Part shown: positions 1 to 64,000 of the stretch, one piece after another
How the letters are laid out: each line of letters begins with the position of its first letter
Numbering within the stretch: position 1 is the stretch's first letter
Assembly: GCF_021165755.1 (NCBI RefSeq)
Contig: NZ_CP088936.1
Location: 248,001-312,000 of the forward strand
Reading direction: 5' to 3'
Source: Borrelia sp. RT5S
GTDB lineage: Bacteria; Spirochaetota; Spirochaetia; Borreliales; Borreliaceae
DNA: 64,000 nucleotides
Position numbers and translations under genes: made by a program
Notes under the pieces: generated by a model
The model's input: only the letters and a program-made list of their open reading frames with translations
Databases searched by the model: none
Told to the model about the DNA's origin: nothing

Positions 1-1
1 A

Positions 2-319
2 TTTGGAACATTTTTACTTATGTTTCTGGTTTTAATTGTCGGACAATTTGTAAAGGAAGGGACTGAAAATCAATTCTTTCCGTTTATTATTGGGGCAATA
101 GTGCTAGCTATTGGAATAAGCTTTGGAGGAATGAATGGTTACGCTATTAACCCAGCAAGGGATTTGGGACCAAGGCTACTACTTCTAGTGGCAGGCTTTA
201 AAAAACACGGTCTTGATGATATCAATGTAACGCTCGTCCCTGTTTTGGGGCCAATAATTGGTGCCATTCTAGGTGCTGTGGTTTACGGGTTTACTTTAGA
301 AGAAAAGGGAAAGCCATAG
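2..319 (+). CDS. glpF: Glycerol uptake facilitator GlpF (3' part)
   Basis: Aquaglyceroporin of the MIP family, passing glycerol across the inner membrane for phosphorylation by GlpK. Only the last 105 residues are here; the reading frame is open to the left edge. The second MIP signature is seen as INPARDLGPRL, where Asp after NPAR is typical of glycerol facilitators rather than water-only channels. Two hydrophobic segments flank it, one near the left edge and one close to the C-terminus. It is followed 60 bp later by glpK on the same strand, so it is probably the first gene of the glp operon. The promoter lies outside the window. Confidence 0.93.
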   Translation, partial: FGTFLLMFLVLIVGQFVKEGTENQFFPFIIGAIVLAIGISFGGMNGYAINPARDLGPRLLLLVAGFKKHGLDDINVTLVPVLGPIIGAILGAVVYGFTLEEKGKP

Positions 320-379
320 ACATAAGACATAGTTCCAGACACTAGTTATTCAAATAATGTTAAAGAAGGAGAAATTATT

Positions 380-1870
380 ATGAAGTACATCCTATCTGTT
401 GACCAAGGCACAACCAGTTCAAGAGCAATAGTATTTGATAAGAATGCTAACATAAAAGGGCTCGCACAAAAAGAATTTACACAAATTTACCCACAAACAA
501 GTTGGGTTGAGCATGACCCTAATGAAATATGGGGATCCCAGCTGGGAGTTATGGCAGAAGCATTAGCAAATGCAAGAACTTTTCCCAATGAAATTGCAGC
601 AATTGGAATAACAAATCAACGAGAAACAACCATTATCTGGGACAAAAATACAGGATATCCAATTTATAATGCAATAGTCTGGCAGGACAGAAGAACAGCA
701 TCGATGTGCGATACCCTCAGGGCAGAAGGAAAAGATAAAATCATTTTTCAAAAGACAGGACTCGTTCTGGATGCTTACTTTAGTGGTACGAAAATAAAAT
801 GGATACTTGACAATGTTAAGGGAGCCCGAGAGCGTGCGGAGAAAGGAGAATTGTGCTTTGGAACAATAGACACTTGGCTACTCTGGAATCTTACTAAGGG
901 GAAAGCACACATTACAGACTACTCTAATGCATCAAGAACTTTACTCCTAGACATCAAAACGCTCGAATGGGATGATGAGATTCTACAAATATTGGACATA
1001 CCAAAAGCAATTTTACCTGAACTTAAACAAAGCTCTGAAATATATGGCAAAACTGACTCTTCGCTATTTGGAGCGGAAATCGCTATTTCAGGAATCGCTG
1101 GTGACCAATTTGCAGCTACATTTGGGCAGGCTTGTCTTAAGAAGGGGATGGCTAAGAATACCTATGGAACTGGTTGCTTTGCTACTGTTAACATAGGTAA
1201 GGAAGCCGTTATCAATGACAAAAATCTTTTAACATCGATTGCATGGAAAATAAGCAACTCAACAACTTATGTACTTGAAGGAAGTGTTTTTATTGGAGGG
1301 GCTGTAGTTCAATGGTTAAGAGATAATCTTGAATTTTTCAGAAAAAGCTCTGAGGCAGAAGCATTGGCAGCTTCCGTAAATGACAACGGGGGAGTTTATT
1401 TCGTTCCAGCTTTCGTAGGGCTCGGAGCGCCTCACTGGGATTCCTACGCCAGAGGTACGATTATTGGACTTACAAGGGGAACGACAAAGGCACACATCAC
1501 AAGAGCCGCCCTTGAAAGCATTGCACTACAAAGCTTTGATGTACTAACCGCAATGAAAGACTCAATTCAGAACTTTGAAATACAAGAACTCAGAGTTGAT
1601 GGAGGCGCTAGTAAAAATAATTTACTCATGCAATTTCAAGCCGATATCTTACAATGTAATGTTGTAAGGCCAAAAATTACGGAAACAACCGCTCTTGGGG
1701 CTGCTTACCTTGCGGGACTTGCAGTGGGATACTGGGAAAGTGCTGAAGAGATTACAAGCCTTTGGAAATCAGATAAAATCTTTGAACCTTCAATGGAAAA
1801 AAGCAAAAGAGAAGATTTACTTTATCATTGGAGCAGAGTCATTGACAGAGCAAAGGCCTGGATTAAATAA
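380..1870 (+). CDS. glpK: Glycerol kinase
   Basis: ATP-dependent phosphorylation of glycerol to sn-glycerol-3-phosphate in the cytoplasm; this traps glycerol entering through GlpF. It is a 496-residue FGGY-family kinase of full normal length. Visible marks are the N-terminal phosphate-binding DQGTTSSR (residues 8-15), TNQRETT (78-84), WQDRR (101-105), [13 protein letters not shown] (about 240) and the C-terminal [15 protein letters not shown]. The start ATG is preceded by a good ribosome site, AAGAAGGAGA, 7-8 nt upstream. The glpK-glpT gap contains a strong hairpin, so glpT may be expressed separately or at a reduced level. Confidence 0.97.
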
Positions 1871-1875
1871 CAACT

Positions 1876-1918
1876 AAATTTACCAGTCTGTTTTAAATGC
1901 TAACGGACTGGTAAATTT
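1876..1918 (+). terminator. Hairpin after glpK
   Basis: A perfect 13-bp inverted repeat (1876-1888 with 1906-1918) directly follows the glpK stop. It extends inward to about 17 bp if one G.U pair is allowed (to 1892/1902). No clear T-run follows, so it could act as an attenuator or as an mRNA 3'-end stabiliser rather than a full terminator. Confidence 0.65.
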
Positions 1919-1923
1919 GAAAT

Positions 1924-1967
1924 TCTGTGTTTAGTATTTAACGAATATGTGTGTTAATAGACACAGA
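1924..1967 (+). promoter_or_regulatory. Inverted repeat reaching the glpT ribosome site
   Basis: TCTGTGT at 1924-1930 pairs with ACACAGA at 1961-1967. With one G.U pair the stem extends to about 10 bp (1924-1933 with 1958-1967). The right arm runs into the glpT Shine-Dalgarno AGAGGAGA (1965-1972), so folding could limit access to it. This is read from the sequence only; no riboswitch family is recognised. Confidence 0.35.
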
Positions 1968-1978
1968 GGAGATAAAAT

Positions 1979-3361
1979 ATGAAAAGGTTATTTAATTTTC
2001 TAGATCCAGCACTCCACATCAAAAGAGTAGATAAAAGCATAGAAGATTCGTTGTACAAAAGACTAAGGCTTCAGATATTCGTGTCGATATTCATTGGATA
2101 TGCTGGGTTTTATTTGACAAGGAAGATTTTTTCATTTGCCATGCCAGAACTTGAAAAAGATGGCTTTGGGAAGGGTCAATTGGGAATAATTTTGTCTGGC
2201 GTTTCTATTGCATATGGCTTCTCTAAGTTTATAATGGGAAGCGTATCTGATCGAAGCAATCCCAGATATTTTCTGTCACTGGGATTGCTTTTAACAGCAG
2301 CAATCACTATTCTATTTGGTTTATTTCCGTGGAAATCAATTGATACTATGTCAGCCGTAGTACTTATGTTCATTCTGATGTTCTTAAACGGGTGGGTTCA
2401 AGGCATGGGATGGCCCGCTTGCGGGCGTACCATGGTTCACTGGTGGTCAACAAAAGAAAGGGGGATAACTGTTGCTACTTGGAACGTGGCACACAACACA
2501 GGCGCAGCCCTCTCCGGAATCATATCTTCTTGGGCCCTGCTTCACTTCAATGAATGGGAAGCTGTGCTTTACGTACCAGCAGGAATAGTAGTAGGAATTG
2601 CAATATTTGTTCTTCTAACACTAAGAGACACCCCTCAGTCTGTAGGGCTACCTCCAATTGAAGAGTATAAAAACGATTATCCTGAAAACTATACAAAAAG
2701 TGTTGAGAAAGAGCTTAACGCAAGGGACATATTTATAAAATATGTTTTTAACAATAAACTACTTTGGTATATAGCTATTGCTAATGCATTTGTATACTTT
2801 GTCAGATACGGTGTTCTGGACTGGGCTCCCACATATCTTTTACAAATCAAAAATTTTTCCATAAAAAACTCCGGGTGGGCGTATTCCCTTTATGAGTTTT
2901 CAGCTATTCCTGGAACAATAATTTGCGGATGGATATCCGACAAAGTTTTTAAAGGGAGAAGGACCGAGACTGGAATAATTTTTATGACTGCCACTCTCGT
3001 AACGATAGTTATATACTGGCAATTACCAGAAAATACTCCAACACTTACAACTATCCTTTTGGCAATAATAGGGTTCTTAATTTACGGACCTGTTATGCTC
3101 ATTGGCCTTCATGCTCTTGATCTTGCGCCCAAAAAGGCTGCCGGCACTGCCGCGGGATTTACAGGATTATTCGGATATATAGGAGGTTCTGTAGCTGCCA
3201 GTGCTATTACAGGTTTTGTGCTGCAATACTTTAATTGGGATACCTATTTTTATCTGTTAATAATTTCTTGCACACTTGCAATAGCATTTATGGGTTTAAC
3301 GTTTAAGCAAGAAAAAAAGTGGACAAAAAGCAAAGTAAATGAAAACAACAAAAGAACATAA
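1979..3361 (+). CDS. glpT: Glycerol-3-phosphate transporter
   Basis: Organophosphate:phosphate antiporter of the major facilitator superfamily, importing sn-glycerol-3-phosphate in exchange for inorganic phosphate. It has 460 residues, the normal length, with about 12 hydrophobic segments. The family signature GWVQGMGWPACGRTMVHWW lies near residue 140, and a positively charged RYFLSLG-type loop follows TM2-TM3. The ribosome site AGAGGAGA stands 7 nt before ATG. It sits between glpK and glpQ, so the cell can take up the G3P released by GlpQ. This gene with glpQ is characteristic of relapsing-fever Borrelia (known); specificity for G3P rather than another organophosphate is inferred from similarity and context. 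Confidence 0.93.
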   Translation: MKRLFNFLDPALHIKRVDKSIEDSLYKRLRLQIFVSIFIGYAGFYLTRKIFSFAMPELEKDGFGKGQLGIILSGVSIAYGFSKFIMGSVSDRSNPRYFLSLGLLLTAAITILFGLFPWKSIDTMSAVVLMFILMFLNGWVQGMGWPACGRTMVHWWSTKERGITVATWNVAHNTGAALSGIISSWALLHFNEWEAVLYVPAGIVVGIAIFVLLTLRDTPQSVGLPPIEEYKNDYPENYTKSVEKELNARDIFIKYVFNNKLLWYIAIANAFVYFVRYGVLDWAPTYLLQIKNFSIKNSGWAYSLYEFSAIPGTIICGWISDKVFKGRRTETGIIFMTATLVTIVIYWQLPENTPTLTTILLAIIGFLIYGPVMLIGLHALDLAPKKAAGTAAGFTGLFGYIGGSVAASAITGFVLQYFNWDTYFYLLIISCTLAIAFMGLTFKQEKKWTKSKVNENNKRT

Positions 3362-3392
3362 TGATTACATGGAAATAGAGGATTAACAACTA

Positions 3393-3398
3393 TATAAT
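3393..3398 (+). promoter_or_regulatory. Possible -10 box for glpQ
   Basis: A TATAAT hexamer lies 29 nt before the glpQ ATG in the glpT-glpQ gap. No convincing -35 element is seen 16-18 nt upstream, so a separate glpQ promoter is only a possibility. Confidence 0.25.
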
Positions 3399-3427
3399 GT
3401 AGTGATTATAAATATGAGAGGTTCAGT

Positions 3428-4441
3428 ATGAAACGAATAAATCCCCAATTATTACTAACAGTAATAGTTTCTTTTCTCGCTTTTTCTTGTGAGGAGGAAA
3501 AAATGGGTGCAAATAAAGCATTACCTTTAGTTATAGCTCACAGGGGCGCTAGTGGCTATTTACCGGAGCATAGCCTAGAAGCTAAGGCATACGCCCATGC
3601 TTTAGGAGCTAATTACCTAGAGCAGGACATTGTTCTGACAAAAGATAATATCCCCATCATAATGCACGATCCAGAAATTGACACAACAACAAATGTTGCA
3701 GAAATATTTCCTAGAAGGATCAGAGAAGACGGTAGGTATTATTCCGTAGACTTTACACTAAAAGAGATCAAATCACTAAAACTTAGAGAGAGGTTTGATC
3801 CTAAAACTGGAAAACCAATATACCCCAACCGTTTCCCCTTAAATGAATATAATTCCCGAGTTCCGACTCTGGAAGAAGAAATACAATTTATACAAGGATT
3901 AAACAAAAGCACGGGAAAAAATGTTGGGATTTATCCTGAAATTAAAAAACCTTTTTGGCATAAACAACAAGGCAAGGACATCTCTAGGATTGTGGTAGAG
4001 GTTCTACACAAATATGGTTATAAATCAAAAGAAGACAACATTTATCTTCAAATATTTGACTTCGAAGAACTTAAGAGAATAAGAGAGGAACTTGGTTATA
4101 AGGGAAAACTTGTAATGCTTATTGGCGAAAATGATTGGAATGAGGCACCAACAGACTATGAGTATATTAAATCAGAGGAAGGCATGGCAGAAGTTGCAAA
4201 ATACTCTGACGGGATTGGCCCTTGGATACCTCAAGTCATAATTGACGGCAAGGTAACAGGCCTTATTTCTTTAGCACATAAACACAAAATGGAAGTTCAT
4301 CCCTATACTGTAAGGATTGATGCATTGCCTTCTTATGTAAAAGAAGCAAACGAATTATTAAATTTACTATTTAACAAGGCAAAGGTAGATGGAATATTTA
4401 CAGATTTCCCTGATGTGGTATTGGGCTTTATGAGAAAATAA
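3428..4441 (+). CDS. glpQ: Glycerophosphodiester phosphodiesterase
   Basis: Hydrolyses deacylated phospholipids (glycerophosphodiesters such as glycerophosphocholine) to glycerol-3-phosphate and an alcohol, feeding GlpT and GlpD. It has 337 residues. A hydrophobic N-terminus ends in FLAFSC, a relaxed spirochete-style lipobox, so it is probably a lipoprotein. The GDPD core is clear: HRGASGYLPEHS (near residue 38), ANYLEQDIVLTKD and IMHDPEID carry the metal-binding and catalytic His/Glu/Asp residues. GlpQ is the known serological antigen that separates relapsing-fever from Lyme borreliae. A GAGAGGT ribosome site precedes the ATG. Confidence 0.96.
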   Translation: MKRINPQLLLTVIVSFLAFSCEEEKMGANKALPLVIAHRGASGYLPEHSLEAKAYAHALGANYLEQDIVLTKDNIPIIMHDPEIDTTTNVAEIFPRRIREDGRYYSVDFTLKEIKSLKLRERFDPKTGKPIYPNRFPLNEYNSRVPTLEEEIQFIQGLNKSTGKNVGIYPEIKKPFWHKQQGKDISRIVVEVLHKYGYKSKEDNIYLQIFDFEELKRIREELGYKGKLVMLIGENDWNEAPTDYEYIKSEEGMAEVAKYSDGIGPWIPQVIIDGKVTGLISLAHKHKMEVHPYTVRIDALPSYVKEANELLNLLFNKAKVDGIFTDFPDVVLGFMRK

Positions 4442-4477
4442 ATTTATTATTAATAACAAGGAGAATATTTAATTTTT

Positions 4478-6043
4478 ATGAGTGGAGAAAACGAAAAAAA
4501 AGAATTAAGGGATCTTGATGGCCAAGATTTTGACCTGGTAATAGTCGGCGGGGGTGCAACAGGGCTGGGTATTGCAATAGATTCCATTACAAGAGGGTAT
4601 AAAACCTTGCTTGTGGAGAAATTTGACTATGCTAAGGGTACATCTTCAAGATCAACTAAACTAATACACGGTGGAGTAAGGTATTTAGCTCAATTCAATA
4701 TACCTTTGGTAAAAGAGGCGTTACATGAGAAAGCTTTATTGGAACAAAATGCACCTCACTTGGTTAATGAATGTGCGTTCGTTACGCCCATATACAACAT
4801 CTTTAGCCTCCCTTACTACTATTTTGGATTAAGTTGGTATCATAGTCTTCTTGGAAAGCATAAAAAAACCAAATACAAAACAAGGCTATTATCAAAATCC
4901 GAAACAATAGAAAAAATACCAAACATTAAAACAGAAGGACTCAGATGCTCCGTCTTGTACTATGATGATTCTTTCGATGATTCTAGAATGGCTATAAGCA
5001 TGCTTAGAACCTTTACTGAAAAAGGAGGCCTTGCATTCAATTATACAGAACTTGTAAAGTTTACTAAAGAGAATGGCAAAATATCAGAAGCTGTTATTAA
5101 AGACAGAATGACTGATACACAAGTTACTATAAAGAGTAAATGCATAATCAATGCAACAGGAATTTTTGCAGATGAGATTAGGAAAATAGATGAGCCTAAT
5201 GCCCCTAATATCATTAGGCCTTCTCAAGGAACACATCTAATAATTAAGAAAGATAAATTTCACACAGACTATGCGATGCTTATGCCCAAGACAAGTGACA
5301 ATAGAGTATTATTTGCCCTACCTTGGCACGATGGAGTTGTTTGTGGAAGCACAGATATCCCAATAAATAAAATTGAAGAAGAGCCTAAGTGTCTAGAAAG
5401 TGAAATTGAATTCATAATAGACAATATGAACGATTATTTAAATACTAAAATAAGTAGAAACGATGTTAAGAGTGCCTACACAGGCATTAGACCGCTCATA
5501 GTAGACCCTAAAGGAGAGCAAAACACCTCAAAAATATCGAGAGATGAAAAAATATTTATCTCAAACTCGAATCTTATTACAATCGCTGGGGGGAAGTATA
5601 CCACTTTCAGAAAAATGGCTGAAAAAGCACTAAAGACAGCAATAGATGAAAAGTTAATACAGAACTCAATCTCTAATACAGAAAACCTAAAGTTGCACGG
5701 GTACATGACAAAGGAAGACGTACTTAAAATCCCTGAGCCCTTTAGAGTCTATGGAAGTGATTTTAAAATTTTAAGTGAAATGGAAGGCTTTAATAATAAG
5801 ATCCATGCAGATTTATCCTTAAATGAAGCCCAAATCACATTTGCCATTGAATTTGAACAAGCAAAAACCATAGAAGATGTTTTAGCAAGAAGAACAAGAT
5901 CACTACTATTGAATGCACAAGCTACAATCGAGGCTACACCAAGGGTTGCTGAGTTTATGATGCAAAAGCTTGGCAAATCCGAAGAGTGGAAAAATGACCA
6001 AATAAAAACTTTTAAAGAGACGGCACAAAAATATTTAGTCTAG
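4478..6043 (+). CDS. glpD: Aerobic-type glycerol-3-phosphate dehydrogenase
   Basis: FAD-dependent oxidation of glycerol-3-phosphate to dihydroxyacetone phosphate, linking glycerol use to glycolysis. It has 521 residues. The N-terminal dinucleotide-binding motif is VIVGGGATGLGIAID (about 21-35), followed by the family pattern SSRSTKLIHGGVRYL. The substrate part includes GTHLIIKKD, LPWHDGVVCGSTD and YTGIRPLI, and FAD contacts recur at ITIAGGKYTTFRKMAE. The C-terminal DAO_C domain is present. It ends the glp operon, only 36 bp after glpQ, with a strong terminator immediately behind. Confidence 0.96.
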   Translation: MSGENEKKELRDLDGQDFDLVIVGGGATGLGIAIDSITRGYKTLLVEKFDYAKGTSSRSTKLIHGGVRYLAQFNIPLVKEALHEKALLEQNAPHLVNECAFVTPIYNIFSLPYYYFGLSWYHSLLGKHKKTKYKTRLLSKSETIEKIPNIKTEGLRCSVLYYDDSFDDSRMAISMLRTFTEKGGLAFNYTELVKFTKENGKISEAVIKDRMTDTQVTIKSKCIINATGIFADEIRKIDEPNAPNIIRPSQGTHLIIKKDKFHTDYAMLMPKTSDNRVLFALPWHDGVVCGSTDIPINKIEEEPKCLESEIEFIIDNMNDYLNTKISRNDVKSAYTGIRPLIVDPKGEQNTSKISRDEKIFISNSNLITIAGGKYTTFRKMAEKALKTAIDEKLIQNSISNTENLKLHGYMTKEDVLKIPEPFRVYGSDFKILSEMEGFNNKIHADLSLNEAQITFAIEFEQAKTIEDVLARRTRSLLLNAQATIEATPRVAEFMMQKLGKSEEWKNDQIKTFKETAQKYLV

Positions 6044-6078
6044 TTAAGAAGGGGTATTTAATAATCCCCTTCTTAACT
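6042..6078 (+). terminator. Terminator of the glp operon
   Basis: A 12-bp perfect stem (6043-6054 with 6066-6077), one more A-T pair outside it, and an 11-nt loop. The left arm includes the last base of the glpD stop codon. A short T run lies in and after the right arm. It can also work for transcripts arriving on the minus strand. Confidence 0.8.
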
Positions 6079-6142
6079 TTAAAAGTGTTGCTTTTACAAA
6101 AATGATATGCAATTTGTTACAAAATCTTTTGTTATTACAAAC

Positions 6143-6217
6143 TCAGATAAAAGCAGCATAGCAACTTTGAAATAGCAACAAAACAGCTAAAACGCAAAGC
6201 ACAGAAAACCATTGCAT
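6143..6217 (-). CDS. Possible 24-residue hydrophobic peptide
   Basis: A short open frame in the 307-bp glpD-yaaR gap. The peptide begins MQWFSVLCVLAVLLLFQSC and ends YAAFI, so it is one hydrophobic helix with a lipobox-like FQSC followed by only five residues. The start ATG is preceded by AGGAGGTG (6226-6233), an eight-base match to the 16S anti-Shine-Dalgarno, at 8 nt spacing, which is better than most genes in this window. A weaker 22-codon frame (start near 6304) ends just upstream of this ribosome site. Function unknown. A small membrane peptide, a type I toxin-like peptide or a leader of a small RNA are possible; coding is not proven. Confidence 0.4.
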   Translation of the reverse strand: MQWFSVLCVLAVLLLFQSCYAAFI

Positions 6218-6350
6218 AAACGGTACACCTCCTATTATTAACCATCCAAATACAAAAACAAACAACCAACATTCATAAAATCAAAACACCTAGTAAGCCA
6301 GAACATACACTACCCAGCACCTAAAATAAATTAAGTGCACTACATTAGCT
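6218..6350. other. Gap between the small ORF and the YaaR-like gene
   Basis: Apart from the small-ORF ribosome site, this stretch holds only a doubtful 22-codon minus-strand frame without a clear ribosome site. I see no RNA gene, repeat or convincing promoter here. Confidence 0.4.
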
Positions 6351-6851
6351 TTATCTAAGCAAATTTACAAGCAATCCCTGTATTTCTTCAAGGCTACTTA
6401 AAAGTTTAATTTGAGAACCTTGATTCTGCAGTACCGAATACGCAAGCCTATCAAGCTTTTCATTAATAATTTTAATAATGCGATACTTTGGTCTCTTTGT
6501 TTCTCCTATACTCCCTCCTTTTTGCTCTTTAAGAGAAACAGAAGACGATAAAACAACAGATAAAAATTCAGATATAGTTTTCTTATAAAAAATTACATTC
6601 TGCCGAGAGGGCTCACTTAAAAGCTTTTCTCCAATATCATTAATCTCATCCAACATATCCTTAATAAAATCAAGATTAAATTCCCCGTTTTCAAGCAAAA
6701 TAAAATGTTTATCTTCTCTTACAAATTCTGATTTAAATACCGAGGAAAAAACATTTGACCTACCCAAATCAACCTTTTTCTTATTTTTTTTATAATCTCT
6801 TGGTTCAAGACTTAAAGCACCTGCTACTAAATTATTAATCTTCATCTGCAT
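6351..6851 (-). CDS. YaaR-family protein (DUF327)
   Basis: A 166-residue cytoplasmic protein of unknown biochemical role. The C-terminal half fits the YaaR/DUF327 pattern: YRIIKIINEKLDRLAYSVL followed by a Leu-rich stretch ending LLSSLEEIQGLLVNLL. Helical stretches before it (LDFIKDMLDEINDIGEKLL) also fit. Its start overlaps the end of the bactofilin gene by 17 nt in another frame (ATG at 6851, or 6845 two codons later), so translation is probably coupled. Grouping with bactofilin and an M23 peptidase suggests a link to envelope shape, which is inference from context. Confidence 0.7.
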   Translation of the reverse strand: MQMKINNLVAGALSLEPRDYKKNKKKVDLGRSNVFSSVFKSEFVREDKHFILLENGEFNLDFIKDMLDEINDIGEKLLSEPSRQNVIFYKKTISEFLSVVLSSSVSLKEQKGGSIGETKRPKYRIIKIINEKLDRLAYSVLQNQGSQIKLLSSLEEIQGLLVNLLR

Positions 6852-7386
6852 TGCTCATATCATTGAATAAGTATTTGTTGCTATTGTCTATTTGAAAACT
6901 CTTACCAACTCTCTCTCTTTTAATTTCCTTATTCACTTCAATCAAAATATCCTCATTTACCTTATAAGAACCCGTATAAATAAATACATCCTTCTCAGAA
7001 AGCCCAAGGTTTCCAGTGCCTATATTCATATATCCATCGATAATGGCACCTTCTTCAACTTCAATTGACCTGCACGAAATATTACCAATCACACATCCCG
7101 ACTGGAAAATCTTAATTTTGTTGTCAGCATAAATATTTCCAAAAACTATTCCAGAAATAACAATCTCATTTGCATTAATGTTTGACTTAATTCTTCCCGT
7201 TTCTCCAATTATGACTCTCTTAGTAGAATTAATGTTTCCAAGAAAATCTCCATCAATACGAATAAAGTTATTTGAGATTAACTCTCCCTTAAAAAAATCA
7301 TTCTTCCCAACTATCGTTTTGATTTCATCAAAAACAAAAGTTGATGTTATCTTCTTCCTACTATTTAGACTCAAAAAATTCAACAT
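6835..7386 (-). CDS. Bactofilin (polymer-forming cytoskeletal protein)
   Basis: A 183-residue protein with a DUF583/bactofilin core. After about 30 residues come repeated short beta-strand units (GELISNNFIRIDGDFLGNI, KRVIIGETGRIKSNINAN, VISGIVFGNIYADNKIKI, GCVIGNISCRSIEVEEGAIIDG), the usual right-handed beta-helix pattern, then a charged tail. Bactofilins form membrane-associated filaments that localise cell-wall enzymes in other bacteria. It lies head-to-tail with an M23 peptidase that ends 1 nt before its ATG, a pairing seen for bactofilins elsewhere (such as CcmA with Csd1). Here it may guide peptidoglycan remodelling for cell shape (inference). Confidence 0.88.
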   Translation of the reverse strand: MLNFLSLNSRKKITSTFVFDEIKTIVGKNDFFKGELISNNFIRIDGDFLGNINSTKRVIIGETGRIKSNINANEIVISGIVFGNIYADNKIKIFQSGCVIGNISCRSIEVEEGAIIDGYMNIGTGNLGLSEKDVFIYTGSYKVNEDILIEVNKEIKRERVGKSFQIDNSNKYLFNDMSNADED

Positions 7387-8412
7387 TTATTTTGAAGCTC
7401 CCGTTGATAGATTTAAATACATATCCGGATTTACAACTTGAGACCCTATACGAACTTCATAGTGAAGATGGGGCCCTGTCGAATACCCCGTCTGACCAAG
7501 AAATCCAATCACCTGCCCTTTCTTAACATAAGAACCCTTTGAGGTGTTTAAGCGAGACAGGTGTGCATAAAGAGTTGAAAGTCCATATTTATGCTTAATT
7601 TGTACAAAGTTTCCATAACCTGTCGACTGATGGCTAGCCCTAATAACCTCTCCATCAGCGGCTGCAACAATAGCTGTCCCGATTCTCACACCCGCAAGAT
7701 CTATTCCCTTGTGAATATACCACTGTCTAGTAAAAGGCTCAATAGCGGGCCCAAAATGCAGAGAAATAATACCATCCCCTTTAACGATAGGCCAAAGAGA
7801 GGGAATATCATTTAACAATTTATTTTGTGAATGAAGTAATTTAACTATGCTCTTAAGAGGAGGGATCGAGCTCTCTATTGTGCTTTTAACATTTTTAAGA
7901 TCACTCAGTTCTTTAATTGCGTTAGCCTCTAATATCTGAAAATCAAGAAAATCCGAAAGATCGCCATCAAATTTGTTACGAGTTAAATCAATATTACTCT
8001 CCTTTATTTTCAAGGCAGTTCTAAGCTCGTCTAATACTTTAGAAAAATTACCAGCAACAGAATTAATCTCAACAACCGTGTTTCTGAAATCCTCAATCTC
8101 AGTTTCAGCAAGTTCATAATTTTTCTCAGTAGATTTAACAATAGATGTAAGAGCAACATAATTAACAGCCAGTAAAACGAACCCTATAAAAATAACAAGA
8201 AAAAATAAAAAAAATAAAAAAAGAGTTAAGAAAGAAATCTTTATATTCTTAACATTCCCCTTAACATGAGGAACAATCATAAAGCTAACATTTTGACTGA
8301 AAAAAGAATAGGTATTATTTAAAAACTTAAGAAACGAGCCAAAGACTGCAAAAAAAACTTCAACTAATACCTTAAAAAACAAGATGATTTTATATCTCAT
8401 TCTCCTTTTCAT
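7387..8412 (-). CDS. Membrane-anchored M23 metallopeptidase
   Basis: A peptidoglycan DD-endopeptidase candidate of 341 residues. After a basic, partly hydrophobic N-terminus, one strong transmembrane segment lies at about 60-90, followed by a coiled-coil-like stretch (about 95-200). The C-terminal LytM domain has the zinc ligands: HKGIDL (H and D), HLSRLNTS and HLHYEV. It therefore projects from the inner membrane into the periplasm. ATG at 8412 is preferred (GTAGGG 6 nt upstream) over the TTG one codon earlier. It is the first gene of the M23-bactofilin-YaaR cluster and diverges from rdgB. Confidence 0.88.
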   Translation of the reverse strand: MKRRMRYKIILFFKVLVEVFFAVFGSFLKFLNNTYSFFSQNVSFMIVPHVKGNVKNIKISFLTLFLFFLFFLVIFIGFVLLAVNYVALTSIVKSTEKNYELAETEIEDFRNTVVEINSVAGNFSKVLDELRTALKIKESNIDLTRNKFDGDLSDFLDFQILEANAIKELSDLKNVKSTIESSIPPLKSIVKLLHSQNKLLNDIPSLWPIVKGDGIISLHFGPAIEPFTRQWYIHKGIDLAGVRIGTAIVAAADGEVIRASHQSTGYGNFVQIKHKYGLSTLYAHLSRLNTSKGSYVKKGQVIGFLGQTGYSTGPHLHYEVRIGSQVVNPDMYLNLSTGASK

Positions 8413-8631
8413 CAAGAACCCTACCTCACTAATTCCTAAAAAAATCCAGCAAACTCGATTCCAATCCAGACCTCAACTACCTTGAAAATATCATTCTATT
8501 GCAAAATCTGCCCACCTTGTAGTCATTATCTCATAAACAACTCACAAATTAATCACTAAAAACCATTAATGACAACACTAAAAGCGAAGCAAAAATATAC
8601 AAACCAAAATAAATGGTTTATTATTTATACA

Positions 8632-9231
8632 ATGAGAACATTATTCTTTGCAACTGCGAATGTTAACAAGATAAATGAGGTGAAAAAGATTTTAAATATC
8701 CATAACATAAGACTTGAAATTCCTAAGAGTTTTGGTATAAGAGAAACAGGTACAACTTTTAAAGAAAATTCTTTACTCAAGGCAAAAGCTCTATTTGAAC
8801 TCTTAGACAGAAAGTATCACGTCTTTAGTGAAGATTCTGGTTTATGCATTGAAGCTTTAAATCTAGAGCCTGGTATTTATTCCAAAAGATATGGCAAATA
8901 TAAACTTGGGAAAAAACTTACCACTCATGAAAAAAATCAGCTCATCATCGATTTAATGAAAAATAAGACAAATAGAAAGGCATATTTTGTATGTATGGTT
9001 AGCCATATTTCAACAGACGGACAAATAAATAATTTTGAAGGCATCTTTAACGGTAGTATTGCTCCTGATGTTAACGGTTGCCAAAAGAATGGATTTGGGT
9101 ATGATCCAATATTCCTGACTAGTAACAATAAAAGACTCAGTGAATTAAGTCTTGCAGAAAAAAATAAGATATCTCACAGAGGAATTGCATTTACGAAATT
9201 TAAAAATTTTATAATGGATAGTCTGATTTAA
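8632..9231 (+). CDS. rdgB: dITP/XTP pyrophosphatase (HAM1/RdgB)
   Basis: House-cleaning enzyme that converts dITP, ITP and XTP to monophosphates and pyrophosphate. It has 199 residues from ATG 8632; the frame is open upstream to 8569, but the family begins with the strand [14 protein letters not shown], so the internal ATG fits. Motifs are [12 protein letters not shown] with [14 protein letters not shown] and SHRG near the C-terminus. No Shine-Dalgarno stands before the ATG, and the upstream sequence TTATTTATACA is AT-rich, so a very short or absent 5' leader is possible. Confidence 0.9.
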
Positions 9232-9352
9232 TACTAAAGTTCAAGGGTAGCCCACATGTAAATTTTCCGTTTCTTGTAAAATTGAAAGCAAAGATTTAAA
9301 ATGGTTACTATTCATAATAACAGGTGTTGTGTTAAATAAAGGGGAAAGTTTA

Positions 9353-11122
9353 GTGGTAGATAGGGACAGAATCAATGAAGATGATAAGTGGAATTTATCT
9401 TCTCTGTTTAAGAATGATGAAGAATACAGACAGAAAGTAGTAGAAATCAAATTAAAACTCGAAGAGTTTAAGGAATATGAGAATTTGGTATTTGATTTAA
9501 ATATATTCAAGCAAGCCCTAAATGCCTACTACGAAATTGGGGAAGAATTAGAAAGAACAACTTATTACACGCATCTCCAATTAGAAACAGATGTAAGTAA
9601 TAAAACTTCAAATGAACTTCGAGCAATGAATGTTAATTTGGAAACGGAAGTATCCAATGCTACTTCATTTTTTATTCCAAAGATACTAAAGGCAGATACG
9701 AAACAAGTAAAGGAGTGGCTTGAGGATACAGAACTTAAAGATAAAAAAGTGGCTGTTGAAAACATCTTAAGAGAAAAAGAACATATTTTAAGTGAGGATG
9801 AAGAGAAAATATTAGCCAACTATACCTCCCTTTATTCATCTTATAACGACATATTCTCTGCGCTGACCAATGCTGACATGGAATTTGGAGAAATCGATGG
9901 GCAACCTCTAACTAATTCCACTTACAGCTTGTTTCTTCACAATGAAAACCAAGAAATGAGAAGAGACGCTTTTTTAAAATTTTATAAAGAATATCAAAAG
10001 CATGAAAATACATTGGCCAATCTTCTAATCGCTGATATAAATAAAAATAGGTTTCTGGCCAAAACGAGAAAATTTGAAGATACTGTTTCAATGAAGCTTT
10101 TTGGAAATAATATTGACAAAAAGGTTTATCTAAATCTAATTGAAACAGTTAACGAAAGTTTGCCTGTTGTACATGGATACTATGAATTTAGAAGAAAAAT
10201 ACTAAATCAAGAACATCTTAATCACTATGATGTTTACGTCCCTCTGACGAAAGACATCAAATTTAAAAATTCCTTTAATGAAGCTTGTGACAACATATTA
10301 CAATCTCTAGCAATACTGGGAAGCGAGTATACTGAAGTGCTCAGGAAAGGATTTTTTCAAGAGCGTTGGGTTGATAAATATGAAAACAAGGGGAAAAGGT
10401 CCGGTGCTTTTAGCGCAGGATCTTACAATGGCAAACCCTATATACTTATGAATTATAAAGACGAATCGATAAGAGAGATGTTTACCCTAGCACACGAGGC
10501 AGGACACTCTATGCATTCTTATTTCAGCATTAAAAATAATCCATTCCCCCATTATCAATACTCTATTTTTGAAGCAGAAATAGCATCCACAGTGAATGAA
10601 CAGATACTCGCCGATTACTTACTACAAAATGAAAAAGACACTGAAAAAATAAAATACATAAAACTAACCCAAATTGACGATCTACTTGCAACATTTTTCA
10701 GGCAAACGATGTTTGCTGAATTTGAATACATTATTCACGATATGGTTAATAAGGACAAGCCTGTGGTAAAAGATACACTGAAAGCAACTTATGCAGGGTT
10801 ACTAGAAAAATATTTTGGTTCAAGCCTTAGGTTTGATGAAAATAGCTCCCTGGAATGTCTGAGAATTCCTCATTTTTATTCGCCCTTCTATGTATATCAA
10901 TATGCGACAGGTATTACAGCTGCTCTTCTAATATATAAAAACATAAAAGAAGAAAAAAAGGATGCAATAAAGAACTACATAGAATTTTTAAAAACAGGAG
11001 GTTCAAAATATCCTCTAGATTCTTTAAAAGTTACCGGTGTTGATTTAACGTTAAAATCAACAATAGAGAATACAATCAACACATTTAAAGAACGTCTTGA
11101 GAGCGTAAAACAATTATTCTAA
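9353..11122 (+). CDS. pepF: Oligoendopeptidase F
   Basis: M3-family zinc metallopeptidase that cuts short peptides in the cytoplasm. I choose GTG at 9353 (589 residues) because AAAGGGGAAAG stands about 6 nt before it and the protein then starts MVDRDRINEDDKWNLSSLF, the usual family start. The GTG eight codons earlier has its purine stretch only 2 nt away. The catalytic HEAGH is near residue 380 (LAHEAGHSMHSYFS) with the third ligand Glu in IFEAEIASTVNEQI. The C-terminal PFYVYQYATGI is typical. The phosphatidylcholine synthase gene follows 14 bp later. Confidence 0.93.
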   Translation: MVDRDRINEDDKWNLSSLFKNDEEYRQKVVEIKLKLEEFKEYENLVFDLNIFKQALNAYYEIGEELERTTYYTHLQLETDVSNKTSNELRAMNVNLETEVSNATSFFIPKILKADTKQVKEWLEDTELKDKKVAVENILREKEHILSEDEEKILANYTSLYSSYNDIFSALTNADMEFGEIDGQPLTNSTYSLFLHNENQEMRRDAFLKFYKEYQKHENTLANLLIADINKNRFLAKTRKFEDTVSMKLFGNNIDKKVYLNLIETVNESLPVVHGYYEFRRKILNQEHLNHYDVYVPLTKDIKFKNSFNEACDNILQSLAILGSEYTEVLRKGFFQERWVDKYENKGKRSGAFSAGSYNGKPYILMNYKDESIREMFTLAHEAGHSMHSYFSIKNNPFPHYQYSIFEAEIASTVNEQILADYLLQNEKDTEKIKYIKLTQIDDLLATFFRQTMFAEFEYIIHDMVNKDKPVVKDTLKATYAGLLEKYFGSSLRFDENSSLECLRIPHFYSPFYVYQYATGITAALLIYKNIKEEKKDAIKNYIEFLKTGGSKYPLDSLKVTGVDLTLKSTIENTINTFKERLESVKQLF

Positions 11123-11136
11123 GGAAGGGGAGGCTT

Positions 11137-11841
11137 TTGAAAAACTTAAATCTCATCATAGCTTGGTCGGTACATATTCTAACGACCTCTGGGCTAATAG
11201 TTAGTTTTTACTCAATAATTGCCATAGTAAATGAAGATTATTCTCTTCTATTAAAGCTTACAATCATTGGTCTTCTGGTTGACGGAATTGATGGCACATT
11301 AGCAAGAAAATTTAAGATAAAAGAATTAATACCAACCGTTGACGGTGCACTTCTTGATAACATTGTAGATTATATAAACTACACGTTTATTCCTGCAGTA
11401 TTTTTTTATTACGGCTCCTTTTTAAAAAGTGAACACAAAATAATAGCTTGTATTGGTATCTTATTCGCATCAGCATATCAATTCTCAAGGACAGATGCAA
11501 AAACAAGCGATGATTTCTTTAGGGGCTTTCCCTCTTTATGGAATTTTTTAATAATTTTCAATCTCATTTTCGATATAGGACAAAGTGCAAATTTTATGAT
11601 GATATTGACATGCATTACCCTAAGTTTTGCGCCCATTAAATTCGTTTATCCATCAAAAACCAAAGAATTTAAGTTTCTAACAGTTCCTCTCACAATATTA
11701 ACTTCTTCTGTTTTCACACTGACAATATTCATAAACCTACCGGAGGCTTACTTGAGTATATCAAAAATGTTGATTGTTTTTTATTTTTTGTATCTCACCT
11801 TAATTAGCTTGTATTTGACATACAGGTCAAGAGAAAAATAA
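11137..11841 (+). CDS. pcs: Phosphatidylcholine synthase
   Basis: Membrane enzyme of the CDP-alcohol phosphatidyltransferase family, making phosphatidylcholine from CDP-diacylglycerol and choline in one step; phosphatidylcholine is a main Borrelia membrane lipid. It has 234 residues and about eight hydrophobic segments. The active-site pattern is seen as DGIDGTLAR, then a 12-residue spacer, then GALLDNIVD, supplying the metal-binding aspartates. The longer spacer is typical of Pcs. Start is TTG, with a long purine ribosome site AAGGAAGGGGAGG 3-4 nt before it. It is followed 9 bp later by a DedA-family gene. Confidence 0.87.
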   Translation: MKNLNLIIAWSVHILTTSGLIVSFYSIIAIVNEDYSLLLKLTIIGLLVDGIDGTLARKFKIKELIPTVDGALLDNIVDYINYTFIPAVFFYYGSFLKSEHKIIACIGILFASAYQFSRTDAKTSDDFFRGFPSLWNFLIIFNLIFDIGQSANFMMILTCITLSFAPIKFVYPSKTKEFKFLTVPLTILTSSVFTLTIFINLPEAYLSISKMLIVFYFLYLTLISLYLTYRSREK

Positions 11842-11850
11842 CGAGAGTTT

Positions 11851-12459
11851 ATGAACCTAATACTAGAATTTATAGATCTAAACATAGGCTATGCCCCGAT
11901 AGTATTTTTTACGCTGCTTATTCTTGCGGGGTTTAATATTCCAATCTCTGAAGATGCAATAGTTATAATGGGAGGCATACTTTCTAGTCGAAGAAGTGAA
12001 TACACAATCTTCATATTTTTAGGGATTTTCTGGGGGGCCTATATTGGAGATATAATTTCGTTCTACATAGGAAAACTTTTGGCATATAAATTGTTTAAAG
12101 AGAAAACAAGAGTTAATAAACTCATTAATACAATGAATTACTACTATGGGCAGTATGGAAGCCTAACTCTATTTTTTGGAAGGTTTATCCCATTTGGAAT
12201 TAGAAACGCAATATTCATGTCAGCAGGCATGGGAAACATGAGATCTCGTCATTTTTTCTTAGCTGATTTTTTTGCAGCTATTACATCCATCACAATTTAC
12301 TTTACACTAAGTTTTAAAATAGGTGAATCATTTAAGGTGATATTTCCCAAAATAAGAATGATACTACTAATAGTATTTATTGTTTTAATGATCATTATTT
12401 TAGTTTGTTTTTTTATAAAAAAGAAAAAAATACAACAAGTTGACAAACATTTTGAATAA
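11851..12459 (+). CDS. DedA-family membrane protein
   Basis: A 202-residue integral membrane protein of the DedA/SNARE-associated (VTT) superfamily, some members of which flip lipids such as undecaprenyl phosphate or phosphatidylethanolamine. Typical marks are ISEDAIVIMGGILSS near residue 35, GAYIGDIISFYIGK and the FFGRFIPFGIRNAIFMSAG motif with the conserved arginine. Five or so membrane segments and a basic tail are visible. Its last codons carry the -35 box of the downstream tRNA promoter. The transported substrate is unknown. Confidence 0.85.
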   Translation: MNLILEFIDLNIGYAPIVFFTLLILAGFNIPISEDAIVIMGGILSSRRSEYTIFIFLGIFWGAYIGDIISFYIGKLLAYKLFKEKTRVNKLINTMNYYYGQYGSLTLFFGRFIPFGIRNAIFMSAGMGNMRSRHFFLADFFAAITSITIYFTLSFKIGESFKVIFPKIRMILLIVFIVLMIIILVCFFIKKKKIQQVDKHFE

Positions 12460-12469
12460 AAAATATAAT
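12440..12469 (+). promoter_or_regulatory. Consensus sigma70 promoter for tRNA-Leu and leuS
   Basis: TTGACA (12440-12445) and TATAAT (12464-12469), both perfect consensus hexamers, are 18 nt apart. A start site about 7 nt on (near 12476) would fall just before the tRNA at 12479. The -35 box lies within dedA, whose stop ends at 12459. Confidence 0.85.
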
Positions 12470-12478
12470 TGCTTGTAC

Positions 12479-12562
12479 GCTGTGGTGGTGGAAGTGGTAG
12501 ACACGCTAGCTTGAGGGGCTAGTGGGTGAAAACTCGTGCTGGTTCAAGTCCAGTCCACAGCA
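12479..12562 (+). tRNA. tRNA-Leu(GAG)
   Basis: An 84-nt class II tRNA. The 7-bp acceptor stem is GCTGTGG (12479-12485) with CCACAGC (12555-12561) and an A discriminator at 12562. The anticodon stem CTAGC/GCTAG encloses loop TTGAGGG, giving anticodon GAG (codons CUC/CUU). A long variable arm follows, as expected for leucine tRNA, and the T arm is CTGG-TTCAAGT-CCAG. The CCA end is not encoded. It stands 138 nt upstream of the leucyl-tRNA synthetase gene on the same strand. Confidence 0.95.
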
Positions 12563-12700
12563 TGGTCGAGGAAGCCCTCACCTTCATGTTCAAGACAGTG
12601 TGGAGTTGAAGAGTTGATTTACTTTTCAACGAAATAGCTGTAGAATGGGGAGATGGTGTGAAAATTTTGGGACACAACGAGTATCTTACTGAGGGGCTGG
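12563..12700 (+). other. Structured spacer/leader between tRNA-Leu and leuS
   Basis: This 138-nt spacer is noticeably richer in G than its surroundings. A hairpin GTTGAAGA (12605-12612) with TTTTCAAC (12623-12630) is visible, 8 pairs with one G.U. The TTGAA in its left arm could alternatively pair with TTCAA at 12589-12593, so two mutually exclusive folds exist. No T-box or known riboswitch pattern was found. A GAGGGG ribosome site ends 4 nt before the leuS ATG. Confidence 0.4.
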
Positions 12701-15238
12701 ATGTCTGAGTACAATTTCAGAAAAATAGAGAAAAAATGGCAGCATTATTGGGATAGACATAAAACGTACAAAGTTGATGAGGATCCTGGTATTCCTAAAG
12801 AGAAAAGAATTTATATCCTTGACATGTTTCCTTATCCTTCTGCTGATGGGCTTCATGTCGGACATCCCTTGGGTTACACTGCTACTGATATATTGGCAAG
12901 ATATAAACTTTTGCATGGATTTAATGTGCTTCACCCAATGGGATTTGATAGCTTTGGACTTCCTGCAGAGAACTATGCAATACAAACAGGAAAACATCCA
13001 AGAAAGATAACAGAAAATAACATTGAAAAATTTAAAGAACAGATTAAAGCTTTGGGATTTGCATACGATTGGGACAGAGAAATTAGAACCCATGATGAGC
13101 ACTACTACAAATGGACACAATGGATATTTTTAAAATTGTACAAGAAGGGTTTAGCTTATACAAAGGAGATGCCTGTTTGGTATTGCCCTGCTCTTGGAAC
13201 AGTACTATCGAATGAAGAAATAGTACAGACATCTAGTGGTCCTAAGTCTGAACGCGGCCTCCACGAGGTAGAAAGGAGACCTTTAAGACAATGGATACTT
13301 AAAATTACAGAATATGCGGAAAGATTAACTGAAGATCTTCAGGAAGTAGACTGGCCTGAGTCGGTTAAAGAAATGCAGAAAAACTGGATCGGTAAATCAA
13401 TAGGAGCTGAAATCGAATTTGAGGTAAAAGACAGCCGAGAGAGGATTAAAGTATTTACAACAAGACCGGACACAATATTTGGGGTGACCTACTTAGTGCT
13501 AGCACCAGAGAACATTATAGTGGATAAAATAGCAAAAGATGAAATTAAGTCTTTTATATCAGATTATAGAAATAAGGAATGCCTTAAAAGCGATCTGGAG
13601 AGAACTTCTCTTGAAAAAGATAAAACAGGATTATTTACGGGAGCATATGCTCTTAATCCAATTACCCAAGAAGAGATTCCTATATGGGTAGGTAGCTATG
13701 TGCTTGGATCCTACGGCACTGGTTCTGTGATGAGCGTTCCAGCTCATGATGAGAGAGATTTTGAATTTGCTAGAAAGTACAATTTAGATATAAAACAGGT
13801 AGTTTTAAAGCTAGGAGATAACGAAATAAACAAAATATTAGAAAAACCATTTACTGAAGATGGTATTTCCATTAATACGCCTAGGGAATTTAATAATCTA
13901 CAGACTGGTGAAGTAAAGGAAAGAGTAGTAGAATGGCTCATTAAAAATGATAAGGGAAGAAGAAAGACCAATTATAAGATCAGAGATTGGATTTTCTCGA
14001 GGCAGAGATATTGGGGCGAACCCATTCCTGTTGTGCTTGACGAGAATCTAGTTGCAACACCACTAGAAGAATGTGAATTGCCTCTAAAACTTCCAGAAAT
14101 AGAAAATTATAAGCCATCTGGCACAGGTGAGTCTCCTTTAGCAAGGATTCACGACTGGGTAAATGTAGAATATAGAGGGAAAAGATACAAGAGAGAAACA
14201 AATACAATGCCTCAATGGGCAGGTTCATGCTGGTATTACATTCGCTATCTTGATCCGAACAATGAAAAAGAATTTGCTAGTAAAGAAAAAATTAATTACT
14301 GGTTGCCAGTTGATCTCTACGTTGGGGGTGCTGAACATTCGGTGCTACATCTTCTGTACGCAAGGTTTTGGCACAAAGTATTGTACGATTTAGGATACGT
14401 TAATACAAAAGAGCCTTTTATAAGACTTGTAAACCAGGGAATGATAACATCATTTGCTTATCAGGATGAAAACGGAATTCTAATTCCCAATGATGAGGTT
14501 ATACAGCGAGATAATAAATTTTTTGCTAGAGATAGTGATAAAGAACTAAAGCAAATAATCGCTAAGATGTCAAAATCGTTAAAAAATGTCGTCAACCCTG
14601 ATGATATTATCAATGAATATGGAGCAGATTCAATGAGAATTTATGAAATGTTCATGGGACCTTTAACTGATTCAAAGCCCTGGAATACAAAAGGATTAAT
14701 TGGAGTTTTTAGGTTCTTAAATAAGATTTGGACTATTAAAAATAAAGAACTAACAACACAAACAGCACCTAAGGAAATAATGTCCCAACTTCACAAAACG
14801 ATAAAAAAGGTGACAGAAGATATAGAAAGTCTAAATTTCAACACCGCAATATCATCACTGATGATATTTGTGAATGAACTTTTAAAATATGATAAAAACT
14901 ATAAGGAAATATTTAAACCTCTTACCATCATACTGTCGCCTTTTGTCCCTCACTTGGGAGAGGAGTTGTGGGAATATATGGAAGAAAGGCCTAGCATATT
15001 TAAAAGCGCAAAATGGCCCGAATATGATCCAAGTCTCATTATTGATAGTACAAGAGAAATTGCATTACAAGTCAACGGTAAAATAAGGGATAGGATTGTA
15101 CTAGATAAAGGAATAAATGAGGATACTCTTAGGGAAATAGCACTAAAAAATGAAAAGATTATGAAAAATATCGAAAACAGGCAAATACTTAAGATAATTA
15201 CGGTTAAAGATAAACTTATAAACATAGTAACAAAATGA
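12701..15238 (+). CDS. leuS: Leucyl-tRNA synthetase
   Basis: Class I aminoacyl-tRNA synthetase charging tRNA-Leu; 845 residues, normal bacterial length. The HIGH signature appears as HVGH (near residue 50, in PSADGLHVGHPLGY) and the KMSKS loop as KMSKSLKNVV (about 622). The editing CP1 domain lies between, with the conserved TTRPDTIFGVTYLVLAPE. The anticodon-binding and C-terminal tRNA-binding domains close the protein (IALQVNGKIRDRI). It shares a promoter region with tRNA-Leu(GAG), so enzyme and substrate are probably co-transcribed (inference). Confidence 0.97.
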   Translation: MSEYNFRKIEKKWQHYWDRHKTYKVDEDPGIPKEKRIYILDMFPYPSADGLHVGHPLGYTATDILARYKLLHGFNVLHPMGFDSFGLPAENYAIQTGKHPRKITENNIEKFKEQIKALGFAYDWDREIRTHDEHYYKWTQWIFLKLYKKGLAYTKEMPVWYCPALGTVLSNEEIVQTSSGPKSERGLHEVERRPLRQWILKITEYAERLTEDLQEVDWPESVKEMQKNWIGKSIGAEIEFEVKDSRERIKVFTTRPDTIFGVTYLVLAPENIIVDKIAKDEIKSFISDYRNKECLKSDLERTSLEKDKTGLFTGAYALNPITQEEIPIWVGSYVLGSYGTGSVMSVPAHDERDFEFARKYNLDIKQVVLKLGDNEINKILEKPFTEDGISINTPREFNNLQTGEVKERVVEWLIKNDKGRRKTNYKIRDWIFSRQRYWGEPIPVVLDENLVATPLEECELPLKLPEIENYKPSGTGESPLARIHDWVNVEYRGKRYKRETNTMPQWAGSCWYYIRYLDPNNEKEFASKEKINYWLPVDLYVGGAEHSVLHLLYARFWHKVLYDLGYVNTKEPFIRLVNQGMITSFAYQDENGILIPNDEVIQRDNKFFARDSDKELKQIIAKMSKSLKNVVNPDDIINEYGADSMRIYEMFMGPLTDSKPWNTKGLIGVFRFLNKIWTIKNKELTTQTAPKEIMSQLHKTIKKVTEDIESLNFNTAISSLMIFVNELLKYDKNYKEIFKPLTIILSPFVPHLGEELWEYMEERPSIFKSAKWPEYDPSLIIDSTREIALQVNGKIRDRIVLDKGINEDTLREIALKNEKIMKNIENRQILKIITVKDKLINIVTK

Positions 15239-15248
15239 AGAGGCAGAA

Positions 15249-17564
15249 ATGAACTTTGAGAAACTAACCATTAAATACAGAGCCCTTATATTCCTGGTAT
15301 TCACGTTAATAACCGTTTTTTTAGGAATTTTTTGGAAAAACATAGAATTCGACTCTAACATTTTAAAGCTTATTCCAAAAACCAAAGAAACTGAGAGAAT
15401 AATAGACATAGACAAGAGTAATTCACTCCTATCAACAATCGTAATATTTAAGGATAAAAAGAGTATTTTTAATAAGGAAACCTTTGAGAAGATTAATAAA
15501 GCAGCAGATGATATAACTGGAATACTGAAAGTGACCTCTAACTCTGTTACAAGCATATTTACCTATTTTCCGCAATTTAAAAAAGATAGATACACAGATG
15601 AAGAAATAGCTGAAATAAGAAAAAAGGTAAATTCGACATCATTTGTAAAAAACACATTCTTAAACAATGATGAAAACTTGACCTATTTCATAGTAGTACC
15701 CACAGAAACTGAAAAAATAAATTTTAGTAGAAGCCTGAAGAACGAACTTGAAGAAATGGAAGCCGCAATCAAAAGGTATGAAACTGATGAACTTAAGCTT
15801 TACTTAACAGGCGATCTTGTGGTAAGAGAAAAAATACTCAATTATATGGCTGACGACTTTACCTTTTTAGGTCCCCTAGCTACTCTTGTGGTGATCTTAT
15901 CTCTTTATCTTGTTGTAAAAAACATAGCAGGAGCTCTCATCCCTGTACTCATTGCAACATTTGCATTAGCTTGGACTTTTGGAATTAAAGGCCTTGTAAG
16001 GTCTCCTATTACTGTTCCGGAAACGACAATGGTTGTATTACTTATTTCAATTGGATGTGCTAATGCTGTTCACATAATAAATGGAGTACTTAAGAGAATA
16101 AAAAGCGAACCTTTATCTAGAGAAACAATAGTTACTACAATAAAGACTTTAAGAGTACCAATACTTCTAACCTCGCTTACAACAGCTCTTGGCTTCTTGT
16201 CATTGATGGCTTCATCGATTCATGCATACAGAACGATGGGAATTTTTATGGCAACAGGAGTGCTTATTGGAATGATCATGTCTTTGTTATTGCTGCCTGG
16301 GATATTGGTCTACATTCCATTCAAGTGTAGAGCAATAAAGGGAAGTAAACCTGCCAGAGACGGTTTTCTTGAAAAGCTCTCAACTAAAAACAAGAAGATC
16401 ACAAATTGGATATTAAGCAACAAGTATCTCTCGTTTGTCATAACTTTATTTATTTTATTCATATCCATAATGGGCCTTCTGAGGATAGAAATTAACTTTG
16501 ATGAAAAAGATTATTTTCAAGAATATACGAGTGTAAAACAAACACTAAATTTGATGCAAAAGGAGATAGGAGGAATTTCAATTATTAAAATTGAACTAAA
16601 TGGTACTCCTGGAGCATTTAAAAACGCAAAAAATATGCAGAATTTAGATTTAATTACAGATAAGATTGATTCATTTACTGATAGAACACAATCTAGTTCG
16701 ATAAATGGGATAATAAGATTTATGAACTTTAAATTTAAAAAAGAAAATCCGGCTGAATACAGGCTCCCTGAAAATCAGTCTATATTAAACAAGCTAATTT
16801 TACTAATCAGTAGAAGTAGCTCCATGAAAGACCTGACAAAAATGTATGTCAATGACGATTGGTCTCAAATATCAATTATTGTAAGAATTGATAAAAATTC
16901 AACCGAGGAAATAAAAATTTTCGCGGCTTATGTAAGTAATTTACTCAATAAGCATATGCCAGGATATGAATATCACTTCTCGGGAGCATACGACAAAATA
17001 TTAATATCTAAAACTATGGTAGCAGAACAAATTACTAACATTATTACAACACTTAGTGCAATAACAGTATTGCTAATGTTATTCTTCAGATCAATTAAAA
17101 CTGGGATCATAATTGCTATTCCAGTCGCATGGTCCGTATTCTTGAATTTCGCCGTAATGAGACTTTTTGGAATAACACTAAATCCTGCAACAGCAACAAT
17201 TGCATCTGTTAGCATGGGTGTAGGAGTAGATTACTCTATCCACTTCTTTAATGCATTCAAATTAAACTACAAAAAAATTAACGATTATAAAAAGGCTTTG
17301 CTTGAATCAATTCCGAATGTATTTAATGGAATTTTCGCAAATTCAATCTCAGTAGGCATAGGATTCCTGACATTAATATTCTCTACTTACAAAATAATTG
17401 CAACGCTTGGAGCCATCATAGCTTTTACAATGCTAACCACTTCCCTTGCCTCACTAACACTGCTCCCACTGCTCATTTATCTATTCAAACCCAAAATCAA
17501 AACAACAAAGACAGCAGATGAGAGAAAGTACCACGACGTCGCAAAGCTTAACCCAAACGTCTAG
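15249..17564 (+). CDS. RND/MMPL-type membrane transporter
   Basis: A 771-residue inner-membrane exporter of the RND superfamily, hydrophobe/MMPL subgroup. It has two similar halves, each with one membrane helix, a periplasmic domain (about 35-200 and 425-570) and five more helices. In the second half the proton-relay motif is intact (GVGVDYSIHFFNAF, near residue 660). The matching place in the first half reads SIGCANAVHIING, without the aspartate. No periplasmic adaptor or outer-membrane channel gene is adjacent. The cargo is unknown; lipid or sterol-like hydrophobes are handled by relatives. Its end overlaps the convergent lon gene by 4 nt. Confidence 0.85.
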   Translation: MNFEKLTIKYRALIFLVFTLITVFLGIFWKNIEFDSNILKLIPKTKETERIIDIDKSNSLLSTIVIFKDKKSIFNKETFEKINKAADDITGILKVTSNSVTSIFTYFPQFKKDRYTDEEIAEIRKKVNSTSFVKNTFLNNDENLTYFIVVPTETEKINFSRSLKNELEEMEAAIKRYETDELKLYLTGDLVVREKILNYMADDFTFLGPLATLVVILSLYLVVKNIAGALIPVLIATFALAWTFGIKGLVRSPITVPETTMVVLLISIGCANAVHIINGVLKRIKSEPLSRETIVTTIKTLRVPILLTSLTTALGFLSLMASSIHAYRTMGIFMATGVLIGMIMSLLLLPGILVYIPFKCRAIKGSKPARDGFLEKLSTKNKKITNWILSNKYLSFVITLFILFISIMGLLRIEINFDEKDYFQEYTSVKQTLNLMQKEIGGISIIKIELNGTPGAFKNAKNMQNLDLITDKIDSFTDRTQSSSINGIIRFMNFKFKKENPAEYRLPENQSILNKLILLISRSSSMKDLTKMYVNDDWSQISIIVRIDKNSTEEIKIFAAYVSNLLNKHMPGYEYHFSGAYDKILISKTMVAEQITNIITTLSAITVLLMLFFRSIKTGIIIAIPVAWSVFLNFAVMRLFGITLNPATATIASVSMGVGVDYSIHFFNAFKLNYKKINDYKKALLESIPNVFNGIFANSISVGIGFLTLIFSTYKIIATLGAIIAFTMLTTSLASLTLLPLLIYLFKPKIKTTKTADERKYHDVAKLNPNV

Positions 17565-19981
17565 AATAATAACTTGATGACATCACCCATATTACTAACT
17601 GGATGAAAATTTATTCCGCTCTTGATGTTGATAGGAATCTCATCAAGATCTGATTTATTTGCCATAGGAATAATAATATGCTCAACCCCGTTTCGTTTAG
17701 CCGCAATTATTTTCTCTCTTAGCCCTCCAATAGCCATCACATTACCCGTTAATGACAATTCCCCAGTCATAGCCAGATGAGGCCTGACCTCTTTATTAAG
17801 AGCTAGCGATATAAAAGCACTAGCAATTGTAATGCCAGCAGAAGGCCCATCTTTAGGAATAGCTCCCTCTGGAATATGTAAGTGAATCATATACTTTTCA
17901 AAAAAAGATTTATTTATACCTAAAGTATTTCTAATGCTGTTTACATAGGTAAACGCAATGTTAGCAGATTCCTTCATAACATCACCAAGTCTACCCGTCA
18001 ATTTAATTCCAGCAGACTTAGCTTCAGTTTTAACAGTCTCAATTATCAAGGTTGAACCACCATAATTAGTCCAAGCAAGACCCATTACCATGCCTGGAGA
18101 CATAGCCTTTTTTAAAAATTCTTCTCCTCTAAATATAGGCACACCAATATATTCTTCCAAATTCTCCCTAGATATTTGGTACGATTTAATAGAATCGTCC
18201 TCAACAAGCTTTCTTGCAACTTTTCTTACAATCTTCTTTATATACTTTTCAAAATTTCTCAGCCCATTGTCTCTTGCGTATTCTCTAACAATCTGAACAA
18301 GAGCTGATCCTTGAAATTTTAAGGAATCTTTACTAACTCCATTCTCCTTTAAAACCTTAGAAATTAAATATTTTCTTGCTATTTCTATTTTCTCATCATC
18401 AACATATCCTGATAACTGGATCACTTCCATTCTATTTAATAAAGGATTGGGGATCGTTTCAACAGAATTGGCCGTTAAAATAAAAAACACATTAGAAATA
18501 TTGAAAGGCAGGTCAAGATAATGATCCCTAAAATTAATATTCTGCTCCGGATCTAAAACCTCAAGAAGAACTGAAAATGGATCCCCGTAATGCGATACTG
18601 AAACTTTATCAATCTCATCTATTAAAAAAACGGGAGAATTCGTTTTTGTAATCCTTAATCCCTGAATAATCTTTCCGGGCAAGGCACCAACATAAGTCCT
18701 TCTATGCCCCTTAATCTCTGATTCATCTCTCATACCACCCACGGAAAACCTGAAAAATTTTGTCTTAAGAACCCTAGCAATAGCTGTTCCTATTGAAGTC
18801 TTACCAACACCAGGAGGCCCAACTAAAAGCATGATAGCTCCCCTTTGGGATTTCCTTAGCTTAAGCACAGAAATATATTCAATAATCCTATCCTTAACTT
18901 CCTTCATTCCATAATGTGTCTTATCTAGTATCTTTTTTGCTTTCTGTAAATCAAACTTATCAAAATCAATTCTAGATTCTTCCCAAGGAAGATTGGTAAT
19001 AAGTTCAAGATAATTTCTAACCACAATATACTCTGAAGAATTTGTCTCAAGAAATGAAAATTTTTCAAGCTCTCTTTCAACTGCTTCCAAAGCTTCACCC
19101 TTTAAAGCCAAAGAGTTAATTTTGCCTTTAAGTTTCATAAAATCGCTATTCTTATCGTCTCCCAAACCAAGTTCAGCCTTAATAGCTTTAAGTTGTTCTT
19201 TTAAAAAGAATTCTTTTTGTTGTTTTTCTAACTTTTCTTGAATACCTCTAGTAATTTTATTTTGAATTTCAATTAAATTTAATTCTTCATAAATCAATTC
19301 CAAAACCTTTCCAAGCCTATCTTTTACACTTAAAGTTTCAAGAATTTCTTGATGAGACTCTTTAGAAGATGAAATCATTCCTGCAACCACATCACATAAT
19401 CTACCCTTATCCTCAATATTGACCATATTTAACTGAACTTCAGGCATTTTTCTATGCGAAAATATCTCTTTTGTCCTGAGTAAAATGCTACTGTACATAG
19501 CCTTCGCCTGTACATCATCCTTCCTAACAGGAATCTGTTTTAAATAATCAACTTCAATTATCGGAAAATCTTCGTTAAGAACAACCTTAACAAATTTAAC
19601 CCTGTCAATAGTTGAAACAAAAATATTGTATCCACCATCAGGAAGATTAATTTTTTTCACTATCTTAGCAGTAATGCCTACAGAATAAACATCTCGTTTA
19701 TAATTGATAGCTACTTTATCACTCTTATTGTCAGTCTTTTCTAAGAATTTATCACGCAAAACAAATAAGGAGACAATACCACTACCCTTATTAACATAAT
19801 CAACAGCTTTCATATCAGAATCAGAAACTATAATAATTGGAATAAACATCCCAGGAAATATAGGATGAGACGGAACTGCGACTAAAGGAACTCTCACGGG
19901 CTTATCAGAATGAGGCAAAATGGCAGCAGAACCACTTGAACGCTTCTTACCCTTAGAGTCATTATTTTTTAGTTCTCCCAT
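17561..19981 (-). CDS. lon: ATP-dependent protease Lon
   Basis: AAA+ serine protease degrading misfolded and regulatory proteins in the cytoplasm; 806 residues. The N-terminal LON substrate-binding domain (VPLVAVPSHPIFPGMFIPI) spans about 30-230. Walker A GPPGVGKTS is near 390 and Walker B FLIDEIDK follows. The C-terminal protease domain has catalytic Ser in PKDGPSAGITIA (about 710) and Lys in REKIIAAKRNG (about 758). An AAGGAGAT ribosome site precedes the ATG. Borrelia carries two Lon proteases; this one corresponds by position to lon-1. It diverges from the recO-like gene and converges on the RND gene. Confidence 0.96.
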   Translation of the reverse strand: MGELKNNDSKGKKRSSGSAAILPHSDKPVRVPLVAVPSHPIFPGMFIPIIIVSDSDMKAVDYVNKGSGIVSLFVLRDKFLEKTDNKSDKVAINYKRDVYSVGITAKIVKKINLPDGGYNIFVSTIDRVKFVKVVLNEDFPIIEVDYLKQIPVRKDDVQAKAMYSSILLRTKEIFSHRKMPEVQLNMVNIEDKGRLCDVVAGMISSSKESHQEILETLSVKDRLGKVLELIYEELNLIEIQNKITRGIQEKLEKQQKEFFLKEQLKAIKAELGLGDDKNSDFMKLKGKINSLALKGEALEAVERELEKFSFLETNSSEYIVVRNYLELITNLPWEESRIDFDKFDLQKAKKILDKTHYGMKEVKDRIIEYISVLKLRKSQRGAIMLLVGPPGVGKTSIGTAIARVLKTKFFRFSVGGMRDESEIKGHRRTYVGALPGKIIQGLRITKTNSPVFLIDEIDKVSVSHYGDPFSVLLEVLDPEQNINFRDHYLDLPFNISNVFFILTANSVETIPNPLLNRMEVIQLSGYVDDEKIEIARKYLISKVLKENGVSKDSLKFQGSALVQIVREYARDNGLRNFEKYIKKIVRKVARKLVEDDSIKSYQISRENLEEYIGVPIFRGEEFLKKAMSPGMVMGLAWTNYGGSTLIIETVKTEAKSAGIKLTGRLGDVMKESANIAFTYVNSIRNTLGINKSFFEKYMIHLHIPEGAIPKDGPSAGITIASAFISLALNKEVRPHLAMTGELSLTGNVMAIGGLREKIIAAKRNGVEHIIIPMANKSDLDEIPINIKSGINFHPVSNMGDVIKLLF

Positions 19982-20006
19982 AAAAGATTAAATCTCCTTA
20001 ACCTCA

Positions 20007-20035
20007 ATTATAACAAAAGAAAATTTTTATGAAAA
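20007..20035 (-). promoter_or_regulatory. Promoter of lon
   Basis: On the minus strand TTTTCA (20030-20035) and TATAAT (20007-20012) are 17 nt apart. A start near 20000 would leave a leader of about 20 nt containing the AAGGAGAT ribosome site. The -35 matches four of six consensus bases. Confidence 0.5.
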
Positions 20036-20057
20036 TTCATTCAATATTGAATTTTTT

Positions 20058-20078
20058 TATTATACAATAATGTATAAT
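20058..20078 (+). promoter_or_regulatory. -10-like boxes at the recO-like start
   Basis: TATTAT/TATACA (20058-20066) and TATAAT (20073-20078) lie at the start codon of the next gene, whose ATG is 20077-20079. If the upstream box is used, transcription would start within a few bases of the ATG and give a leaderless or nearly leaderless mRNA. No Shine-Dalgarno is present. Confidence 0.35.
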
Positions 20079-20763
20079 GCAGTTTGACAAAATTAATGCC
20101 ATTGTGCTAACTTCTTATCACAAAAAGAATTATTATCTTTTAAATCTATTTTATTCAAAAGGAATTATTAATACAATAATTTACGGCTCCACAATAAGAA
20201 AATTCAAGTCAAATATTAATAATCTGGTAAAGGCTAATTTTGAGATTGTAAAGGAAAATAATTTGTGTAAAATATTAGAAGTCGATGATGAAGAATTTAT
20301 TTTAAAAGATCTGACTTATGAAAAGCTAGTAATTGTTCATCTTTGGACAAAGCTAATCAGCTTAAGCTTTGATGACGGTGAGTGTTTTGTGTTATTTACA
20401 GAGGCTACGGATGTTCTTAACGATTCGTCTGTTGAGAAGGCAAATTTAGTCGATTTACAATACAAGATAAGATTTCTGGGCATAAAAGGGTTTTTATGCT
20501 TATCAGATTCGTGTTTCACATGCGGCAAACGAATAGAAAATCTTTATTATTACGACATGCATACTAACGGTTTCAACTGCATAAATTGTACTAGCAATAA
20601 AAATCATTATATTGACTCAGAAAGTTTTAAATATTTAGAATTTACGATTCAAGAGAACATAAAGTCTTCCTTGCTCATAGATATAACCAATAAATCAAAA
20701 GCACTTATTGAATTTATGATAAAAAATAAAATAAATACAGAATTTGAACAAGCATTACTCTAA
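20077..20763 (+). CDS. RecO-like DNA repair protein
   Basis: A 228-residue protein with the layout of RecO, which with RecR loads RecA on gapped DNA. The N-terminus INAIVLTSYHKKNYYLLNLF resembles the RecO OB-fold start, a helical middle follows, and then the segment LQYKIRFLGIKGFLCLSDSC leads into a CxxC...CxxC zinc site (CFTCGKRI and CINC, about residues 148-174). Similarity is in pattern rather than long identity, so the call is tentative. It lies 22 bp before recJ, which acts in the same RecFOR pathway elsewhere. The ATG has no ribosome site and overlaps a TATAAT. Confidence 0.6.
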   Translation: MQFDKINAIVLTSYHKKNYYLLNLFYSKGIINTIIYGSTIRKFKSNINNLVKANFEIVKENNLCKILEVDDEEFILKDLTYEKLVIVHLWTKLISLSFDDGECFVLFTEATDVLNDSSVEKANLVDLQYKIRFLGIKGFLCLSDSCFTCGKRIENLYYYDMHTNGFNCINCTSNKNHYIDSESFKYLEFTIQENIKSSLLIDITNKSKALIEFMIKNKINTEFEQALL

Positions 20764-20785
20764 ATAGATCAAACTGGAACAAGAA

Positions 20786-22900
20786 ATGAAAATTTGGAAA
20801 AAAAAAGAAATTGATATAAAAAAAGAGAATGTAATAAATATCGCAAAGAAATATAAAATCAGCCTTCTTGAAGCAACGCTACTCATGAGAAGAGAGATTA
20901 AAGAGGAAGACTTTTTATTCTTTATTGAAGATAGCGTAAATTTAATGCACAGTCCATTTTTACTAAAAAACGTAGATAAATTTATTTACAGGATCAATGA
21001 AGCTATTGAAGAGAATGAAAGTGTATTAATCTTTGGAGATAAAGACGCTGACGGAATCACGGCTACGATCATCATGTATGAGACGCTTAAAGATTTTGGC
21101 ATTAATGTAACCTACAAGATACCCTCTAATGGGGAGTTTTATGGAATTACAAAAGAATTGATTGATAAAGCATCTGAGGATAAAATATCAATCGTAATTA
21201 CCGTCGATTGTGGCATTTCCAACATTGAAGAAGCAAATTATGCGAGATCGAAAAATATAGAAGTAATTATTACAGATCACCATCTTCCCAACAAGGAGCT
21301 TGATACAGAAATTATCATCATTAATCCCCATTTAAAAGGCGACCTATCTCCATTTAAAGAAATAGCTGGATGCTATGTCAGCTTTAAAGCATGTCTTGCC
21401 CTATATCTTTCTACTACCGATCTTTATAATAAAAACATTGTGTTTTTATTCTTAGAAAAACTGAATGATAAAATTGTTATTAATGCCATAGAAATACACA
21501 ACTACATTTTAAAAAATCATCTCTTACTAGAAAGCACTGATGATCTACAAATTAATATCAACAAACTAGAAGAGTTTTCAAAAGGCAAATACATAATTGT
21601 ATTTAACAAAAATGAACAAAATCAACTTTTAAATGAATTCTTTAATCAAAAAATAGAAATTGAAACAATTGATATTGGTGAGGCTTTTATAAAAAAGTAT
21701 CCAAAATTCGCTAAGAAAACGCTCAAAGAACTCATTCAAATTACAAAAAATTTTAAATATAGAGAAATTCATATTAAGGACAAGCTTTATTACGTTTTTT
21801 ATAACATTATATTTGAGACAAATAAAGCTTTGCTAAAAAAATGTCTTAAGAACCTTAAATTTGTTGCCATAGGAACCATTGCTGACAATATGCCAATTAT
21901 TAATGAAAATCGAACTGTTGTAAAAGAAGGACTTAAAGAAATTGCGTTAAAGGAAAGAATTCCCATTAACTGTTTACTAAAAGATGCTAACATATTAACA
22001 AAACCAACAATAAGCGCATCAGACATCGCTTTTAAGATTGCCCCTATATTAAATTCAACAGGAAGGCTTGAAAAAGCAGATATTACGATTAAGTTTTTGT
22101 TAACCGAAGACGTTAATAAAATAGAAAACAGGTTTAAAGAAATCAAGAGTATAAATACTTTAAGAAAACGTAAGGAAGATGTTTCTTGGAACACACATAA
22201 CGAGAATACCATTTTCAAAAATGATAAATTCATTGTATGCTATGACAAACATACTCCAAAGGGAATTAGTTCTAGAATGGCAACAAGACTCTCCTCTTAT
22301 TATCAAAAAGTTGCCGTTTTCTTAACAAAACAAGACAACATAATCAAGGGCTCTATAAGATCAAACAACAAAATCAACTCTAAAGATTTAATCTCAATGG
22401 TACCATGTTCTTTACTAATAAATTCTGGAGGCCACAAAGCAGCCGCTGGGTTTACGCTTTATGAGAATGTCTTAAACGAGTTCATTAAGGAACTTGAACT
22501 TGCTATTAATAAAATAGAATACAGCGACCAGTATGAAGACTCTATACTCATTGATGCCGTTATACCTAAAGACTTTAAAAAACAAGAGCTTTTAAAAATA
22601 GTCGACTTATTTGAGCCTTATGGACATGGATTTAGAGAATTTACCTTAGCAATGGAGGACGTGCTCATCCAAGATCTCAGAACAATTGATAAAAATGGCA
22701 CCTCAAAGCATATAAGCATGAAAATTAAAAATAATCAAGACCAGTACAGGGCCATTTACTTTAATGGGACCCAAAACATTCAAGATCTCGGCATTAAGGA
22801 TGGACAAAATATAGACATAATATTCACAGTTAGCGAAGACTTCTACAGTCAAGGTGATAAAATACTAAAAATTATGGACATTAAAAAGAGATCAAATTAA
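20786..22900 (+). CDS. recJ: Single-stranded-DNA exonuclease RecJ
   Basis: 5'-3' exonuclease on single-stranded DNA in recombination and mismatch repair; 704 residues. The DHH domain carries GDKDADGITATIIMYE, VITVDCGISN and ITDHHLPN (near residue 163). The DHHA1 domain shows the GGHKAAAGFTL motif (about 550), and a C-terminal OB-like domain follows. An insertion of roughly 130 lysine/isoleucine-rich residues (about 225-350) between the motifs is not part of the RecJ core as I know it. It overlaps the next gene by one base (TAATG), so they are likely co-translated. Confidence 0.93.
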   Translation: MKIWKKKEIDIKKENVINIAKKYKISLLEATLLMRREIKEEDFLFFIEDSVNLMHSPFLLKNVDKFIYRINEAIEENESVLIFGDKDADGITATIIMYETLKDFGINVTYKIPSNGEFYGITKELIDKASEDKISIVITVDCGISNIEEANYARSKNIEVIITDHHLPNKELDTEIIIINPHLKGDLSPFKEIAGCYVSFKACLALYLSTTDLYNKNIVFLFLEKLNDKIVINAIEIHNYILKNHLLLESTDDLQININKLEEFSKGKYIIVFNKNEQNQLLNEFFNQKIEIETIDIGEAFIKKYPKFAKKTLKELIQITKNFKYREIHIKDKLYYVFYNIIFETNKALLKKCLKNLKFVAIGTIADNMPIINENRTVVKEGLKEIALKERIPINCLLKDANILTKPTISASDIAFKIAPILNSTGRLEKADITIKFLLTEDVNKIENRFKEIKSINTLRKRKEDVSWNTHNENTIFKNDKFIVCYDKHTPKGISSRMATRLSSYYQKVAVFLTKQDNIIKGSIRSNNKINSKDLISMVPCSLLINSGGHKAAAGFTLYENVLNEFIKELELAINKIEYSDQYEDSILIDAVIPKDFKKQELLKIVDLFEPYGHGFREFTLAMEDVLIQDLRTIDKNGTSKHISMKIKNNQDQYRAIYFNGTQNIQDLGIKDGQNIDIIFTVSEDFYSQGDKILKIMDIKKRSN

Positions 22901-23835
22901 TGTTTATCGTAAAAAGTTTCTTGCTTATGTTTGTAATCCCATTCAACCTAAGTGCGGTAAGGAATGACGTAGTAAAGGGCTACTATGAAAGGGAAGTCTT
23001 TCAAGGAGAAGTCACTTACTTTGCAAGCAACAAAAATTTTAAAAAAATGTCTCTCCTGAGTAAGAACAAAAATCCTATTTTAAGCTCTTATCCTTTCAAA
23101 TTTGAGGTAGCTAACAAAACATATTACGTAGCGTTATTAGGAATTACACCGATGATTAAAGAAGGAATGAGAGAAATTGAAATAGAATTCGAAAATGGAA
23201 AATATATCAAGGAAATAGAAATAAAAAAATTTGAATTTAGGAAAACAACTGTCGAGCTAGACAAAAAAAAAGCAAAGATTTTCAAGCGTCAAAAATCCGT
23301 AAAAGCGAAAGAACAAGCTCTTATATTATGGAATATAATTGGAAACACAGGAGATACGTCAATATACCACTACGATACCTTAGTTCACCCTATCAAAGAT
23401 CAATATAGAATAAGCAGTCCTTACGGAGATCAGAGAGTTTATATACAAGACAATAAAAAAATATCAAGTCTCACAATGCATAAAGGAAAAGATTATGCCT
23501 CTTTTAAGAAAGAAAAAACACCTATTTTCGCAGCTGGCAGAGGAAAAATAGTATTTGCAAAAGACAGAGAAATTACCGGAAAAACTGTAATTATTCAACA
23601 CTTACCAGGTGTATATACAATTTATCTACATCTATCAAAATTTGGAGTTAAAGAAGACAAAATAGTTCATACCGGAGAGTATATTGGAAATGTTGGAAAC
23701 ACGGGTATTTCTACAGGCCCTCATCTACATTTTGAAGTTAGAGTTAATGGGGTTGCTGTAAATCCAGATTTCTTCCTAAATCATATGCTTATTGACAAAA
23801 ATAAAATAATCAATCATATTGAGAAGGTGAGGTAG
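22900..23835 (+). CDS. Secreted M23 metallopeptidase
   Basis: A 311-residue protein with an N-terminal signal peptide ([19 protein letters not shown]) and a C-terminal LytM domain, so it probably acts on periplasmic peptidoglycan. Zinc ligands are visible as MHKGKDYA, the YLHLSK strand and [10 protein letters not shown]. The first about 140 residues form a lysine-rich beta-strand domain I do not recognise. It is the second of three M23-domain proteins in the window and the only one with a plain signal peptide in place of an anchor. It is coupled by a 1-nt overlap to recJ and followed 16 bp later by rpsU. Confidence 0.85.
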
Positions 23836-23851
23836 TAAAGGGGGTGATTTT

Positions 23852-24064
23852 TTGGTAACTGTCAACGTGGACAAGAATGAAGGCCTAGAAAAAGCATTGA
23901 AACGTTTTAAGAGGATGATTGAGAAAGAGGCGATAATTCGAGAGTGGAAAAGAAGGGAATATTATGAGAAACCGTCTACCATTCGGGTTAAGAAAGAAAA
24001 GGCGTTTAAAAGAAAGCAGGCAAAAAAAGTCAGAAAATTGAAACAAAAAATTGGAAGACAGTAA
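23852..24064 (+). CDS. rpsU: Ribosomal protein S21
   Basis: Small-subunit ribosomal protein of 70 residues, highly basic in its C-terminal half, with the S21 pattern [15 protein letters not shown] and [19 protein letters not shown]. Start is TTG, 6 nt after a strong GGGGGTGA ribosome site. S21 sits near the anti-Shine-Dalgarno end of 16S rRNA and helps translation start in other bacteria. A strong hairpin follows directly. Confidence 0.95.
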
Positions 24065-24096
24065 AAAGAGGTATTCAATTCTGAGTACCTCTTTTT
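24063..24096 (+). terminator. Bidirectional terminator between rpsU and ftsK
   Basis: A 14-bp stem (24063-24076 with 24083-24096, one G.U pair) with a 6-nt loop, an A-run on the left arm and a T-run on the right. It overlaps the end of the rpsU stop codon and stands 5 bp from the ftsK stop, so it can end both converging transcripts. Confidence 0.9.
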
Positions 24097-24101
24097 ATAA
24101 A

Positions 24102-26456
24102 CTAAATGAGGACATCTCGTGGCTTTGAGCCTTTCGCAACACCCACATATCCCATCTCTTCCATAAGCTCGATGATTCTTGCGGCTCTGTTGTACCCTAT
24201 CTTTAGGCGTCTTTGCAGATAAGAAGCAGAGGCTTTTCTTGTAGAGCGAACGATTTCAAGAGCTTCATCGAACATGGGTTCGTCTGCCGAGCTAATAGCT
24301 ATCTTTTCCGCTCCACCTACGTTGTCAATGAATATTTCATCGTCAATATAATTTGGAACGCCGAATTTCTTAACCTCCTCAACTAGCCTATATACTTCCC
24401 TTTCATCTAAAAATCCACCTTGAATTCTTTGAGGAAAAGGAGTCGTAGGACTCACATAAAGCATATCACCCTTTCCTAAAAGCTTCTCGGCCCCTGAAAC
24501 TCCAAGAATTATTCTTGAATCCATAGCACTAGCTACCATAAAAGAAATCCTTGAAGGAAAATTAGCCTTTATTACCCCTGTAATAACATCAACGGATGGC
24601 CTTTGAGTGGCAAGGACTAAATGTATCCCAACAGCCCTAGCCATAGCTGCAAGTCTAGAAATCAAATTCTCCAAATCTTTCCTTGCAGAAAGAATAAGAT
24701 CCGCAAATTCATCAATAATAATTACGAGATAGGGAAGAGGGACTTCATTTAATTCCTCTTCCCTCACCTTTCTATTGTAAGAATTAATATCCCTTACAAG
24801 GAAATTATCAAGAAGTACATACCTCCTCTCCATTTCATCAAGACACCAACGAAGAGCCTCTAACGCCCTACGCACATCAGTAATAACAGGAGTTAGTAAA
24901 TGTGGAATATCATTAAAAAGCTTAAGTTCAACTATTTTAGGATCTATCATTATAAGCTTAATCTCATCTGGAGACTTTGAAAAAATAATGGAGGCAATAA
25001 GTGAGTTAACACAAACGGACTTACCAGCCCCAGTAGCTCCTGCTATTAAAAGGTGAGGAGCATTAACAAGATCAAAAACAACATTATCTCCACTAATCTC
25101 TTTACCAAGTGCAAAAGGAATTTTGAAATTATCTCTGAATTCTTTACTATCTATTATCTCTGAAATTAAAATAAACTCACGTCTTTTATTGGGGATTTCA
25201 ATCCCCACAGCTTCCTTACCAGGTATAGGAGCAATAATTCGAACCCTAACTGCTGCAAGCCTTAAGGCAATGTTATCCGATATGGAAGTTATCCTTGAAA
25301 GCTTAATGCCCTTATCTGGACGAACGGCATACATAGTGACAACAGGGCCTTTAATAACGTCAATAAGCTTAGCGTTAATACTAAACTCCCTAAAAGTTTC
25401 CTGTAGAATCATTGATTGTTTTTGTATCTCTCTCTCATATTCGATATCTTCCGTCTCACTCTTGGGTTCTCTTTTATTGAAAACAGAAATATCTATAAAA
25501 TAAGCACTACCAACCTCACTTACTAGTAAATCATCATCTGAAAGTCTGGCAATACTATCTATTATTCCTCTATGCCTTATATCACTGGCCTTAATTTTTC
25601 CACTAGCTACTAGCTTGTTACTATCAGACTTCAACAACGGTCTATGCTCAGATTCATCACTACTTAAATCATACTGCTCACTTCGTAAAGCATGATCTCT
25701 CATCAAGCTCTCATCTGGGAATGACCTATCCAATTCCTTTGGCTGACCAAAAACAGTTTTATCTAAGTTAACACTAGAAGGTGTACTAGATTTTCTTGAA
25801 AATGTATTAAAAGACCACAAAGCCTGATACTCCTCGCCATTAATAACATTACCTTTCCCAACATGAGTTTCATTCCTATCCAAATCATTATCAAAATCTT
25901 CATAAACCTTAATGTCTTTTTTAATCCTTAAAGAGCTCAAAAAAGGAAAATAAGCAAATAAACTTTCAAACAAGACTTGGACCCTAAACACTAAAAACCG
26001 AATCGCATCTAGGATAAAGTCACTTCTCTTAAAGAATAGGTAATTCAAATAACCCCAAATAACAAACTCTAAAATTAACAGAAGAAAAACAAAAAGATTC
26101 CCCATCTCTATTCCAAAATTACTCAAAAACCAATTAATAAAACTAGAACCTTCAAGACTAGAGTTAATTTTTAACCAAAATGTTAGAGTAAAAAATAAAA
26201 TAACCGTATAATTCCAATTAAATATAAATCTCTTACTAAGCATATTGTTCCTGTAAACATACCAATTTACAAGAGGATAGAGTATTAAATAAAATGACAG
26301 AAACGAAAAGGTATTTAGTAGCATTTGCCCTATTAAATTGAAAATAAAAAACACAAATATATTCCCTATGGGAGTTAAGGCCACGCAAAGTGAAAATGAT
26401 ATAATAGCCAACACAAAAAAAAATAAAAATTGAAAATACTGGTAAAACCCCTTCAT
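24102..26456 (-). CDS. ftsK: DNA translocase FtsK/SpoIIIE
   Basis: Hexameric DNA pump at the division septum that clears chromosome ends or dimers; 784 residues. The N-terminal 170 residues hold four or five membrane segments. A variable, charged linker (about 180-300) follows. The motor has Walker A GATGAGKS (about 470) and Walker B LVIIIDEFADLI (about 575), and the C-terminal winged-helix gamma domain (YLQRRLKIGYNRAARIIELM) reads DNA polarity in other bacteria. The host chromosome is linear, so substrate and timing may differ from circular systems (inference). The upstream uppP gene ends 21 bp before its ATG. Confidence 0.95.
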   Translation of the reverse strand: MKGFYQYFQFLFFFVLAIISFSLCVALTPIGNIFVFFIFNLIGQMLLNTFSFLSFYLILYPLVNWYVYRNNMLSKRFIFNWNYTVILFFTLTFWLKINSSLEGSSFINWFLSNFGIEMGNLFVFLLLILEFVIWGYLNYLFFKRSDFILDAIRFLVFRVQVLFESLFAYFPFLSSLRIKKDIKVYEDFDNDLDRNETHVGKGNVINGEEYQALWSFNTFSRKSSTPSSVNLDKTVFGQPKELDRSFPDESLMRDHALRSEQYDLSSDESEHRPLLKSDSNKLVASGKIKASDIRHRGIIDSIARLSDDDLLVSEVGSAYFIDISVFNKREPKSETEDIEYEREIQKQSMILQETFREFSINAKLIDVIKGPVVTMYAVRPDKGIKLSRITSISDNIALRLAAVRVRIIAPIPGKEAVGIEIPNKRREFILISEIIDSKEFRDNFKIPFALGKEISGDNVVFDLVNAPHLLIAGATGAGKSVCVNSLIASIIFSKSPDEIKLIMIDPKIVELKLFNDIPHLLTPVITDVRRALEALRWCLDEMERRYVLLDNFLVRDINSYNRKVREEELNEVPLPYLVIIIDEFADLILSARKDLENLISRLAAMARAVGIHLVLATQRPSVDVITGVIKANFPSRISFMVASAMDSRIILGVSGAEKLLGKGDMLYVSPTTPFPQRIQGGFLDEREVYRLVEEVKKFGVPNYIDDEIFIDNVGGAEKIAISSADEPMFDEALEIVRSTRKASASYLQRRLKIGYNRAARIIELMEEMGYVGVAKGSKPRDVLI

Positions 26457-26477
26457 GCACCACTAGCCCTATTAAAA

Positions 26478-27269
26478 TCAAAGAAAGAAATAAACCACAC
26501 CAGAGAGAAAAAATAAATAAGCTGAAAAATAATAAGCCCTGCTTTCCTTAAGTACTCTGACAAATAAACCTATTGAAAATAGCCCAATAGCAAAAGCAAC
26601 AGCCGCTCCTAAGTTTATTTCAAAAACACTAAAAACCATATTCAAAGCAAACAATTCCTTCTGTTTTAACAATAAACTCCCTAACACAATGGGAATCAAA
26701 GATAAGAACGAAATTTCAAATGCTTTTAACCTGTTAAACCCAAGAAAAATTGAAGCAAAAATTGTAATCCCCGAACGAGAAATACCAGGCATTGCGCCAA
26801 TTCCCTGCATAATCCCAATAAAAACCCCTGAAAACAGAATATTATTTTTCAAATTAAAAATCAAAAGCCTAAATTCAAGTAACAATAATAAAATACCCGT
26901 TAAAACGAAATTTAATAAAACAACACCAAGAGTAAATACTTCTTCAAACATTTCTATAAAAATTCCAACAAACGCCGTAATAAAAGTAATCGTTGCTATA
27001 AGCAATATAGTCTTTAAATTCTCCAAGTCCAGTAAAGTAGTCCTTCTTAAAAAAACCCTCACTAAACTCAGGGAAAGTTCTAATATTCGACTGCGATAAT
27101 AAATCACTACGACTAGAACAGTTGCAAAATGCAAATAAACATCAAATACTATCGGAATCTCTAGTCCCATATACTTCTTCAAAAGCAACAAATGACCCGA
27201 ACTAGAGATAGGCAAAAACTCAGCAATCCCTTGAACAGCTCCTAAAATAATAACCTTAAAAGGATTCAC
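26478..27269 (-). CDS. uppP: Undecaprenyl-diphosphatase
   Basis: Integral membrane phosphatase that recycles undecaprenyl pyrophosphate for peptidoglycan synthesis (BacA/UppP family); 263 residues from GTG 27269. Two family signatures are present: [19 protein letters not shown] near the N-terminus and [15 protein letters not shown] around residue 160, with about eight membrane segments. GTG 27269 (protein MNPFKVI...) is favoured because GAGAAG lies 5 nt before it; the GTG two codons earlier directly abuts that purine run. It lies between the lytic transglycosylase and ftsK genes. Confidence 0.93.
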
Positions 27270-27286
27270 CAGCACTTCTCAACAAC

Positions 27287-29455
27287 CTAGGATGCCTTGG
27301 GCAACCTACCCACAATATACTCCACTACAGAATTCATTCCCTTACCCTCATACAACGCATCATACATTACAGAATAGACCAATATTTTCTTGACATAATT
27401 TCTAGTCTGTCCAAAGGGAATCGCTTCGATGAAAAGCTCCCTAGGCATATGCCCGTAGGCCTGTTCCCACTTACGAACATTCCCAATACCAGCATTATAA
27501 GACGCAAGAGCCTTATAAACATCCCCCAATGTTCCTATTCTTTTTTTCAGATAATAAGTTCCTATAATAACATTGTCTTTCGGCTGCTTCAAATCGTAAT
27601 CATAATACTTAATCTCTCTAGATATATCAACTGCCGTAGTGGGCATAACCTGCATAAGCCCAACAGCACCAGGCTTAGATACAGCATCTCTTTTAAAACT
27701 ACTCTCGGCCTTTATTAAAGAGAAAACAAGACTGGGTTCAAGAAGCCTCCTCTTTGACCAATATTTGACCAAGGAACTATACAAATAAGGATAGAGACGC
27801 TTATAATCGTCTCTTTTTAAAGCAGATTTATCTTGCCTTGCAAGGTAATTAATAGCAAGCGTGGCATCATAGTAATACTCATGCCTTACAAGTTCATCAT
27901 AAAGACCACGGTAAAAATTAGGAGAAAATCTGTAACCATTCTTAAAATCATCTGCAACAAAAACACTAACATAAGAATGCAAATTAAATCTCAGAAACCC
28001 CTCCAAAAACCTTTCATAATCAGACTGGCTATAATCAATATCCAAAGTATTTTCAAAAAAACCATCAACATCTTGATCCAACAAATATTTACTCATAAAA
28101 GAAGAATAAGATGTCTTATTATATTGAACAGAAGAACGCAAAAGATCCTCATATTCATCATCCGACTTAGCCCTAACAAATTTGTGATATATAAGTCTTG
28201 CGTTAATAAAAGCAAGTCTAGATAAAACGACATCACCAAGTACATCCTTGCCATTATGATAGAGCGTGTACAGATTATCATAATCTTCAAGTTGAATGAC
28301 TTCTAAAATATATTCATCCAATACCTTAATAAATCCAGGATTATTACCATCTTCATTTGTATAAAATCTAGATATGTTTTGAGAAAAATAATCTCTTGTA
28401 TTTTTTGTAAATATTAAATTGCTAAACACCTCATTTAGCATCTCCAGCCTATGTAGTTCATTTTTTAAAGAATTATTATCCAAATACTTAATCACAGTAG
28501 AAAAGCCCAATTCTGTTCTTAACCTCAAACCTATGAGACCCAAATAGTAATCTTTATAAACACTATCTAGATTACCAAAGAAAGAAAACGCCTTACTTAT
28601 ACGCCCTGAAGCCAGAAAAGCCTTATAAACATCATTTAAAAATATGAAATTGTTAAAATACCCCTTTAGCTTATTGCTTAATATATTTATCGCACCCTCT
28701 GGGCTCCCATTGGCCAGTAAGGCCTTAAACTTAACAAGATTTAAAAACTCTGTACTTAAACGTCCACCCCTCTCATCTGCAACGAGATAATCATGAGCCC
28801 TTACATGTAGATGACTTGCTGGTAAATCCTCAAATAATTTTCTAAAATGAACTAATGACTCATTAACACTTGAAATATTGAAATAAAGAACAGCTTTAAA
28901 CAAAATATTCTCACTCACCTGTGTCTCTAAAAGATTCATTTTATCTAACTTATTTAACACTAAAAGAGCCTCGGCGTTCTTTTTTTGCCAATAAAGACTT
29001 CTAAAATATCCCAATACAATATATTTATTATCTTCATATTTATCGTAAAGCTTACGCCCAACAAGTTCAGCATCAAAATACTCTCTCCTTGCATTATGAT
29101 ATTCCAGAAGCCTAACACCAGCAAACTGAGCAACAATATCATTTCCACTCTCTATAGCTTTAAACATATATTCCTTAAATTTTTCTTCATATCCTATTTT
29201 CCTGAAAAGATAGGCAACATACAAATACGAATTTGGATCTATACCAAAATACTCATCAAAATCTTGCCCCTCATAATCAAAATTCCATAACCAGTGCAAA
29301 TGATTCAAATCAAAATTATTTGCATTCCTCTGCACAACACCATTTAAAGATTTCTTTTCAAAAGAACAAAATAATAAACTTAGTAATAACAAAAAAGAAA
29401 AGACAGCCTGACCAAACAACAAAAATACTTTCTTAAACACGAGAACTTCTTTCAT
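27287..29455 (-). CDS. Lytic murein transglycosylase (Slt-type)
   Basis: Cleaves peptidoglycan glycan strands with formation of 1,6-anhydro ends; 722 residues from ATG 29455. A hydrophobic N-terminus ending LLSLLFCS suggests a lipoprotein or signal anchor. About 480 residues of helical repeats follow, like the superhelical part of Slt70. The C-terminal SLT domain has the catalytic Glu in IKAESSFKRDAVSKPGAVG, then LMQVMPTTA and ASYNAG. A frame extends upstream to a GTG at 29485, but the ATG after AGGAAAGA looks better. The start overlaps the preceding gene by 23 nt. Confidence 0.87.
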   Translation of the reverse strand: MKEVLVFKKVFLLFGQAVFSFLLLLSLLFCSFEKKSLNGVVQRNANNFDLNHLHWLWNFDYEGQDFDEYFGIDPNSYLYVAYLFRKIGYEEKFKEYMFKAIESGNDIVAQFAGVRLLEYHNARREYFDAELVGRKLYDKYEDNKYIVLGYFRSLYWQKKNAEALLVLNKLDKMNLLETQVSENILFKAVLYFNISSVNESLVHFRKLFEDLPASHLHVRAHDYLVADERGGRLSTEFLNLVKFKALLANGSPEGAINILSNKLKGYFNNFIFLNDVYKAFLASGRISKAFSFFGNLDSVYKDYYLGLIGLRLRTELGFSTVIKYLDNNSLKNELHRLEMLNEVFSNLIFTKNTRDYFSQNISRFYTNEDGNNPGFIKVLDEYILEVIQLEDYDNLYTLYHNGKDVLGDVVLSRLAFINARLIYHKFVRAKSDDEYEDLLRSSVQYNKTSYSSFMSKYLLDQDVDGFFENTLDIDYSQSDYERFLEGFLRFNLHSYVSVFVADDFKNGYRFSPNFYRGLYDELVRHEYYYDATLAINYLARQDKSALKRDDYKRLYPYLYSSLVKYWSKRRLLEPSLVFSLIKAESSFKRDAVSKPGAVGLMQVMPTTAVDISREIKYYDYDLKQPKDNVIIGTYYLKKRIGTLGDVYKALASYNAGIGNVRKWEQAYGHMPRELFIEAIPFGQTRNYVKKILVYSVMYDALYEGKGMNSVVEYIVGRLPKAS

Positions 29456-30593
29456 ACTTCTCAATCTTTCCTTCCTCAAACACACAATGATAAGAAACCC
29501 CCAAATTTCTGGGGTTTAAAACTTTAGAAAAAATCAAAAGTAATGAAAAAAACATCAACAAAAATAAAGAAGTAAGACTTAAATAAAGCATAAAAGTTCT
29601 CGCAAAACCTTCCCTTAAATCCGTATTTAACTGCTCATTTCCAATACCCACACCAAATCCCTTGCTGTCATCCCAAAAGACATCATCAACCACACCCTCT
29701 TCTAAATCCTTATCAATATCTGCAATAATATCATCAACACTCAAATCATCAGCATCTCTATAATCTGCAATATTAATACTACTAAAATCAATATCCTCAT
29801 CCTCAGCGAATCCCGCAGCATAATTATTAGAATCAAAACTAATATCACTGCCAACAGAGGAAAAACCATCTAAACTAGCCGCATCTACCCCTAAATCACC
29901 CAATTCATTCACAGCATGGGAAGACCCATCAGAATCAAAAATATCTCCCTCAAGCTTAACGTCCACCTCTTTTAAATCAGTCCCAGACTCGAGTTCTAGC
30001 GCACTAGATGAATCATCGCCTGTGTTTGGTGAGCCAGTTCCCCCTAAATTTTCTTCATTAACTAAACTAGATTCACCTAAAGAATACAAATCTCCTGTAT
30101 TAGGTAAGTTATCAACATTATCTAGGATGTTTGAAGAAGAATTATCTTTATCTTGCTCAAACATACCATCTAAATTTTCAGAAACCCCGCCCCTAATATC
30201 TAAATCACCAGCATCAGAGACAATCATATCTTTAAGTTGCTCTCCATCAAATTCCCCTGAATTTATGCCAAGATTCACCAAGCTCAAATCAAATCTAACT
30301 TTACTCTCAAATCCTCCGCACTCGCCATAAACATAAAGTATCTCAGAATCCACTTTAAAATAAACATTTATATCAGAACTCTCCTTGGTAAGACCATCCA
30401 AGAAAAAAGATCCGAGAAGAACAGGATTAGGAAAATTTTCAAACTCACTAACATAAAAATCCAACTTCACATTAGTTTCATCTAAAAGCTTACCCAATAC
30501 CACTTTTTTTACAGAAACATCCTCCAAGCCTAAAACCTGAAAATAATCCTTACCAGAAAGCCTTATTGCTAAAAACCCTTTCAAGAAATCCAA
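29433..30593 (-). CDS. Acidic membrane protein with Hsp70-like N-terminal domain
   Basis: A 386-residue protein of unknown function (BB0260 type). Residues about 35-105 (NVKLDFYVSEFENF, LLGSFFLDGLT, DINVYFKVDSEILYVYG, SKVRFDLS) follow the strand pattern of the Hsp70 beta substrate-binding domain, where DnaK has LGxFxLxGI...IxVxFxIDxxGILxVxA. Residues about 110-330 are extremely rich in Asp, Glu, Ser and Gly and probably unfolded. One membrane helix (MLYLSLTSLFLLMFFSLLLI) lies near 345-365, with a short basic tail. The start is TTG 30593 or the TTG three codons later; the AAAAGG run sits better (about 9 nt) before the second. It overlaps the transglycosylase gene. Confidence 0.7.
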   Translation of the reverse strand: MDFLKGFLAIRLSGKDYFQVLGLEDVSVKKVVLGKLLDETNVKLDFYVSEFENFPNPVLLGSFFLDGLTKESSDINVYFKVDSEILYVYGECGGFESKVRFDLSLVNLGINSGEFDGEQLKDMIVSDAGDLDIRGGVSENLDGMFEQDKDNSSSNILDNVDNLPNTGDLYSLGESSLVNEENLGGTGSPNTGDDSSSALELESGTDLKEVDVKLEGDIFDSDGSSHAVNELGDLGVDAASLDGFSSVGSDISFDSNNYAAGFAEDEDIDFSSINIADYRDADDLSVDDIIADIDKDLEEGVVDDVFWDDSKGFGVGIGNEQLNTDLREGFARTFMLYLSLTSLFLLMFFSLLLIFSKVLNPRNLGVSYHCVFEEGKIEKYERSSRV

Positions 30594-30635
30594 CCTTTTC
30601 GTTTTCTTGCAAAAACAAATTTATTCATAGTAGTT

Positions 30636-30665
30636 ATAATATAATATAAGTAATGTTATATTCAA
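30636..30665 (-). promoter_or_regulatory. Candidate promoter for the BB0260-type gene
   Basis: On the minus strand TTGAAT (30660-30665) and TATTAT (30636-30641) are 18 nt apart, with overlapping TATATT and ATTATA alternatives. Transcription would begin about 36 nt before the gene and read on into the transglycosylase, uppP and ftsK genes. Confidence 0.5.
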
Positions 30666-30739
30666 CTTATAGCTAGTTTTTATTCAAAATAAGAACGCTG
30701 TGACTATTATTTACGTTTTTCATGTGATATCACCAAATA

Positions 30740-30796
30740 TAGGTTTAGGAGGAATTTAGGTGTATTATGTAGGTTTAGGAGGAATTTAGGTGTATT
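30740..30796 (+). repeat. 30-bp duplication covering a ribosome site and start codon
   Basis: A 27-nt sequence at 30740-30766 recurs exactly at 30770-30796, a 30-nt period. Each copy has TTAGGAGGA followed by a GTG. The second GTG (30790) starts the TPR gene. The first (30760) opens a nine-codon frame (MYYVGLGGI) that stops with TAG directly before the second GTG, in the same frame. Confidence 0.9.
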
Positions 30797-32157
30797 CATT
30801 TTTCATAATAGTTCCCTCGTTGATAGTATCCATTTTGTTGATTCTATTTTTCAGGCTTACAACAAAAGCCACACAAACAAAAGACAGAGAATCAGAAAGA
30901 ACCAAGAAGTTAATAGAAAAAGCTACAAACATACTAAAAACAAATCCAAACGAAATAAGAGCTCTTCAAACCTTAAACAATTATTATTATGACAACAAGG
31001 ATCCTGAGAATGGTATTAAGTATGCAAAAAAGTTATGCCACCTTATAGCAGAAAATCCTATAAGCCAAGATATAGACTCTCTTAAGGCTTTTTTAAGTTA
31101 TGGGTTTTATAACCTTGAGAGAAATTTTAACAGAGAAGCGCTGGAATACCTCAAAAAGGCCTATGCAATAAAAAAGAATGATACAGAAGTTAACTTCTAT
31201 CTTGGAATAGCTTTCCTAAAAAATGACTATTATAAGGAGGCTCTCCACTATCTTACAAAGATATACAAATTTGATAAAGAAAATCAGCAAGCCCTAAAAT
31301 ACATAGGAATAGTTCTTTTCCATATGGAAAATTATCATAAGGCAGCTGGAATATTTAATAACATAAAAAATTACATACAAAACGACGTAAATGCTCTTTT
31401 AATTTATGCTAAATGCTTATTTAAACTCAATAAAGACCGTCTTGCTCTTGAGATTGCAGATAACTTAAGATACAGAGACGGAATGCTATACGAATCTCTT
31501 TTAATTGAGTCTGAGGTTCATGCGAAAAATAATAACCTAGAAAAGTTAGAAAAAAATGTTAAAGAGATCATTAAATTGAAACCTGATTTACCCAAAAAAA
31601 TATTTCTTGAACTGTTTTATAAACTGGGAGAGCTTTACATGGAATGTGAAAACTATCAAAAGGCAACCGACGTTTTTATTCAAGTTGAAAGAGCTGACGC
31701 ACACTATAAAAAAGTCGGCGAAAAACTAGAATTTAGTAGAAAGCTAAACGAAAATCTGTCTCTTAGAACATATCTTAAATGTTCTAAAGAAAAATTTGAA
31801 AAATTGGCCGGTGAAATTGTCGTTAGGATATACAAAAATAAATTTCAAGTAAGAGATGCTAAGACAAATGAGGTTACTTCTCAATTTATAGACATAAACT
31901 TTCAACTTGCAAATAATCAATGGGAGGAAAATTTAATAGTGCGATTTGTTAGAACGGAGCAAGAAATCGTAGGAGAATTATTCTTAAGAGATCTTATTTC
32001 AAAAACTAAAGAAAATAAGTTAAAAGGTCTCTGCATAGCACCAGCCGTATTTTCCTCTAAATCCAAACAAATGGTTGAAGGCCGACTAATTGATCTGATA
32101 GAAGGAAAGAAATTAATACAAATATTGAAAAAGGTAAATATATCGAAGTACCACTAA
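30790..32157 (+). CDS. Membrane-anchored TPR-repeat protein
   Basis: A 455-residue protein (BB0261 type) with an N-terminal membrane helix (FFIIVPSLIVSILLILFF) and tetratricopeptide-like repeats from about 40 to 310; examples are EALEYLKKAYAIKKNDTEVN, YKEALHYLTKIYKFDKEN and HKAAGIFNNIKNY. The C-terminal about 110 residues are a separate domain I do not recognise. TPR arrays bind partner proteins; no partner can be named. GTG at 30790 is the start, 5-6 nt after AGGAGGA. It converges on the LysM-M23 gene with one base between the stops. Confidence 0.8.
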   Translation: MYSFFIIVPSLIVSILLILFFRLTTKATQTKDRESERTKKLIEKATNILKTNPNEIRALQTLNNYYYDNKDPENGIKYAKKLCHLIAENPISQDIDSLKAFLSYGFYNLERNFNREALEYLKKAYAIKKNDTEVNFYLGIAFLKNDYYKEALHYLTKIYKFDKENQQALKYIGIVLFHMENYHKAAGIFNNIKNYIQNDVNALLIYAKCLFKLNKDRLALEIADNLRYRDGMLYESLLIESEVHAKNNNLEKLEKNVKEIIKLKPDLPKKIFLELFYKLGELYMECENYQKATDVFIQVERADAHYKKVGEKLEFSRKLNENLSLRTYLKCSKEKFEKLAGEIVVRIYKNKFQVRDAKTNEVTSQFIDINFQLANNQWEENLIVRFVRTEQEIVGELFLRDLISKTKENKLKGLCIAPAVFSSKSKQMVEGRLIDLIEGKKLIQILKKVNISKYH

Positions 32158-32158
32158 T

Positions 32159-33409
32159 TTATCTGAGATATTTCATAGGATTCTCTGTTTTTCCATCCTT
32201 AAAAATAGTGAAGTGCAAATGGTTTCCTGTACTATATCCTGTGCTCCCCATGTGCCCTATCACCTGCCCTCTTGCAACTCTTTGTCCTACTTTGACCGCA
32301 AAAGAACCTAGATGAGCATAAAGAGTCTGAAAGCCACTACTATGTGAGATAACAATATATTTTCCATATCCCCCAGCATTAAACCCAACCGTTACTACAA
32401 TGCCCTCTTTCGCTGCCTTAATAGGTGTATTAGCCGCATTTGCAATATCAATCCCATTATGAAAACTAATAACCCTCGTGAAAGGATCTGGCCGATATCC
32501 ATAACCAGAGGTAATAACTCCTTGCGTTGGAAAGAGAAAAACCTCCCCTAAAGCATCTCTGAGCGCTTCCCTAGCCATTCTTCCACCTGGGATAAAGAGA
32601 TCTTGCCCCAAAGATAGTACTTCATTATCAAGATTATTAGCATCAAGAATATCTACTTTGGTAATGTTATATTTTTTTGCAATTGAAGATAAAGAATCAT
32701 TCTTCGCGACAGTATGAAGAATCCCTTTCATATTAGGCACATTAACCACCAAATTGGGTCTAATATTTCTTACATCTTTAATTCGATTATAAGAGATTAA
32801 AGTTTCACTTGTTATGTTATATCTGGAAGCAACATGAGAAAGCGTCTCTCCTGGCTTAATCTTATGCTTAACGACTTTTAAAATCAAAGGCTTTTTTAAG
32901 CCTTCATAATTATTTCCGTTTGCAGTAAATAGATCATTATTAATCTGATTTAAATCTTGATCGCCATAATATAAAAAAGTATCAATAAAATAATCCTTGG
33001 GAAAGCTAAGCCTATTGAGAAACATATAGGAACCATAATAGGAAAAAATATTTAAATAAAAGACTAATATTAAAACAAAAATTACGGCATTCAATCTAAA
33101 AATAAAACCATAACCTAAACTAACATTGAAAGCATTCCCAAGCTTAACTCCAGGATGCTTATAGGAATGCTGATACTTATAACCCCTAGTAACTATCGTT
33201 CTAGGATTAACTAAAGCTAAAAATAAATTAATCACATAAAAAGGTTTTCTGAAAAAATTTACAAATCTAAAAGACCTACTCCTTCTTTTTCTAGTAGGTT
33301 CTAAAACATTACTAAAATCTTTTAATTCAAAATCACCTCTATTGGTTTTACTAAACAAAAAATTTCTATTTCTTTTCCCTACACTCTGTCCCTTTTTTGG
33401 TATAATCAT
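32159..33409 (-). CDS. LysM-M23 peptidoglycan endopeptidase
   Basis: A 416-residue envelope protein (BB0262 type). A basic cytoplasmic part of about 100 residues leads into one membrane helix (FRLNAVIFVLILVFYLNIF). Two LysM modules follow: KHKIKPGETLSHVASRYNIT and LHTVAKNDSLSSIAKKYNIT. The C-terminal M23/LytM domain has HNGIDIAN, YAHLGSFAVK and HLHFTIFKDG with all zinc ligands. It probably binds glycan through LysM and cuts peptide cross-links in the periplasm. A TATAAT (33420-33425) ends 10 nt before the ATG, so the leader is very short unless another promoter is used; AAGG 6 nt before ATG may serve as ribosome site. Confidence 0.88.
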   Translation of the reverse strand: MIIPKKGQSVGKRNRNFLFSKTNRGDFELKDFSNVLEPTRKRRSRSFRFVNFFRKPFYVINLFLALVNPRTIVTRGYKYQHSYKHPGVKLGNAFNVSLGYGFIFRLNAVIFVLILVFYLNIFSYYGSYMFLNRLSFPKDYFIDTFLYYGDQDLNQINNDLFTANGNNYEGLKKPLILKVVKHKIKPGETLSHVASRYNITSETLISYNRIKDVRNIRPNLVVNVPNMKGILHTVAKNDSLSSIAKKYNITKVDILDANNLDNEVLSLGQDLFIPGGRMAREALRDALGEVFLFPTQGVITSGYGYRPDPFTRVISFHNGIDIANAANTPIKAAKEGIVVTVGFNAGGYGKYIVISHSSGFQTLYAHLGSFAVKVGQRVARGQVIGHMGSTGYSTGNHLHFTIFKDGKTENPMKYLR

Positions 33410-33419
33410 ATTATGCCTT

Positions 33420-33425
33420 ATTATA
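33420..33425 (-). promoter_or_regulatory. Possible -10 box of the LysM-M23 gene
   Basis: TATAAT on the minus strand, 10 nt before the ATG, with no clear -35. The divergent lepB gene starts 34 nt away, so the two share a 49-bp AT-rich promoter region. Confidence 0.35.
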
Positions 33426-33458
33426 CACTAGGGATGCATATTTATAAAAAAACATTCA

Positions 33459-33983
33459 ATGGAAGTTCTTAAGACAATAGTAAAACTATATAAAGACAAT
33501 CTGGTCTCTGTTGCATTGGCTTTACTGCTAATGTTAGTCACCGTTAAACTATCGTTATCTTTTTACTTGGTTAAAGGTTCTTCAATGTTGCCTACACTTA
33601 TAGAAAAAAATTGGATCATAAGCAACAATTTAGCCTACGGTATAAGACTAAGTAAAAGAGGAGAATACATGGTGCTATGGAACGCGCCTAAAAAAAACGA
33701 TATGGTGATTATTAAAGATCCCATAACAAAGAAGACCTCGGTCAAAAAAATTTTCGCTACACCAGGTGCATCTTTTATAAAGGTAAAAAAAAACGTAATA
33801 AGTATAGACAACCTGAACTTTAACATAAGCGAGAAACATTTAGAAACACTAAAGAACGAATCCATTCCAAAAAACTACTACCTAGTAATAGGAGAAAATA
33901 AACAAGCCTCCCTTGATTCTAGAGAATATGGATTTGTAGACATAAACAACATAACTGGCAAAATAATATACAGTCTACAATAA
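33459..33983 (+). CDS. lepB: Signal peptidase I
   Basis: S26-family membrane peptidase that removes signal peptides from exported proteins. It has 174 residues, short for the family. One N-terminal membrane helix is followed by the catalytic Ser in KGSSMLPTL (near 43-51) and the Lys in SVKKIFATPGASF (about 90). The usual box D/E near the C-terminus is reduced to SLDSREYGFVDINNITGKI. No Shine-Dalgarno stands before ATG 33459. It faces away from the LysM-M23 gene and converges on the Hsp70-like gene. Confidence 0.85.
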   Translation: MEVLKTIVKLYKDNLVSVALALLLMLVTVKLSLSFYLVKGSSMLPTLIEKNWIISNNLAYGIRLSKRGEYMVLWNAPKKNDMVIIKDPITKKTSVKKIFATPGASFIKVKKNVISIDNLNFNISEKHLETLKNESIPKNYYLVIGENKQASLDSREYGFVDINNITGKIIYSLQ

Positions 33984-34017
33984 GCCACAGGATTAATATC
34001 CTATCAAAATCAACTTA

Positions 34018-35496
34018 TCAAGAATCACTCTCATCAAAATCGATGATATCCTCATACATACTCCCAATGCTACTACTATCAAAGGAACTAGTTATTCTTA
34101 TTTCAATGGATTTAGAGATATTAGTATCTAAATCTCTCGCAGCAACATTTAAAATACCACTTTCATCTAAACTAAAAAGTATCTCTATCCTTGGAATACC
34201 CTTTAACGCTTTTTGTATATTACTAAAAAAAAACCTACCTATGGAATAATTTAAAGAAGACTTTCCATATTCACCCTGTAGCACATGTATCTCAATCTCT
34301 TCTTGATAATCATTCATTGTTGTAAAAATTTTTCTCTCACAGACTGGCAACGGAGTATTTCTCTTAATTAAAGTAAAAAATCCATCATTGCGAGTCTCAA
34401 TTCCAAGGGAATAAGGTGTTATATCTTTAAAATTGATGAGAGTGCTTTCATTTAATAAACTAAAGGCCTGAATACTCGCCCCCATTGAAACAACCTCGTC
34501 CTGATTTAGAGAGTCTAAAACCTCAATTTCAGGAAAAGCATTCTCCAACTTCTGCTTGACCAGAGGAATCCTGGTTGAACCTCCCGAAAGCACTATTTTT
34601 GAAACACTCTCAGGGTTAATTCCCGAATCAGAAATGCAATCATTTGTAAGATTAACGGTCCTATTTATGAACTGGTCAATCATTGCCTCAAAATCTTTCC
34701 TTGTAAGCTTATAATCTAAATGTTTACCATCAAGAAAAGGTAACACAATACTATCTTCATCCATAACAGATAAATTCTTTTTAGCTTCCTCGATTTTATC
34801 TCTTATCTGCTCAAGAAGAACAAAATCATCCAAATCAATACTGGGGTATTTTTCTCTAAAATTACTTAAAACACCCTTTTCTATTTCCTCATTAAAACTA
34901 TTACCTCCAAGTTTATTCTCACCCTTGGTCGAGAGGACAGTATAAGCATCGCCTCGCTTTTCCAAAAGAGCAACATCAAAAGTACCACCACCAAGATCAT
35001 AAACGAGAAAAAAACCCTCTACTTGCTTTTCAAAAGCGTAAGATATAGCCGCCGCTGTTGGTTCATTAAGGATTGCTCTACAGCGTAATCCTGCAAGACT
35101 TGCAGCCTCCACTATGCCTCTTCTTTGCACCTCAGCGAAATAAGCAGGGACCGTTATTACAGCATCACTTATTTCTTCTTCCAAAAATTTCTCAGCGTTC
35201 TTCTTGATATGCAAGAGCAAATAAGAAGCAATATCCTCAGCCCTATATAAATCCTCTCCTACCCTATAAGAAATCCCAGTACCTATATTGACTTTAAAAT
35301 TGTAAAAAGTTTTATCCGGATTTACCAAGATCTGACATTTAGCACAATTACCTACAACAACACCAGAATCTGTAAAAGAGACAACAGAAGGTGTCATTCT
35401 CTCGCCCCTATCATTTAATATCACTCTAGCGCCACTGTCAAAATAGGACACCACAGTATTTGTAGTGCCAAAATCTATCCCTATCCATCTTTTCAT
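34018..35496 (-). CDS. Hsp70-family chaperone lacking the lid
   Basis: A DnaK-like ATPase of 492 residues (BB0264 type), about 145 shorter than DnaK. The nucleotide-binding domain is intact: GIDFGTTNTVVSYF, AVITVPAYF, NEPTAAAISYAFE, VYDLGGGTFDVALLE and VLSGGSTRIPLVK. The beta substrate-binding domain is present (IEIHVLQGEYGKSS, IEILFSLDESGILNVAARD), but the protein ends soon after in an acidic DFDESDS, so the helical lid is missing. It is coupled by a 1-nt overlap (TAATG) to the coiled-coil gene at the distal end of the motility operon. A role in assembling flagellar or envelope proteins is inference. Confidence 0.88.
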   Translation of the reverse strand: MKRWIGIDFGTTNTVVSYFDSGARVILNDRGERMTPSVVSFTDSGVVVGNCAKCQILVNPDKTFYNFKVNIGTGISYRVGEDLYRAEDIASYLLLHIKKNAEKFLEEEISDAVITVPAYFAEVQRRGIVEAASLAGLRCRAILNEPTAAAISYAFEKQVEGFFLVYDLGGGTFDVALLEKRGDAYTVLSTKGENKLGGNSFNEEIEKGVLSNFREKYPSIDLDDFVLLEQIRDKIEEAKKNLSVMDEDSIVLPFLDGKHLDYKLTRKDFEAMIDQFINRTVNLTNDCISDSGINPESVSKIVLSGGSTRIPLVKQKLENAFPEIEVLDSLNQDEVVSMGASIQAFSLLNESTLINFKDITPYSLGIETRNDGFFTLIKRNTPLPVCERKIFTTMNDYQEEIEIHVLQGEYGKSSLNYSIGRFFFSNIQKALKGIPRIEILFSLDESGILNVAARDLDTNISKSIEIRITSSFDSSSIGSMYEDIIDFDESDS

Positions 35497-35993
35497 TAAC
35501 TACCCCTATGAATCGAAATAATCAACTCAATTTCACCCAAATCTAGCTTCAACTTCTTAGAAATAATTTCCAAAGACATCCCTTGTTCATAGAGTGAAAT
35601 CACCTGCTGCCGTATATCATACCCTTCCCTTATTATATTTTTCTCAATAGTAGGTATTGAATAATCCAAATTATTCTTATAAACACTAGAATCATTTCTA
35701 ATTCCAAAATCATTATTCCCCATTGAAATTGAATGAGGATTAAATCCTGATAACCTGTGATCAAGTATTTCTATTCTCTCATCAACCTCTTTAATTATTC
35801 TATTTAAACTCTCAATTTTTATTTCAATGATATTTATATTACGATCAGTGGCCTGATTAATCTCAATAATAGTTTTATCTACCTCACTCCTAAATTTCCT
35901 GAGTATGCTATTAGACTTTATTTTCAAGCCAATATAAACATGAAAATATATGAAAACAAAACAAATCAAAACAAAACAAAACAAAATAAACAT
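35496..35993 (-). CDS. Membrane-anchored coiled-coil protein with C-terminal HTH-like segment
   Basis: A 165-residue protein (BB0265 type), function unknown. Residues 2-25 are a membrane helix encoded by a TTTTG pentamer tract. Residues about 30-85 form a coiled coil (INIIEIKIESLNRIIKEVDE). After a variable linker, the C-terminus IRQQVISLYEQGMSLEIISK plus KLKLDLGEIELIISIH looks like the small HTH-like domain found at the end of some Firmicute and Thermotoga motility-operon proteins (DUF6115/DUF2802-like; from memory). It lies between the BB0266-type gene (15 nt upstream) and the lidless Hsp70. Confidence 0.65.
   Translation of the reverse strand: MFILFCFVLICFVFIYFHVYIGLKIKSNSILRKFRSEVDKTIIEINQATDRNINIIEIKIESLNRIIKEVDERIEILDHRLSGFNPHSISMGNNDFGIRNDSSVYKNNLDYSIPTIEKNIIREGYDIRQQVISLYEQGMSLEIISKKLKLDLGEIELIISIHRGS
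35953..35987. repeat. Pentanucleotide tract (AAAAC, 7 units, 2 imperfect)
   Basis: Seven consecutive pentamers: AAAAC twice, AAATC, AAAAC three times, then AAAAT. Read on the minus strand it is TTTTG-rich and begins 6 nt after the first base of the BB0265-type start codon. A change of one unit would shift the reading frame of that gene. Confidence 0.85.
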
Positions 35994-36008
35994 GTAAAAT
36001 GCCCCAAT

Positions 36009-36320
36009 CTACCTCTCAATATCAACATTCCTTCCTATTTTTGGATCGTTAAATCCAATTCTACATGCACTCTCTTTATCCCTTTCATTAACTCTAGCCC
36101 TTACCAATACGGTAAAATTTATATCCTCACCCCTTATGCCACTAGCAGGGTATATGCTGTTTACCTCAGAATCCACATGGTAACTCTTATTTGGATTTAA
36201 ACTCAACCTCTTGTCGTCCCTTATCTTCTTATTTCTCAAGTCCTCATTTGAAATTTCACTAACCTTAAAAGCACTCTGCGTGATTACATTTATACCCTCA
36301 GGTACACTATTAATATCCAT
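36009..36320 (-). CDS. Small conserved protein of unknown function
   Basis: A 103-residue hydrophilic protein (BB0266 type) without signal peptide or membrane segment. I recognise no domain. The last half is rich in short strands (NFTVLVRARVNERDKESA). An excellent ribosome site (AGGAGGTG, 5 nt before ATG) suggests it is well translated. It stands between the FapA-type gene (17 nt upstream) and the coiled-coil gene, in the distal part of the motility operon. Confidence 0.7.
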   Translation of the reverse strand: MDINSVPEGINVITQSAFKVSEISNEDLRNKKIRDDKRLSLNPNKSYHVDSEVNSIYPASGIRGEDINFTVLVRARVNERDKESACRIGFNDPKIGRNVDIER

Positions 36321-36337
36321 AAAGCACCTCCTATAGT

Positions 36338-38245
36338 CTATAACCCATTACTACGGTTAAAGGGAATATAAGCTACCGTCTTAATAATCTCGTCATCTTC
36401 CACAAAAGTCACATTATTATAATCTCTTGAAAGTTCATAATAAACACCCTTAATATGTATCTTAACTCCAGCATATGCAATATGTTCAACAAAAACCCTA
36501 CCATCTACCATGCTATCTTCAAGTTCACCCTGTAAGCTTTCTTGCTTGTTCTTCACCATCGCTATCTCTGCAACTAGAACCTCTTTCTCATTAAGAAGTT
36601 CATTACAACTGTCAATTTTTAAAGACTTCTCCGCCTTATCAGTAGCAACTAAGGCGCTCTTCCTTAAAACAGAAATATCCTTTAACACGACCTCTAATCT
36701 CCTCTCAATTTTTACAAGATACTTAGTAAACCTAGATAGTAAATCTTTTATCTCAGGATCATACCCAACCTCAAGAGAAGTCTCAGCATTACCTTCAGAT
36801 CCAATAGAATACGCCCGCACCTCCTCTCTCGCATGTATATTAGAGCCAACTATCTTAGACTTCTTCCCGATGCACAAGACCCTCCGCTTACAAGATACCA
36901 CAGAATTAACAATACCCCTTACAACTTCAATATCACCATGACACTTTATGCTAACATTTTCCAAAAATTTGGCCTTAATGCCAGTCTTTGAATAAATCTC
37001 AGAGCCTCCCTTCCCATTAGCACCACTACTTAAAATAAGGGGCCCATCTGTCCTTAAATTACACCTACCAACAAGCCCACTTACTTCTATCCCACCTTTA
37101 GCCATAATGTTATATCCATCCAAAACACTCCCTTTAACAAGAACCATACCATTATTTATTATATTACCAGTACCAGGTCCAACATCACCCTCAACAACAT
37201 AAACATCATGAACAGTAATCACCCCACTCAAAACAGTCACATATCCACCACATTTTGCAATAATTTTATTTCCTTCCCGTACGGTATTCTCACCCAGAGT
37301 AACTTCCAGCTCACTACCATCTTCTGCTTCTAGTACTTTCCCAAAAACAGTATACCCATCAATACCCTCTGAAAAGGGAACAATCTCTGCCAACTCCTCC
37401 CCTTCATTAACATTCCTAAATTCAACACCCAAAGTACCAGACTCACCAAGATTTTTATTATCAAAGATTAAATTAACACAAGAATCCTGCCCCCTAACAG
37501 GAGCTACCCCTCTTGCCATCTCGACTGGTTCACCGTAAATAGGAAAATCAACAAAATTTTCTATCTTTTCCCTAAGGAATGCCTTCTCTGATATTCCATA
37601 TTTTCTAAGAATATTAAAAATGTCTTTATCTAATATCTCACAGCCGTTATCCCCAGGGCTAGTAAATTCAATGGTCACTGACATTGAATCTTCTGATATC
37701 TGAACCATCATAGTTACACTCTCAGAAGGATCAGCATCAAAATCACCTACCCGCTCATAACTCCCATTGGCGTTCTCAACTAGGGTTCGCACAAAATCCA
37801 TATTCAAATTTTCAATGTTACACTCCAAGTGTAGCCTATTAATCACATCCTCAAACTCAACAGCACTTCCCTGCCCCTTGGGTGCCACAACTTTTAAAAA
37901 TAGACCCCTAGTAGATCTTCTGATGAAAAATAAACCATCCTTTGACACAATTTCTTCATCTCTCTCTTCCGCGCCTAAAACATCAGAAACACCAAGCTTT
38001 GTATAAGAATTCTTATAAGCGACTATTCTCCATTTTTTCCTACCATATCCAAATATTCCATTAGTTCCTCGTTCCAAAACCTCATAGTCTAAATCTTTAT
38101 AAGGGATTGCAAGCTCTAAAGAAGCATCATTTAAAGCCTCATCAAGAGTGTCTGCCTCTACCTCTATTAGATTGACATTATTCTCTCTCTCTAAATAATC
38201 CTTCATCTTGCTGCAAAAATCAGAAAAATTGACACTATTAGGCAT
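36338..38245 (-). CDS. Jag-N/FapA-domain protein (DUF342)
   Basis: A 635-residue cytoplasmic protein (BB0267 type). The N-terminus (IEVEADTLDEALNDASLELA with GYGRKKWRIVA) is a Jag-N-like domain. The middle about 280-480 is a FapA/DUF342 beta-helix: EGIDGYTVFGKVLEAEDG, VREGNKIIAKCGGYV, GDVGPGTGNIINNGMVLVKG and GGIEVSGLVGRC. A coiled coil (about 505-580) and a small C-terminal beta domain follow. FapA relatives are polymer- or membrane-associated in other bacteria and often lie near flhG-fliA. A good GGAAGGAG site precedes the ATG. Its role here is unknown but probably linked to motility or cell polarity (context). Confidence 0.78.
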   Translation of the reverse strand: MPNSVNFSDFCSKMKDYLERENNVNLIEVEADTLDEALNDASLELAIPYKDLDYEVLERGTNGIFGYGRKKWRIVAYKNSYTKLGVSDVLGAEERDEEIVSKDGLFFIRRSTRGLFLKVVAPKGQGSAVEFEDVINRLHLECNIENLNMDFVRTLVENANGSYERVGDFDADPSESVTMMVQISEDSMSVTIEFTSPGDNGCEILDKDIFNILRKYGISEKAFLREKIENFVDFPIYGEPVEMARGVAPVRGQDSCVNLIFDNKNLGESGTLGVEFRNVNEGEELAEIVPFSEGIDGYTVFGKVLEAEDGSELEVTLGENTVREGNKIIAKCGGYVTVLSGVITVHDVYVVEGDVGPGTGNIINNGMVLVKGSVLDGYNIMAKGGIEVSGLVGRCNLRTDGPLILSSGANGKGGSEIYSKTGIKAKFLENVSIKCHGDIEVVRGIVNSVVSCKRRVLCIGKKSKIVGSNIHAREEVRAYSIGSEGNAETSLEVGYDPEIKDLLSRFTKYLVKIERRLEVVLKDISVLRKSALVATDKAEKSLKIDSCNELLNEKEVLVAEIAMVKNKQESLQGELEDSMVDGRVFVEHIAYAGVKIHIKGVYYELSRDYNNVTFVEDDEIIKTVAYIPFNRSNGL

Positions 38246-38247
38246 AC

Positions 38248-38778
38248 CTACTCCTTCCTGTTAATCAAGGTTTTAATAGCTTTAGCGACAATTTTTGGAT
38301 CATTGGCTTCAAGATATGAAAGTTGACTTGATAGTTTATCGCTAAACTGCATGTTACCACTAGGCCTGTTATTACTATGCTCTACATTATATTTCTCAAT
38401 CTCTTCCACAAACTGAAAGTCACCGCCACTCTCCCGTTTCTCATCAAGAAAGTCACTACCACTCTCACGCTTCTCATCAACAGGAACACTGTTGGACAAA
38501 GAACTCATCTCAACTACACCAGTTTCATACTTTCCGCCCTTGTCATGATCATCATTCCCCTTACTACTAACTAGTGCATCTTTAAAAAGATCACATAAAT
38601 ACTTTTTGTATATAAACTCTATTAAAATCCCAATAAAGAAAAAAAATACAAATTGAACAAATGCTCTAAACAATATTGTAAAAAAATACACTCGGGCAAG
38701 CAGGCCAAAGATAACAGAAACAACAAACGCAGCCGTACTAAATAATAAGACATATCTAATTTCTCTACCGAACAACAT
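38248..38778 (-). CDS. Membrane protein with FliF-like C-terminal tail
   Basis: A 176-residue protein (BB0268 type) from ATG 38778, chosen because AAAGG lies just before it and it follows the flhG stop by one base; an ATG six codons earlier has no ribosome site. Two membrane helices (about 9-30 and 32-55) are followed by a charged, probably unfolded region with two copies of DEKRESG(S/G)DF (101-110 and 112-121). The last 20 residues read NDPKIVAKAIKTLINRKE, sharing PxxVAKxI(R/K)TxI with the FliF tail in this window. In FliF that tail binds FliG, so this protein may also bind FliG (inference). Confidence 0.72.
   Translation of the reverse strand: MLFGREIRYVLLFSTAAFVVSVIFGLLARVYFFTILFRAFVQFVFFFFIGILIEFIYKKYLCDLFKDALVSSKGNDDHDKGGKYETGVVEMSSLSNSVPVDEKRESGSDFLDEKRESGGDFQFVEEIEKYNVEHSNNRPSGNMQFSDKLSSQLSYLEANDPKIVAKAIKTLINRKE
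38413..38478 (-). repeat. 33-bp tandem repeat, two copies, within the BB0268-type gene
   Basis: Two imperfect 33-nt units (38446-38478 and 38413-38445) each encode DEKRESG, S or G, DF and one more residue. Most differences are synonymous. Copy number may vary between strains. Confidence 0.75.
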
Positions 38779-38779
38779 A

Positions 38780-39670
38780 TCACCTTTCCATACCAAAAAA
38801 CTTAGATATAAAGCCTATAACCCCCCTTCTCTTCTTACTATCCAGAGAAACCTCTTCAAGGGTAGCCACAATAGAATCAAGACAATAACTAGCCCTACTG
38901 TTAGGAGTTAACAAGATAAAAGGCCTCTGTTTGAAAACAGAATTTCTAATGTTCTGGTCTTCGTAAACATATCCCAAATAATCAATATTTAAATTTAAAA
39001 ACTGACTTGATATATCAATAACTTTCTTAGCAACTACCTTGCCCTCACTTACATTAGCAACCCTGTTAACAACAAGCCTTAAATTCTTTAAATTTTCCAT
39101 CCTGTGAGCTAAAACCTTGATGATACCATAAGCATCCGTTATAGAAGTAGGCTCTGGGGTCGTAATAATAACTACATCATCACTAGAAAACAAAAATGAA
39201 ATTACCTGTCTTGAAATCCCTGCACTGGTATCTATGATAACTATATCATACTCATAAACTTTTAATAACTCTTTTATAAACTGACTCATCTCAGAATCTG
39301 AAAGATCTAAAAGTTCCGTTGTTCCAGAAGCACCCGCTAAAAGATCAATATTATATTCTGTCTTTGTTATTACTTCTTTAATATCTCTACCCTGCATAAT
39401 CATGTGATAAATATTGTACTTTGGTATAACTCCAAGTAAAATATTGACATTAGCCATCCCAATGTCGGCATCAAAAATTAAAACCTTTTTTCCAAGATTT
39501 GAATACTTAAGGGCGAGTCCCACAGCAATATTGCTCTTACCAACTCCACCCTTACCGCTAGTAATAGCAATAAATCGAGTTCTACTATTTTGAATTTTAT
39601 CATCAACAACAAAATTAGCCTTACTATTCAATCTCATAATATCTCTTAAACTTTGAGCCTGATCTTCCAT
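38780..39670 (-). CDS. flhG: FlhG/YlxH-type MinD-like ATPase
   Basis: ParA/MinD-family ATPase of 296 residues that, with FlhF, sets the number and position of flagella. The deviant Walker A is SGKGGVGKSNIAVGLALKY (about 34-52); FDADIGMANVNILLGV and VIIDTSAGIS complete the nucleotide site. The N-terminal DQAQSLRDIMRLN matches the FlhF-activating DQAxxLR helix of FlhG. The C-terminus ends in a basic, hydrophobic segment (GVIGFISKFFGMER), a likely membrane-targeting helix. It follows flhF by 12 bp, with GAGGAT 8 nt before the ATG. Confidence 0.93.
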   Translation of the reverse strand: MEDQAQSLRDIMRLNSKANFVVDDKIQNSRTRFIAITSGKGGVGKSNIAVGLALKYSNLGKKVLIFDADIGMANVNILLGVIPKYNIYHMIMQGRDIKEVITKTEYNIDLLAGASGTTELLDLSDSEMSQFIKELLKVYEYDIVIIDTSAGISRQVISFLFSSDDVVIITTPEPTSITDAYGIIKVLAHRMENLKNLRLVVNRVANVSEGKVVAKKVIDISSQFLNLNIDYLGYVYEDQNIRNSVFKQRPFILLTPNSRASYCLDSIVATLEEVSLDSKKRRGVIGFISKFFGMER

Positions 39671-39682
39671 TTTATATTATCC

Positions 39683-40849
39683 TCAATAATAAGATTTGCT
39701 TTTAATCCTTCGAATGAATTCAACGTCATCGCTTATTCTGTACCCATTTATCTTCTTTATGAAAGTGAGCGGATCTGCCACACTAATGTTATGAGGAACT
39801 ATTTGTCCATCTGTAACATAAGAAACTTCCTTTTTCATCTCATGAATTAAACTTATTAAATTCCCAACACATGTTGTCTCATCTAATTTGGTAAAAATTA
39901 TAGTTCTATAATTAAAGGGAGAAAATTGATGAAATATCTCCTTAATATCCGCTGTTTTTGTAGTAGAACTTACGGCCAAATGAAACTCAGCATCACTACC
40001 ACAAGCATTCAAAAGTTCTTTCATCTCAGCAAGTTTCATGAAATCCTTAGGGCTCTTGCCTATAGTGTCTATAAGAACAAGATCAAAATCCTTTGACTGT
40101 GTTATCTCTTCCTTTAAATCCTTAAAAGACTCAATTGCCTTTACCGGTATTCCCATAATATCACCATAAGTCTGAATTTGTTTCTTAGCCCCTATACGAT
40201 AATTATCAATAGTAATAATCTTAATATCTAAATTCTTATTATCGCCATTGATCCCATAAATTGCTGCAAGCTTTGCAATTGTGGTCGTCTTCCCGACCCC
40301 CGTTGGGCCTACTAAAATAAAAATCCTCTTCTTAAGATTATCAATAAGAGACCCCGAGCATTTAATAGTACTAGCAATATGTACTACCACACTGTCCCTC
40401 ACCCTGTCATAATCATCAAGGCCCGATAAACTAAACTCTTTCTTAATAAAATCATTAACATCTCTAATGTAATTTTCAGAAAAATCATTATCTCGCAATA
40501 TATCTTCTATTTTCAAGATTGTCGGATGATTAACTTCCTCCTTCTTATGAGCAAGCTCACTCTTAAGAGATTTAACCTCCTTAAGCACATCTTCAATTGA
40601 AGACCCTTCTTCTTTCTTGATGCTTTGAAGTATTTTACGCTTTTCTTCCTCTACATTTATTTGTTGCTGCCCAATGTCATATCTAACATAACCTGATACC
40701 TCAATCCAATCCTTGCTAAATAAACCAAAAATTCCCCCGTAAGGTACGGTCTTATAGGTCATAACCCTAGCGTTCTTTCCATACTTTTTCTTAATAGTTT
40801 CTATGACCTCATTATAGGTTGGACCTCTTTCTGTAAAATATTGAACCAT
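39683..40849 (-). CDS. flhF: Flagellar SRP-family GTPase FlhF
   Basis: SRP-type GTPase of 388 residues that directs flagella to the cell poles in polar flagellates. The N-terminal basic domain (TYNEVIETIKKKYGKNARVM) is followed by a coiled-coil linker, then the NG domain with GPTGVGKTTTIAKLAA (P-loop, about 183), DNYRIGAKKQIQTYG, LVLIDTIGKS (where DTxG is usual) and FTKLDET. It overlaps flhA by one base. Partner FlhG is the next gene. Confidence 0.95.
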   Translation of the reverse strand: MVQYFTERGPTYNEVIETIKKKYGKNARVMTYKTVPYGGIFGLFSKDWIEVSGYVRYDIGQQQINVEEEKRKILQSIKKEEGSSIEDVLKEVKSLKSELAHKKEEVNHPTILKIEDILRDNDFSENYIRDVNDFIKKEFSLSGLDDYDRVRDSVVVHIASTIKCSGSLIDNLKKRIFILVGPTGVGKTTTIAKLAAIYGINGDNKNLDIKIITIDNYRIGAKKQIQTYGDIMGIPVKAIESFKDLKEEITQSKDFDLVLIDTIGKSPKDFMKLAEMKELLNACGSDAEFHLAVSSTTKTADIKEIFHQFSPFNYRTIIFTKLDETTCVGNLISLIHEMKKEVSYVTDGQIVPHNISVADPLTFIKKINGYRISDDVEFIRRIKSKSYY

Positions 40850-42939
40850 TATTCCTCAACCTCTACTGTCTTAAGCACATTAACCTTAACATTTTTGGGA
40901 ACCTCTAACACAGAAATAACAACAATATCTGAAAGATCCCTACTTACTAAAACCCTTATTATAGGTCGTGCAGACTCACTTGAAAGTACAACAGGATAAT
41001 ACCCTTGTGATTGAACTTCATTTATAAGTTTAAAAAGCTCATAAATAAACTTCGTCCTCAAATTAGGATCAAGAGAGCTTATAAGGTCATTATTAGATTC
41101 AAACCTTGATTCAATTATTTTTTGTTCAAACTCTGGGTTTACTGTTATTACATTGAGCTCTGAATTAGAATCCAAATATCCACTAACTATTTGCCTTCCA
41201 ATTGCTTGTCTGCATTTTTCAATCAAAAAGAACGTATCCTTGGTAATGCTTGTAAAGTCTGCTATTGTTTCAAAAATTGTAACTAAATTGCGAATTGAAA
41301 CTTGTTCCTTTAAGAGACCCTGAAGTACTCTTTGAATTTCTCCGACTGAAAAATCCTTTAAAACTTCCTCAACAATTGCTCCATAGTCCTTCTTAAACAC
41401 ATCAAGAATATTCTGCACATCTTGACGAGTTAAGATTTCAAAAGCATGCCTCTTAATAAGCTCTGTCATATGGGTAGCGATAATGGAAGGTGGATCAACT
41501 ACGGTATAACCCAACTTTTCAGCCTCCTCTCTTCCATCATCATTTACCCAAAGAGAAGGCAGTCCAAACGAAGGGTCTTTTGTAAGCTCTCCCTCTATAC
41601 CAGAATCAGAACTCACATTGATAACCAAAAATTTACCAAGCTTAATCTCCCCATGCCCAACTTCCACTCCTCTAAGTTTAAATGAATACTCATTAGACCT
41701 AAGGCGCATATTATCAACTATTCTAATCCTAGGTACAACTATTCCAAATTCAAGCGCAACCTCACGACGTATTTTTACGATACGATCAAGAAGTTCTGAT
41801 GTTTTTGTATCATCCACTATCGGAACAAGATTATATCCGATCTCTAAAGATAGCGGATCCAGTGGGACAACAGGGGTAACTTCTCTTTCAGCATAACTTG
41901 ATATCTTATCTTCTTCTGCCTTCTGCCTTTCATAAAATTCTTTATCTTTGGCTAGATTAGAAAGTGAATAAGCTAAAAATGCTATAGCTAAACTCAACAA
42001 AATTAGTATTAATGTAGGAAACCCCGGAAGAAATGCCAAAAATAATAAAAATCCAGATACAATCCAATAAATTCCTAAATAAGAAGTAAACTGCTCAATG
42101 ACTTCTCCCCCGAAACTATCTTTAGCTATTGATCTAGTGACAATAAGTCCTGTTGCTGTTGAAATTAATAGCGCTGGTAGCTGAGACACAAGCCCATCTC
42201 CAACAGTTAAAGACACATAATTGTTGATAGCATCATTAAAATCAAGCCCTTGAAGAGTAACCCCTATTAAAAGCCCCCCAACAATATTTATAAGAGTTAT
42301 TAAAAAACCAACCTTAACATTCCCTGAAACAAACTTAGAAGCACCATCCATAGCTCCATAAAAATTTACCTCTGCCTGTAAATCATTTTTCTGTCTTGTA
42401 GCTTCCTCTTCCGTTAAATTTCCAGAACTGTATGCAGAATCAATAGCCATCTGTTTCCCAGGAAGAGCATCAAGTGCAAAACGAGCAGCTACCTCCGCAA
42501 CTCTCGTAGCGCCCTTAGTAATAACAATAAATTGGACCGCAATTATTATAAGAAATATTATAAATCCAACAACAAGACCTTGAGTCCCAGTACTCCCAAT
42601 AACAAATGTTCCAAAAGCTCTTATCATTTGCCCATTAAAACCCACACCTTTCGTTAAAATTAATCTAGTAGAAGAAATATTTAAAACAAGACCAAAAATA
42701 GTCATGACAAGCAAAAGTGTTGGAAAAACCGAAAAATCAAGTGAACGCTTAGAATAAAGTACAATAAGAATAATTAAAAGACTCACCACCAAATTAACCG
42801 CAATCAAAGCATCCAAAACAAACGCAGGAAGCGGTAAAATAAACCCAACAACAACAAGTATTAAACCAACCGAAACTACTAGGTCCGACTTATTAGCCAA
42901 ACCCAAATACCCCAATACAGTATTCCTTCTAGCATCCAA
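40849..42939 (-). CDS. flhA: Flagellar export gate protein FlhA
   Basis: Inner-membrane component of the flagellar type III export gate, coupling proton flow to export; 696 residues. About eight membrane helices lie in residues 20-330, including the FHIPEP-family signature (VAEVAARFALDALPGKQMAID, about 145-165, in its usual place). The C-terminal cytosolic domain (about 350-696) docks chaperones and cargo. Start is TTG, with AGGGGT 7-8 nt before it. flhB ends 4 nt upstream, flhF overlaps by 1 nt at the other end. Confidence 0.97.
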   Translation of the reverse strand: MDARRNTVLGYLGLANKSDLVVSVGLILVVVGFILPLPAFVLDALIAVNLVVSLLIILIVLYSKRSLDFSVFPTLLLVMTIFGLVLNISSTRLILTKGVGFNGQMIRAFGTFVIGSTGTQGLVVGFIIFLIIIAVQFIVITKGATRVAEVAARFALDALPGKQMAIDSAYSSGNLTEEEATRQKNDLQAEVNFYGAMDGASKFVSGNVKVGFLITLINIVGGLLIGVTLQGLDFNDAINNYVSLTVGDGLVSQLPALLISTATGLIVTRSIAKDSFGGEVIEQFTSYLGIYWIVSGFLLFLAFLPGFPTLILILLSLAIAFLAYSLSNLAKDKEFYERQKAEEDKISSYAEREVTPVVPLDPLSLEIGYNLVPIVDDTKTSELLDRIVKIRREVALEFGIVVPRIRIVDNMRLRSNEYSFKLRGVEVGHGEIKLGKFLVINVSSDSGIEGELTKDPSFGLPSLWVNDDGREEAEKLGYTVVDPPSIIATHMTELIKRHAFEILTRQDVQNILDVFKKDYGAIVEEVLKDFSVGEIQRVLQGLLKEQVSIRNLVTIFETIADFTSITKDTFFLIEKCRQAIGRQIVSGYLDSNSELNVITVNPEFEQKIIESRFESNNDLISSLDPNLRTKFIYELFKLINEVQSQGYYPVVLSSESARPIIRVLVSRDLSDIVVISVLEVPKNVKVNVLKTVEVEE

Positions 42940-42943
42940 TAAT

Positions 42944-44071
42944 TCAACCCCTACTTAAATTTTTAGTAATAGAATATACTTTCACAAGTATCTTTGAAAC
43001 AATTTCCCAATATTCTCTTGGAATTTCTTCATTAACCTTAACCTTAACATAAAGAGCTCTAGCAAGTGTTTTATTCTCTATGATAGGAATACCGCTATCT
43101 CTGGCAATTTTTTTAATTGTAAACGCAACCTCATCCTGCCCCTTTGCAAGCACCTTTGGTGCCAACATAGTATTACTATCCCATTTAATAGCAACAGAAA
43201 AATGCTCTGGATTAGTAATAACCACATCTGCCTGGGGAACCGTTACATTCAAATTAGAATTTAAAATCTCTCTCATCCTCTCCCTCATTCTAGAACGAAG
43301 TAGAGGATCACCTTCCATCTCCTTTTTCTCCTGCTTTACCTCTTCCTTAGTCATCTTCAAACTTTCAACATAACGAGTCCTTTGGAACGCATAATCTAAT
43401 ACACTAACAACCATTAATACCATTATTGAAAAAAAACATATTTTATAGGCAAGAGCCAAAACAACAGAAATACCACCTTCAAGACTATACTCAGACATTC
43501 TTGAAATCCTACCTACATTGCTTCTCAGAATAACGTAATATATGAAGGATATTATAACAACTTTCGATAAACTTTTAAACAAATTAAAAAAAGCATCAAA
43601 TGAAGCAAACGAATTCTTTATCCACTTTGAAAACTTCGGACTCACTCTATCCCATTTAGGAGTTATAGGCTTAAAAGTAATTAAAAACCCAACTTGAACA
43701 ACATTAACAAAAAAATTCACTACGAATGCTATTAAAAGAAATACCATTGCATACCCAAGCATTGCCTTAAAATACGCAAAATTTAGCGAATAAATACTCA
43801 AAGACATTATCTCTGGAAGTTTACTGGCTTGCCATCCGAATACGCTTATTAGGTCTTGCGCCACATAGGGCAGCATAAAAAAGAACGCTGCTAGCATTAT
43901 AAAAAGACTAATTACTGAGTTAATTTCATTTGATTTTAATACCTGTCCTTCTTCCCTTGCTTTCTGCTTCTTCTGGTCAGTAGGTAATTCCGTCCTACCA
44001 TCATCTTCTGAAGCAAAAAAATTAAGAGGAATATACCAACTTTTACCTAATAATTTTTCTCTGGAACTCAT
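42944..44071 (-). CDS. flhB: Flagellar export switch protein FlhB
   Basis: Export-gate protein that switches substrate class from rod/hook to filament after self-cleavage; 375 residues. The N-terminal half has four membrane segments; the cytosolic domain follows with KMTKEEVKQEKKEMEGDP. The cleavage loop reads VVITNPEHFSVAIKWD (N287, P288): Asn-Pro is kept, but Glu replaces the usual Thr of NPTH. About 20 extra N-terminal residues precede the usual start region. It overlaps fliR by 4 nt (ATGA). Confidence 0.96.
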   Translation of the reverse strand: MSSREKLLGKSWYIPLNFFASEDDGRTELPTDQKKQKAREEGQVLKSNEINSVISLFIMLAAFFFMLPYVAQDLISVFGWQASKLPEIMSLSIYSLNFAYFKAMLGYAMVFLLIAFVVNFFVNVVQVGFLITFKPITPKWDRVSPKFSKWIKNSFASFDAFFNLFKSLSKVVIISFIYYVILRSNVGRISRMSEYSLEGGISVVLALAYKICFFSIMVLMVVSVLDYAFQRTRYVESLKMTKEEVKQEKKEMEGDPLLRSRMRERMREILNSNLNVTVPQADVVITNPEHFSVAIKWDSNTMLAPKVLAKGQDEVAFTIKKIARDSGIPIIENKTLARALYVKVKVNEEIPREYWEIVSKILVKVYSITKNLSRG

Positions 44072-44856
44072 TTTAAAACCCCAGAAAATAAATTTAAAAC
44101 ATTCCCCATAGATTCTATAGCAAGCTCAATTACTCTCTTAACAGATATTGCCAAGCTTGGAAAACTGACATATAAAATAAGAAGCCCTAAGCACAAAGAA
44201 ATTGAAAAGCTAAGCATTAATAAATTCATCTGAGGAGAAGTCTTTGAAAGTATTCCCAAAATCAAATAAAGCAACAAAAGAACTCCTAATATAGGCAAAG
44301 AAATTATTAAAGCTTTTTCAAAAAGAATGGAGAAAGAAGAAAGAAGTAATGTAATAAATTCATAATTTTTCAAATTAACCAGATTCTCAATTCTAACATT
44401 TAAAACAGAATCATGAACTCCAACAAAAAAGAAACGCATCAAAATATCACTCGATAAAAATAAAAGTAAAAAAAAGTATGTAAATATCTGAGATATTACC
44501 AAACTATCCTCTTCTGCAAATACATCAAAAATATTTGCATAAGCAAGTCCCATTTGATTTGAGAAAAAAAATCCTAACAAGTGAAAAACATTAAAAATTA
44601 TACTTACAAAAAAAGCCTGAATAAGACCTAGAATGGCCTCTCCTAACAATATCAAAACAAATGAAAACAAATTATCCAAAGGATAATCAACACTTATCTT
44701 ACCTACAAGGATAATGGAGAGAATTAAGGAAAAGAAAAAATTTAGATAACCTACTCTTATGGTTGAAAAGAGAGGAGAAAATCTTAAAAAAAGAAAAACC
44801 CTAACGAATACGGGCAAAACAGCAAAGGACTTCAAAACTAGGAAATTCATATCCAT
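44068..44856 (-). CDS. fliR: Flagellar export gate protein FliR
   Basis: Core export-gate component of 262 residues, almost entirely hydrophobic with about six helices, forming the gate with FliP and FliQ. Family marks include VLPVFVRVFLFLRFSPLFS near the N-terminus and GQ-type segments (FFFSNQMGLAYANIFD). Start ATG 44856 (or ATG two codons later) has no strong ribosome site. It lies 13 bp after fliQ and overlaps flhB. Confidence 0.95.
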   Translation of the reverse strand: MDMNFLVLKSFAVLPVFVRVFLFLRFSPLFSTIRVGYLNFFFSLILSIILVGKISVDYPLDNLFSFVLILLGEAILGLIQAFFVSIIFNVFHLLGFFFSNQMGLAYANIFDVFAEEDSLVISQIFTYFFLLLFLSSDILMRFFFVGVHDSVLNVRIENLVNLKNYEFITLLLSSFSILFEKALIISLPILGVLLLLYLILGILSKTSPQMNLLMLSFSISLCLGLLILYVSFPSLAISVKRVIELAIESMGNVLNLFSGVLK

Positions 44857-44869
44857 ATTCTAACTTCAA

Positions 44870-45133
44870 TCATATATTTGGTATTTGATTAAATACCGCA
44901 AAAGTAAACTGCATAAGTTTTTTCAAGATCCAAGGGCCAAAAATAACAAGAGTTAACAATATTATGATAATTTTAGGTATAAAACTCAGGGTTTGATCTT
45001 GAATCGATGTAACTGCCTGAAAAATTGAAACCAAAAACCCAACTACAAGTGCTGTAATCAGCATCGGAGCTGATAGAATAATGATATTCTCAATAGAGAT
45101 TCTAATTAGATAAATAATTTGACCAGTTGTCAT
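44870..45133 (-). CDS. fliQ: Flagellar export gate protein FliQ
   Basis: An 87-residue protein with two membrane helices (IIILSAPMLITALVVGFLVS and IPKIIIILLTLVIFGPWIL) and the family motif QAVTSIQDQTLSFIPKI. It forms the export gate with FliP and FliR. GAGGGT stands before its ATG, and fliP ends 7 bp upstream. Confidence 0.96.
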   Translation of the reverse strand: MTTGQIIYLIRISIENIIILSAPMLITALVVGFLVSIFQAVTSIQDQTLSFIPKIIIILLTLVIFGPWILKKLMQFTFAVFNQIPNI

Positions 45134-45140
45134 TTAACCC

Positions 45141-45911
45141 TCATATAAAGCTTTTAATGAGCCCCCCTGTAATTAAAGTCCACCCATCTACCATGACAAA
45201 AAGAATAAGCTTAAATGGCAAAGAGATCATCACAGGGGGTAACATTATCATCCCCATTGCCATTAGGACCGAAGCCACAATAATATCTATTACTATGAAT
45301 GGCAAAAATATTAAAATCCCCATTTTAAAAGCAACTCTCAGTTCATGTAAAACAAAAGCTGCAATCAAAACATGAGTTGGAACTTCACTAAAATTTTTAG
45401 GCTTTGGATAATTGCTCATACTCATAAATAACCTAATCTCTTCATGCCTACCACCAGACATCTGCTTGTACATAAAACTCCTAAGTGGAATAATTCCTTT
45501 ATCATAAAACTCATGGAAAGTTATTTTAGAATCCTTAAGAGGTAAATAAGCACTCTCGTATATAATGTTAAAAGTCGGCCACATGGTAAAAAGAGTTAAA
45601 AACAAAGCTAGTCCCATTATTACCTGATTCGGGGGCGACTGCTGTAGCGACAACGCTCTTCTGATGAAATCCAATACTATTGCTATTCTTAAAAAAGAAG
45701 TCATTAGGACTAAAAAAGCTGGAGAGAGAGTCATTATAGCTAATATCAATAAAAGCTGCAAGGGAAAAACTATTCCACCACCTGTAGAGCTTCCAAAATC
45801 AACAAACGGAAAATTTAAACCAGTAGTAGTTTGCAAAGACTTAGTCTGAGCAAATGAAAAACTCGCAATTCCAAAAAATAATAAAAGAATTATTTTATTT
45901 CTCAAAAACAA
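45141..45911 (-). CDS. fliP: Flagellar export gate protein FliP
   Basis: A 256-residue gate protein with an N-terminal signal peptide (LLLFFGIASFSFAQ) and four membrane helices. The FliP signatures are clear: FLVLMTSFLRIAIVLDFIRR, QQSPPNQVIMGLALFLT and the C-terminal FVIIDIIVASVLMAMGMIML-type segment. It forms a pentamer at the centre of the gate. It sits 3 bp after fliO. Confidence 0.97.
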   Translation of the reverse strand: MFLRNKIILLLFFGIASFSFAQTKSLQTTTGLNFPFVDFGSSTGGGIVFPLQLLLILAIMTLSPAFLVLMTSFLRIAIVLDFIRRALSLQQSPPNQVIMGLALFLTLFTMWPTFNIIYESAYLPLKDSKITFHEFYDKGIIPLRSFMYKQMSGGRHEEIRLFMSMSNYPKPKNFSEVPTHVLIAAFVLHELRVAFKMGILIFLPFIVIDIIVASVLMAMGMIMLPPVMISLPFKLILFVMVDGWTLITGGLIKSFI

Positions 45912-45914
45912 CCT

Positions 45915-46553
45915 CTAAAACTTTTTCAGCCTATCTTGTTTACTTTTCAAAGAAGTCTCAATATCTTTTTCTAATTCCGTATAATCAGCCTTATCCAGCA
46001 ATTCTTCATCATCTTTCCCTGTCTTTAATATCCTGTTAAATATTGTGCTGAAAGAATTTTTATCCCTAAGATCTTCATCCTTGACAAATTCAGGTTCCAA
46101 ATCATTTATCTCCTCACCCTGTCTTATCTCTCTTAATAAAACAGAAGAACTGCTAGAAACCAGAAATACGTAAACATTACCCAGTACACTAATAATCCTT
46201 ATAGAACTTTTAGTATCTATCTCATAAAAAGCAAGCTCTTTGATAAAGTCTGACTTTCTATTACTCACTACTCTCCTACGACTAAAAATCACTCTCTTAA
46301 ATATAAGAACACAAAAAACAAAGAAAGATAGAAACAATAATATCTTAACTAAATCCGTAATGTTAAAAAGAGATATATCTTGTATGCTGTCTCCACTAGA
46401 CCTAGTCTCGTTATCTTCAAATATAGGCAAATCAGCCTCATTTTCTAAACCAGAAAAAACAACATCCGAGCCAACCCCCTCCTCCTGTGCAAACAAACCG
46501 CCGGAAAACAAAATAAAGACTAAAATCAAAAATTTAAATAAAGACTTAATCAT
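45915..46553 (-). CDS. fliO: Flagellar assembly protein FliO (FliZ)
   Basis: A 212-residue protein with signal peptide ([15 protein letters not shown]), a short periplasmic acidic part, one membrane helix ([20 protein letters not shown], about 72-91) and a cytoplasmic domain with strands [20 protein letters not shown] and [17 protein letters not shown], the FliO pattern. It helps FliP assemble. It is called fliZ in older Borrelia annotation. Its start overlaps fliN by 8 nt. Confidence 0.9.
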
Positions 46554-46890
46554 TTTTAATTTTGATTATTTCGGTAATTCTAACCCCAAAATTCTCATCA
46601 ATTACAACCACCTCTCCTTTAGCTATCACCTTTCCATTTACCAAAATATCAACAGGTTCTCCCGCAAGCTTATCAAGAGTAATAATAGTACCCTCAGACA
46701 TGCCAAGTATGTCCTTAATCTTCCGCTCAGTCCTACCAAGCTCAACAGTAACCTGCATAGAAACATCCATTAAAAGTCCAAAATTACTAGGATCAACTCC
46801 CTCTGGTAAAGTATCAATCAAATCAGGAAGCTTAACTCCCTTTATCTCAGGTTTTTCCTCTTCCTTAAAGTCATTTTCACCTACACCCAT
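46546..46890 (-). CDS. fliN: Flagellar switch protein FliN
   Basis: C-ring protein of 114 residues. An acidic N-terminus leads into the SpoA/surface-presentation domain: [39 protein letters not shown] and [17 protein letters not shown], nearly the family consensus. It is part of the switch that reverses motor rotation and of the FliH docking site. It lies 42 bp after fliM. Confidence 0.97.
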
Positions 46891-46932
46891 AAATTACCCC
46901 TTCATTAAGCTTAATAACATCATTTATTTAAA

Positions 46933-47991
46933 TTATTCAATTTCCTCTGTAAGTTCTTTCAATAAATCAAAATCCTTCACATCACCAACTTTTTCTGTAA
47001 TCTGAACAGAAATCTTATTTCCCACAAGACCCATTCTACATCTGAACTTCTGTTTGGTTCCTACCTTTAAACTTAAATCTTTATTTATCAAAGAATTTTC
47101 AAGATTAATAACATCTCCTTTTTCCAAAGACAATATCTCTCTTACCTTAAGCCTAACCTCTCCCATCTCTGCTATTAAAGGCATTCCCGTATTCTCAAGT
47201 TTTTCCCTTAATGCATCAAGATTCTCACTAGTAGTACCCACCCCAATTAAAGAATGCCAATATCTTGTTGAAAGTTTAGAAACAATAGGCTCTATTGTAA
47301 TGTAGGGCAAACAGAAATTCATAAGCCCCTCAACCTTACCTATTTTAACCTCAAGGGTCACTAAAATAATCATCTCTGTTGGGGGCACTATTTGAGCAAA
47401 CTGAGGATTAACTTCTATATGCCCAAAACGGGGCCTGAGATCAACCACCTGAGACCAAGCCTCTCGCATATTAGCAAGTATACGAATAATAACACTCTCC
47501 ATCACGGACTGTTCTATCTCAGTCAAATCCCTACTTTTATCCTTAATAGTATCTCCATCTCCACCAAAAAGCCTATCAACTATTGCAAATGCAATAGTTG
47601 GATCAACCTCAAATATAGCGGATCCCTTTAAAGGATCCATATTAATTATTGCCAAAGTAGTAGGATTTGGAATAGACCTAATAAACTCCTCATAAGTCAG
47701 CTGATCAACGGAGGCAACATGCACATGCACCATTTTCCTTAAAAGAGCCGACAAGGAAGTCGTAGTATATCTCGCAAAAGCCTCATGAAAACTTGATACC
47801 GTTCTCACTTGTTCCTTAGAAAACTTATCCGGCCTCTTAAAATCATAAATCTTAACCTTCTGTTTCTTGCCCATAGGGCTAGATATAACATTAGAAAGCG
47901 CATCGTCTGATGACAAACTTTCAGATGAATTAATAGATTCTAAGAGACTATCTATATCATCTTGAGACAACGCCCCTGGATTACTCGCCAT
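46933..47991 (-). CDS. fliM: Flagellar switch protein FliM
   Basis: A 352-residue C-ring protein that binds phospho-CheY. The N-terminal CheY-binding peptide is ALSQDDIDSLLESI. The middle CheC-like domain shows SALLRKMVHVHVASVDQLTYE and FEVDPTIAFAIVDRLFGGDG with the GGxG motif. A C-terminal SpoA domain (VRLKVREILSLEKGDVINL) pairs with FliN. It follows fliL by 17 bp. Confidence 0.97.
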   Translation of the reverse strand: MASNPGALSQDDIDSLLESINSSESLSSDDALSNVISSPMGKKQKVKIYDFKRPDKFSKEQVRTVSSFHEAFARYTTTSLSALLRKMVHVHVASVDQLTYEEFIRSIPNPTTLAIINMDPLKGSAIFEVDPTIAFAIVDRLFGGDGDTIKDKSRDLTEIEQSVMESVIIRILANMREAWSQVVDLRPRFGHIEVNPQFAQIVPPTEMIILVTLEVKIGKVEGLMNFCLPYITIEPIVSKLSTRYWHSLIGVGTTSENLDALREKLENTGMPLIAEMGEVRLKVREILSLEKGDVINLENSLINKDLSLKVGTKQKFRCRMGLVGNKISVQITEKVGDVKDFDLLKELTEEIE

Positions 47992-48008
47992 TTAAATTCC
48001 TCTTAAAA

Positions 48009-48545
48009 TTACATATCAAATATATCGATTTGTGTTAATGCAATCTCTTTTATTTCACCATTTCTTAACACACTATTAATCCTAGCTTTAATTTCAGCTT
48101 TAATCTGACTTTCATTCTTTATCTCTTGTGCTGTTCTTTGGCTAAAATATTCCCTAATAATATCCTTTAACCTTACCTTCTGTCTTCCAAGTTCATTTAA
48201 AATATTCACATTATTCTCAGCATACCCCAAGGCAAGCTTTATCACAAAAGTCTTAGGAGGGGTATCAAGAGTAGTCCCTCTAATTTCATCTATGCTCTCA
48301 TACCATATAAGCATAGGAGGTTTGCCTAAATATTCATTAGAGAAAATTGGAAAATCATTAGGCGTTCCACTTTGACTTAATACCATCTTAGACACAAAAT
48401 AAGAAACTATGATCATAATCACAACAGTCAACAACCCTATCGCTATTACCTGCAAAATTTTTATTATAATATTTGGAACCAGGGCTCCCCCCCTCCCTTC
48501 CGCGCCACCCCCAACATCCATACGATCATCTTCCTTCTCAGGCAT
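48009..48545 (-). CDS. fliL: Flagellar basal body protein FliL
   Basis: A 178-residue stator-associated protein. After an acidic and Gly-rich N-terminus there is one membrane helix (IIIKILQVIAIGLLTVVIMI, about 26-48) and a periplasmic domain with the FliL features FVIKLALGYAENN, LKDIIREYFSQRTAQEI and the C-terminal IKEIALTQIDIFDM. A TAGGAGGG ribosome site precedes the ATG. It lies between motB and fliM. Confidence 0.95.
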   Translation of the reverse strand: MPEKEDDRMDVGGGAEGRGGALVPNIIIKILQVIAIGLLTVVIMIIVSYFVSKMVLSQSGTPNDFPIFSNEYLGKPPMLIWYESIDEIRGTTLDTPPKTFVIKLALGYAENNVNILNELGRQKVRLKDIIREYFSQRTAQEIKNESQIKAEIKARINSVLRNGEIKEIALTQIDIFDM

Positions 48546-48582
48546 ATTCCCTCCTATAAATTCCTTAATTCATTCCAATTTA

Positions 48583-49368
48583 TCACAAATTAATACCTTT
48601 AGTGGCACTTAAAGCAGAATCACTTGTAATTAAAATATCTATTCTCCTATTGTATGCCCTACCCTCAGGTGTATCATCTGTAGCAACTGGCCTACTGCCC
48701 GCCAGCCCAGACACCTCGAATTTGCTCTCAATATTTTTCATCCTAGACTGATCAGTGTAATTCAAAATCTGCTCTAACATATTCACAGCCCTTGCCGCTG
48801 AGAGTTCCCAATTACTTTTCCAAATTTCATTCACTCCGGTATCAATGTTGTCCGTATGTCCTTCTATTTTAAAATTATATCCTTGCCCTTCTAAATACCC
48901 AATAAAAGACGCTATCTTTTGTATAGTTTCTCTATTTTCATCAAGCTTAACCTCAGCACTGGCTGTATCAAAAAAAGAATCTGCTAAAAGAGAAACAACA
49001 ACTCCCCGCTCAAGACGCCTAACAATAATACTCTTGGATTGAATTTTCTCAATAAATTCAATCATAGATTTATTCTTAGCAGTCTGAGAGGCTTGCTTAT
49101 TCTTAGCAGTAGAAGGCAAAGACATAAAACTGTTACTTAAATAAGAAAGCTTATCAATATCTAAGGTCTTCCCTCCCTTAAAAAAACCAGAACCCGTAAA
49201 AGAGGCCGACATTATCTTTACTATGTTTTCTTTAAAGACAACATCACTTAAAGAAAACATAGTAACAAAAAAAACAAGAAGCAGGGTAACCATATCCCCA
49301 TAAGTCAACATGTAATCAGGAGCGCCCTCTTCACATTTCGAACGCTTCTTAACCCGCAATGCCATCAT
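48583..49368 (-). CDS. motB: Motor stator protein MotB
   Basis: A 261-residue stator subunit that anchors the motor to peptidoglycan. The single membrane helix MLTYGDMVTLLLVFFVTMFS (about 19-38) contains the proton-binding Asp. A linker and plug follow, then the OmpA-like peptidoglycan-binding domain: FKIEGHTDNID, WELSAARAVNML and RPVATDDTPEGRAYNRRIDI. Its ATG overlaps the motA stop by 4 nt. Confidence 0.97.
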   Translation of the reverse strand: MMALRVKKRSKCEEGAPDYMLTYGDMVTLLLVFFVTMFSLSDVVFKENIVKIMSASFTGSGFFKGGKTLDIDKLSYLSNSFMSLPSTAKNKQASQTAKNKSMIEFIEKIQSKSIIVRRLERGVVVSLLADSFFDTASAEVKLDENRETIQKIASFIGYLEGQGYNFKIEGHTDNIDTGVNEIWKSNWELSAARAVNMLEQILNYTDQSRMKNIESKFEVSGLAGSRPVATDDTPEGRAYNRRIDILITSDSALSATKGINL

Positions 49369-50147
49369 TCACCCCCAAGAACATTTCCAACTTGATTTCT
49401 ATCTTTAGGAGTCAAGAATGTCACCAATTTTTGTTCCAGAATTCTAGGATTATCCCCTGCCTGAATTGACAAAATACCCTCTACTATCATTGTCTTAACT
49501 GCTGCCTCTTCAGAATCTATAGATTCCAATTTAATCTGGACAGGAATAAACATTAAATTTGCCATTATTGTACCATAAAGAGTTGTAATAAGAGCAACCG
49601 CCATAGAAGAACCAAGCGCAGATTTATCTTCTAAATTCCCAAGAAGGGCTATAAGACCAATAAGAGTGCCTGTCATTCCAAAAGCAGGCGCAAGCTTTGC
49701 CCAGGTTCCAAAAAGATTAGAACCCATCTTATGTCTCTCCTGCATTTGATCCAACTCAAGATAAAGCATGGTTCTAATTATTTCAGGATCAGCACCATCA
49801 ACAACAAGTCTCATCCCAGACTTAAAAAATGGATCACTAATCTGTTCAAGTTCATCATCAAGAGATAAAAGCCCTTCTTTCCTAGCCTTTTCCGAAAGCT
49901 CCACCAAAGTCTTTATATTAGAAGCCTTAGCAAAAGAACTCTTCTTAAAGAAAAATCCCAAATAAGTAGGAATCCTCTTAACAGCAATAACTTCTGAAGA
50001 AGCCATAAGAGCAGAAAAGGATCCAACAACTGTAATAAAGACAGAACTTAAATCCCAAAAAACCCCTAATCCCGTCGGAGTAAATGCCATAGAAATCAGA
50101 ATAGCTCCAAATCCAACCCCCCAACCAAGTATACTAGCCAAATTCAC
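49365..50147 (-). CDS. motA: Motor stator protein MotA
   Basis: A 260-residue stator subunit with four membrane helices. The N-terminal helix pair ends ALMASSEVIAVKRIP, the cytoplasmic loop carries charged residues that contact FliG (SGMRLVVDGADPEIIRTML and nearby), and the proton-channel segment APAFGMTGTLIGLIALLGN holds the conserved proline. Start is GTG, overlapping the flbD stop by 4 nt. Confidence 0.97.
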   Translation of the reverse strand: MNLASILGWGVGFGAILISMAFTPTGLGVFWDLSSVFITVVGSFSALMASSEVIAVKRIPTYLGFFFKKSSFAKASNIKTLVELSEKARKEGLLSLDDELEQISDPFFKSGMRLVVDGADPEIIRTMLYLELDQMQERHKMGSNLFGTWAKLAPAFGMTGTLIGLIALLGNLEDKSALGSSMAVALITTLYGTIMANLMFIPVQIKLESIDSEEAAVKTMIVEGILSIQAGDNPRILEQKLVTFLTPKDRNQVGNVLGGE

Positions 50148-50365
50148 AGCCCAACTCCCTCATTTCCTTGTGTAACTTTACCCAAAAAAGTAACTTCTTT
50201 TCTATATATCTTAATTCTATCCACTACCTCTTCCACACTCTCCTTTACAACTAACTTCTTACCATTCATCAGCAAGATTGTAGTATCAGGATTAGACTCA
50301 ATACTTTCAATATGATAAGGATTTAAGTAATAACCTTCCCCGTTTAATTTAGTTACATAAATCAT
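50144..50365 (-). CDS. flbD: FlbD-family flagellar protein
   Basis: A 73-residue protein from ATG 50365 with the FlbD pattern IYVTKLNGEGYYLNPYHIES and TTILLMNGKKLVVKESVEEV. A GTG at 50377, overlapping the flgE stop by one base and preceded by AAGGCTTA, would give four more residues; either start is possible. The function of the FlbD family of spirochetes and Firmicutes is unclear; it is unrelated to the Caulobacter regulator FlbD. It sits between flgE and motA as usual. Confidence 0.88.
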   Translation of the reverse strand: MIYVTKLNGEGYYLNPYHIESIESNPDTTILLMNGKKLVVKESVEEVVDRIKIYRKEVTFLGKVTQGNEGVGL

Positions 50366-50376
50366 AAGCCAAACCA

Positions 50377-51705
50377 CTAAGCCTTAAGTCTTACAAGTTC
50401 CTGAAGCAACTGATCTGAGGTAGTAATAGTTTTAGCATTGGCCTGAAAACCCCTCTGAGTGACTATCATATCAGTAAATTGCTCAGCAAGATCAACATTA
50501 GCCATCTCCAAGACCCCTGATCTTATAACTCCCAATCCCGCAAAGCCAGTCTCTCCCACCCTAGCCTGTCCCGAATTACTCGTCTCAACAAAGTTAGTAT
50601 CACCCGATTTAGCAAGTCCCCCAGGATTAACAAACGATGCAAGAGCAATTTTCCCAATGTCTCTCCTAATGCCATTCGAATAAACCCCCGTTATTACCCC
50701 ATTTTGATCTATCTCATAGTTCTCCATATATCCCATACCATACCCATCCTGCACAATAGCCTTTGTTGTGCTTGCATCAGCAAACTGAGTAATAGAATTA
50801 GTATAACTGCCTACATTGCCAAGCCTAAGATTAACAGTTTGCTCCCCCCCAATCTCCCCAATATTAGCACCAGGCACAACAAAAGTTACGGGAAATTCAA
50901 GCAAATCCCCCTCCTGACCTACCTGCCCATTTAAAGAAAGCAAAGCACCCTCATTATTAAAACCTAACGAAAAGCTAGAGTTTTCCTCCCCATTGACTAA
51001 AACCGTAGCATTCCATACATTAGGAACAGCTGGATCCCTTACAACCCTAAGTTCCACAACACTAGTGTTCCCAAAGCCATCATAAACCGTCTTATTAACA
51101 ACCCAAGTACCCCGAGCAACATCTAACTCACTAGCACCTTCTCCAATCACAGGTAACCTTTTATCAAGATTGCAGGCAAAAGTAATATACTCAGTAGCCC
51201 TAGCCCCTTCTTTATCCCCAATAGGGATAACTAAATCCTCAACATCAGAAGACGTATTAATAACCTGCTGCCCCCCAAGCATCCTTGACATCCATCCCTG
51301 AATCCTCATTCCATTTGCAGGATTTACAAGATTACGATCAGAATCAATATCAAATGCACCAGCCCTCGTATAAAAAGAATCATTGCCTTCTCTTAAAATA
51401 AAAAACCCATTACCACTAACCCCAAGGTCAGAAGCTTTCTGAGTACTTTGAAAAGATCCTTGAGTATGAATAGTATCTACTGTAGCAACACTCATACCAA
51501 GCCCAACTTGCTTCGGATTAGTCCCCCCTCGAACATCAGAAGGACGAGATGCCCCAGAGATACTTTGGGATATCATATCTTGAAAATTAACTCTTCCCTT
51601 CTTAAAGCCAACCGTATTCACGTTTGCAATATTATTACCAACAACATCCATCCTAGTTTGATGATTCTGAAGCCCAGAAACACCAGAATACAAAGATCTC
51701 ATCAT
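50377..51705 (-). CDS. flgE: Flagellar hook protein FlgE
   Basis: Hook subunit of 442 residues. The N-terminal rod-family sequence is MMRSLYSGVSGLQNHQ, then MDVVGNNIANVNTVGFKK; the C-terminus ends DMIVTQRGFQANAKTITTSD. Cys178, Asn179 and Lys165 are present. These correspond to the residues known to form lysinoalanine cross-links between hook subunits in spirochetes, needed for periplasmic flagella stiff enough to bend the cell. GGAGGA lies 8 nt before the first ATG. Confidence 0.97.
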   Translation of the reverse strand: MMRSLYSGVSGLQNHQTRMDVVGNNIANVNTVGFKKGRVNFQDMISQSISGASRPSDVRGGTNPKQVGLGMSVATVDTIHTQGSFQSTQKASDLGVSGNGFFILREGNDSFYTRAGAFDIDSDRNLVNPANGMRIQGWMSRMLGGQQVINTSSDVEDLVIPIGDKEGARATEYITFACNLDKRLPVIGEGASELDVARGTWVVNKTVYDGFGNTSVVELRVVRDPAVPNVWNATVLVNGEENSSFSLGFNNEGALLSLNGQVGQEGDLLEFPVTFVVPGANIGEIGGEQTVNLRLGNVGSYTNSITQFADASTTKAIVQDGYGMGYMENYEIDQNGVITGVYSNGIRRDIGKIALASFVNPGGLAKSGDTNFVETSNSGQARVGETGFAGLGVIRSGVLEMANVDLAEQFTDMIVTQRGFQANAKTITTSDQLLQELVRLKA

Positions 51706-51709
51706 ACAA

Positions 51710-52144
51710 TTATTCCTCCAACCCTATTGATAAAATACTTTCATAAGTATAATATTTTCCATCTACCATGATTCCCGGATTTACTCCGGTTTTAACACTA
51801 GTAACCTTACCCCTAATAACCTCTCCACCAGCATGCTCAAACTCAACTACTTTGCCTAATAAATCCAAATCTTTACTCAAATTAAGCGCAGAGGAAAGCT
51901 TTTCAAAAGATTTACTCATATTCGTCATCTGTTCGAGAGTAGAAAACTGGGCCATTTGAGCTATAAATTCCTTGTCCTTCATTGGATCAGTGGGATCCTG
52001 ATACCTAAGCTGCGTGATAAGAAGCTTCAAGAAATCATCCCTCCCAAGATTAACACCCTTAGAGCCCCTCTCCATACCAGGACTATTTAATCCCCCAGTC
52101 CTACTTGTACTAATCAAACCAGAAATACCATTAATCGTACTCAC
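51710..52144 (-). CDS. flgD: Hook scaffolding protein FlgD
   Basis: Hook-cap protein needed for FlgE assembly. At 144 residues it is short: it keeps the conserved N-terminal domain (LGRDDFLKLLITQLRYQDPT, then DKEFIAQMAQFSTLEQMTNM) and a reduced C-terminal part with VVEFEHAGGEVIRGKVTSV, without the larger Ig/tudor-type insert of enterobacterial FlgD. Start is GTG with AGGGGGATGA before it. flgE begins 4 bp after its stop. Confidence 0.94.
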   Translation of the reverse strand: MSTINGISGLISTSRTGGLNSPGMERGSKGVNLGRDDFLKLLITQLRYQDPTDPMKDKEFIAQMAQFSTLEQMTNMSKSFEKLSSALNLSKDLDLLGKVVEFEHAGGEVIRGKVTSVKTGVNPGIMVDGKYYTYESILSIGLEE

Positions 52145-52152
52145 TCATCCCC

Positions 52153-53313
52153 CTAAACAACAAAATTAATATTCTTCTCTAAATCATCAGAAATTTCAAT
52201 ATCATCTTCAAGTCTAAACACCTTGCTTTCATTAAAAGATAATCCTCGATCCGAGCCCCCATCCTTAAACCCCGAGAAAACACCAGAATCACCCGCAAGA
52301 GAAAGACTCAAACTGGTATTAAAACCATTGTCATCCAGCATCTTACTGATCGAATACATATTCTGCTCAAAAAGAGCCCTTACATTTTGATTATCAACTA
52401 TTATTCTACCCAATAGATTATTCCCAGAGTCAAGATTTAAATTAATCCGTATGCTACCAAGTTCCCTAGGCTTTATAATCAATCTAATCTCCCCCGTGTC
52501 ATTCGATTTTAACACAATCTTAGCTTTATCCACAATATTGTGATTCACCTTTAAATTCCACTCTGACATTAAATCACCACCAATGTTGCCACCTAAAGAC
52601 TCTTTAACATATTTTGTCGTACTAGAACCATAAAGATCACCAACGAAGTCCCCCATCCCGTTATATGCCTCTTTAAGGCTATACTTGCCAACAGAATGCT
52701 CGCCATCAACAACCCGAAATTTGGATTCCACACTAAGTAATTCTTTAAAACTGCCATTCTTCTTAAAATTCTTAACATCAACGTTAATAACACTTCCCTT
52801 CATATCTCCTCTTTCAAGATCAAAATCCCTATGCTCAGAATCAAGAGGCACACTCAGTACATCAAACCCCAAAGGAGACCCAACGCCCCCAAAAACATCA
52901 ATATCAAACAAAATATTTTCAATATTCTTTATTATTTCTTTCTGATTAACAGACTCATCACCAAACAAATTTTGATCCAAAGATCTAAAATTTTCAAAAT
53001 CAGACAAATTGCCCATCTTTTTTATTAAAGACTTCAAATCAGATACAAAACCATCATCACCAAGTTTCTCAAAAGCAAAAACCTTATTCAAAGACATCTT
53101 TTTAAATTTTTTATCTATAAGGCCATTGTCCTTTAAAAACCTCAAAAAATCCAAGACAGAACCCCTTACCCTATCTGCACCCTTCACCTGTGAAAAAATA
53201 AGATCTAAAAACTTAACTTTACCCTTACCCAAAGAACCCTCTAAACTTATCGGACCCAATCCCCTACTCGACAAATTAAGTCTATTTAAGTCAACTTCAC
53301 CTAAAACACTCAC
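52153..53313 (-). CDS. FliK-like hook-length control protein
   Basis: A 386-residue protein (BB0285 type) with the Flg_hook domain near its C-terminus: VLKSNDTGEIRLIIKPRELG, SIRINLNLDSGNNLLGRIIV and a helix MYSISKMLDDNGFN, the FliK pattern that contacts FlhB. The first about 270 residues are low-complexity, Asp/Lys/Phe-rich and variable, fitting a molecular ruler. Start is GTG after GGAGTG. Position between flbB and flgD agrees with FliK in other spirochetes. Confidence 0.82.
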   Translation of the reverse strand: MSVLGEVDLNRLNLSSRGLGPISLEGSLGKGKVKFLDLIFSQVKGADRVRGSVLDFLRFLKDNGLIDKKFKKMSLNKVFAFEKLGDDGFVSDLKSLIKKMGNLSDFENFRSLDQNLFGDESVNQKEIIKNIENILFDIDVFGGVGSPLGFDVLSVPLDSEHRDFDLERGDMKGSVINVDVKNFKKNGSFKELLSVESKFRVVDGEHSVGKYSLKEAYNGMGDFVGDLYGSSTTKYVKESLGGNIGGDLMSEWNLKVNHNIVDKAKIVLKSNDTGEIRLIIKPRELGSIRINLNLDSGNNLLGRIIVDNQNVRALFEQNMYSISKMLDDNGFNTSLSLSLAGDSGVFSGFKDGGSDRGLSFNESKVFRLEDDIEISDDLEKNINFVV

Positions 53314-53316
53314 AAA

Positions 53317-53931
53317 TCACTCCAATGAACTCACGGACATCTTCCTCATCAATACAGCGGCCCTTTTAGCATCCATAAGGGATAACCAATAAGGAACAAT
53401 AGAAGCCCTTCCATCTTTCCTAGCAATATCTTCCACTTTACGCATATAAGATATGGCGACTTCATCACCAAGCTCTTCAAGCCTTTCTACCGCATCCTCC
53501 GGCGGCATGTTTACCAAGTATAGAGCAGCCTGCACAAAATTCGCATCCTCGTCTTTATACTTATCAACAATGTCATCAATAACCTTCTGCTTCAAATCTA
53601 AATCTCTCTGCTTTTGGTTAAGCTCTGCTTCAAGCTTATTCAAGTTATCCTCTCTTATCCTCAACTCTTCTCTTAATTTTTCAACCTGTTGACTCTTAAT
53701 ATCAATAGCTTCCCTTTCCTTTATCATCCTGATCTCATCAAGATTAATATTTGCATCTTCAAAAGACTGTATGTCCTCTCCAAAAAGTAAATTCTTTACA
53801 TACATCGGAAAATAATCCCTAGTTTTATATAATCCAAACAAATCAATCAAAAAAACCGAAAATCCCATTAAAGCAACAATCAAAAAAAGCCAAAAAAACA
53901 CCCTAGATAAAAATGACAAAACACTATTCAT
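53317..53931 (-). CDS. flbB: Spirochete flagellar collar protein FlbB (MotE-like)
   Basis: A 204-residue protein from ATG 53931 (AGGGG is 6 nt upstream; the ATG two codons earlier abuts it). One membrane helix (FFWLFLIVALMGFSVFLI) is followed by a long coiled coil (about 60-120) and a C-terminal MgtE-N/MotE-like domain (ALYLVNMPPEDAVERLEELG, ISYMRKVEDIARKDGRA). FlbB is known to build the base of the spirochete-specific collar around the motor, needed for stator placement. It overlaps the fliJ end by 8 nt. Confidence 0.92.
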   Translation of the reverse strand: MNSVLSFLSRVFFWLFLIVALMGFSVFLIDLFGLYKTRDYFPMYVKNLLFGEDIQSFEDANINLDEIRMIKEREAIDIKSQQVEKLREELRIREDNLNKLEAELNQKQRDLDLKQKVIDDIVDKYKDEDANFVQAALYLVNMPPEDAVERLEELGDEVAISYMRKVEDIARKDGRASIVPYWLSLMDAKRAAVLMRKMSVSSLE

Positions 53932-54355
53932 CGCCATCCCCTAACTTCCTACAAATCTCATACCCAACATACTCATCCAAAAACGAACTCTCGCTCTTTT
54001 CCCTCCTCCTAATTATAGTATCATTTAAAATTTTTATTAATATTTTAACCTTCTTTTCCTCTCCATACTTTTCTAAATAAGTATCATAGTGTTTTTTGTA
54101 CTCATGCTTAAACTTTACAAGTTTTTTTAATTCTTCTTTCTTTTTTTTGTTTAAATAATCCAAATAATCTCCCTTACAAAGAACATCCATATTGCCTAAT
54201 ATCTTCACATAATCAGGAATTGCATCCACAAACTTTTCTATTTTTGAAATATTAGTATTTATATCTATTAAATTAAACTCACTACGCTTCTTATCATAAG
54301 TTTTAACAACCAATATTTTTCCAAATCTTTCCTTCTTAAGTATTAAATTATTCAA
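53924..54355 (-). CDS. fliJ: Flagellar export chaperone FliJ
   Basis: A 143-residue, highly charged coiled-coil protein that links the export ATPase FliI to FlhA. Its sequence is poorly conserved; identity rests on position between fliI and flbB, size and helical, Lys/Glu-rich character (KKKKEELKKLVKFKHEYKKH). Start is TTG within the overlap TTGA with the fliI stop. Confidence 0.82.
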   Translation of the reverse strand: MNNLILKKERFGKILVVKTYDKKRSEFNLIDINTNISKIEKFVDAIPDYVKILGNMDVLCKGDYLDYLNKKKKEELKKLVKFKHEYKKHYDTYLEKYGEEKKVKILIKILNDTIIRRREKSESSFLDEYVGYEICRKLGDGDE

Positions 54356-55662
54356 GCTAATAACTCTCTTATTTCATTATCCAAATTTTCAAAATCAAAT
54401 TCTTCCTGCATGCCCTGAGACACAAAATCAATAATTTTTGGATATTTTGAAATCGCCAGATCAACTTCCTTATTAGATCCCTTAAGATAAATCCCTGTTT
54501 TAATCAAATCTTCATAATTTTTATAAATTGACAACAGGTTTCTAACCTTACATATCAACTTCTGTTTCTCAAAATTTACTATTCTATGAAGAGATCTTGA
54601 AGTAGAATTTAAAATATTAACGGAAGGGTATACTCCTCTATCAGACAAATCTCTATCCAAAATAATATGCCCATCCAAGACAGCTTTCATGCCGTCAGCT
54701 ATTGGTTCTGTAAGGTCATCCCCCTCAACAAGAACAGTATAAAAACCCGTAATGCTTCCCTTTCCATTAAGCCCTGAACGCTCAAGTAAAATAGGAATTT
54801 CCACAAAAACGGAAGGGGGATACCCTTTAGCAGCAGGTGGCTCTCCTATAGAAAGGCCTATTTCTCTTCTTGCATTTGCAAACCTTGTAATTGAATCAAA
54901 TAGCAGAATAACATCTAAACCTCTATCCCTGAAATACTCAGCCACTAGTGTTGCAGTGTAGGCTCCCTTATATCTTGAAATAGGAGATTCATCAGACGTT
55001 GAGACAACTAAAACACTTTTCCCTAAGCGCTCTTCTCCTAACTCATATTTAATAAATTCATTAAGCTCTCGTCCCCTCTCTCCAATAAACGCAATAACAT
55101 TAACATCTGCCTTTGAATTCTTGGCAATCATACCAAGCAATGTAGACTTACCCACACCAGCACCAGAGAAAATACCCACACGCTGCCCTTTAGCAATTGG
55201 TAAAAATCCATCAAGCGCCCTTACTCCGGTAATTATTTGTTCAGCAAAAACGCCCCTACTTAAGGGATTGATGCTCTTAAAGCCCAATTCTTTATAATAC
55301 TTGCCACGAAAATGCCCCTTATTATCAATAGGCCTGCCAAGCGAATCAATAACTCTTCCAAGCAACTCATCACCAAGATTAATCTGGAGTCTTTTATTTA
55401 AGGAATAAACCCTATCTCCAACCTCAACCCCATCAAAGCTCTCATAAGCCATAAGACTAACCAAAGATCCATTAAAGCCCAACACCTCAGCATATATCTC
55501 CCGTCCATTTCTCTGCACAATCAGACACAAATCCCCTATTCCACACTTTGGACCTGAGCTTTCAACTAAAAGACCCTTAATCTTTCTTATCTTACCAACA
55601 AGAGAGATAGACTCCACATCATCTAATATTCTTGAATAATTCTTAAAGAATCCGTCCAACAA
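54352..55662 (-). CDS. fliI: Flagellum-specific ATPase FliI
   Basis: F1-beta-like ATPase energising flagellar export; 436 residues. Motifs: Walker A GIFSGAGVGKSTLLGMIAKN (about 160-179), IAFIGERGRELNEF, Walker B VILLFDSITRFANARRE and IGEPPAAKGYPPSVF. An N-terminal beta-barrel and C-terminal helical domain are present. The start is TTG (two TTG codons in a row) after GGGGAT. It lies 21 bp after fliH and overlaps fliJ. Confidence 0.97.
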   Translation of the reverse strand: MLDGFFKNYSRILDDVESISLVGKIRKIKGLLVESSGPKCGIGDLCLIVQRNGREIYAEVLGFNGSLVSLMAYESFDGVEVGDRVYSLNKRLQINLGDELLGRVIDSLGRPIDNKGHFRGKYYKELGFKSINPLSRGVFAEQIITGVRALDGFLPIAKGQRVGIFSGAGVGKSTLLGMIAKNSKADVNVIAFIGERGRELNEFIKYELGEERLGKSVLVVSTSDESPISRYKGAYTATLVAEYFRDRGLDVILLFDSITRFANARREIGLSIGEPPAAKGYPPSVFVEIPILLERSGLNGKGSITGFYTVLVEGDDLTEPIADGMKAVLDGHIILDRDLSDRGVYPSVNILNSTSRSLHRIVNFEKQKLICKVRNLLSIYKNYEDLIKTGIYLKGSNKEVDLAISKYPKIIDFVSQGMQEEFDFENLDNEIRELLA

Positions 55663-55683
55663 TACATCCCCAAGAAGAGAGGC

Positions 55684-56595
55684 TTAAGAAAAATTCTTAA
55701 GCCTCTCTTCTATCCTGTCAAGTTGAGATGAAATACGAGCATCAATTTCTCCAAAATCAGTTTCAATAACACATCCTCCCTTGCCTATATTTATATCCTC
55801 AACAACTTCCAAATTTTCTATAAAATCAAACTTAGAAACAAACTCAGTCTTTTCATGACTAACAATATCTACATCATCAAGATTAACTCTAATAATAATA
55901 TTAGTTTTATTTTTTACCTTCTTTAAAGCCTCATTCACATTTTCTATAACCACACTCTTTTGCGTATCTACAATTTTCTTAACCACTTTAACTGCAATCT
56001 GCATAACAAGTTTCATTATCTGATCCCCTGAGGATTCAAGAATTTCTTTTCTCTTTGCAACCAAAGCAGCTATCATACTGTTTAATTTTCCTACCAATTT
56101 ATCAAAATCCTCACAGCCCCTACTAAATCCTACTTCATACCCCTCTTTCCTCCCCTTAGCAGTTGCAACCTCAAGCTCACCTTTCAACTTATCCTCATAC
56201 TCTTTAACTATTTTTTCAATCTCAGAATTAACCTCTTTCTCAATCTCCTCTTTCCTGCCCTCAGCCTCCCTTTGCAATACCTCAGCCTTCTCATTCGCTA
56301 AGCCCACTATCCTACTAGCCTGTTCATTAGCTTCTTTAAGAATCCTAGAAGACTCCTCCTCTACTTCCCTCCTAGCAACCTCACGGCCATTACTAATCTC
56401 TTCCTGCAGTTTCACTCTCTTATTCATTAAACCCTCAAGCTCGCTTCTAAGACTAGCAACTTGATTGTCAATATTAAAAACTTCACTTTCCTTTTTTCTA
56501 ACTTCCAAAGACTCAAAAACAGGATTTGCAATCTCAACAAATTCTAACTTCACCGCATTTGCAATCTCTTTTGATTTATATAAAATCTTAGGCAA
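55684..56595 (-). CDS. fliH: Flagellar export regulator FliH
   Basis: Peripheral protein of 303 residues that holds FliI at the C-ring. A long coiled coil (about 40-150) with many Glu/Arg repeats includes a GxxxG-like stretch (AKGRKEGYEVGFSRG). The C-terminal domain (VMQIAVKVVKKIVDTQKSVV, IIIRVNLDDVDIV) resembles the V/F-ATPase peripheral stalk. Start is TTG, 6 nt after AAAGGAG. It stands between fliG and fliI. Confidence 0.92.
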   Translation of the reverse strand: MPKILYKSKEIANAVKLEFVEIANPVFESLEVRKKESEVFNIDNQVASLRSELEGLMNKRVKLQEEISNGREVARREVEEESSRILKEANEQASRIVGLANEKAEVLQREAEGRKEEIEKEVNSEIEKIVKEYEDKLKGELEVATAKGRKEGYEVGFSRGCEDFDKLVGKLNSMIAALVAKRKEILESSGDQIMKLVMQIAVKVVKKIVDTQKSVVIENVNEALKKVKNKTNIIIRVNLDDVDIVSHEKTEFVSKFDFIENLEVVEDINIGKGGCVIETDFGEIDARISSQLDRIEERLKNFS

Positions 56596-56609
56596 ACAAA
56601 GCTCCTTTG

Positions 56610-57653
56610 CTAAACAAGTACATCTTCTTCACCTCCTCTAGAAATTACTATTTCACCCTGTTCTTCCAATTTTCTAATCAAAGAAACGATCTTCTGTTGA
56701 GATTCTTCCACATCCTTACGCCTAGTGGGCCCCAAAAATTCCATATCTTCCTTAAGCATTCCAGCAGCTCTCTTAGACATGTTTTTAAAAATCTTCTCCT
56801 GCACAGGCACATCAACAGATTTTAAAGCCTTTGCCAATTCCTGCCCATCTATTTCCCTTAAAACCCTCTGTATTGACCTATCATCAAGAAGAACAATATC
56901 TTCAAATACAAACATCTTCTTCTTTATCTCCTCCGCAAGCTCAGGATCCTCCTCCTCAAGAGATTCAATAATAAATTTCTCTGTCTTCCTATCCGCCATA
57001 TTAATTATCTCAACAACATTATCAACCCCACCAGCTGAGGTATAATCTTCTGAGGATAAAGAAGCCAGCTTTTTCTCAAGAACCCTCTCAACTTCTCTTA
57101 CCACTTCAGGAGAAGTTCTATCCATCAACGCGATTCTTCTTGCAACATTAGTCTGGATTTCAGTAGGAAGACTTGACAAAATAAACGAAGCTTTTTGGGG
57201 ATCAAGATACGAAAGTATTAAAGCAATCGTTTGCGGATGTTCCTGCTGTATGAAATTTAAAATATTAGCAGGATCAGCTCGCCTAATAAACTCAAAAGGT
57301 CTTGATTGTAAAGCAGAACCCAAATTATTAATAATATCTACAGCCTTCTGTGTACCAAGAGATTTCTCAAGAAGCTCCCTAGCATAATCTATACCACCCT
57401 TTTGAATAAACTCTTGGGCCATCATCAATTCTTTAAATTCCAAAAGAACGCTATCCTTAAGTTCAGAGGTAATAGTATCAAGCTTTGCTATCTCAAAAGT
57501 TAAAGATTCTATCTCTTCCTGAGAGAGATACTTAAACACCCTAGATGAAATCTCAGAACCTATTGAAACCAACAAAATAGCCGCTTTCTGTTTCCCCGTT
57601 AAAGTAGATATATCAAGTTCTTCTTTTTCACTTCTCTCTTCCATAAACCTCAT
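56610..57653 (-). CDS. fliG: Flagellar switch protein FliG
   Basis: C-ring torque protein of 347 residues (344 if the second ATG, codon 4, is used; GAGG stands just before that one). N-terminal domain LTGKQKAAILLVSIGSEISS binds FliF; the middle EHPQTIALILSYLDP motif and the C-terminal torque helix with charged residues (MFVFEDIVLLDDRSIQRVLR) are intact. Borrelia is known to carry a second FliG elsewhere; this copy, in the operon, is FliG2 by position. Confidence 0.95.
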   Translation of the reverse strand: MRFMEERSEKEELDISTLTGKQKAAILLVSIGSEISSRVFKYLSQEEIESLTFEIAKLDTITSELKDSVLLEFKELMMAQEFIQKGGIDYARELLEKSLGTQKAVDIINNLGSALQSRPFEFIRRADPANILNFIQQEHPQTIALILSYLDPQKASFILSSLPTEIQTNVARRIALMDRTSPEVVREVERVLEKKLASLSSEDYTSAGGVDNVVEIINMADRKTEKFIIESLEEEDPELAEEIKKKMFVFEDIVLLDDRSIQRVLREIDGQELAKALKSVDVPVQEKIFKNMSKRAAGMLKEDMEFLGPTRRKDVEESQQKIVSLIRKLEEQGEIVISRGGEEDVLV

Positions 57654-57659
57654 TGCCCT

Positions 57660-59366
57660 TTATACATTCTTAAAAATCCACGTTCTAATTAGTTTAGCAA
57701 CATCCTCTGGCTTCTCTCTCGCCAACAGTTCCGCATTATTCTGTAGCTCATCGCCCTCTCTAAGTCCGCCAACAACATCATCAACTCCAATATCATCTCC
57801 ATCCATTAATGCCTGCTGTCGTCTTAAATGAGCCTGTTTTGCAAATTCTTCTTCTCGAAGACGCCTTCTCCTCTCAAGTTCTCTAGAAACAACAAAGAAA
57901 ACCGTAAAGATTACTATCAATAATGCAATTATCACACTTAGTATATACAAAAAATACTTAAAATTTTCATTAGCAAAGTAGTCCTCATCTATTTTTCTAA
58001 ATTCACTCAATCTATCAAATGCAATATTCCTAACCGTAATAGAATCACCCCTTTCGGGTTTATATTCAAAAGAACTCTGTAAAACATCTGTAATATTTTT
58101 CAAAGATTCATCGGAAATAGGCTTATATTCTCTTTTACGAATACCATTCTCTATTACAAAATTCCCAGATTTATCATAAACAAAATCCCAAATGCCATCC
58201 ACAAAAATACCAAGAGAAACTCCCGCAACCCTAGCAGGCTCTTTCTCATTTAAAGATTTCTTCTCATTAAGAGCAACATTCTTTGTCTCCTTAAACTCAT
58301 TCGACTTGCCAATAATATCACTTAAATCCTGATACTCAGGCGGAGTATTACCCTCCTGCCCAGGCGGCCCCCATGGACTATAACCCTGTCCCTGATACTC
58401 CCTTTTATGCACCTGGGAAGAGATCACAGTAGAATCGCTAATTTTTCTTGTATTATAAGAAACTTTTGGATCCTGAGGCTGAAGCTCAATAGGAGAATAC
58501 TCTTTAGACTCCGTAGTCTGACGTGAAGTGTCCAACTTCACATTAACCCTTGCGACCATAAACCTATCAACAGACAAAACCCTACTTAATGCAAAATCAA
58601 TTTCATCCCTTAACATAGATTCATACTTTAATTTAAGTTTCCTTTCCTTTTCTGCTAAATCAATTCTATCAACTCCATCCAAATTGGAAAAATCATTTAA
58701 TATATTCCCCTTATTGTCAACAATAGCAATGTTATCTGATTCAAGTCCCTCAACAGCATACTGAATCAACTTAACAAGTCCCTCTACCTTCTTACGGTTA
58801 GTAACAATATCTGAACCAGGCTTGGGAGTAATTCTAACAGAAGCCTTAACTGCTTCCTGTGCTTCCTTAAAAAGAGCTTTCTCAGGCATTACAAGACTAA
58901 TGCTAACAGCATCAACATCATCAAGAGCAACAATATGTTGCTCTACAGCCCTCGTAATTGATCTTCTAAGATTAATGTTTCTTTCAAAATCCGTAATGGT
59001 CCATCTATCGATATCAAAAAGAGACCAAGGGTCCATATGAACAGGTACAAGCTCCTCCCTAACAAGAATTGCCCTCATCCTCTTAGATATACCTTCATCT
59101 GTCAGGTAAATCTTTCCGTCAGCAGTAATAGTATACGCAACACCCTCCCTATCAAGTCTTTGAACTATTCTATCTAACAAATATTGATCTTTAATCCCAA
59201 CGCCAAAAAGAGCAACACTCTGAGCCTTAGTAGAAAAACCCACCAAAAAAATGAATGCAAAAATTACAAATAAAGCAATAACTCCAAAGGCTATCCTTTG
59301 AATTACGCTGGCTTTTCTAAAAACCGTTCCCAAAGATGCAAAAAAATTAGTAACAAAATTGCCCAA
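57660..59366 (-). CDS. fliF: Flagellar MS-ring protein FliF
   Basis: Inner-membrane ring protein of 568 residues on which the motor is built. Membrane helices lie at about 22-42 and 445-467, with the ring-building motifs and a disordered loop rich in Pro/Gln/Gly (SPWGPPGQEGNTPPEYQD) between. The cytoplasmic tail ends EKPEDVAKLIRTWIFKNV, the FliG-binding helix. Start is TTG, 8 nt after AAGGAGC. Confidence 0.97.
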   Translation of the reverse strand: MGNFVTNFFASLGTVFRKASVIQRIAFGVIALFVIFAFIFLVGFSTKAQSVALFGVGIKDQYLLDRIVQRLDREGVAYTITADGKIYLTDEGISKRMRAILVREELVPVHMDPWSLFDIDRWTITDFERNINLRRSITRAVEQHIVALDDVDAVSISLVMPEKALFKEAQEAVKASVRITPKPGSDIVTNRKKVEGLVKLIQYAVEGLESDNIAIVDNKGNILNDFSNLDGVDRIDLAEKERKLKLKYESMLRDEIDFALSRVLSVDRFMVARVNVKLDTSRQTTESKEYSPIELQPQDPKVSYNTRKISDSTVISSQVHKREYQGQGYSPWGPPGQEGNTPPEYQDLSDIIGKSNEFKETKNVALNEKKSLNEKEPARVAGVSLGIFVDGIWDFVYDKSGNFVIENGIRKREYKPISDESLKNITDVLQSSFEYKPERGDSITVRNIAFDRLSEFRKIDEDYFANENFKYFLYILSVIIALLIVIFTVFFVVSRELERRRRLREEEFAKQAHLRRQQALMDGDDIGVDDVVGGLREGDELQNNAELLAREKPEDVAKLIRTWIFKNV

Positions 59367-59379
59367 ATCGTGTAGCTCC

Positions 59380-59712
59380 TTAGCGAATGTTAATTATGTC
59401 TTGATAAGCCCTAATACCTTTTTCAACAACAGCCTTTGCGATACTCAAATTCATATTAGCCTTAGCCATTGCAATAATGATATCATGAACATCAACTTTG
59501 CCCGGCTCCACAATAGCCTTCTCCGTCATCCTAGAAACATCCAACTGGCTATCGTTCACCCTAGATATTGCATCAAAAAACACGTCCTTAAAAGTTCCAG
59601 GCAGCCCACCTCCTTTAACTTCAAGGCCAGTAGAATTTAATTTAAAGTGTAAAGGGTCCTTACGCACCAAATGAACCCCATTGTCATCCATAAAAAAAGA
59701 ATCAACTCTCAT
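59380..59712 (-). CDS. fliE: MS-ring/rod adaptor FliE
   Basis: A 110-residue protein joining the MS ring to the rod and its early export substrate. The C-terminal family pattern is ISRVNDSQLDVSRMTEKAIV, then DVHDIIIAMAKANMNLSIAK ending RAYQDIINI. The N-terminal 40 residues are not shared with enterobacterial FliE as far as I can judge. It follows flgC by 11 bp. Confidence 0.95.
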   Translation of the reverse strand: MRVDSFFMDDNGVHLVRKDPLHFKLNSTGLEVKGGGLPGTFKDVFFDAISRVNDSQLDVSRMTEKAIVEPGKVDVHDIIIAMAKANMNLSIAKAVVEKGIRAYQDIINIR

Positions 59713-59723
59713 TCTCTAACCCC

Positions 59724-60182
59724 CTAACTTTGCAATATTGCTAGCGCATTCCTAAACATCGACTTACTACTATTAATAACAGTAGAATTTGCCTCATAAG
59801 CACGAGAAGCGGAAATCATATCCACCATCTCTTCAACTACATTAACATTAGGAAGCTCTACATACCCCTTCCGCTCACCAAAACTTATCGCATCAGGATG
59901 CGTTGGATCATACTTCAACTTTAAAGGAGCTTTATCCTTTTCAACACCAGCGACCCTCACACCTTGCCCAATTCCATTATCAAGATACTCAGGCACAAAA
60001 GGACCCTTCCAATATGGATTTCTAACCCTTGAAGAGAAAATCACCCTCTGCCTTCTATAAGCCCCCCCTTCAGAGGTTCTAGTAGTCCCTACATTGGCAA
60101 TATTATTCGAGATAACATCTATCCTTAATCTCTGTGCCGTCAAACCCGTCGAAGCAGTATTAATACTTGAAAACAACCCCAT
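59724..60182 (-). CDS. flgC: Flagellar rod protein FlgC
   Basis: Proximal rod protein of 152 residues with the rod-family N-terminus STGLTAQRLRIDVISNNIAN and C-terminal VNVVEEMVDMISASRAYEAN, and GVRVAGVEKDKAPLKLKYDP in the middle. It lies 25 bp after flgB. Confidence 0.97.
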   Translation of the reverse strand: MGLFSSINTASTGLTAQRLRIDVISNNIANVGTTRTSEGGAYRRQRVIFSSRVRNPYWKGPFVPEYLDNGIGQGVRVAGVEKDKAPLKLKYDPTHPDAISFGERKGYVELPNVNVVEEMVDMISASRAYEANSTVINSSKSMFRNALAILQS

Positions 60183-60207
60183 AAATTATATTCCTCAAGA
60201 TAATAGC

Positions 60208-60615
60208 CTATTTTATTACAATATTCACACTTTTAAAATAATGAGCCTGAATATTTGTAAACAAGTTATACATCATCTGATTCTGGACAAGGCTTTTAAT
60301 CTCAGAATCAATATTGACATTATTGCCGTTATTATTAAAAGTAGAAGCATAATCAAGCATTCTATGTGGCTTTATATCTAAATACCCCAACTCTCTGGCT
60401 CCTTCTAAGTGCTTTTCATTGCTCTTTGCTAGGGACAAGCTGGGAACAATTTCGTCCACAAGAGCTCGCTTAAGCTCGGCTTCAAAAGTGACCCCACTTC
60501 TCTTAAAATTTGGAGTATCCACATTCGCAATATTATCAGACACTACATCCTGCCTTAAACTGAGCACATTCAAGTATCTATGTGTCAAATCAACTGACCT
60601 TTCAAAATCAACCAA
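60208..60615 (-). CDS. flgB: Flagellar rod protein FlgB
   Basis: Proximal rod protein of 135 residues, first of the motility operon. The rod motif is LRQDVVSDNIANVDTPNFKR; the C-terminus NMMYNLFTNIQAHYFKSVNI-like segment is typical (here QNQMMYNLFTNIQAHYFKSV). Start is TTG 60615 with GAGGGT 6 nt before it. In B. burgdorferi this operon is known to be read from a sigma70 promoter before flgB. Confidence 0.96.
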   Translation of the reverse strand: MVDFERSVDLTHRYLNVLSLRQDVVSDNIANVDTPNFKRSGVTFEAELKRALVDEIVPSLSLAKSNEKHLEGARELGYLDIKPHRMLDYASTFNNNGNNVNIDSEIKSLVQNQMMYNLFTNIQAHYFKSVNIVIK

Positions 60616-60646
60616 ATCAATACCCTCTACTTAAAACAACCTTTAC

Positions 60647-61987
60647 CTATATTATATAATAATTTAAGTCTTTTTTTTCCTTAATCTCTATTTTTTCATT
60701 GACATAGTTCAAGTCTATTTCAATTTTTTTCAACTTGCTACCGGGTGCCTCAAAAAAAAGATCAGCAAGAACTTTTTCCATAACTCCATGCAGTCTTCTT
60801 GCTCCAAGATTTTCACCTTCAAGATTCATATTAAAGGTAAGCTCAGCTATTCTCTCAATTGCCTCTTCACTAAACTTCAAGGTTAAGTTATATATCTTAA
60901 ACATCTCAATATATTGTCTTATTAAAGAATTCTTAGTTTCCTTTAAAATATTTTTAAAGTCATCGATACTCAGGCTTTTAAGCTCAACTTTGATTGGAAA
61001 TCTACCCTGAAGTTCGGGTATTAAATCAGAAGGCTTTGATAAATTAAAGGCCCCTGCTGCGATAAACAAAATATGAGAAGTGTCTACTATTCCATATCTC
61101 GTATTGACTTTAGAACCCTCGACAATTGGCAATATATCTCTTTGAACTCCCTCTCTGGAAACATCATTTCCACCTCTATTCTTAGTAGCTATCTTATCAA
61201 TCTCATCAATAAAAATAATTCCCATATTCTCCACCCTCGATTTTGCAATCTCTACAATGTTCTCATTATCAACCAATTTTTCAAGCTCTTCAGATAAAAT
61301 GATTTCCCTAGCTTTTTTTACTTTTACCTCCCTCTTCTTTTTCCTATCAAATATATTATTAATCAACCCCCCAAGACTCATGTCAATCTCTTCAAAATTA
61401 CCACCAGAAAATATTTCTATTGTTGAAACGGGCATTTTACCTGAGACATAAATATCAATCAGATCCTCATCAAGAGATCCACTTCTTAACTGCTTTCTAA
61501 ATTTATCTCTTACTTTCTCACCAATCTTCTTTTCCTCTTCATCCTCAGAATTCTCAGGCACCTTAAAAAGCTTGTCAATTATTCTCTCCTCTGCACGCTT
61601 ACTTGCCTCTTCGCGCACAGAATCATACATTTCCTCTTTTACCATACTAACAGCAATACTCATTAAATCTCGAACCATAGATTCAACATCACGCCCCACA
61701 TAACCTACCTCAGTATACTTAGTAGCCTCAACCTTAATAAAAGGGGCCTTAATAAGCTTAGAAAGCCTCCTTGCAATTTCAGTTTTACCAATTCCAGTTG
61801 AACCAATCATAATAATATTTTTAGGCATAACATCATCTCTTATCTCTTTGGGAAGCTTAGATCTTATGTATCTATTAACAAGAGCTATTGAAACTAATTT
61901 TTTAGCCTCAGATTGTCCTATTATGTACTTATCCAATTCTGCAACAATCTCCTTAGGAATTATATTATGCTTTTCAAATTTATCCAT
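60647..61987 (-). CDS. hslU: HslUV protease ATPase subunit
   Basis: AAA+ unfoldase of 446 residues that feeds HslV. N-terminal IPKEIVAELDKYIIGQSEAK, Walker A GSTGIGKTEIARRL (about 57-70), the pore motif TEVGYVGRDVESMVRDL, an inserted I-domain (about 120-245), Walker B GIIFIDEIDKIA and the C-terminal NLGARRLHGVMEKVLADL are all present. It overlaps hslV by one base (TAATG). Confidence 0.97.
   Translation of the reverse strand: MDKFEKHNIIPKEIVAELDKYIIGQSEAKKLVSIALVNRYIRSKLPKEIRDDVMPKNIIMIGSTGIGKTEIARRLSKLIKAPFIKVEATKYTEVGYVGRDVESMVRDLMSIAVSMVKEEMYDSVREEASKRAEERIIDKLFKVPENSEDEEEKKIGEKVRDKFRKQLRSGSLDEDLIDIYVSGKMPVSTIEIFSGGNFEEIDMSLGGLINNIFDRKKKREVKVKKAREIILSEELEKLVDNENIVEIAKSRVENMGIIFIDEIDKIATKNRGGNDVSREGVQRDILPIVEGSKVNTRYGIVDTSHILFIAAGAFNLSKPSDLIPELQGRFPIKVELKSLSIDDFKNILKETKNSLIRQYIEMFKIYNLTLKFSEEAIERIAELTFNMNLEGENLGARRLHGVMEKVLADLFFEAPGSKLKKIEIDLNYVNEKIEIKEKKDLNYYII
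60651..60656 (-). promoter_or_regulatory. Possible -10 box of the flgB operon
   Basis: TATAAT on the minus strand lies inside the last codons of hslU, 35 nt before the flgB TTG. No good -35 is seen at 17 nt (the place reads GAAAAA). The known sigma70 flgB promoter of B. burgdorferi makes a promoter near here likely, but its exact position is not certain. Confidence 0.4.
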
Positions 61988-62529
61988 TAACCAATCTCCT
62001 CAAGAACAATATTTGAATTCGTGTATATACACACCCTTGCCGCCACCTTTAAAGACTTAAAAGCAATCTCAACAGCACTTAATTTTTTATCTTCCATATA
62101 AGCAAGCGCCGCCGAGTATGCAAAATTTCCTCCACTGCCTATAGAGATGACATCCTCCTCAGGCTCAACAACATCACCAGTACCCGAAATTAATAAAATA
62201 TTATCAGAGTCCGCAACAAGCATCATTGCTTCAAGCTTGTGTAATATTCTGTCAGACCTCCAATCTTTTGCAAGATCTACAGCAGCTCTTTTAATATCAA
62301 TAATCCCATCTTCTCTAGCTTTTATCTTCTCTTCAAATTTCTCAAAAAGAGTAATAGCATCAGAAGTTGAACCTGCAAACCCTGCCAAAATCTTACCACC
62401 AAGTAATTTTCTTATTTTTATAGCATTGGACTTTAAAACAGTATGCCCAAAAGTCACCTGCCCATCTGCAGCCACCACGGTCTTTCCCTTTCTTTTTATT
62501 GCAATCACTGTAGTTCCGTTAAAATTCAT
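61987..62529 (-). CDS. hslV: HslUV protease peptidase subunit
   Basis: Threonine peptidase of 180 residues from ATG 62529, with GGGG 6 nt upstream. The frame runs nine codons further up inside dprA, but no ribosome site is there. The active-site Thr is expected in TTVIAIKRKGKTVVAADGQ, so a five-residue propeptide MNFNG would be removed. VTFGHTVLK and the GSGGNFAYSAALAYM segment are family marks. Confidence 0.95.
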   Translation of the reverse strand: MNFNGTTVIAIKRKGKTVVAADGQVTFGHTVLKSNAIKIRKLLGGKILAGFAGSTSDAITLFEKFEEKIKAREDGIIDIKRAAVDLAKDWRSDRILHKLEAMMLVADSDNILLISGTGDVVEPEEDVISIGSGGNFAYSAALAYMEDKKLSAVEIAFKSLKVAARVCIYTNSNIVLEEIG

Positions 62530-62539
62530 ACTAAACCCC

Positions 62540-63487
62540 CTATTTAGATACTTCATTCAATAACTTTTTAACAAGCATACTAGATACATTCTTACACTCA
62601 AAATAATCCCCAGGGTCATCGTCGCTAACTGCAGGCTCATTGTGTTGAGCATTAAGTATCTTATAAAGATCTGGTATTCCCTTAATCTCCTGAGCTCCAC
62701 TTTCATACAAAGCCTTAGAGCCCTCCCCAGAATAATCGATATTGTATACATAAACATCAAGACCTAAATCAAGTCCAATATTGGCAGTAATTAAAGCACC
62801 AGATTTTATCGGTGCGTATGTTACAAAAATAGAATCTGAGAGGCCTGATATTATTCTATTTCTCTTCGCAAAAAAATAATTTTTCATTTTTTCATAGGGT
62901 AAAGTTTCAGTAATTATTCCTCCTCCATTTTCTAAAAGCTCGGAGACATATCTTCTATTTTGCTTTGGATAAATATTATCAATGTCGGTTGCAATAACAG
63001 CGTAAGTTTTTTTCTTATTCTTTATTGCACCAAGATGAGCTTCAATATCAGCACCTATTGCAAATCCAGATATTACCTCTACATTATTTCTAGCAAGGTG
63101 ATATGTCAACTCTCTGATTTTATTTGCTAAAGCCCTATTGATTCGTCTTGAACCCACTACAGCCCAGGACACAGCATCAGAATCTGGAAGGTCTCCCTTA
63201 TAATAAATAACAAATGGTGGATCGTAAATTCTTTTAAGCTTTAAAGGATAGTCCCTATCTCCTAAAAAAGAGACCTTTGCGCCTGTTCTATTAATAACCC
63301 TATGTTGCAGCTCTATCAACTTCAAATCTGGGAATTTATGTACTTTCCTGAAGTCTCTAGACAAATAGCAAGAAATATCGCTTATGGTTAATTTAAAAAC
63401 ATCATCTAAACCAAAATTATTAAAAATCTTAAGTTTTTCTTCTCCCCTTAAAAACCTTAAACTATCTATGTAGAGTAGTTTAATCAT
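62540..63487 (-). CDS. dprA: DNA processing protein DprA/Smf
   Basis: A 315-residue Rossmann-fold protein that in other bacteria protects incoming single-stranded DNA and loads RecA. The core shows YPLKLKRIYDPPFVIYYKGD, VVGSRRINRA, VISGFAIGADIEAHLGAI, YPKQNRRYVSELLENGGGII and FFAKRNRIISGLSD, the full DprA pattern. A short C-terminal tail (about 20 residues) is unlike the winged helix of longer DprA proteins. Natural transformation is not known in Borrelia, so its role there is unclear. It begins 5 nt after the TPR gene and its end lies just before hslV. Confidence 0.92.
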   Translation of the reverse strand: MIKLLYIDSLRFLRGEEKLKIFNNFGLDDVFKLTISDISCYLSRDFRKVHKFPDLKLIELQHRVINRTGAKVSFLGDRDYPLKLKRIYDPPFVIYYKGDLPDSDAVSWAVVGSRRINRALANKIRELTYHLARNNVEVISGFAIGADIEAHLGAIKNKKKTYAVIATDIDNIYPKQNRRYVSELLENGGGIITETLPYEKMKNYFFAKRNRIISGLSDSIFVTYAPIKSGALITANIGLDLGLDVYVYNIDYSGEGSKALYESGAQEIKGIPDLYKILNAQHNEPAVSDDDPGDYFECKNVSSMLVKKLLNEVSK

Positions 63488-63491
63488 AAAT

Positions 63492-64000
63492 CTATTTAAA
63501 ATTACTCATTACTCTGTTGACTCCCTCTATTTGCTCCTCTGTTAAAGCCTTACCTTTTGCTTTTTCATAAAACAATAAAGCATTACTAAAATCACCAAGA
63601 GAATAGTAATTTGAGCCTCTTAACATAAAAAATTCAAAGTAATTTTCTCCCATAGCTTCAAGTTTACTTAAATACCCCTTGGCATCCACTTGCTTATCAA
63701 GATCATAAACATACATAGTAGAGAGAGAAAAAAGAGCCTCTTTAAAATCATTTTTAATAGAAATCGACTTTAAAAAAGAATTTTCTGCAAGGTTTAAATA
63801 TTCCCCAACCTTTTCTCCACTTTTTATTTCTTTAGCCAAGTTGTAGGAAGATACTCCTACATAAAAATGAGACAAATGATTACCCGGACTATATTCTAAA
63901 TTTTTATTAAAATACTCAATGGCAGGTCCGTATTGTCCAAGTTTAATAAGTTCAAGTCCGATTAAACTAAAGAACCTAGACTTCTTATCAATAGAATTTA
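63492..64000 (-). CDS. TPR-repeat protein (3' part)
   Basis: The reading frame is open to the right edge, so the N-terminus is missing; about 169 residues are visible. They consist of tetratricopeptide-like units: LIGLELIKLGQYGPAIEYFN near the edge, then VGVSSYNLAKEI, AENSFLKSISIKNDFKEALF and YYSLGDFSNALLFYEKAKGK. An internal TTG near 63875 could look like a start but interrupts a repeat. Partner unknown. It lies 4 bp before dprA on the same strand. Confidence 0.8.
   Translation of the reverse strand, partial: NSIDKKSRFFSLIGLELIKLGQYGPAIEYFNKNLEYSPGNHLSHFYVGVSSYNLAKEIKSGEKVGEYLNLAENSFLKSISIKNDFKEALFSLSTMYVYDLDKQVDAKGYLSKLEAMGENYFEFFMLRGSNYYSLGDFSNALLFYEKAKGKALTEEQIEGVNRVMSNFK

Follow-up and report, generated by a model that had tools for sequence, protein, structure and literature searches.

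The gene at 38248..38778 on the minus strand of the window, the 64-kb stretch of Borrelia sp. RT5S DNA analysed here, encodes FlgV, a small membrane protein known from the flagellar motor of bacteria. As judged by sequence comparison, its C-terminal tail resembles the FliG-docking tail of FliF at the level of whole families, and this resemblance holds in two phyla separately. While the protein itself is already known, this FliF-like reading of its tail appears to be unreported within the searchable literature. The reading that we prefer, to which we give a little less than an even chance, is that FlgV is an auxiliary clamp whose FliF-like tail would sit either on the FliG N-domain or on the subring that FliF and FliG form together.

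The flgV gene and its product

The window carries the Borrelia flgB flagellar superoperon on its minus strand, and the features of flgV and of its neighbours are as follows:

38248..38778, minus: flgV (BB0268 homologue), 176 aa, to which no Pfam/NCBIfam model matches
38780..39670, minus: flhG, the upstream neighbour of flgV, in the same order in loci L031-L036
36338..38245, minus: fapA (Jag_N + FapA_N + FapA), the downstream neighbour of flgV
38560..38772, minus: N-terminal hairpin of two membrane helices, residues 3-73 (pLDDT mostly >85 in a single-sequence AF2 model)
38415..38480, minus: 33-bp tandem duplication in the disordered FlgV linker (DEKRESG-type repeat)
38302..38349, minus: predicted helix 144-159, just N-terminal to the motif and putative counterpart of helix 1 of the FliF tail
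38251..38301, minus: C-terminal motif DPKIVAKAIKTLINRKE, residues 160-176, FliF-like helix

The start codon of flgV is the ATG at 38778, one base past the flhG stop codon, and a ribosome site of the GGAAAGGTG type is present. The product has two N-terminal TM helices, an Arg in the second of them (Arg38, invariant in alignment A1) and a conserved C-terminal peptide past a disordered linker, and its gene lies in the flagellar superoperon between flhG and fapA/fliA, all of which are the features of type 1 FlgV. The initial annotation had sought to explain the place beside flhG by a second membrane anchor for FliG; this place is simply that of the ordinary flhF-flhG-flgV-(fliA)-fapA order, which is found in loci L031-L036 and in the Bacillota loci and is also reported in PMC11607428. 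The linker around the 33-bp duplication is modelled by single-sequence AF2 with pLDDT mostly <55, and the published B. burgdorferi FlgV is shorter than the FlgV with this duplication.

No Pfam or NCBIfam model matched FlgV in any lineage tried. The PDB holds no FlgV chain, and a search of it with the FlgV profile returned chance-level matches only. Borrelia-type FliF has been solved (12dr, 12ds, 12dt, 12du, 12dw and 12eq; 269 chains in six entries), and these entries contain no FlgV chain. Further along the superoperon, 35496-35993 (minus) encodes a protein of 165 aa that combines a single TM helix with a coiled stretch and has a helix-turn-helix at its C-terminus. Its matches to DUF6115 (26.9 bits, cut-off 27) and DUF2802 (E of 0.0019) are weak, and the gene probably corresponds to the superoperon's "TM+HTH" gene, with a product of the FipA/SwrB/FlgW kind.

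Conservation of the C-terminal motif

The FlgV profile matches 125 of 149 spirochaete genomes, and in the spirochaete FlgV sequences that were read the tail motif is retained as [E/D]P-x-x-[hydrophobic]-A-x-A-[I/V]-[R/K]-T-x-[L/M]. The register of the tails was set by the A-x-x-[ILV] pattern, so that the 100% conservation at those columns is partly by construction; as an independent check, 46 divergent FlgVs were aligned with MAFFT, and nearly invariant columns were confined to A165 and A167, both in the tail. Many spirochaete FlgVs outside the Borrelia/Treponema-like genomes (L105, L108, L119, L134 etc.) carry a short G-[K/D]-[H/Y]-I... stretch followed by [N/Y]EP; this stretch upstream of the motif has a strand-like look and no counterpart in FliF.

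A sample of Bacillota was reached via a ferredoxin bait, which yielded Clostridium genomes as the centre of the sample, and 28 of its 299 genomes match the FlgV profile at E <= 1e-4. Genomes of Clostridium sensu stricto gave no convincing FlgV, whereas other genomes of the same phylum yielded matches. Nineteen of the 28 matches are short 2TM proteins encoded directly upstream of fliA, most of them also near fapA, and the check for the motif in homologues found the FliF-like tail in 17 of these 19. The initial annotation would have been refuted by a motif that homologues do not conserve, which is not the case in either spirochaetes or Bacillota. The tail is absent from two FlgV-like 2TM proteins encoded directly upstream of fliA, L307 (genome G467) and L313 (genome G420), whose genomes have normal FliF tails. 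A Bacillota FlgV tail (LERVINDDPERVAEIVKKMGYDG) and the FliF tail of its own genome (VENVAKEQPDDIAQLLRTWLIEE) align without gaps across both tail helices. The genome G121, which has FlgV and no FliF, was considered as a natural test and dropped, as its contig ends beside fliG.

Comparison with the FliF tail

Two further features of the window, both on the minus strand, enter the comparison:

57663..57713, minus: C-terminal tail of FliF, KPEDVAKLIRTWIFKNV, taken as the reference FliG-docking helix; the FliF fragment from T. maritima in 5tdy aligns with it
56610..57653, minus: FliG2, the canonical FliG

The FlgV product ends in DPKIVAKAIKTLINRKE, and that of the FliF gene (57660-59366, minus) ends in KPEDVAKLIRTWIFKNV. 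The initial annotation had stated that these two tails share PxxVAKxI(R/K)TxI, and both were found as quoted. Against a proteome background drawn from 40 stretches of the chromosome, FliF is the top match to the FlgV tail among ~850 C-terminal 20-mers (BLOSUM 30), and FlgV is the second-best match to the FliF tail. However, 284 of 359,976 tail pairs score at least as high as the FlgV/FliF pair (P ~8e-4), and thus the pair in this one genome, a modest match by sequence, proves little alone. A PSSM built from non-Borrelia FlgV tails was scanned over 243,896 13-mers; apart from FlgV itself, its top match is Borrelia FliF (19.2 bits, next 16.0). With one built from non-Borrelia FliF tails, only FliF itself and a small ORF outrank FlgV, which comes third among 875 tails.

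Profile-profile comparison was carried out against 248 alignment windows from seven flagellar families. For the spirochaete FlgV tail, the FliF tail ranks first of the 248 with a score of 23.9, and the best non-FliF window scores 15.5. For the Bacillota FlgV tail, FliF also ranks first, scoring 20.4 when its window is taken from the mixed control alignment and 23.4 when Bacillota FliF tails are used, the best non-FliF window being at 17.2. The FliF tail thus scores above every FlhG, FlhF, FapA, FliG, FliE and FliA window, and FliG2 windows are among the next-best matches. In HMM searches, a combined FlgV-tail model finds FliF at 10.1 bits, whereas FliF-tail models miss FlgV and the Bacillota FlgV-tail model misses Borrelia FliF; the likeness is therefore limited in strength, since the searches in the reverse direction fail.

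Single-sequence AF2 models predict helices 144-159 and 161-174 in the FlgV tail with a break at Asp160, and helices 528-551 and 553-567 in the FliF tail with a break at Lys552, so that in both proteins the predicted break is the residue directly preceding the motif Pro. Models of this kind count as weak evidence; the two are nonetheless concordant. In Borrelia, helix 144-159 is a helix by prediction only; a clear correspondence in sequence to the first FliF tail helix is seen only in Bacillota FlgV.

While FlgV has the Pro-led C-terminal helix with the A, I/L, R and hydrophobic pattern, it departs from FliF at several positions. Trp occupies position 11 in 86 of 86 FliF rows and in 0 of 124 FlgV rows (one FliF and three FlgV loci are counted twice). 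The residue before the Pro (position 0) is acidic (Asp/Glu) or otherwise polar in FlgV vs. Arg/His/Lys in FliF, position 3 is acidic in FliF and mostly non-acidic in FlgV, and position 7 is Ala in spirochaete FlgV vs. Leu in FliF. The motif lies 2-13 residues (mostly 4-6) from the C-terminus in FlgV and 3-6 in FliF. Because the Trp is missing, other positions differ and L307 and L313 are tailless, FlgV is better described as having a FliF-like helix than a FliF tail.

Proposed role and alternative explanations

In B. burgdorferi, FlgV was assigned to a ring density at the MS/C-ring junction that had formerly been attributed to FliG2, and a C-terminally GFP-tagged FlgV still localises (PMC11607428). 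Loss of FlgV impairs filament assembly and, in B. burgdorferi, also infection. In H. pylori, the cytoplasmic parts of FlgV and FliF and the FliG N-domain are close to one another and share a plane, with 21-fold vs. 39-fold symmetry (PMC10655999), and FlgV of C. jejuni co-precipitates FliF. FlgV is distributed over spirochaetes, many Bacillota and Campylobacterota. The N-domain of FliG is the docking site of the FliF tail, which wraps the first domain of FliG, while the second domain of FliG completes the first domain of the neighbouring subunit. Structures from Salmonella suggest that FliF:FliG need not be 1:1, and the C ring of B. burgdorferi has 46 units.

We propose that FlgV, a 2TM motor protein, surrounds the MS ring, and that its flexible linker carries a C-terminal helix of the same build as the FliF tail, with a helix-Pro-helix that is best seen in Bacillota. 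The tail helix may dock on the FliG N-domain or on a subring formed jointly by the FliF tail and the FliG N-domain. FlgV could thereby steady the MS/C-ring junction as an auxiliary clamp, probably a sub-stoichiometric one, and the steadied junction may help filament assembly. The conservation of the tail, its likeness to FliF above the control windows and the helix-break-helix come from the present analysis, and the location of FlgV and the filament defect come from the published studies; from these we infer that the resemblance reflects binding, with FliG as partner, and that FlgV serves as a clamp whose binding aids filament assembly. That FlgV binds FliG in some form seems more probable than not, and for a FliF-like docking of its tail the odds are about even. 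As the tail likeness holds at the family level in both phyla, docking at the FliG N-domain is plausible on sequence grounds, and FliG2 would be the most likely partner if the FlgV motif works as it does in FliF. A broader version, which strikes us as unlikely, makes FlgV a second and widespread occupant of the FliF-type site on FliG; the tails of a sub-stoichiometric membrane ring would fill or cap the FliG N-domains left by FliF and so fit the MS ring to a larger C ring, such as the 46-fold one of B. burgdorferi or the 39-fold one of H. pylori.

The shared residues could also be a convergence on a D/E-P-E-x-x-A helix start, since D/E/N/S/T-P-E is a common helix N-cap, and an amphipathic FlgV tail might then recruit another cytoplasmic factor, e.g., FlhF, FlhG, FapA or an export component. 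This explanation, doubtful but a serious contender, agrees with the adjoining genes, which encode FlhF, FlhG and FapA, with the lack in FlgV tails of the Trp that is invariant in FliF, and with the suggestion of the discoverers of FlgV that its C-terminal peptide tethers factors (PMC11607428). However, the FliF tail outscores the windows of all of these neighbours in the profile comparison, and the common A, I/V, R/K, T and terminal position exceed what an N-cap accounts for. The missing Trp is also compatible with a tail that packs on FliG outside the FliF groove, e.g., as an added helix on its armadillo-like repeats, possibly bridging adjacent subunits. Such packing would suit a FliG whose domains are already wrapped by FliF and completed by a neighbour; the Bacillota tails DPERAAEIIRKM may resemble armadillo-type FliG/MgtE helices, and the FliG2 windows follow FliF among the profile matches. 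Yet it is the FliF tail, not the FliG repeats, that is the top match by a clear margin, and we consider this packing quite unlikely.

Two further explanations fare worse. The initial annotation had related the motif to the two FliGs of Borrelia, with FlgV as a second membrane anchor for one of them, which we take as an anchor dedicated to the extra paralogue, FliG1. The RT5S genome does have two FliGs, but the motif persists where there is one: all 16 of the Bacillota genomes with the motif that were tested have one full FliG (two show a second, marginal match only), as do G135, G154 and G189, three tested genomes of one spirochaete genus with the tail, and the tail is equally conserved in G073 and G141, which have one FliG only. 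As a general rule, this explanation is largely refuted by the single-FliG genomes, and we find it barely credible. An essential role as an anchor is also unlikely for FlgV in general, because basal bodies in the published flgV deletion are normal in number and otherwise normal in structure (PMC11607428), and FliG attachment therefore does not need FlgV.

It is likewise very improbable that FlgV is an RNA chaperone, as its former assignment to Hfq implied, with the basic tail helix contacting RNA. In vitro annealing and strand displacement were reported in 2026 (PMC13285594), so that the question of RNA binding is not fully closed; by contrast, co-immunoprecipitation gave no RNA enrichment and the protein has no Sm fold (PMC11607428), and the conservation of FlgV is phylum-wide and alongside flagellar genes. 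The Hfq annotation itself was rejected here, as no Hfq model in Pfam/NCBIfam matched up to E=1 and the predicted structure is a helical membrane hairpin.

The FliF-like reading offers one concrete candidate partner, the FliG N-domain, for the C-terminal peptide. If true, FliG would have two membrane-bound partners with related helices, with consequences for how the motor fits together MS and C rings that differ in symmetry.

Comparison with known systems

With the FliF tail, as seen in 5tdy and in the Salmonella C-ring structures, FlgV has in common a Pro-led helix, P-x-x-h-A-x-x-h-[R/K]-x-x, close to the C-terminus of the membrane protein, and in Bacillota FlgV the preceding helix is also alike. 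FlgV differs from FliF in having neither the Trp nor the ring-building domains, in the acidic or polar instead of basic residue before the Pro and, in spirochaetes, in Ala for Leu at position 7. The type 2 FlgV of Helicobacter and Campylobacter (PMC10655999), compared here by its published description, is likewise a 2TM protein encoded between flhG and fliA, and its ring at the MS/C junction is coplanar with the cytoplasmic part of FliF and the FliG N-domain, whereas the protein is only 104-118 aa long. With type 1 FlgV (BB0268; Zamba-Campero et al. 2024, PMC11607428), the RT5S protein shares two TM helices, the second-helix Arg, a polar disordered linker, the C-terminal peptide and the locus between flhG and fapA/fliA; the architecture is the same, and the RT5S linker is longer, with the 33-bp duplication.
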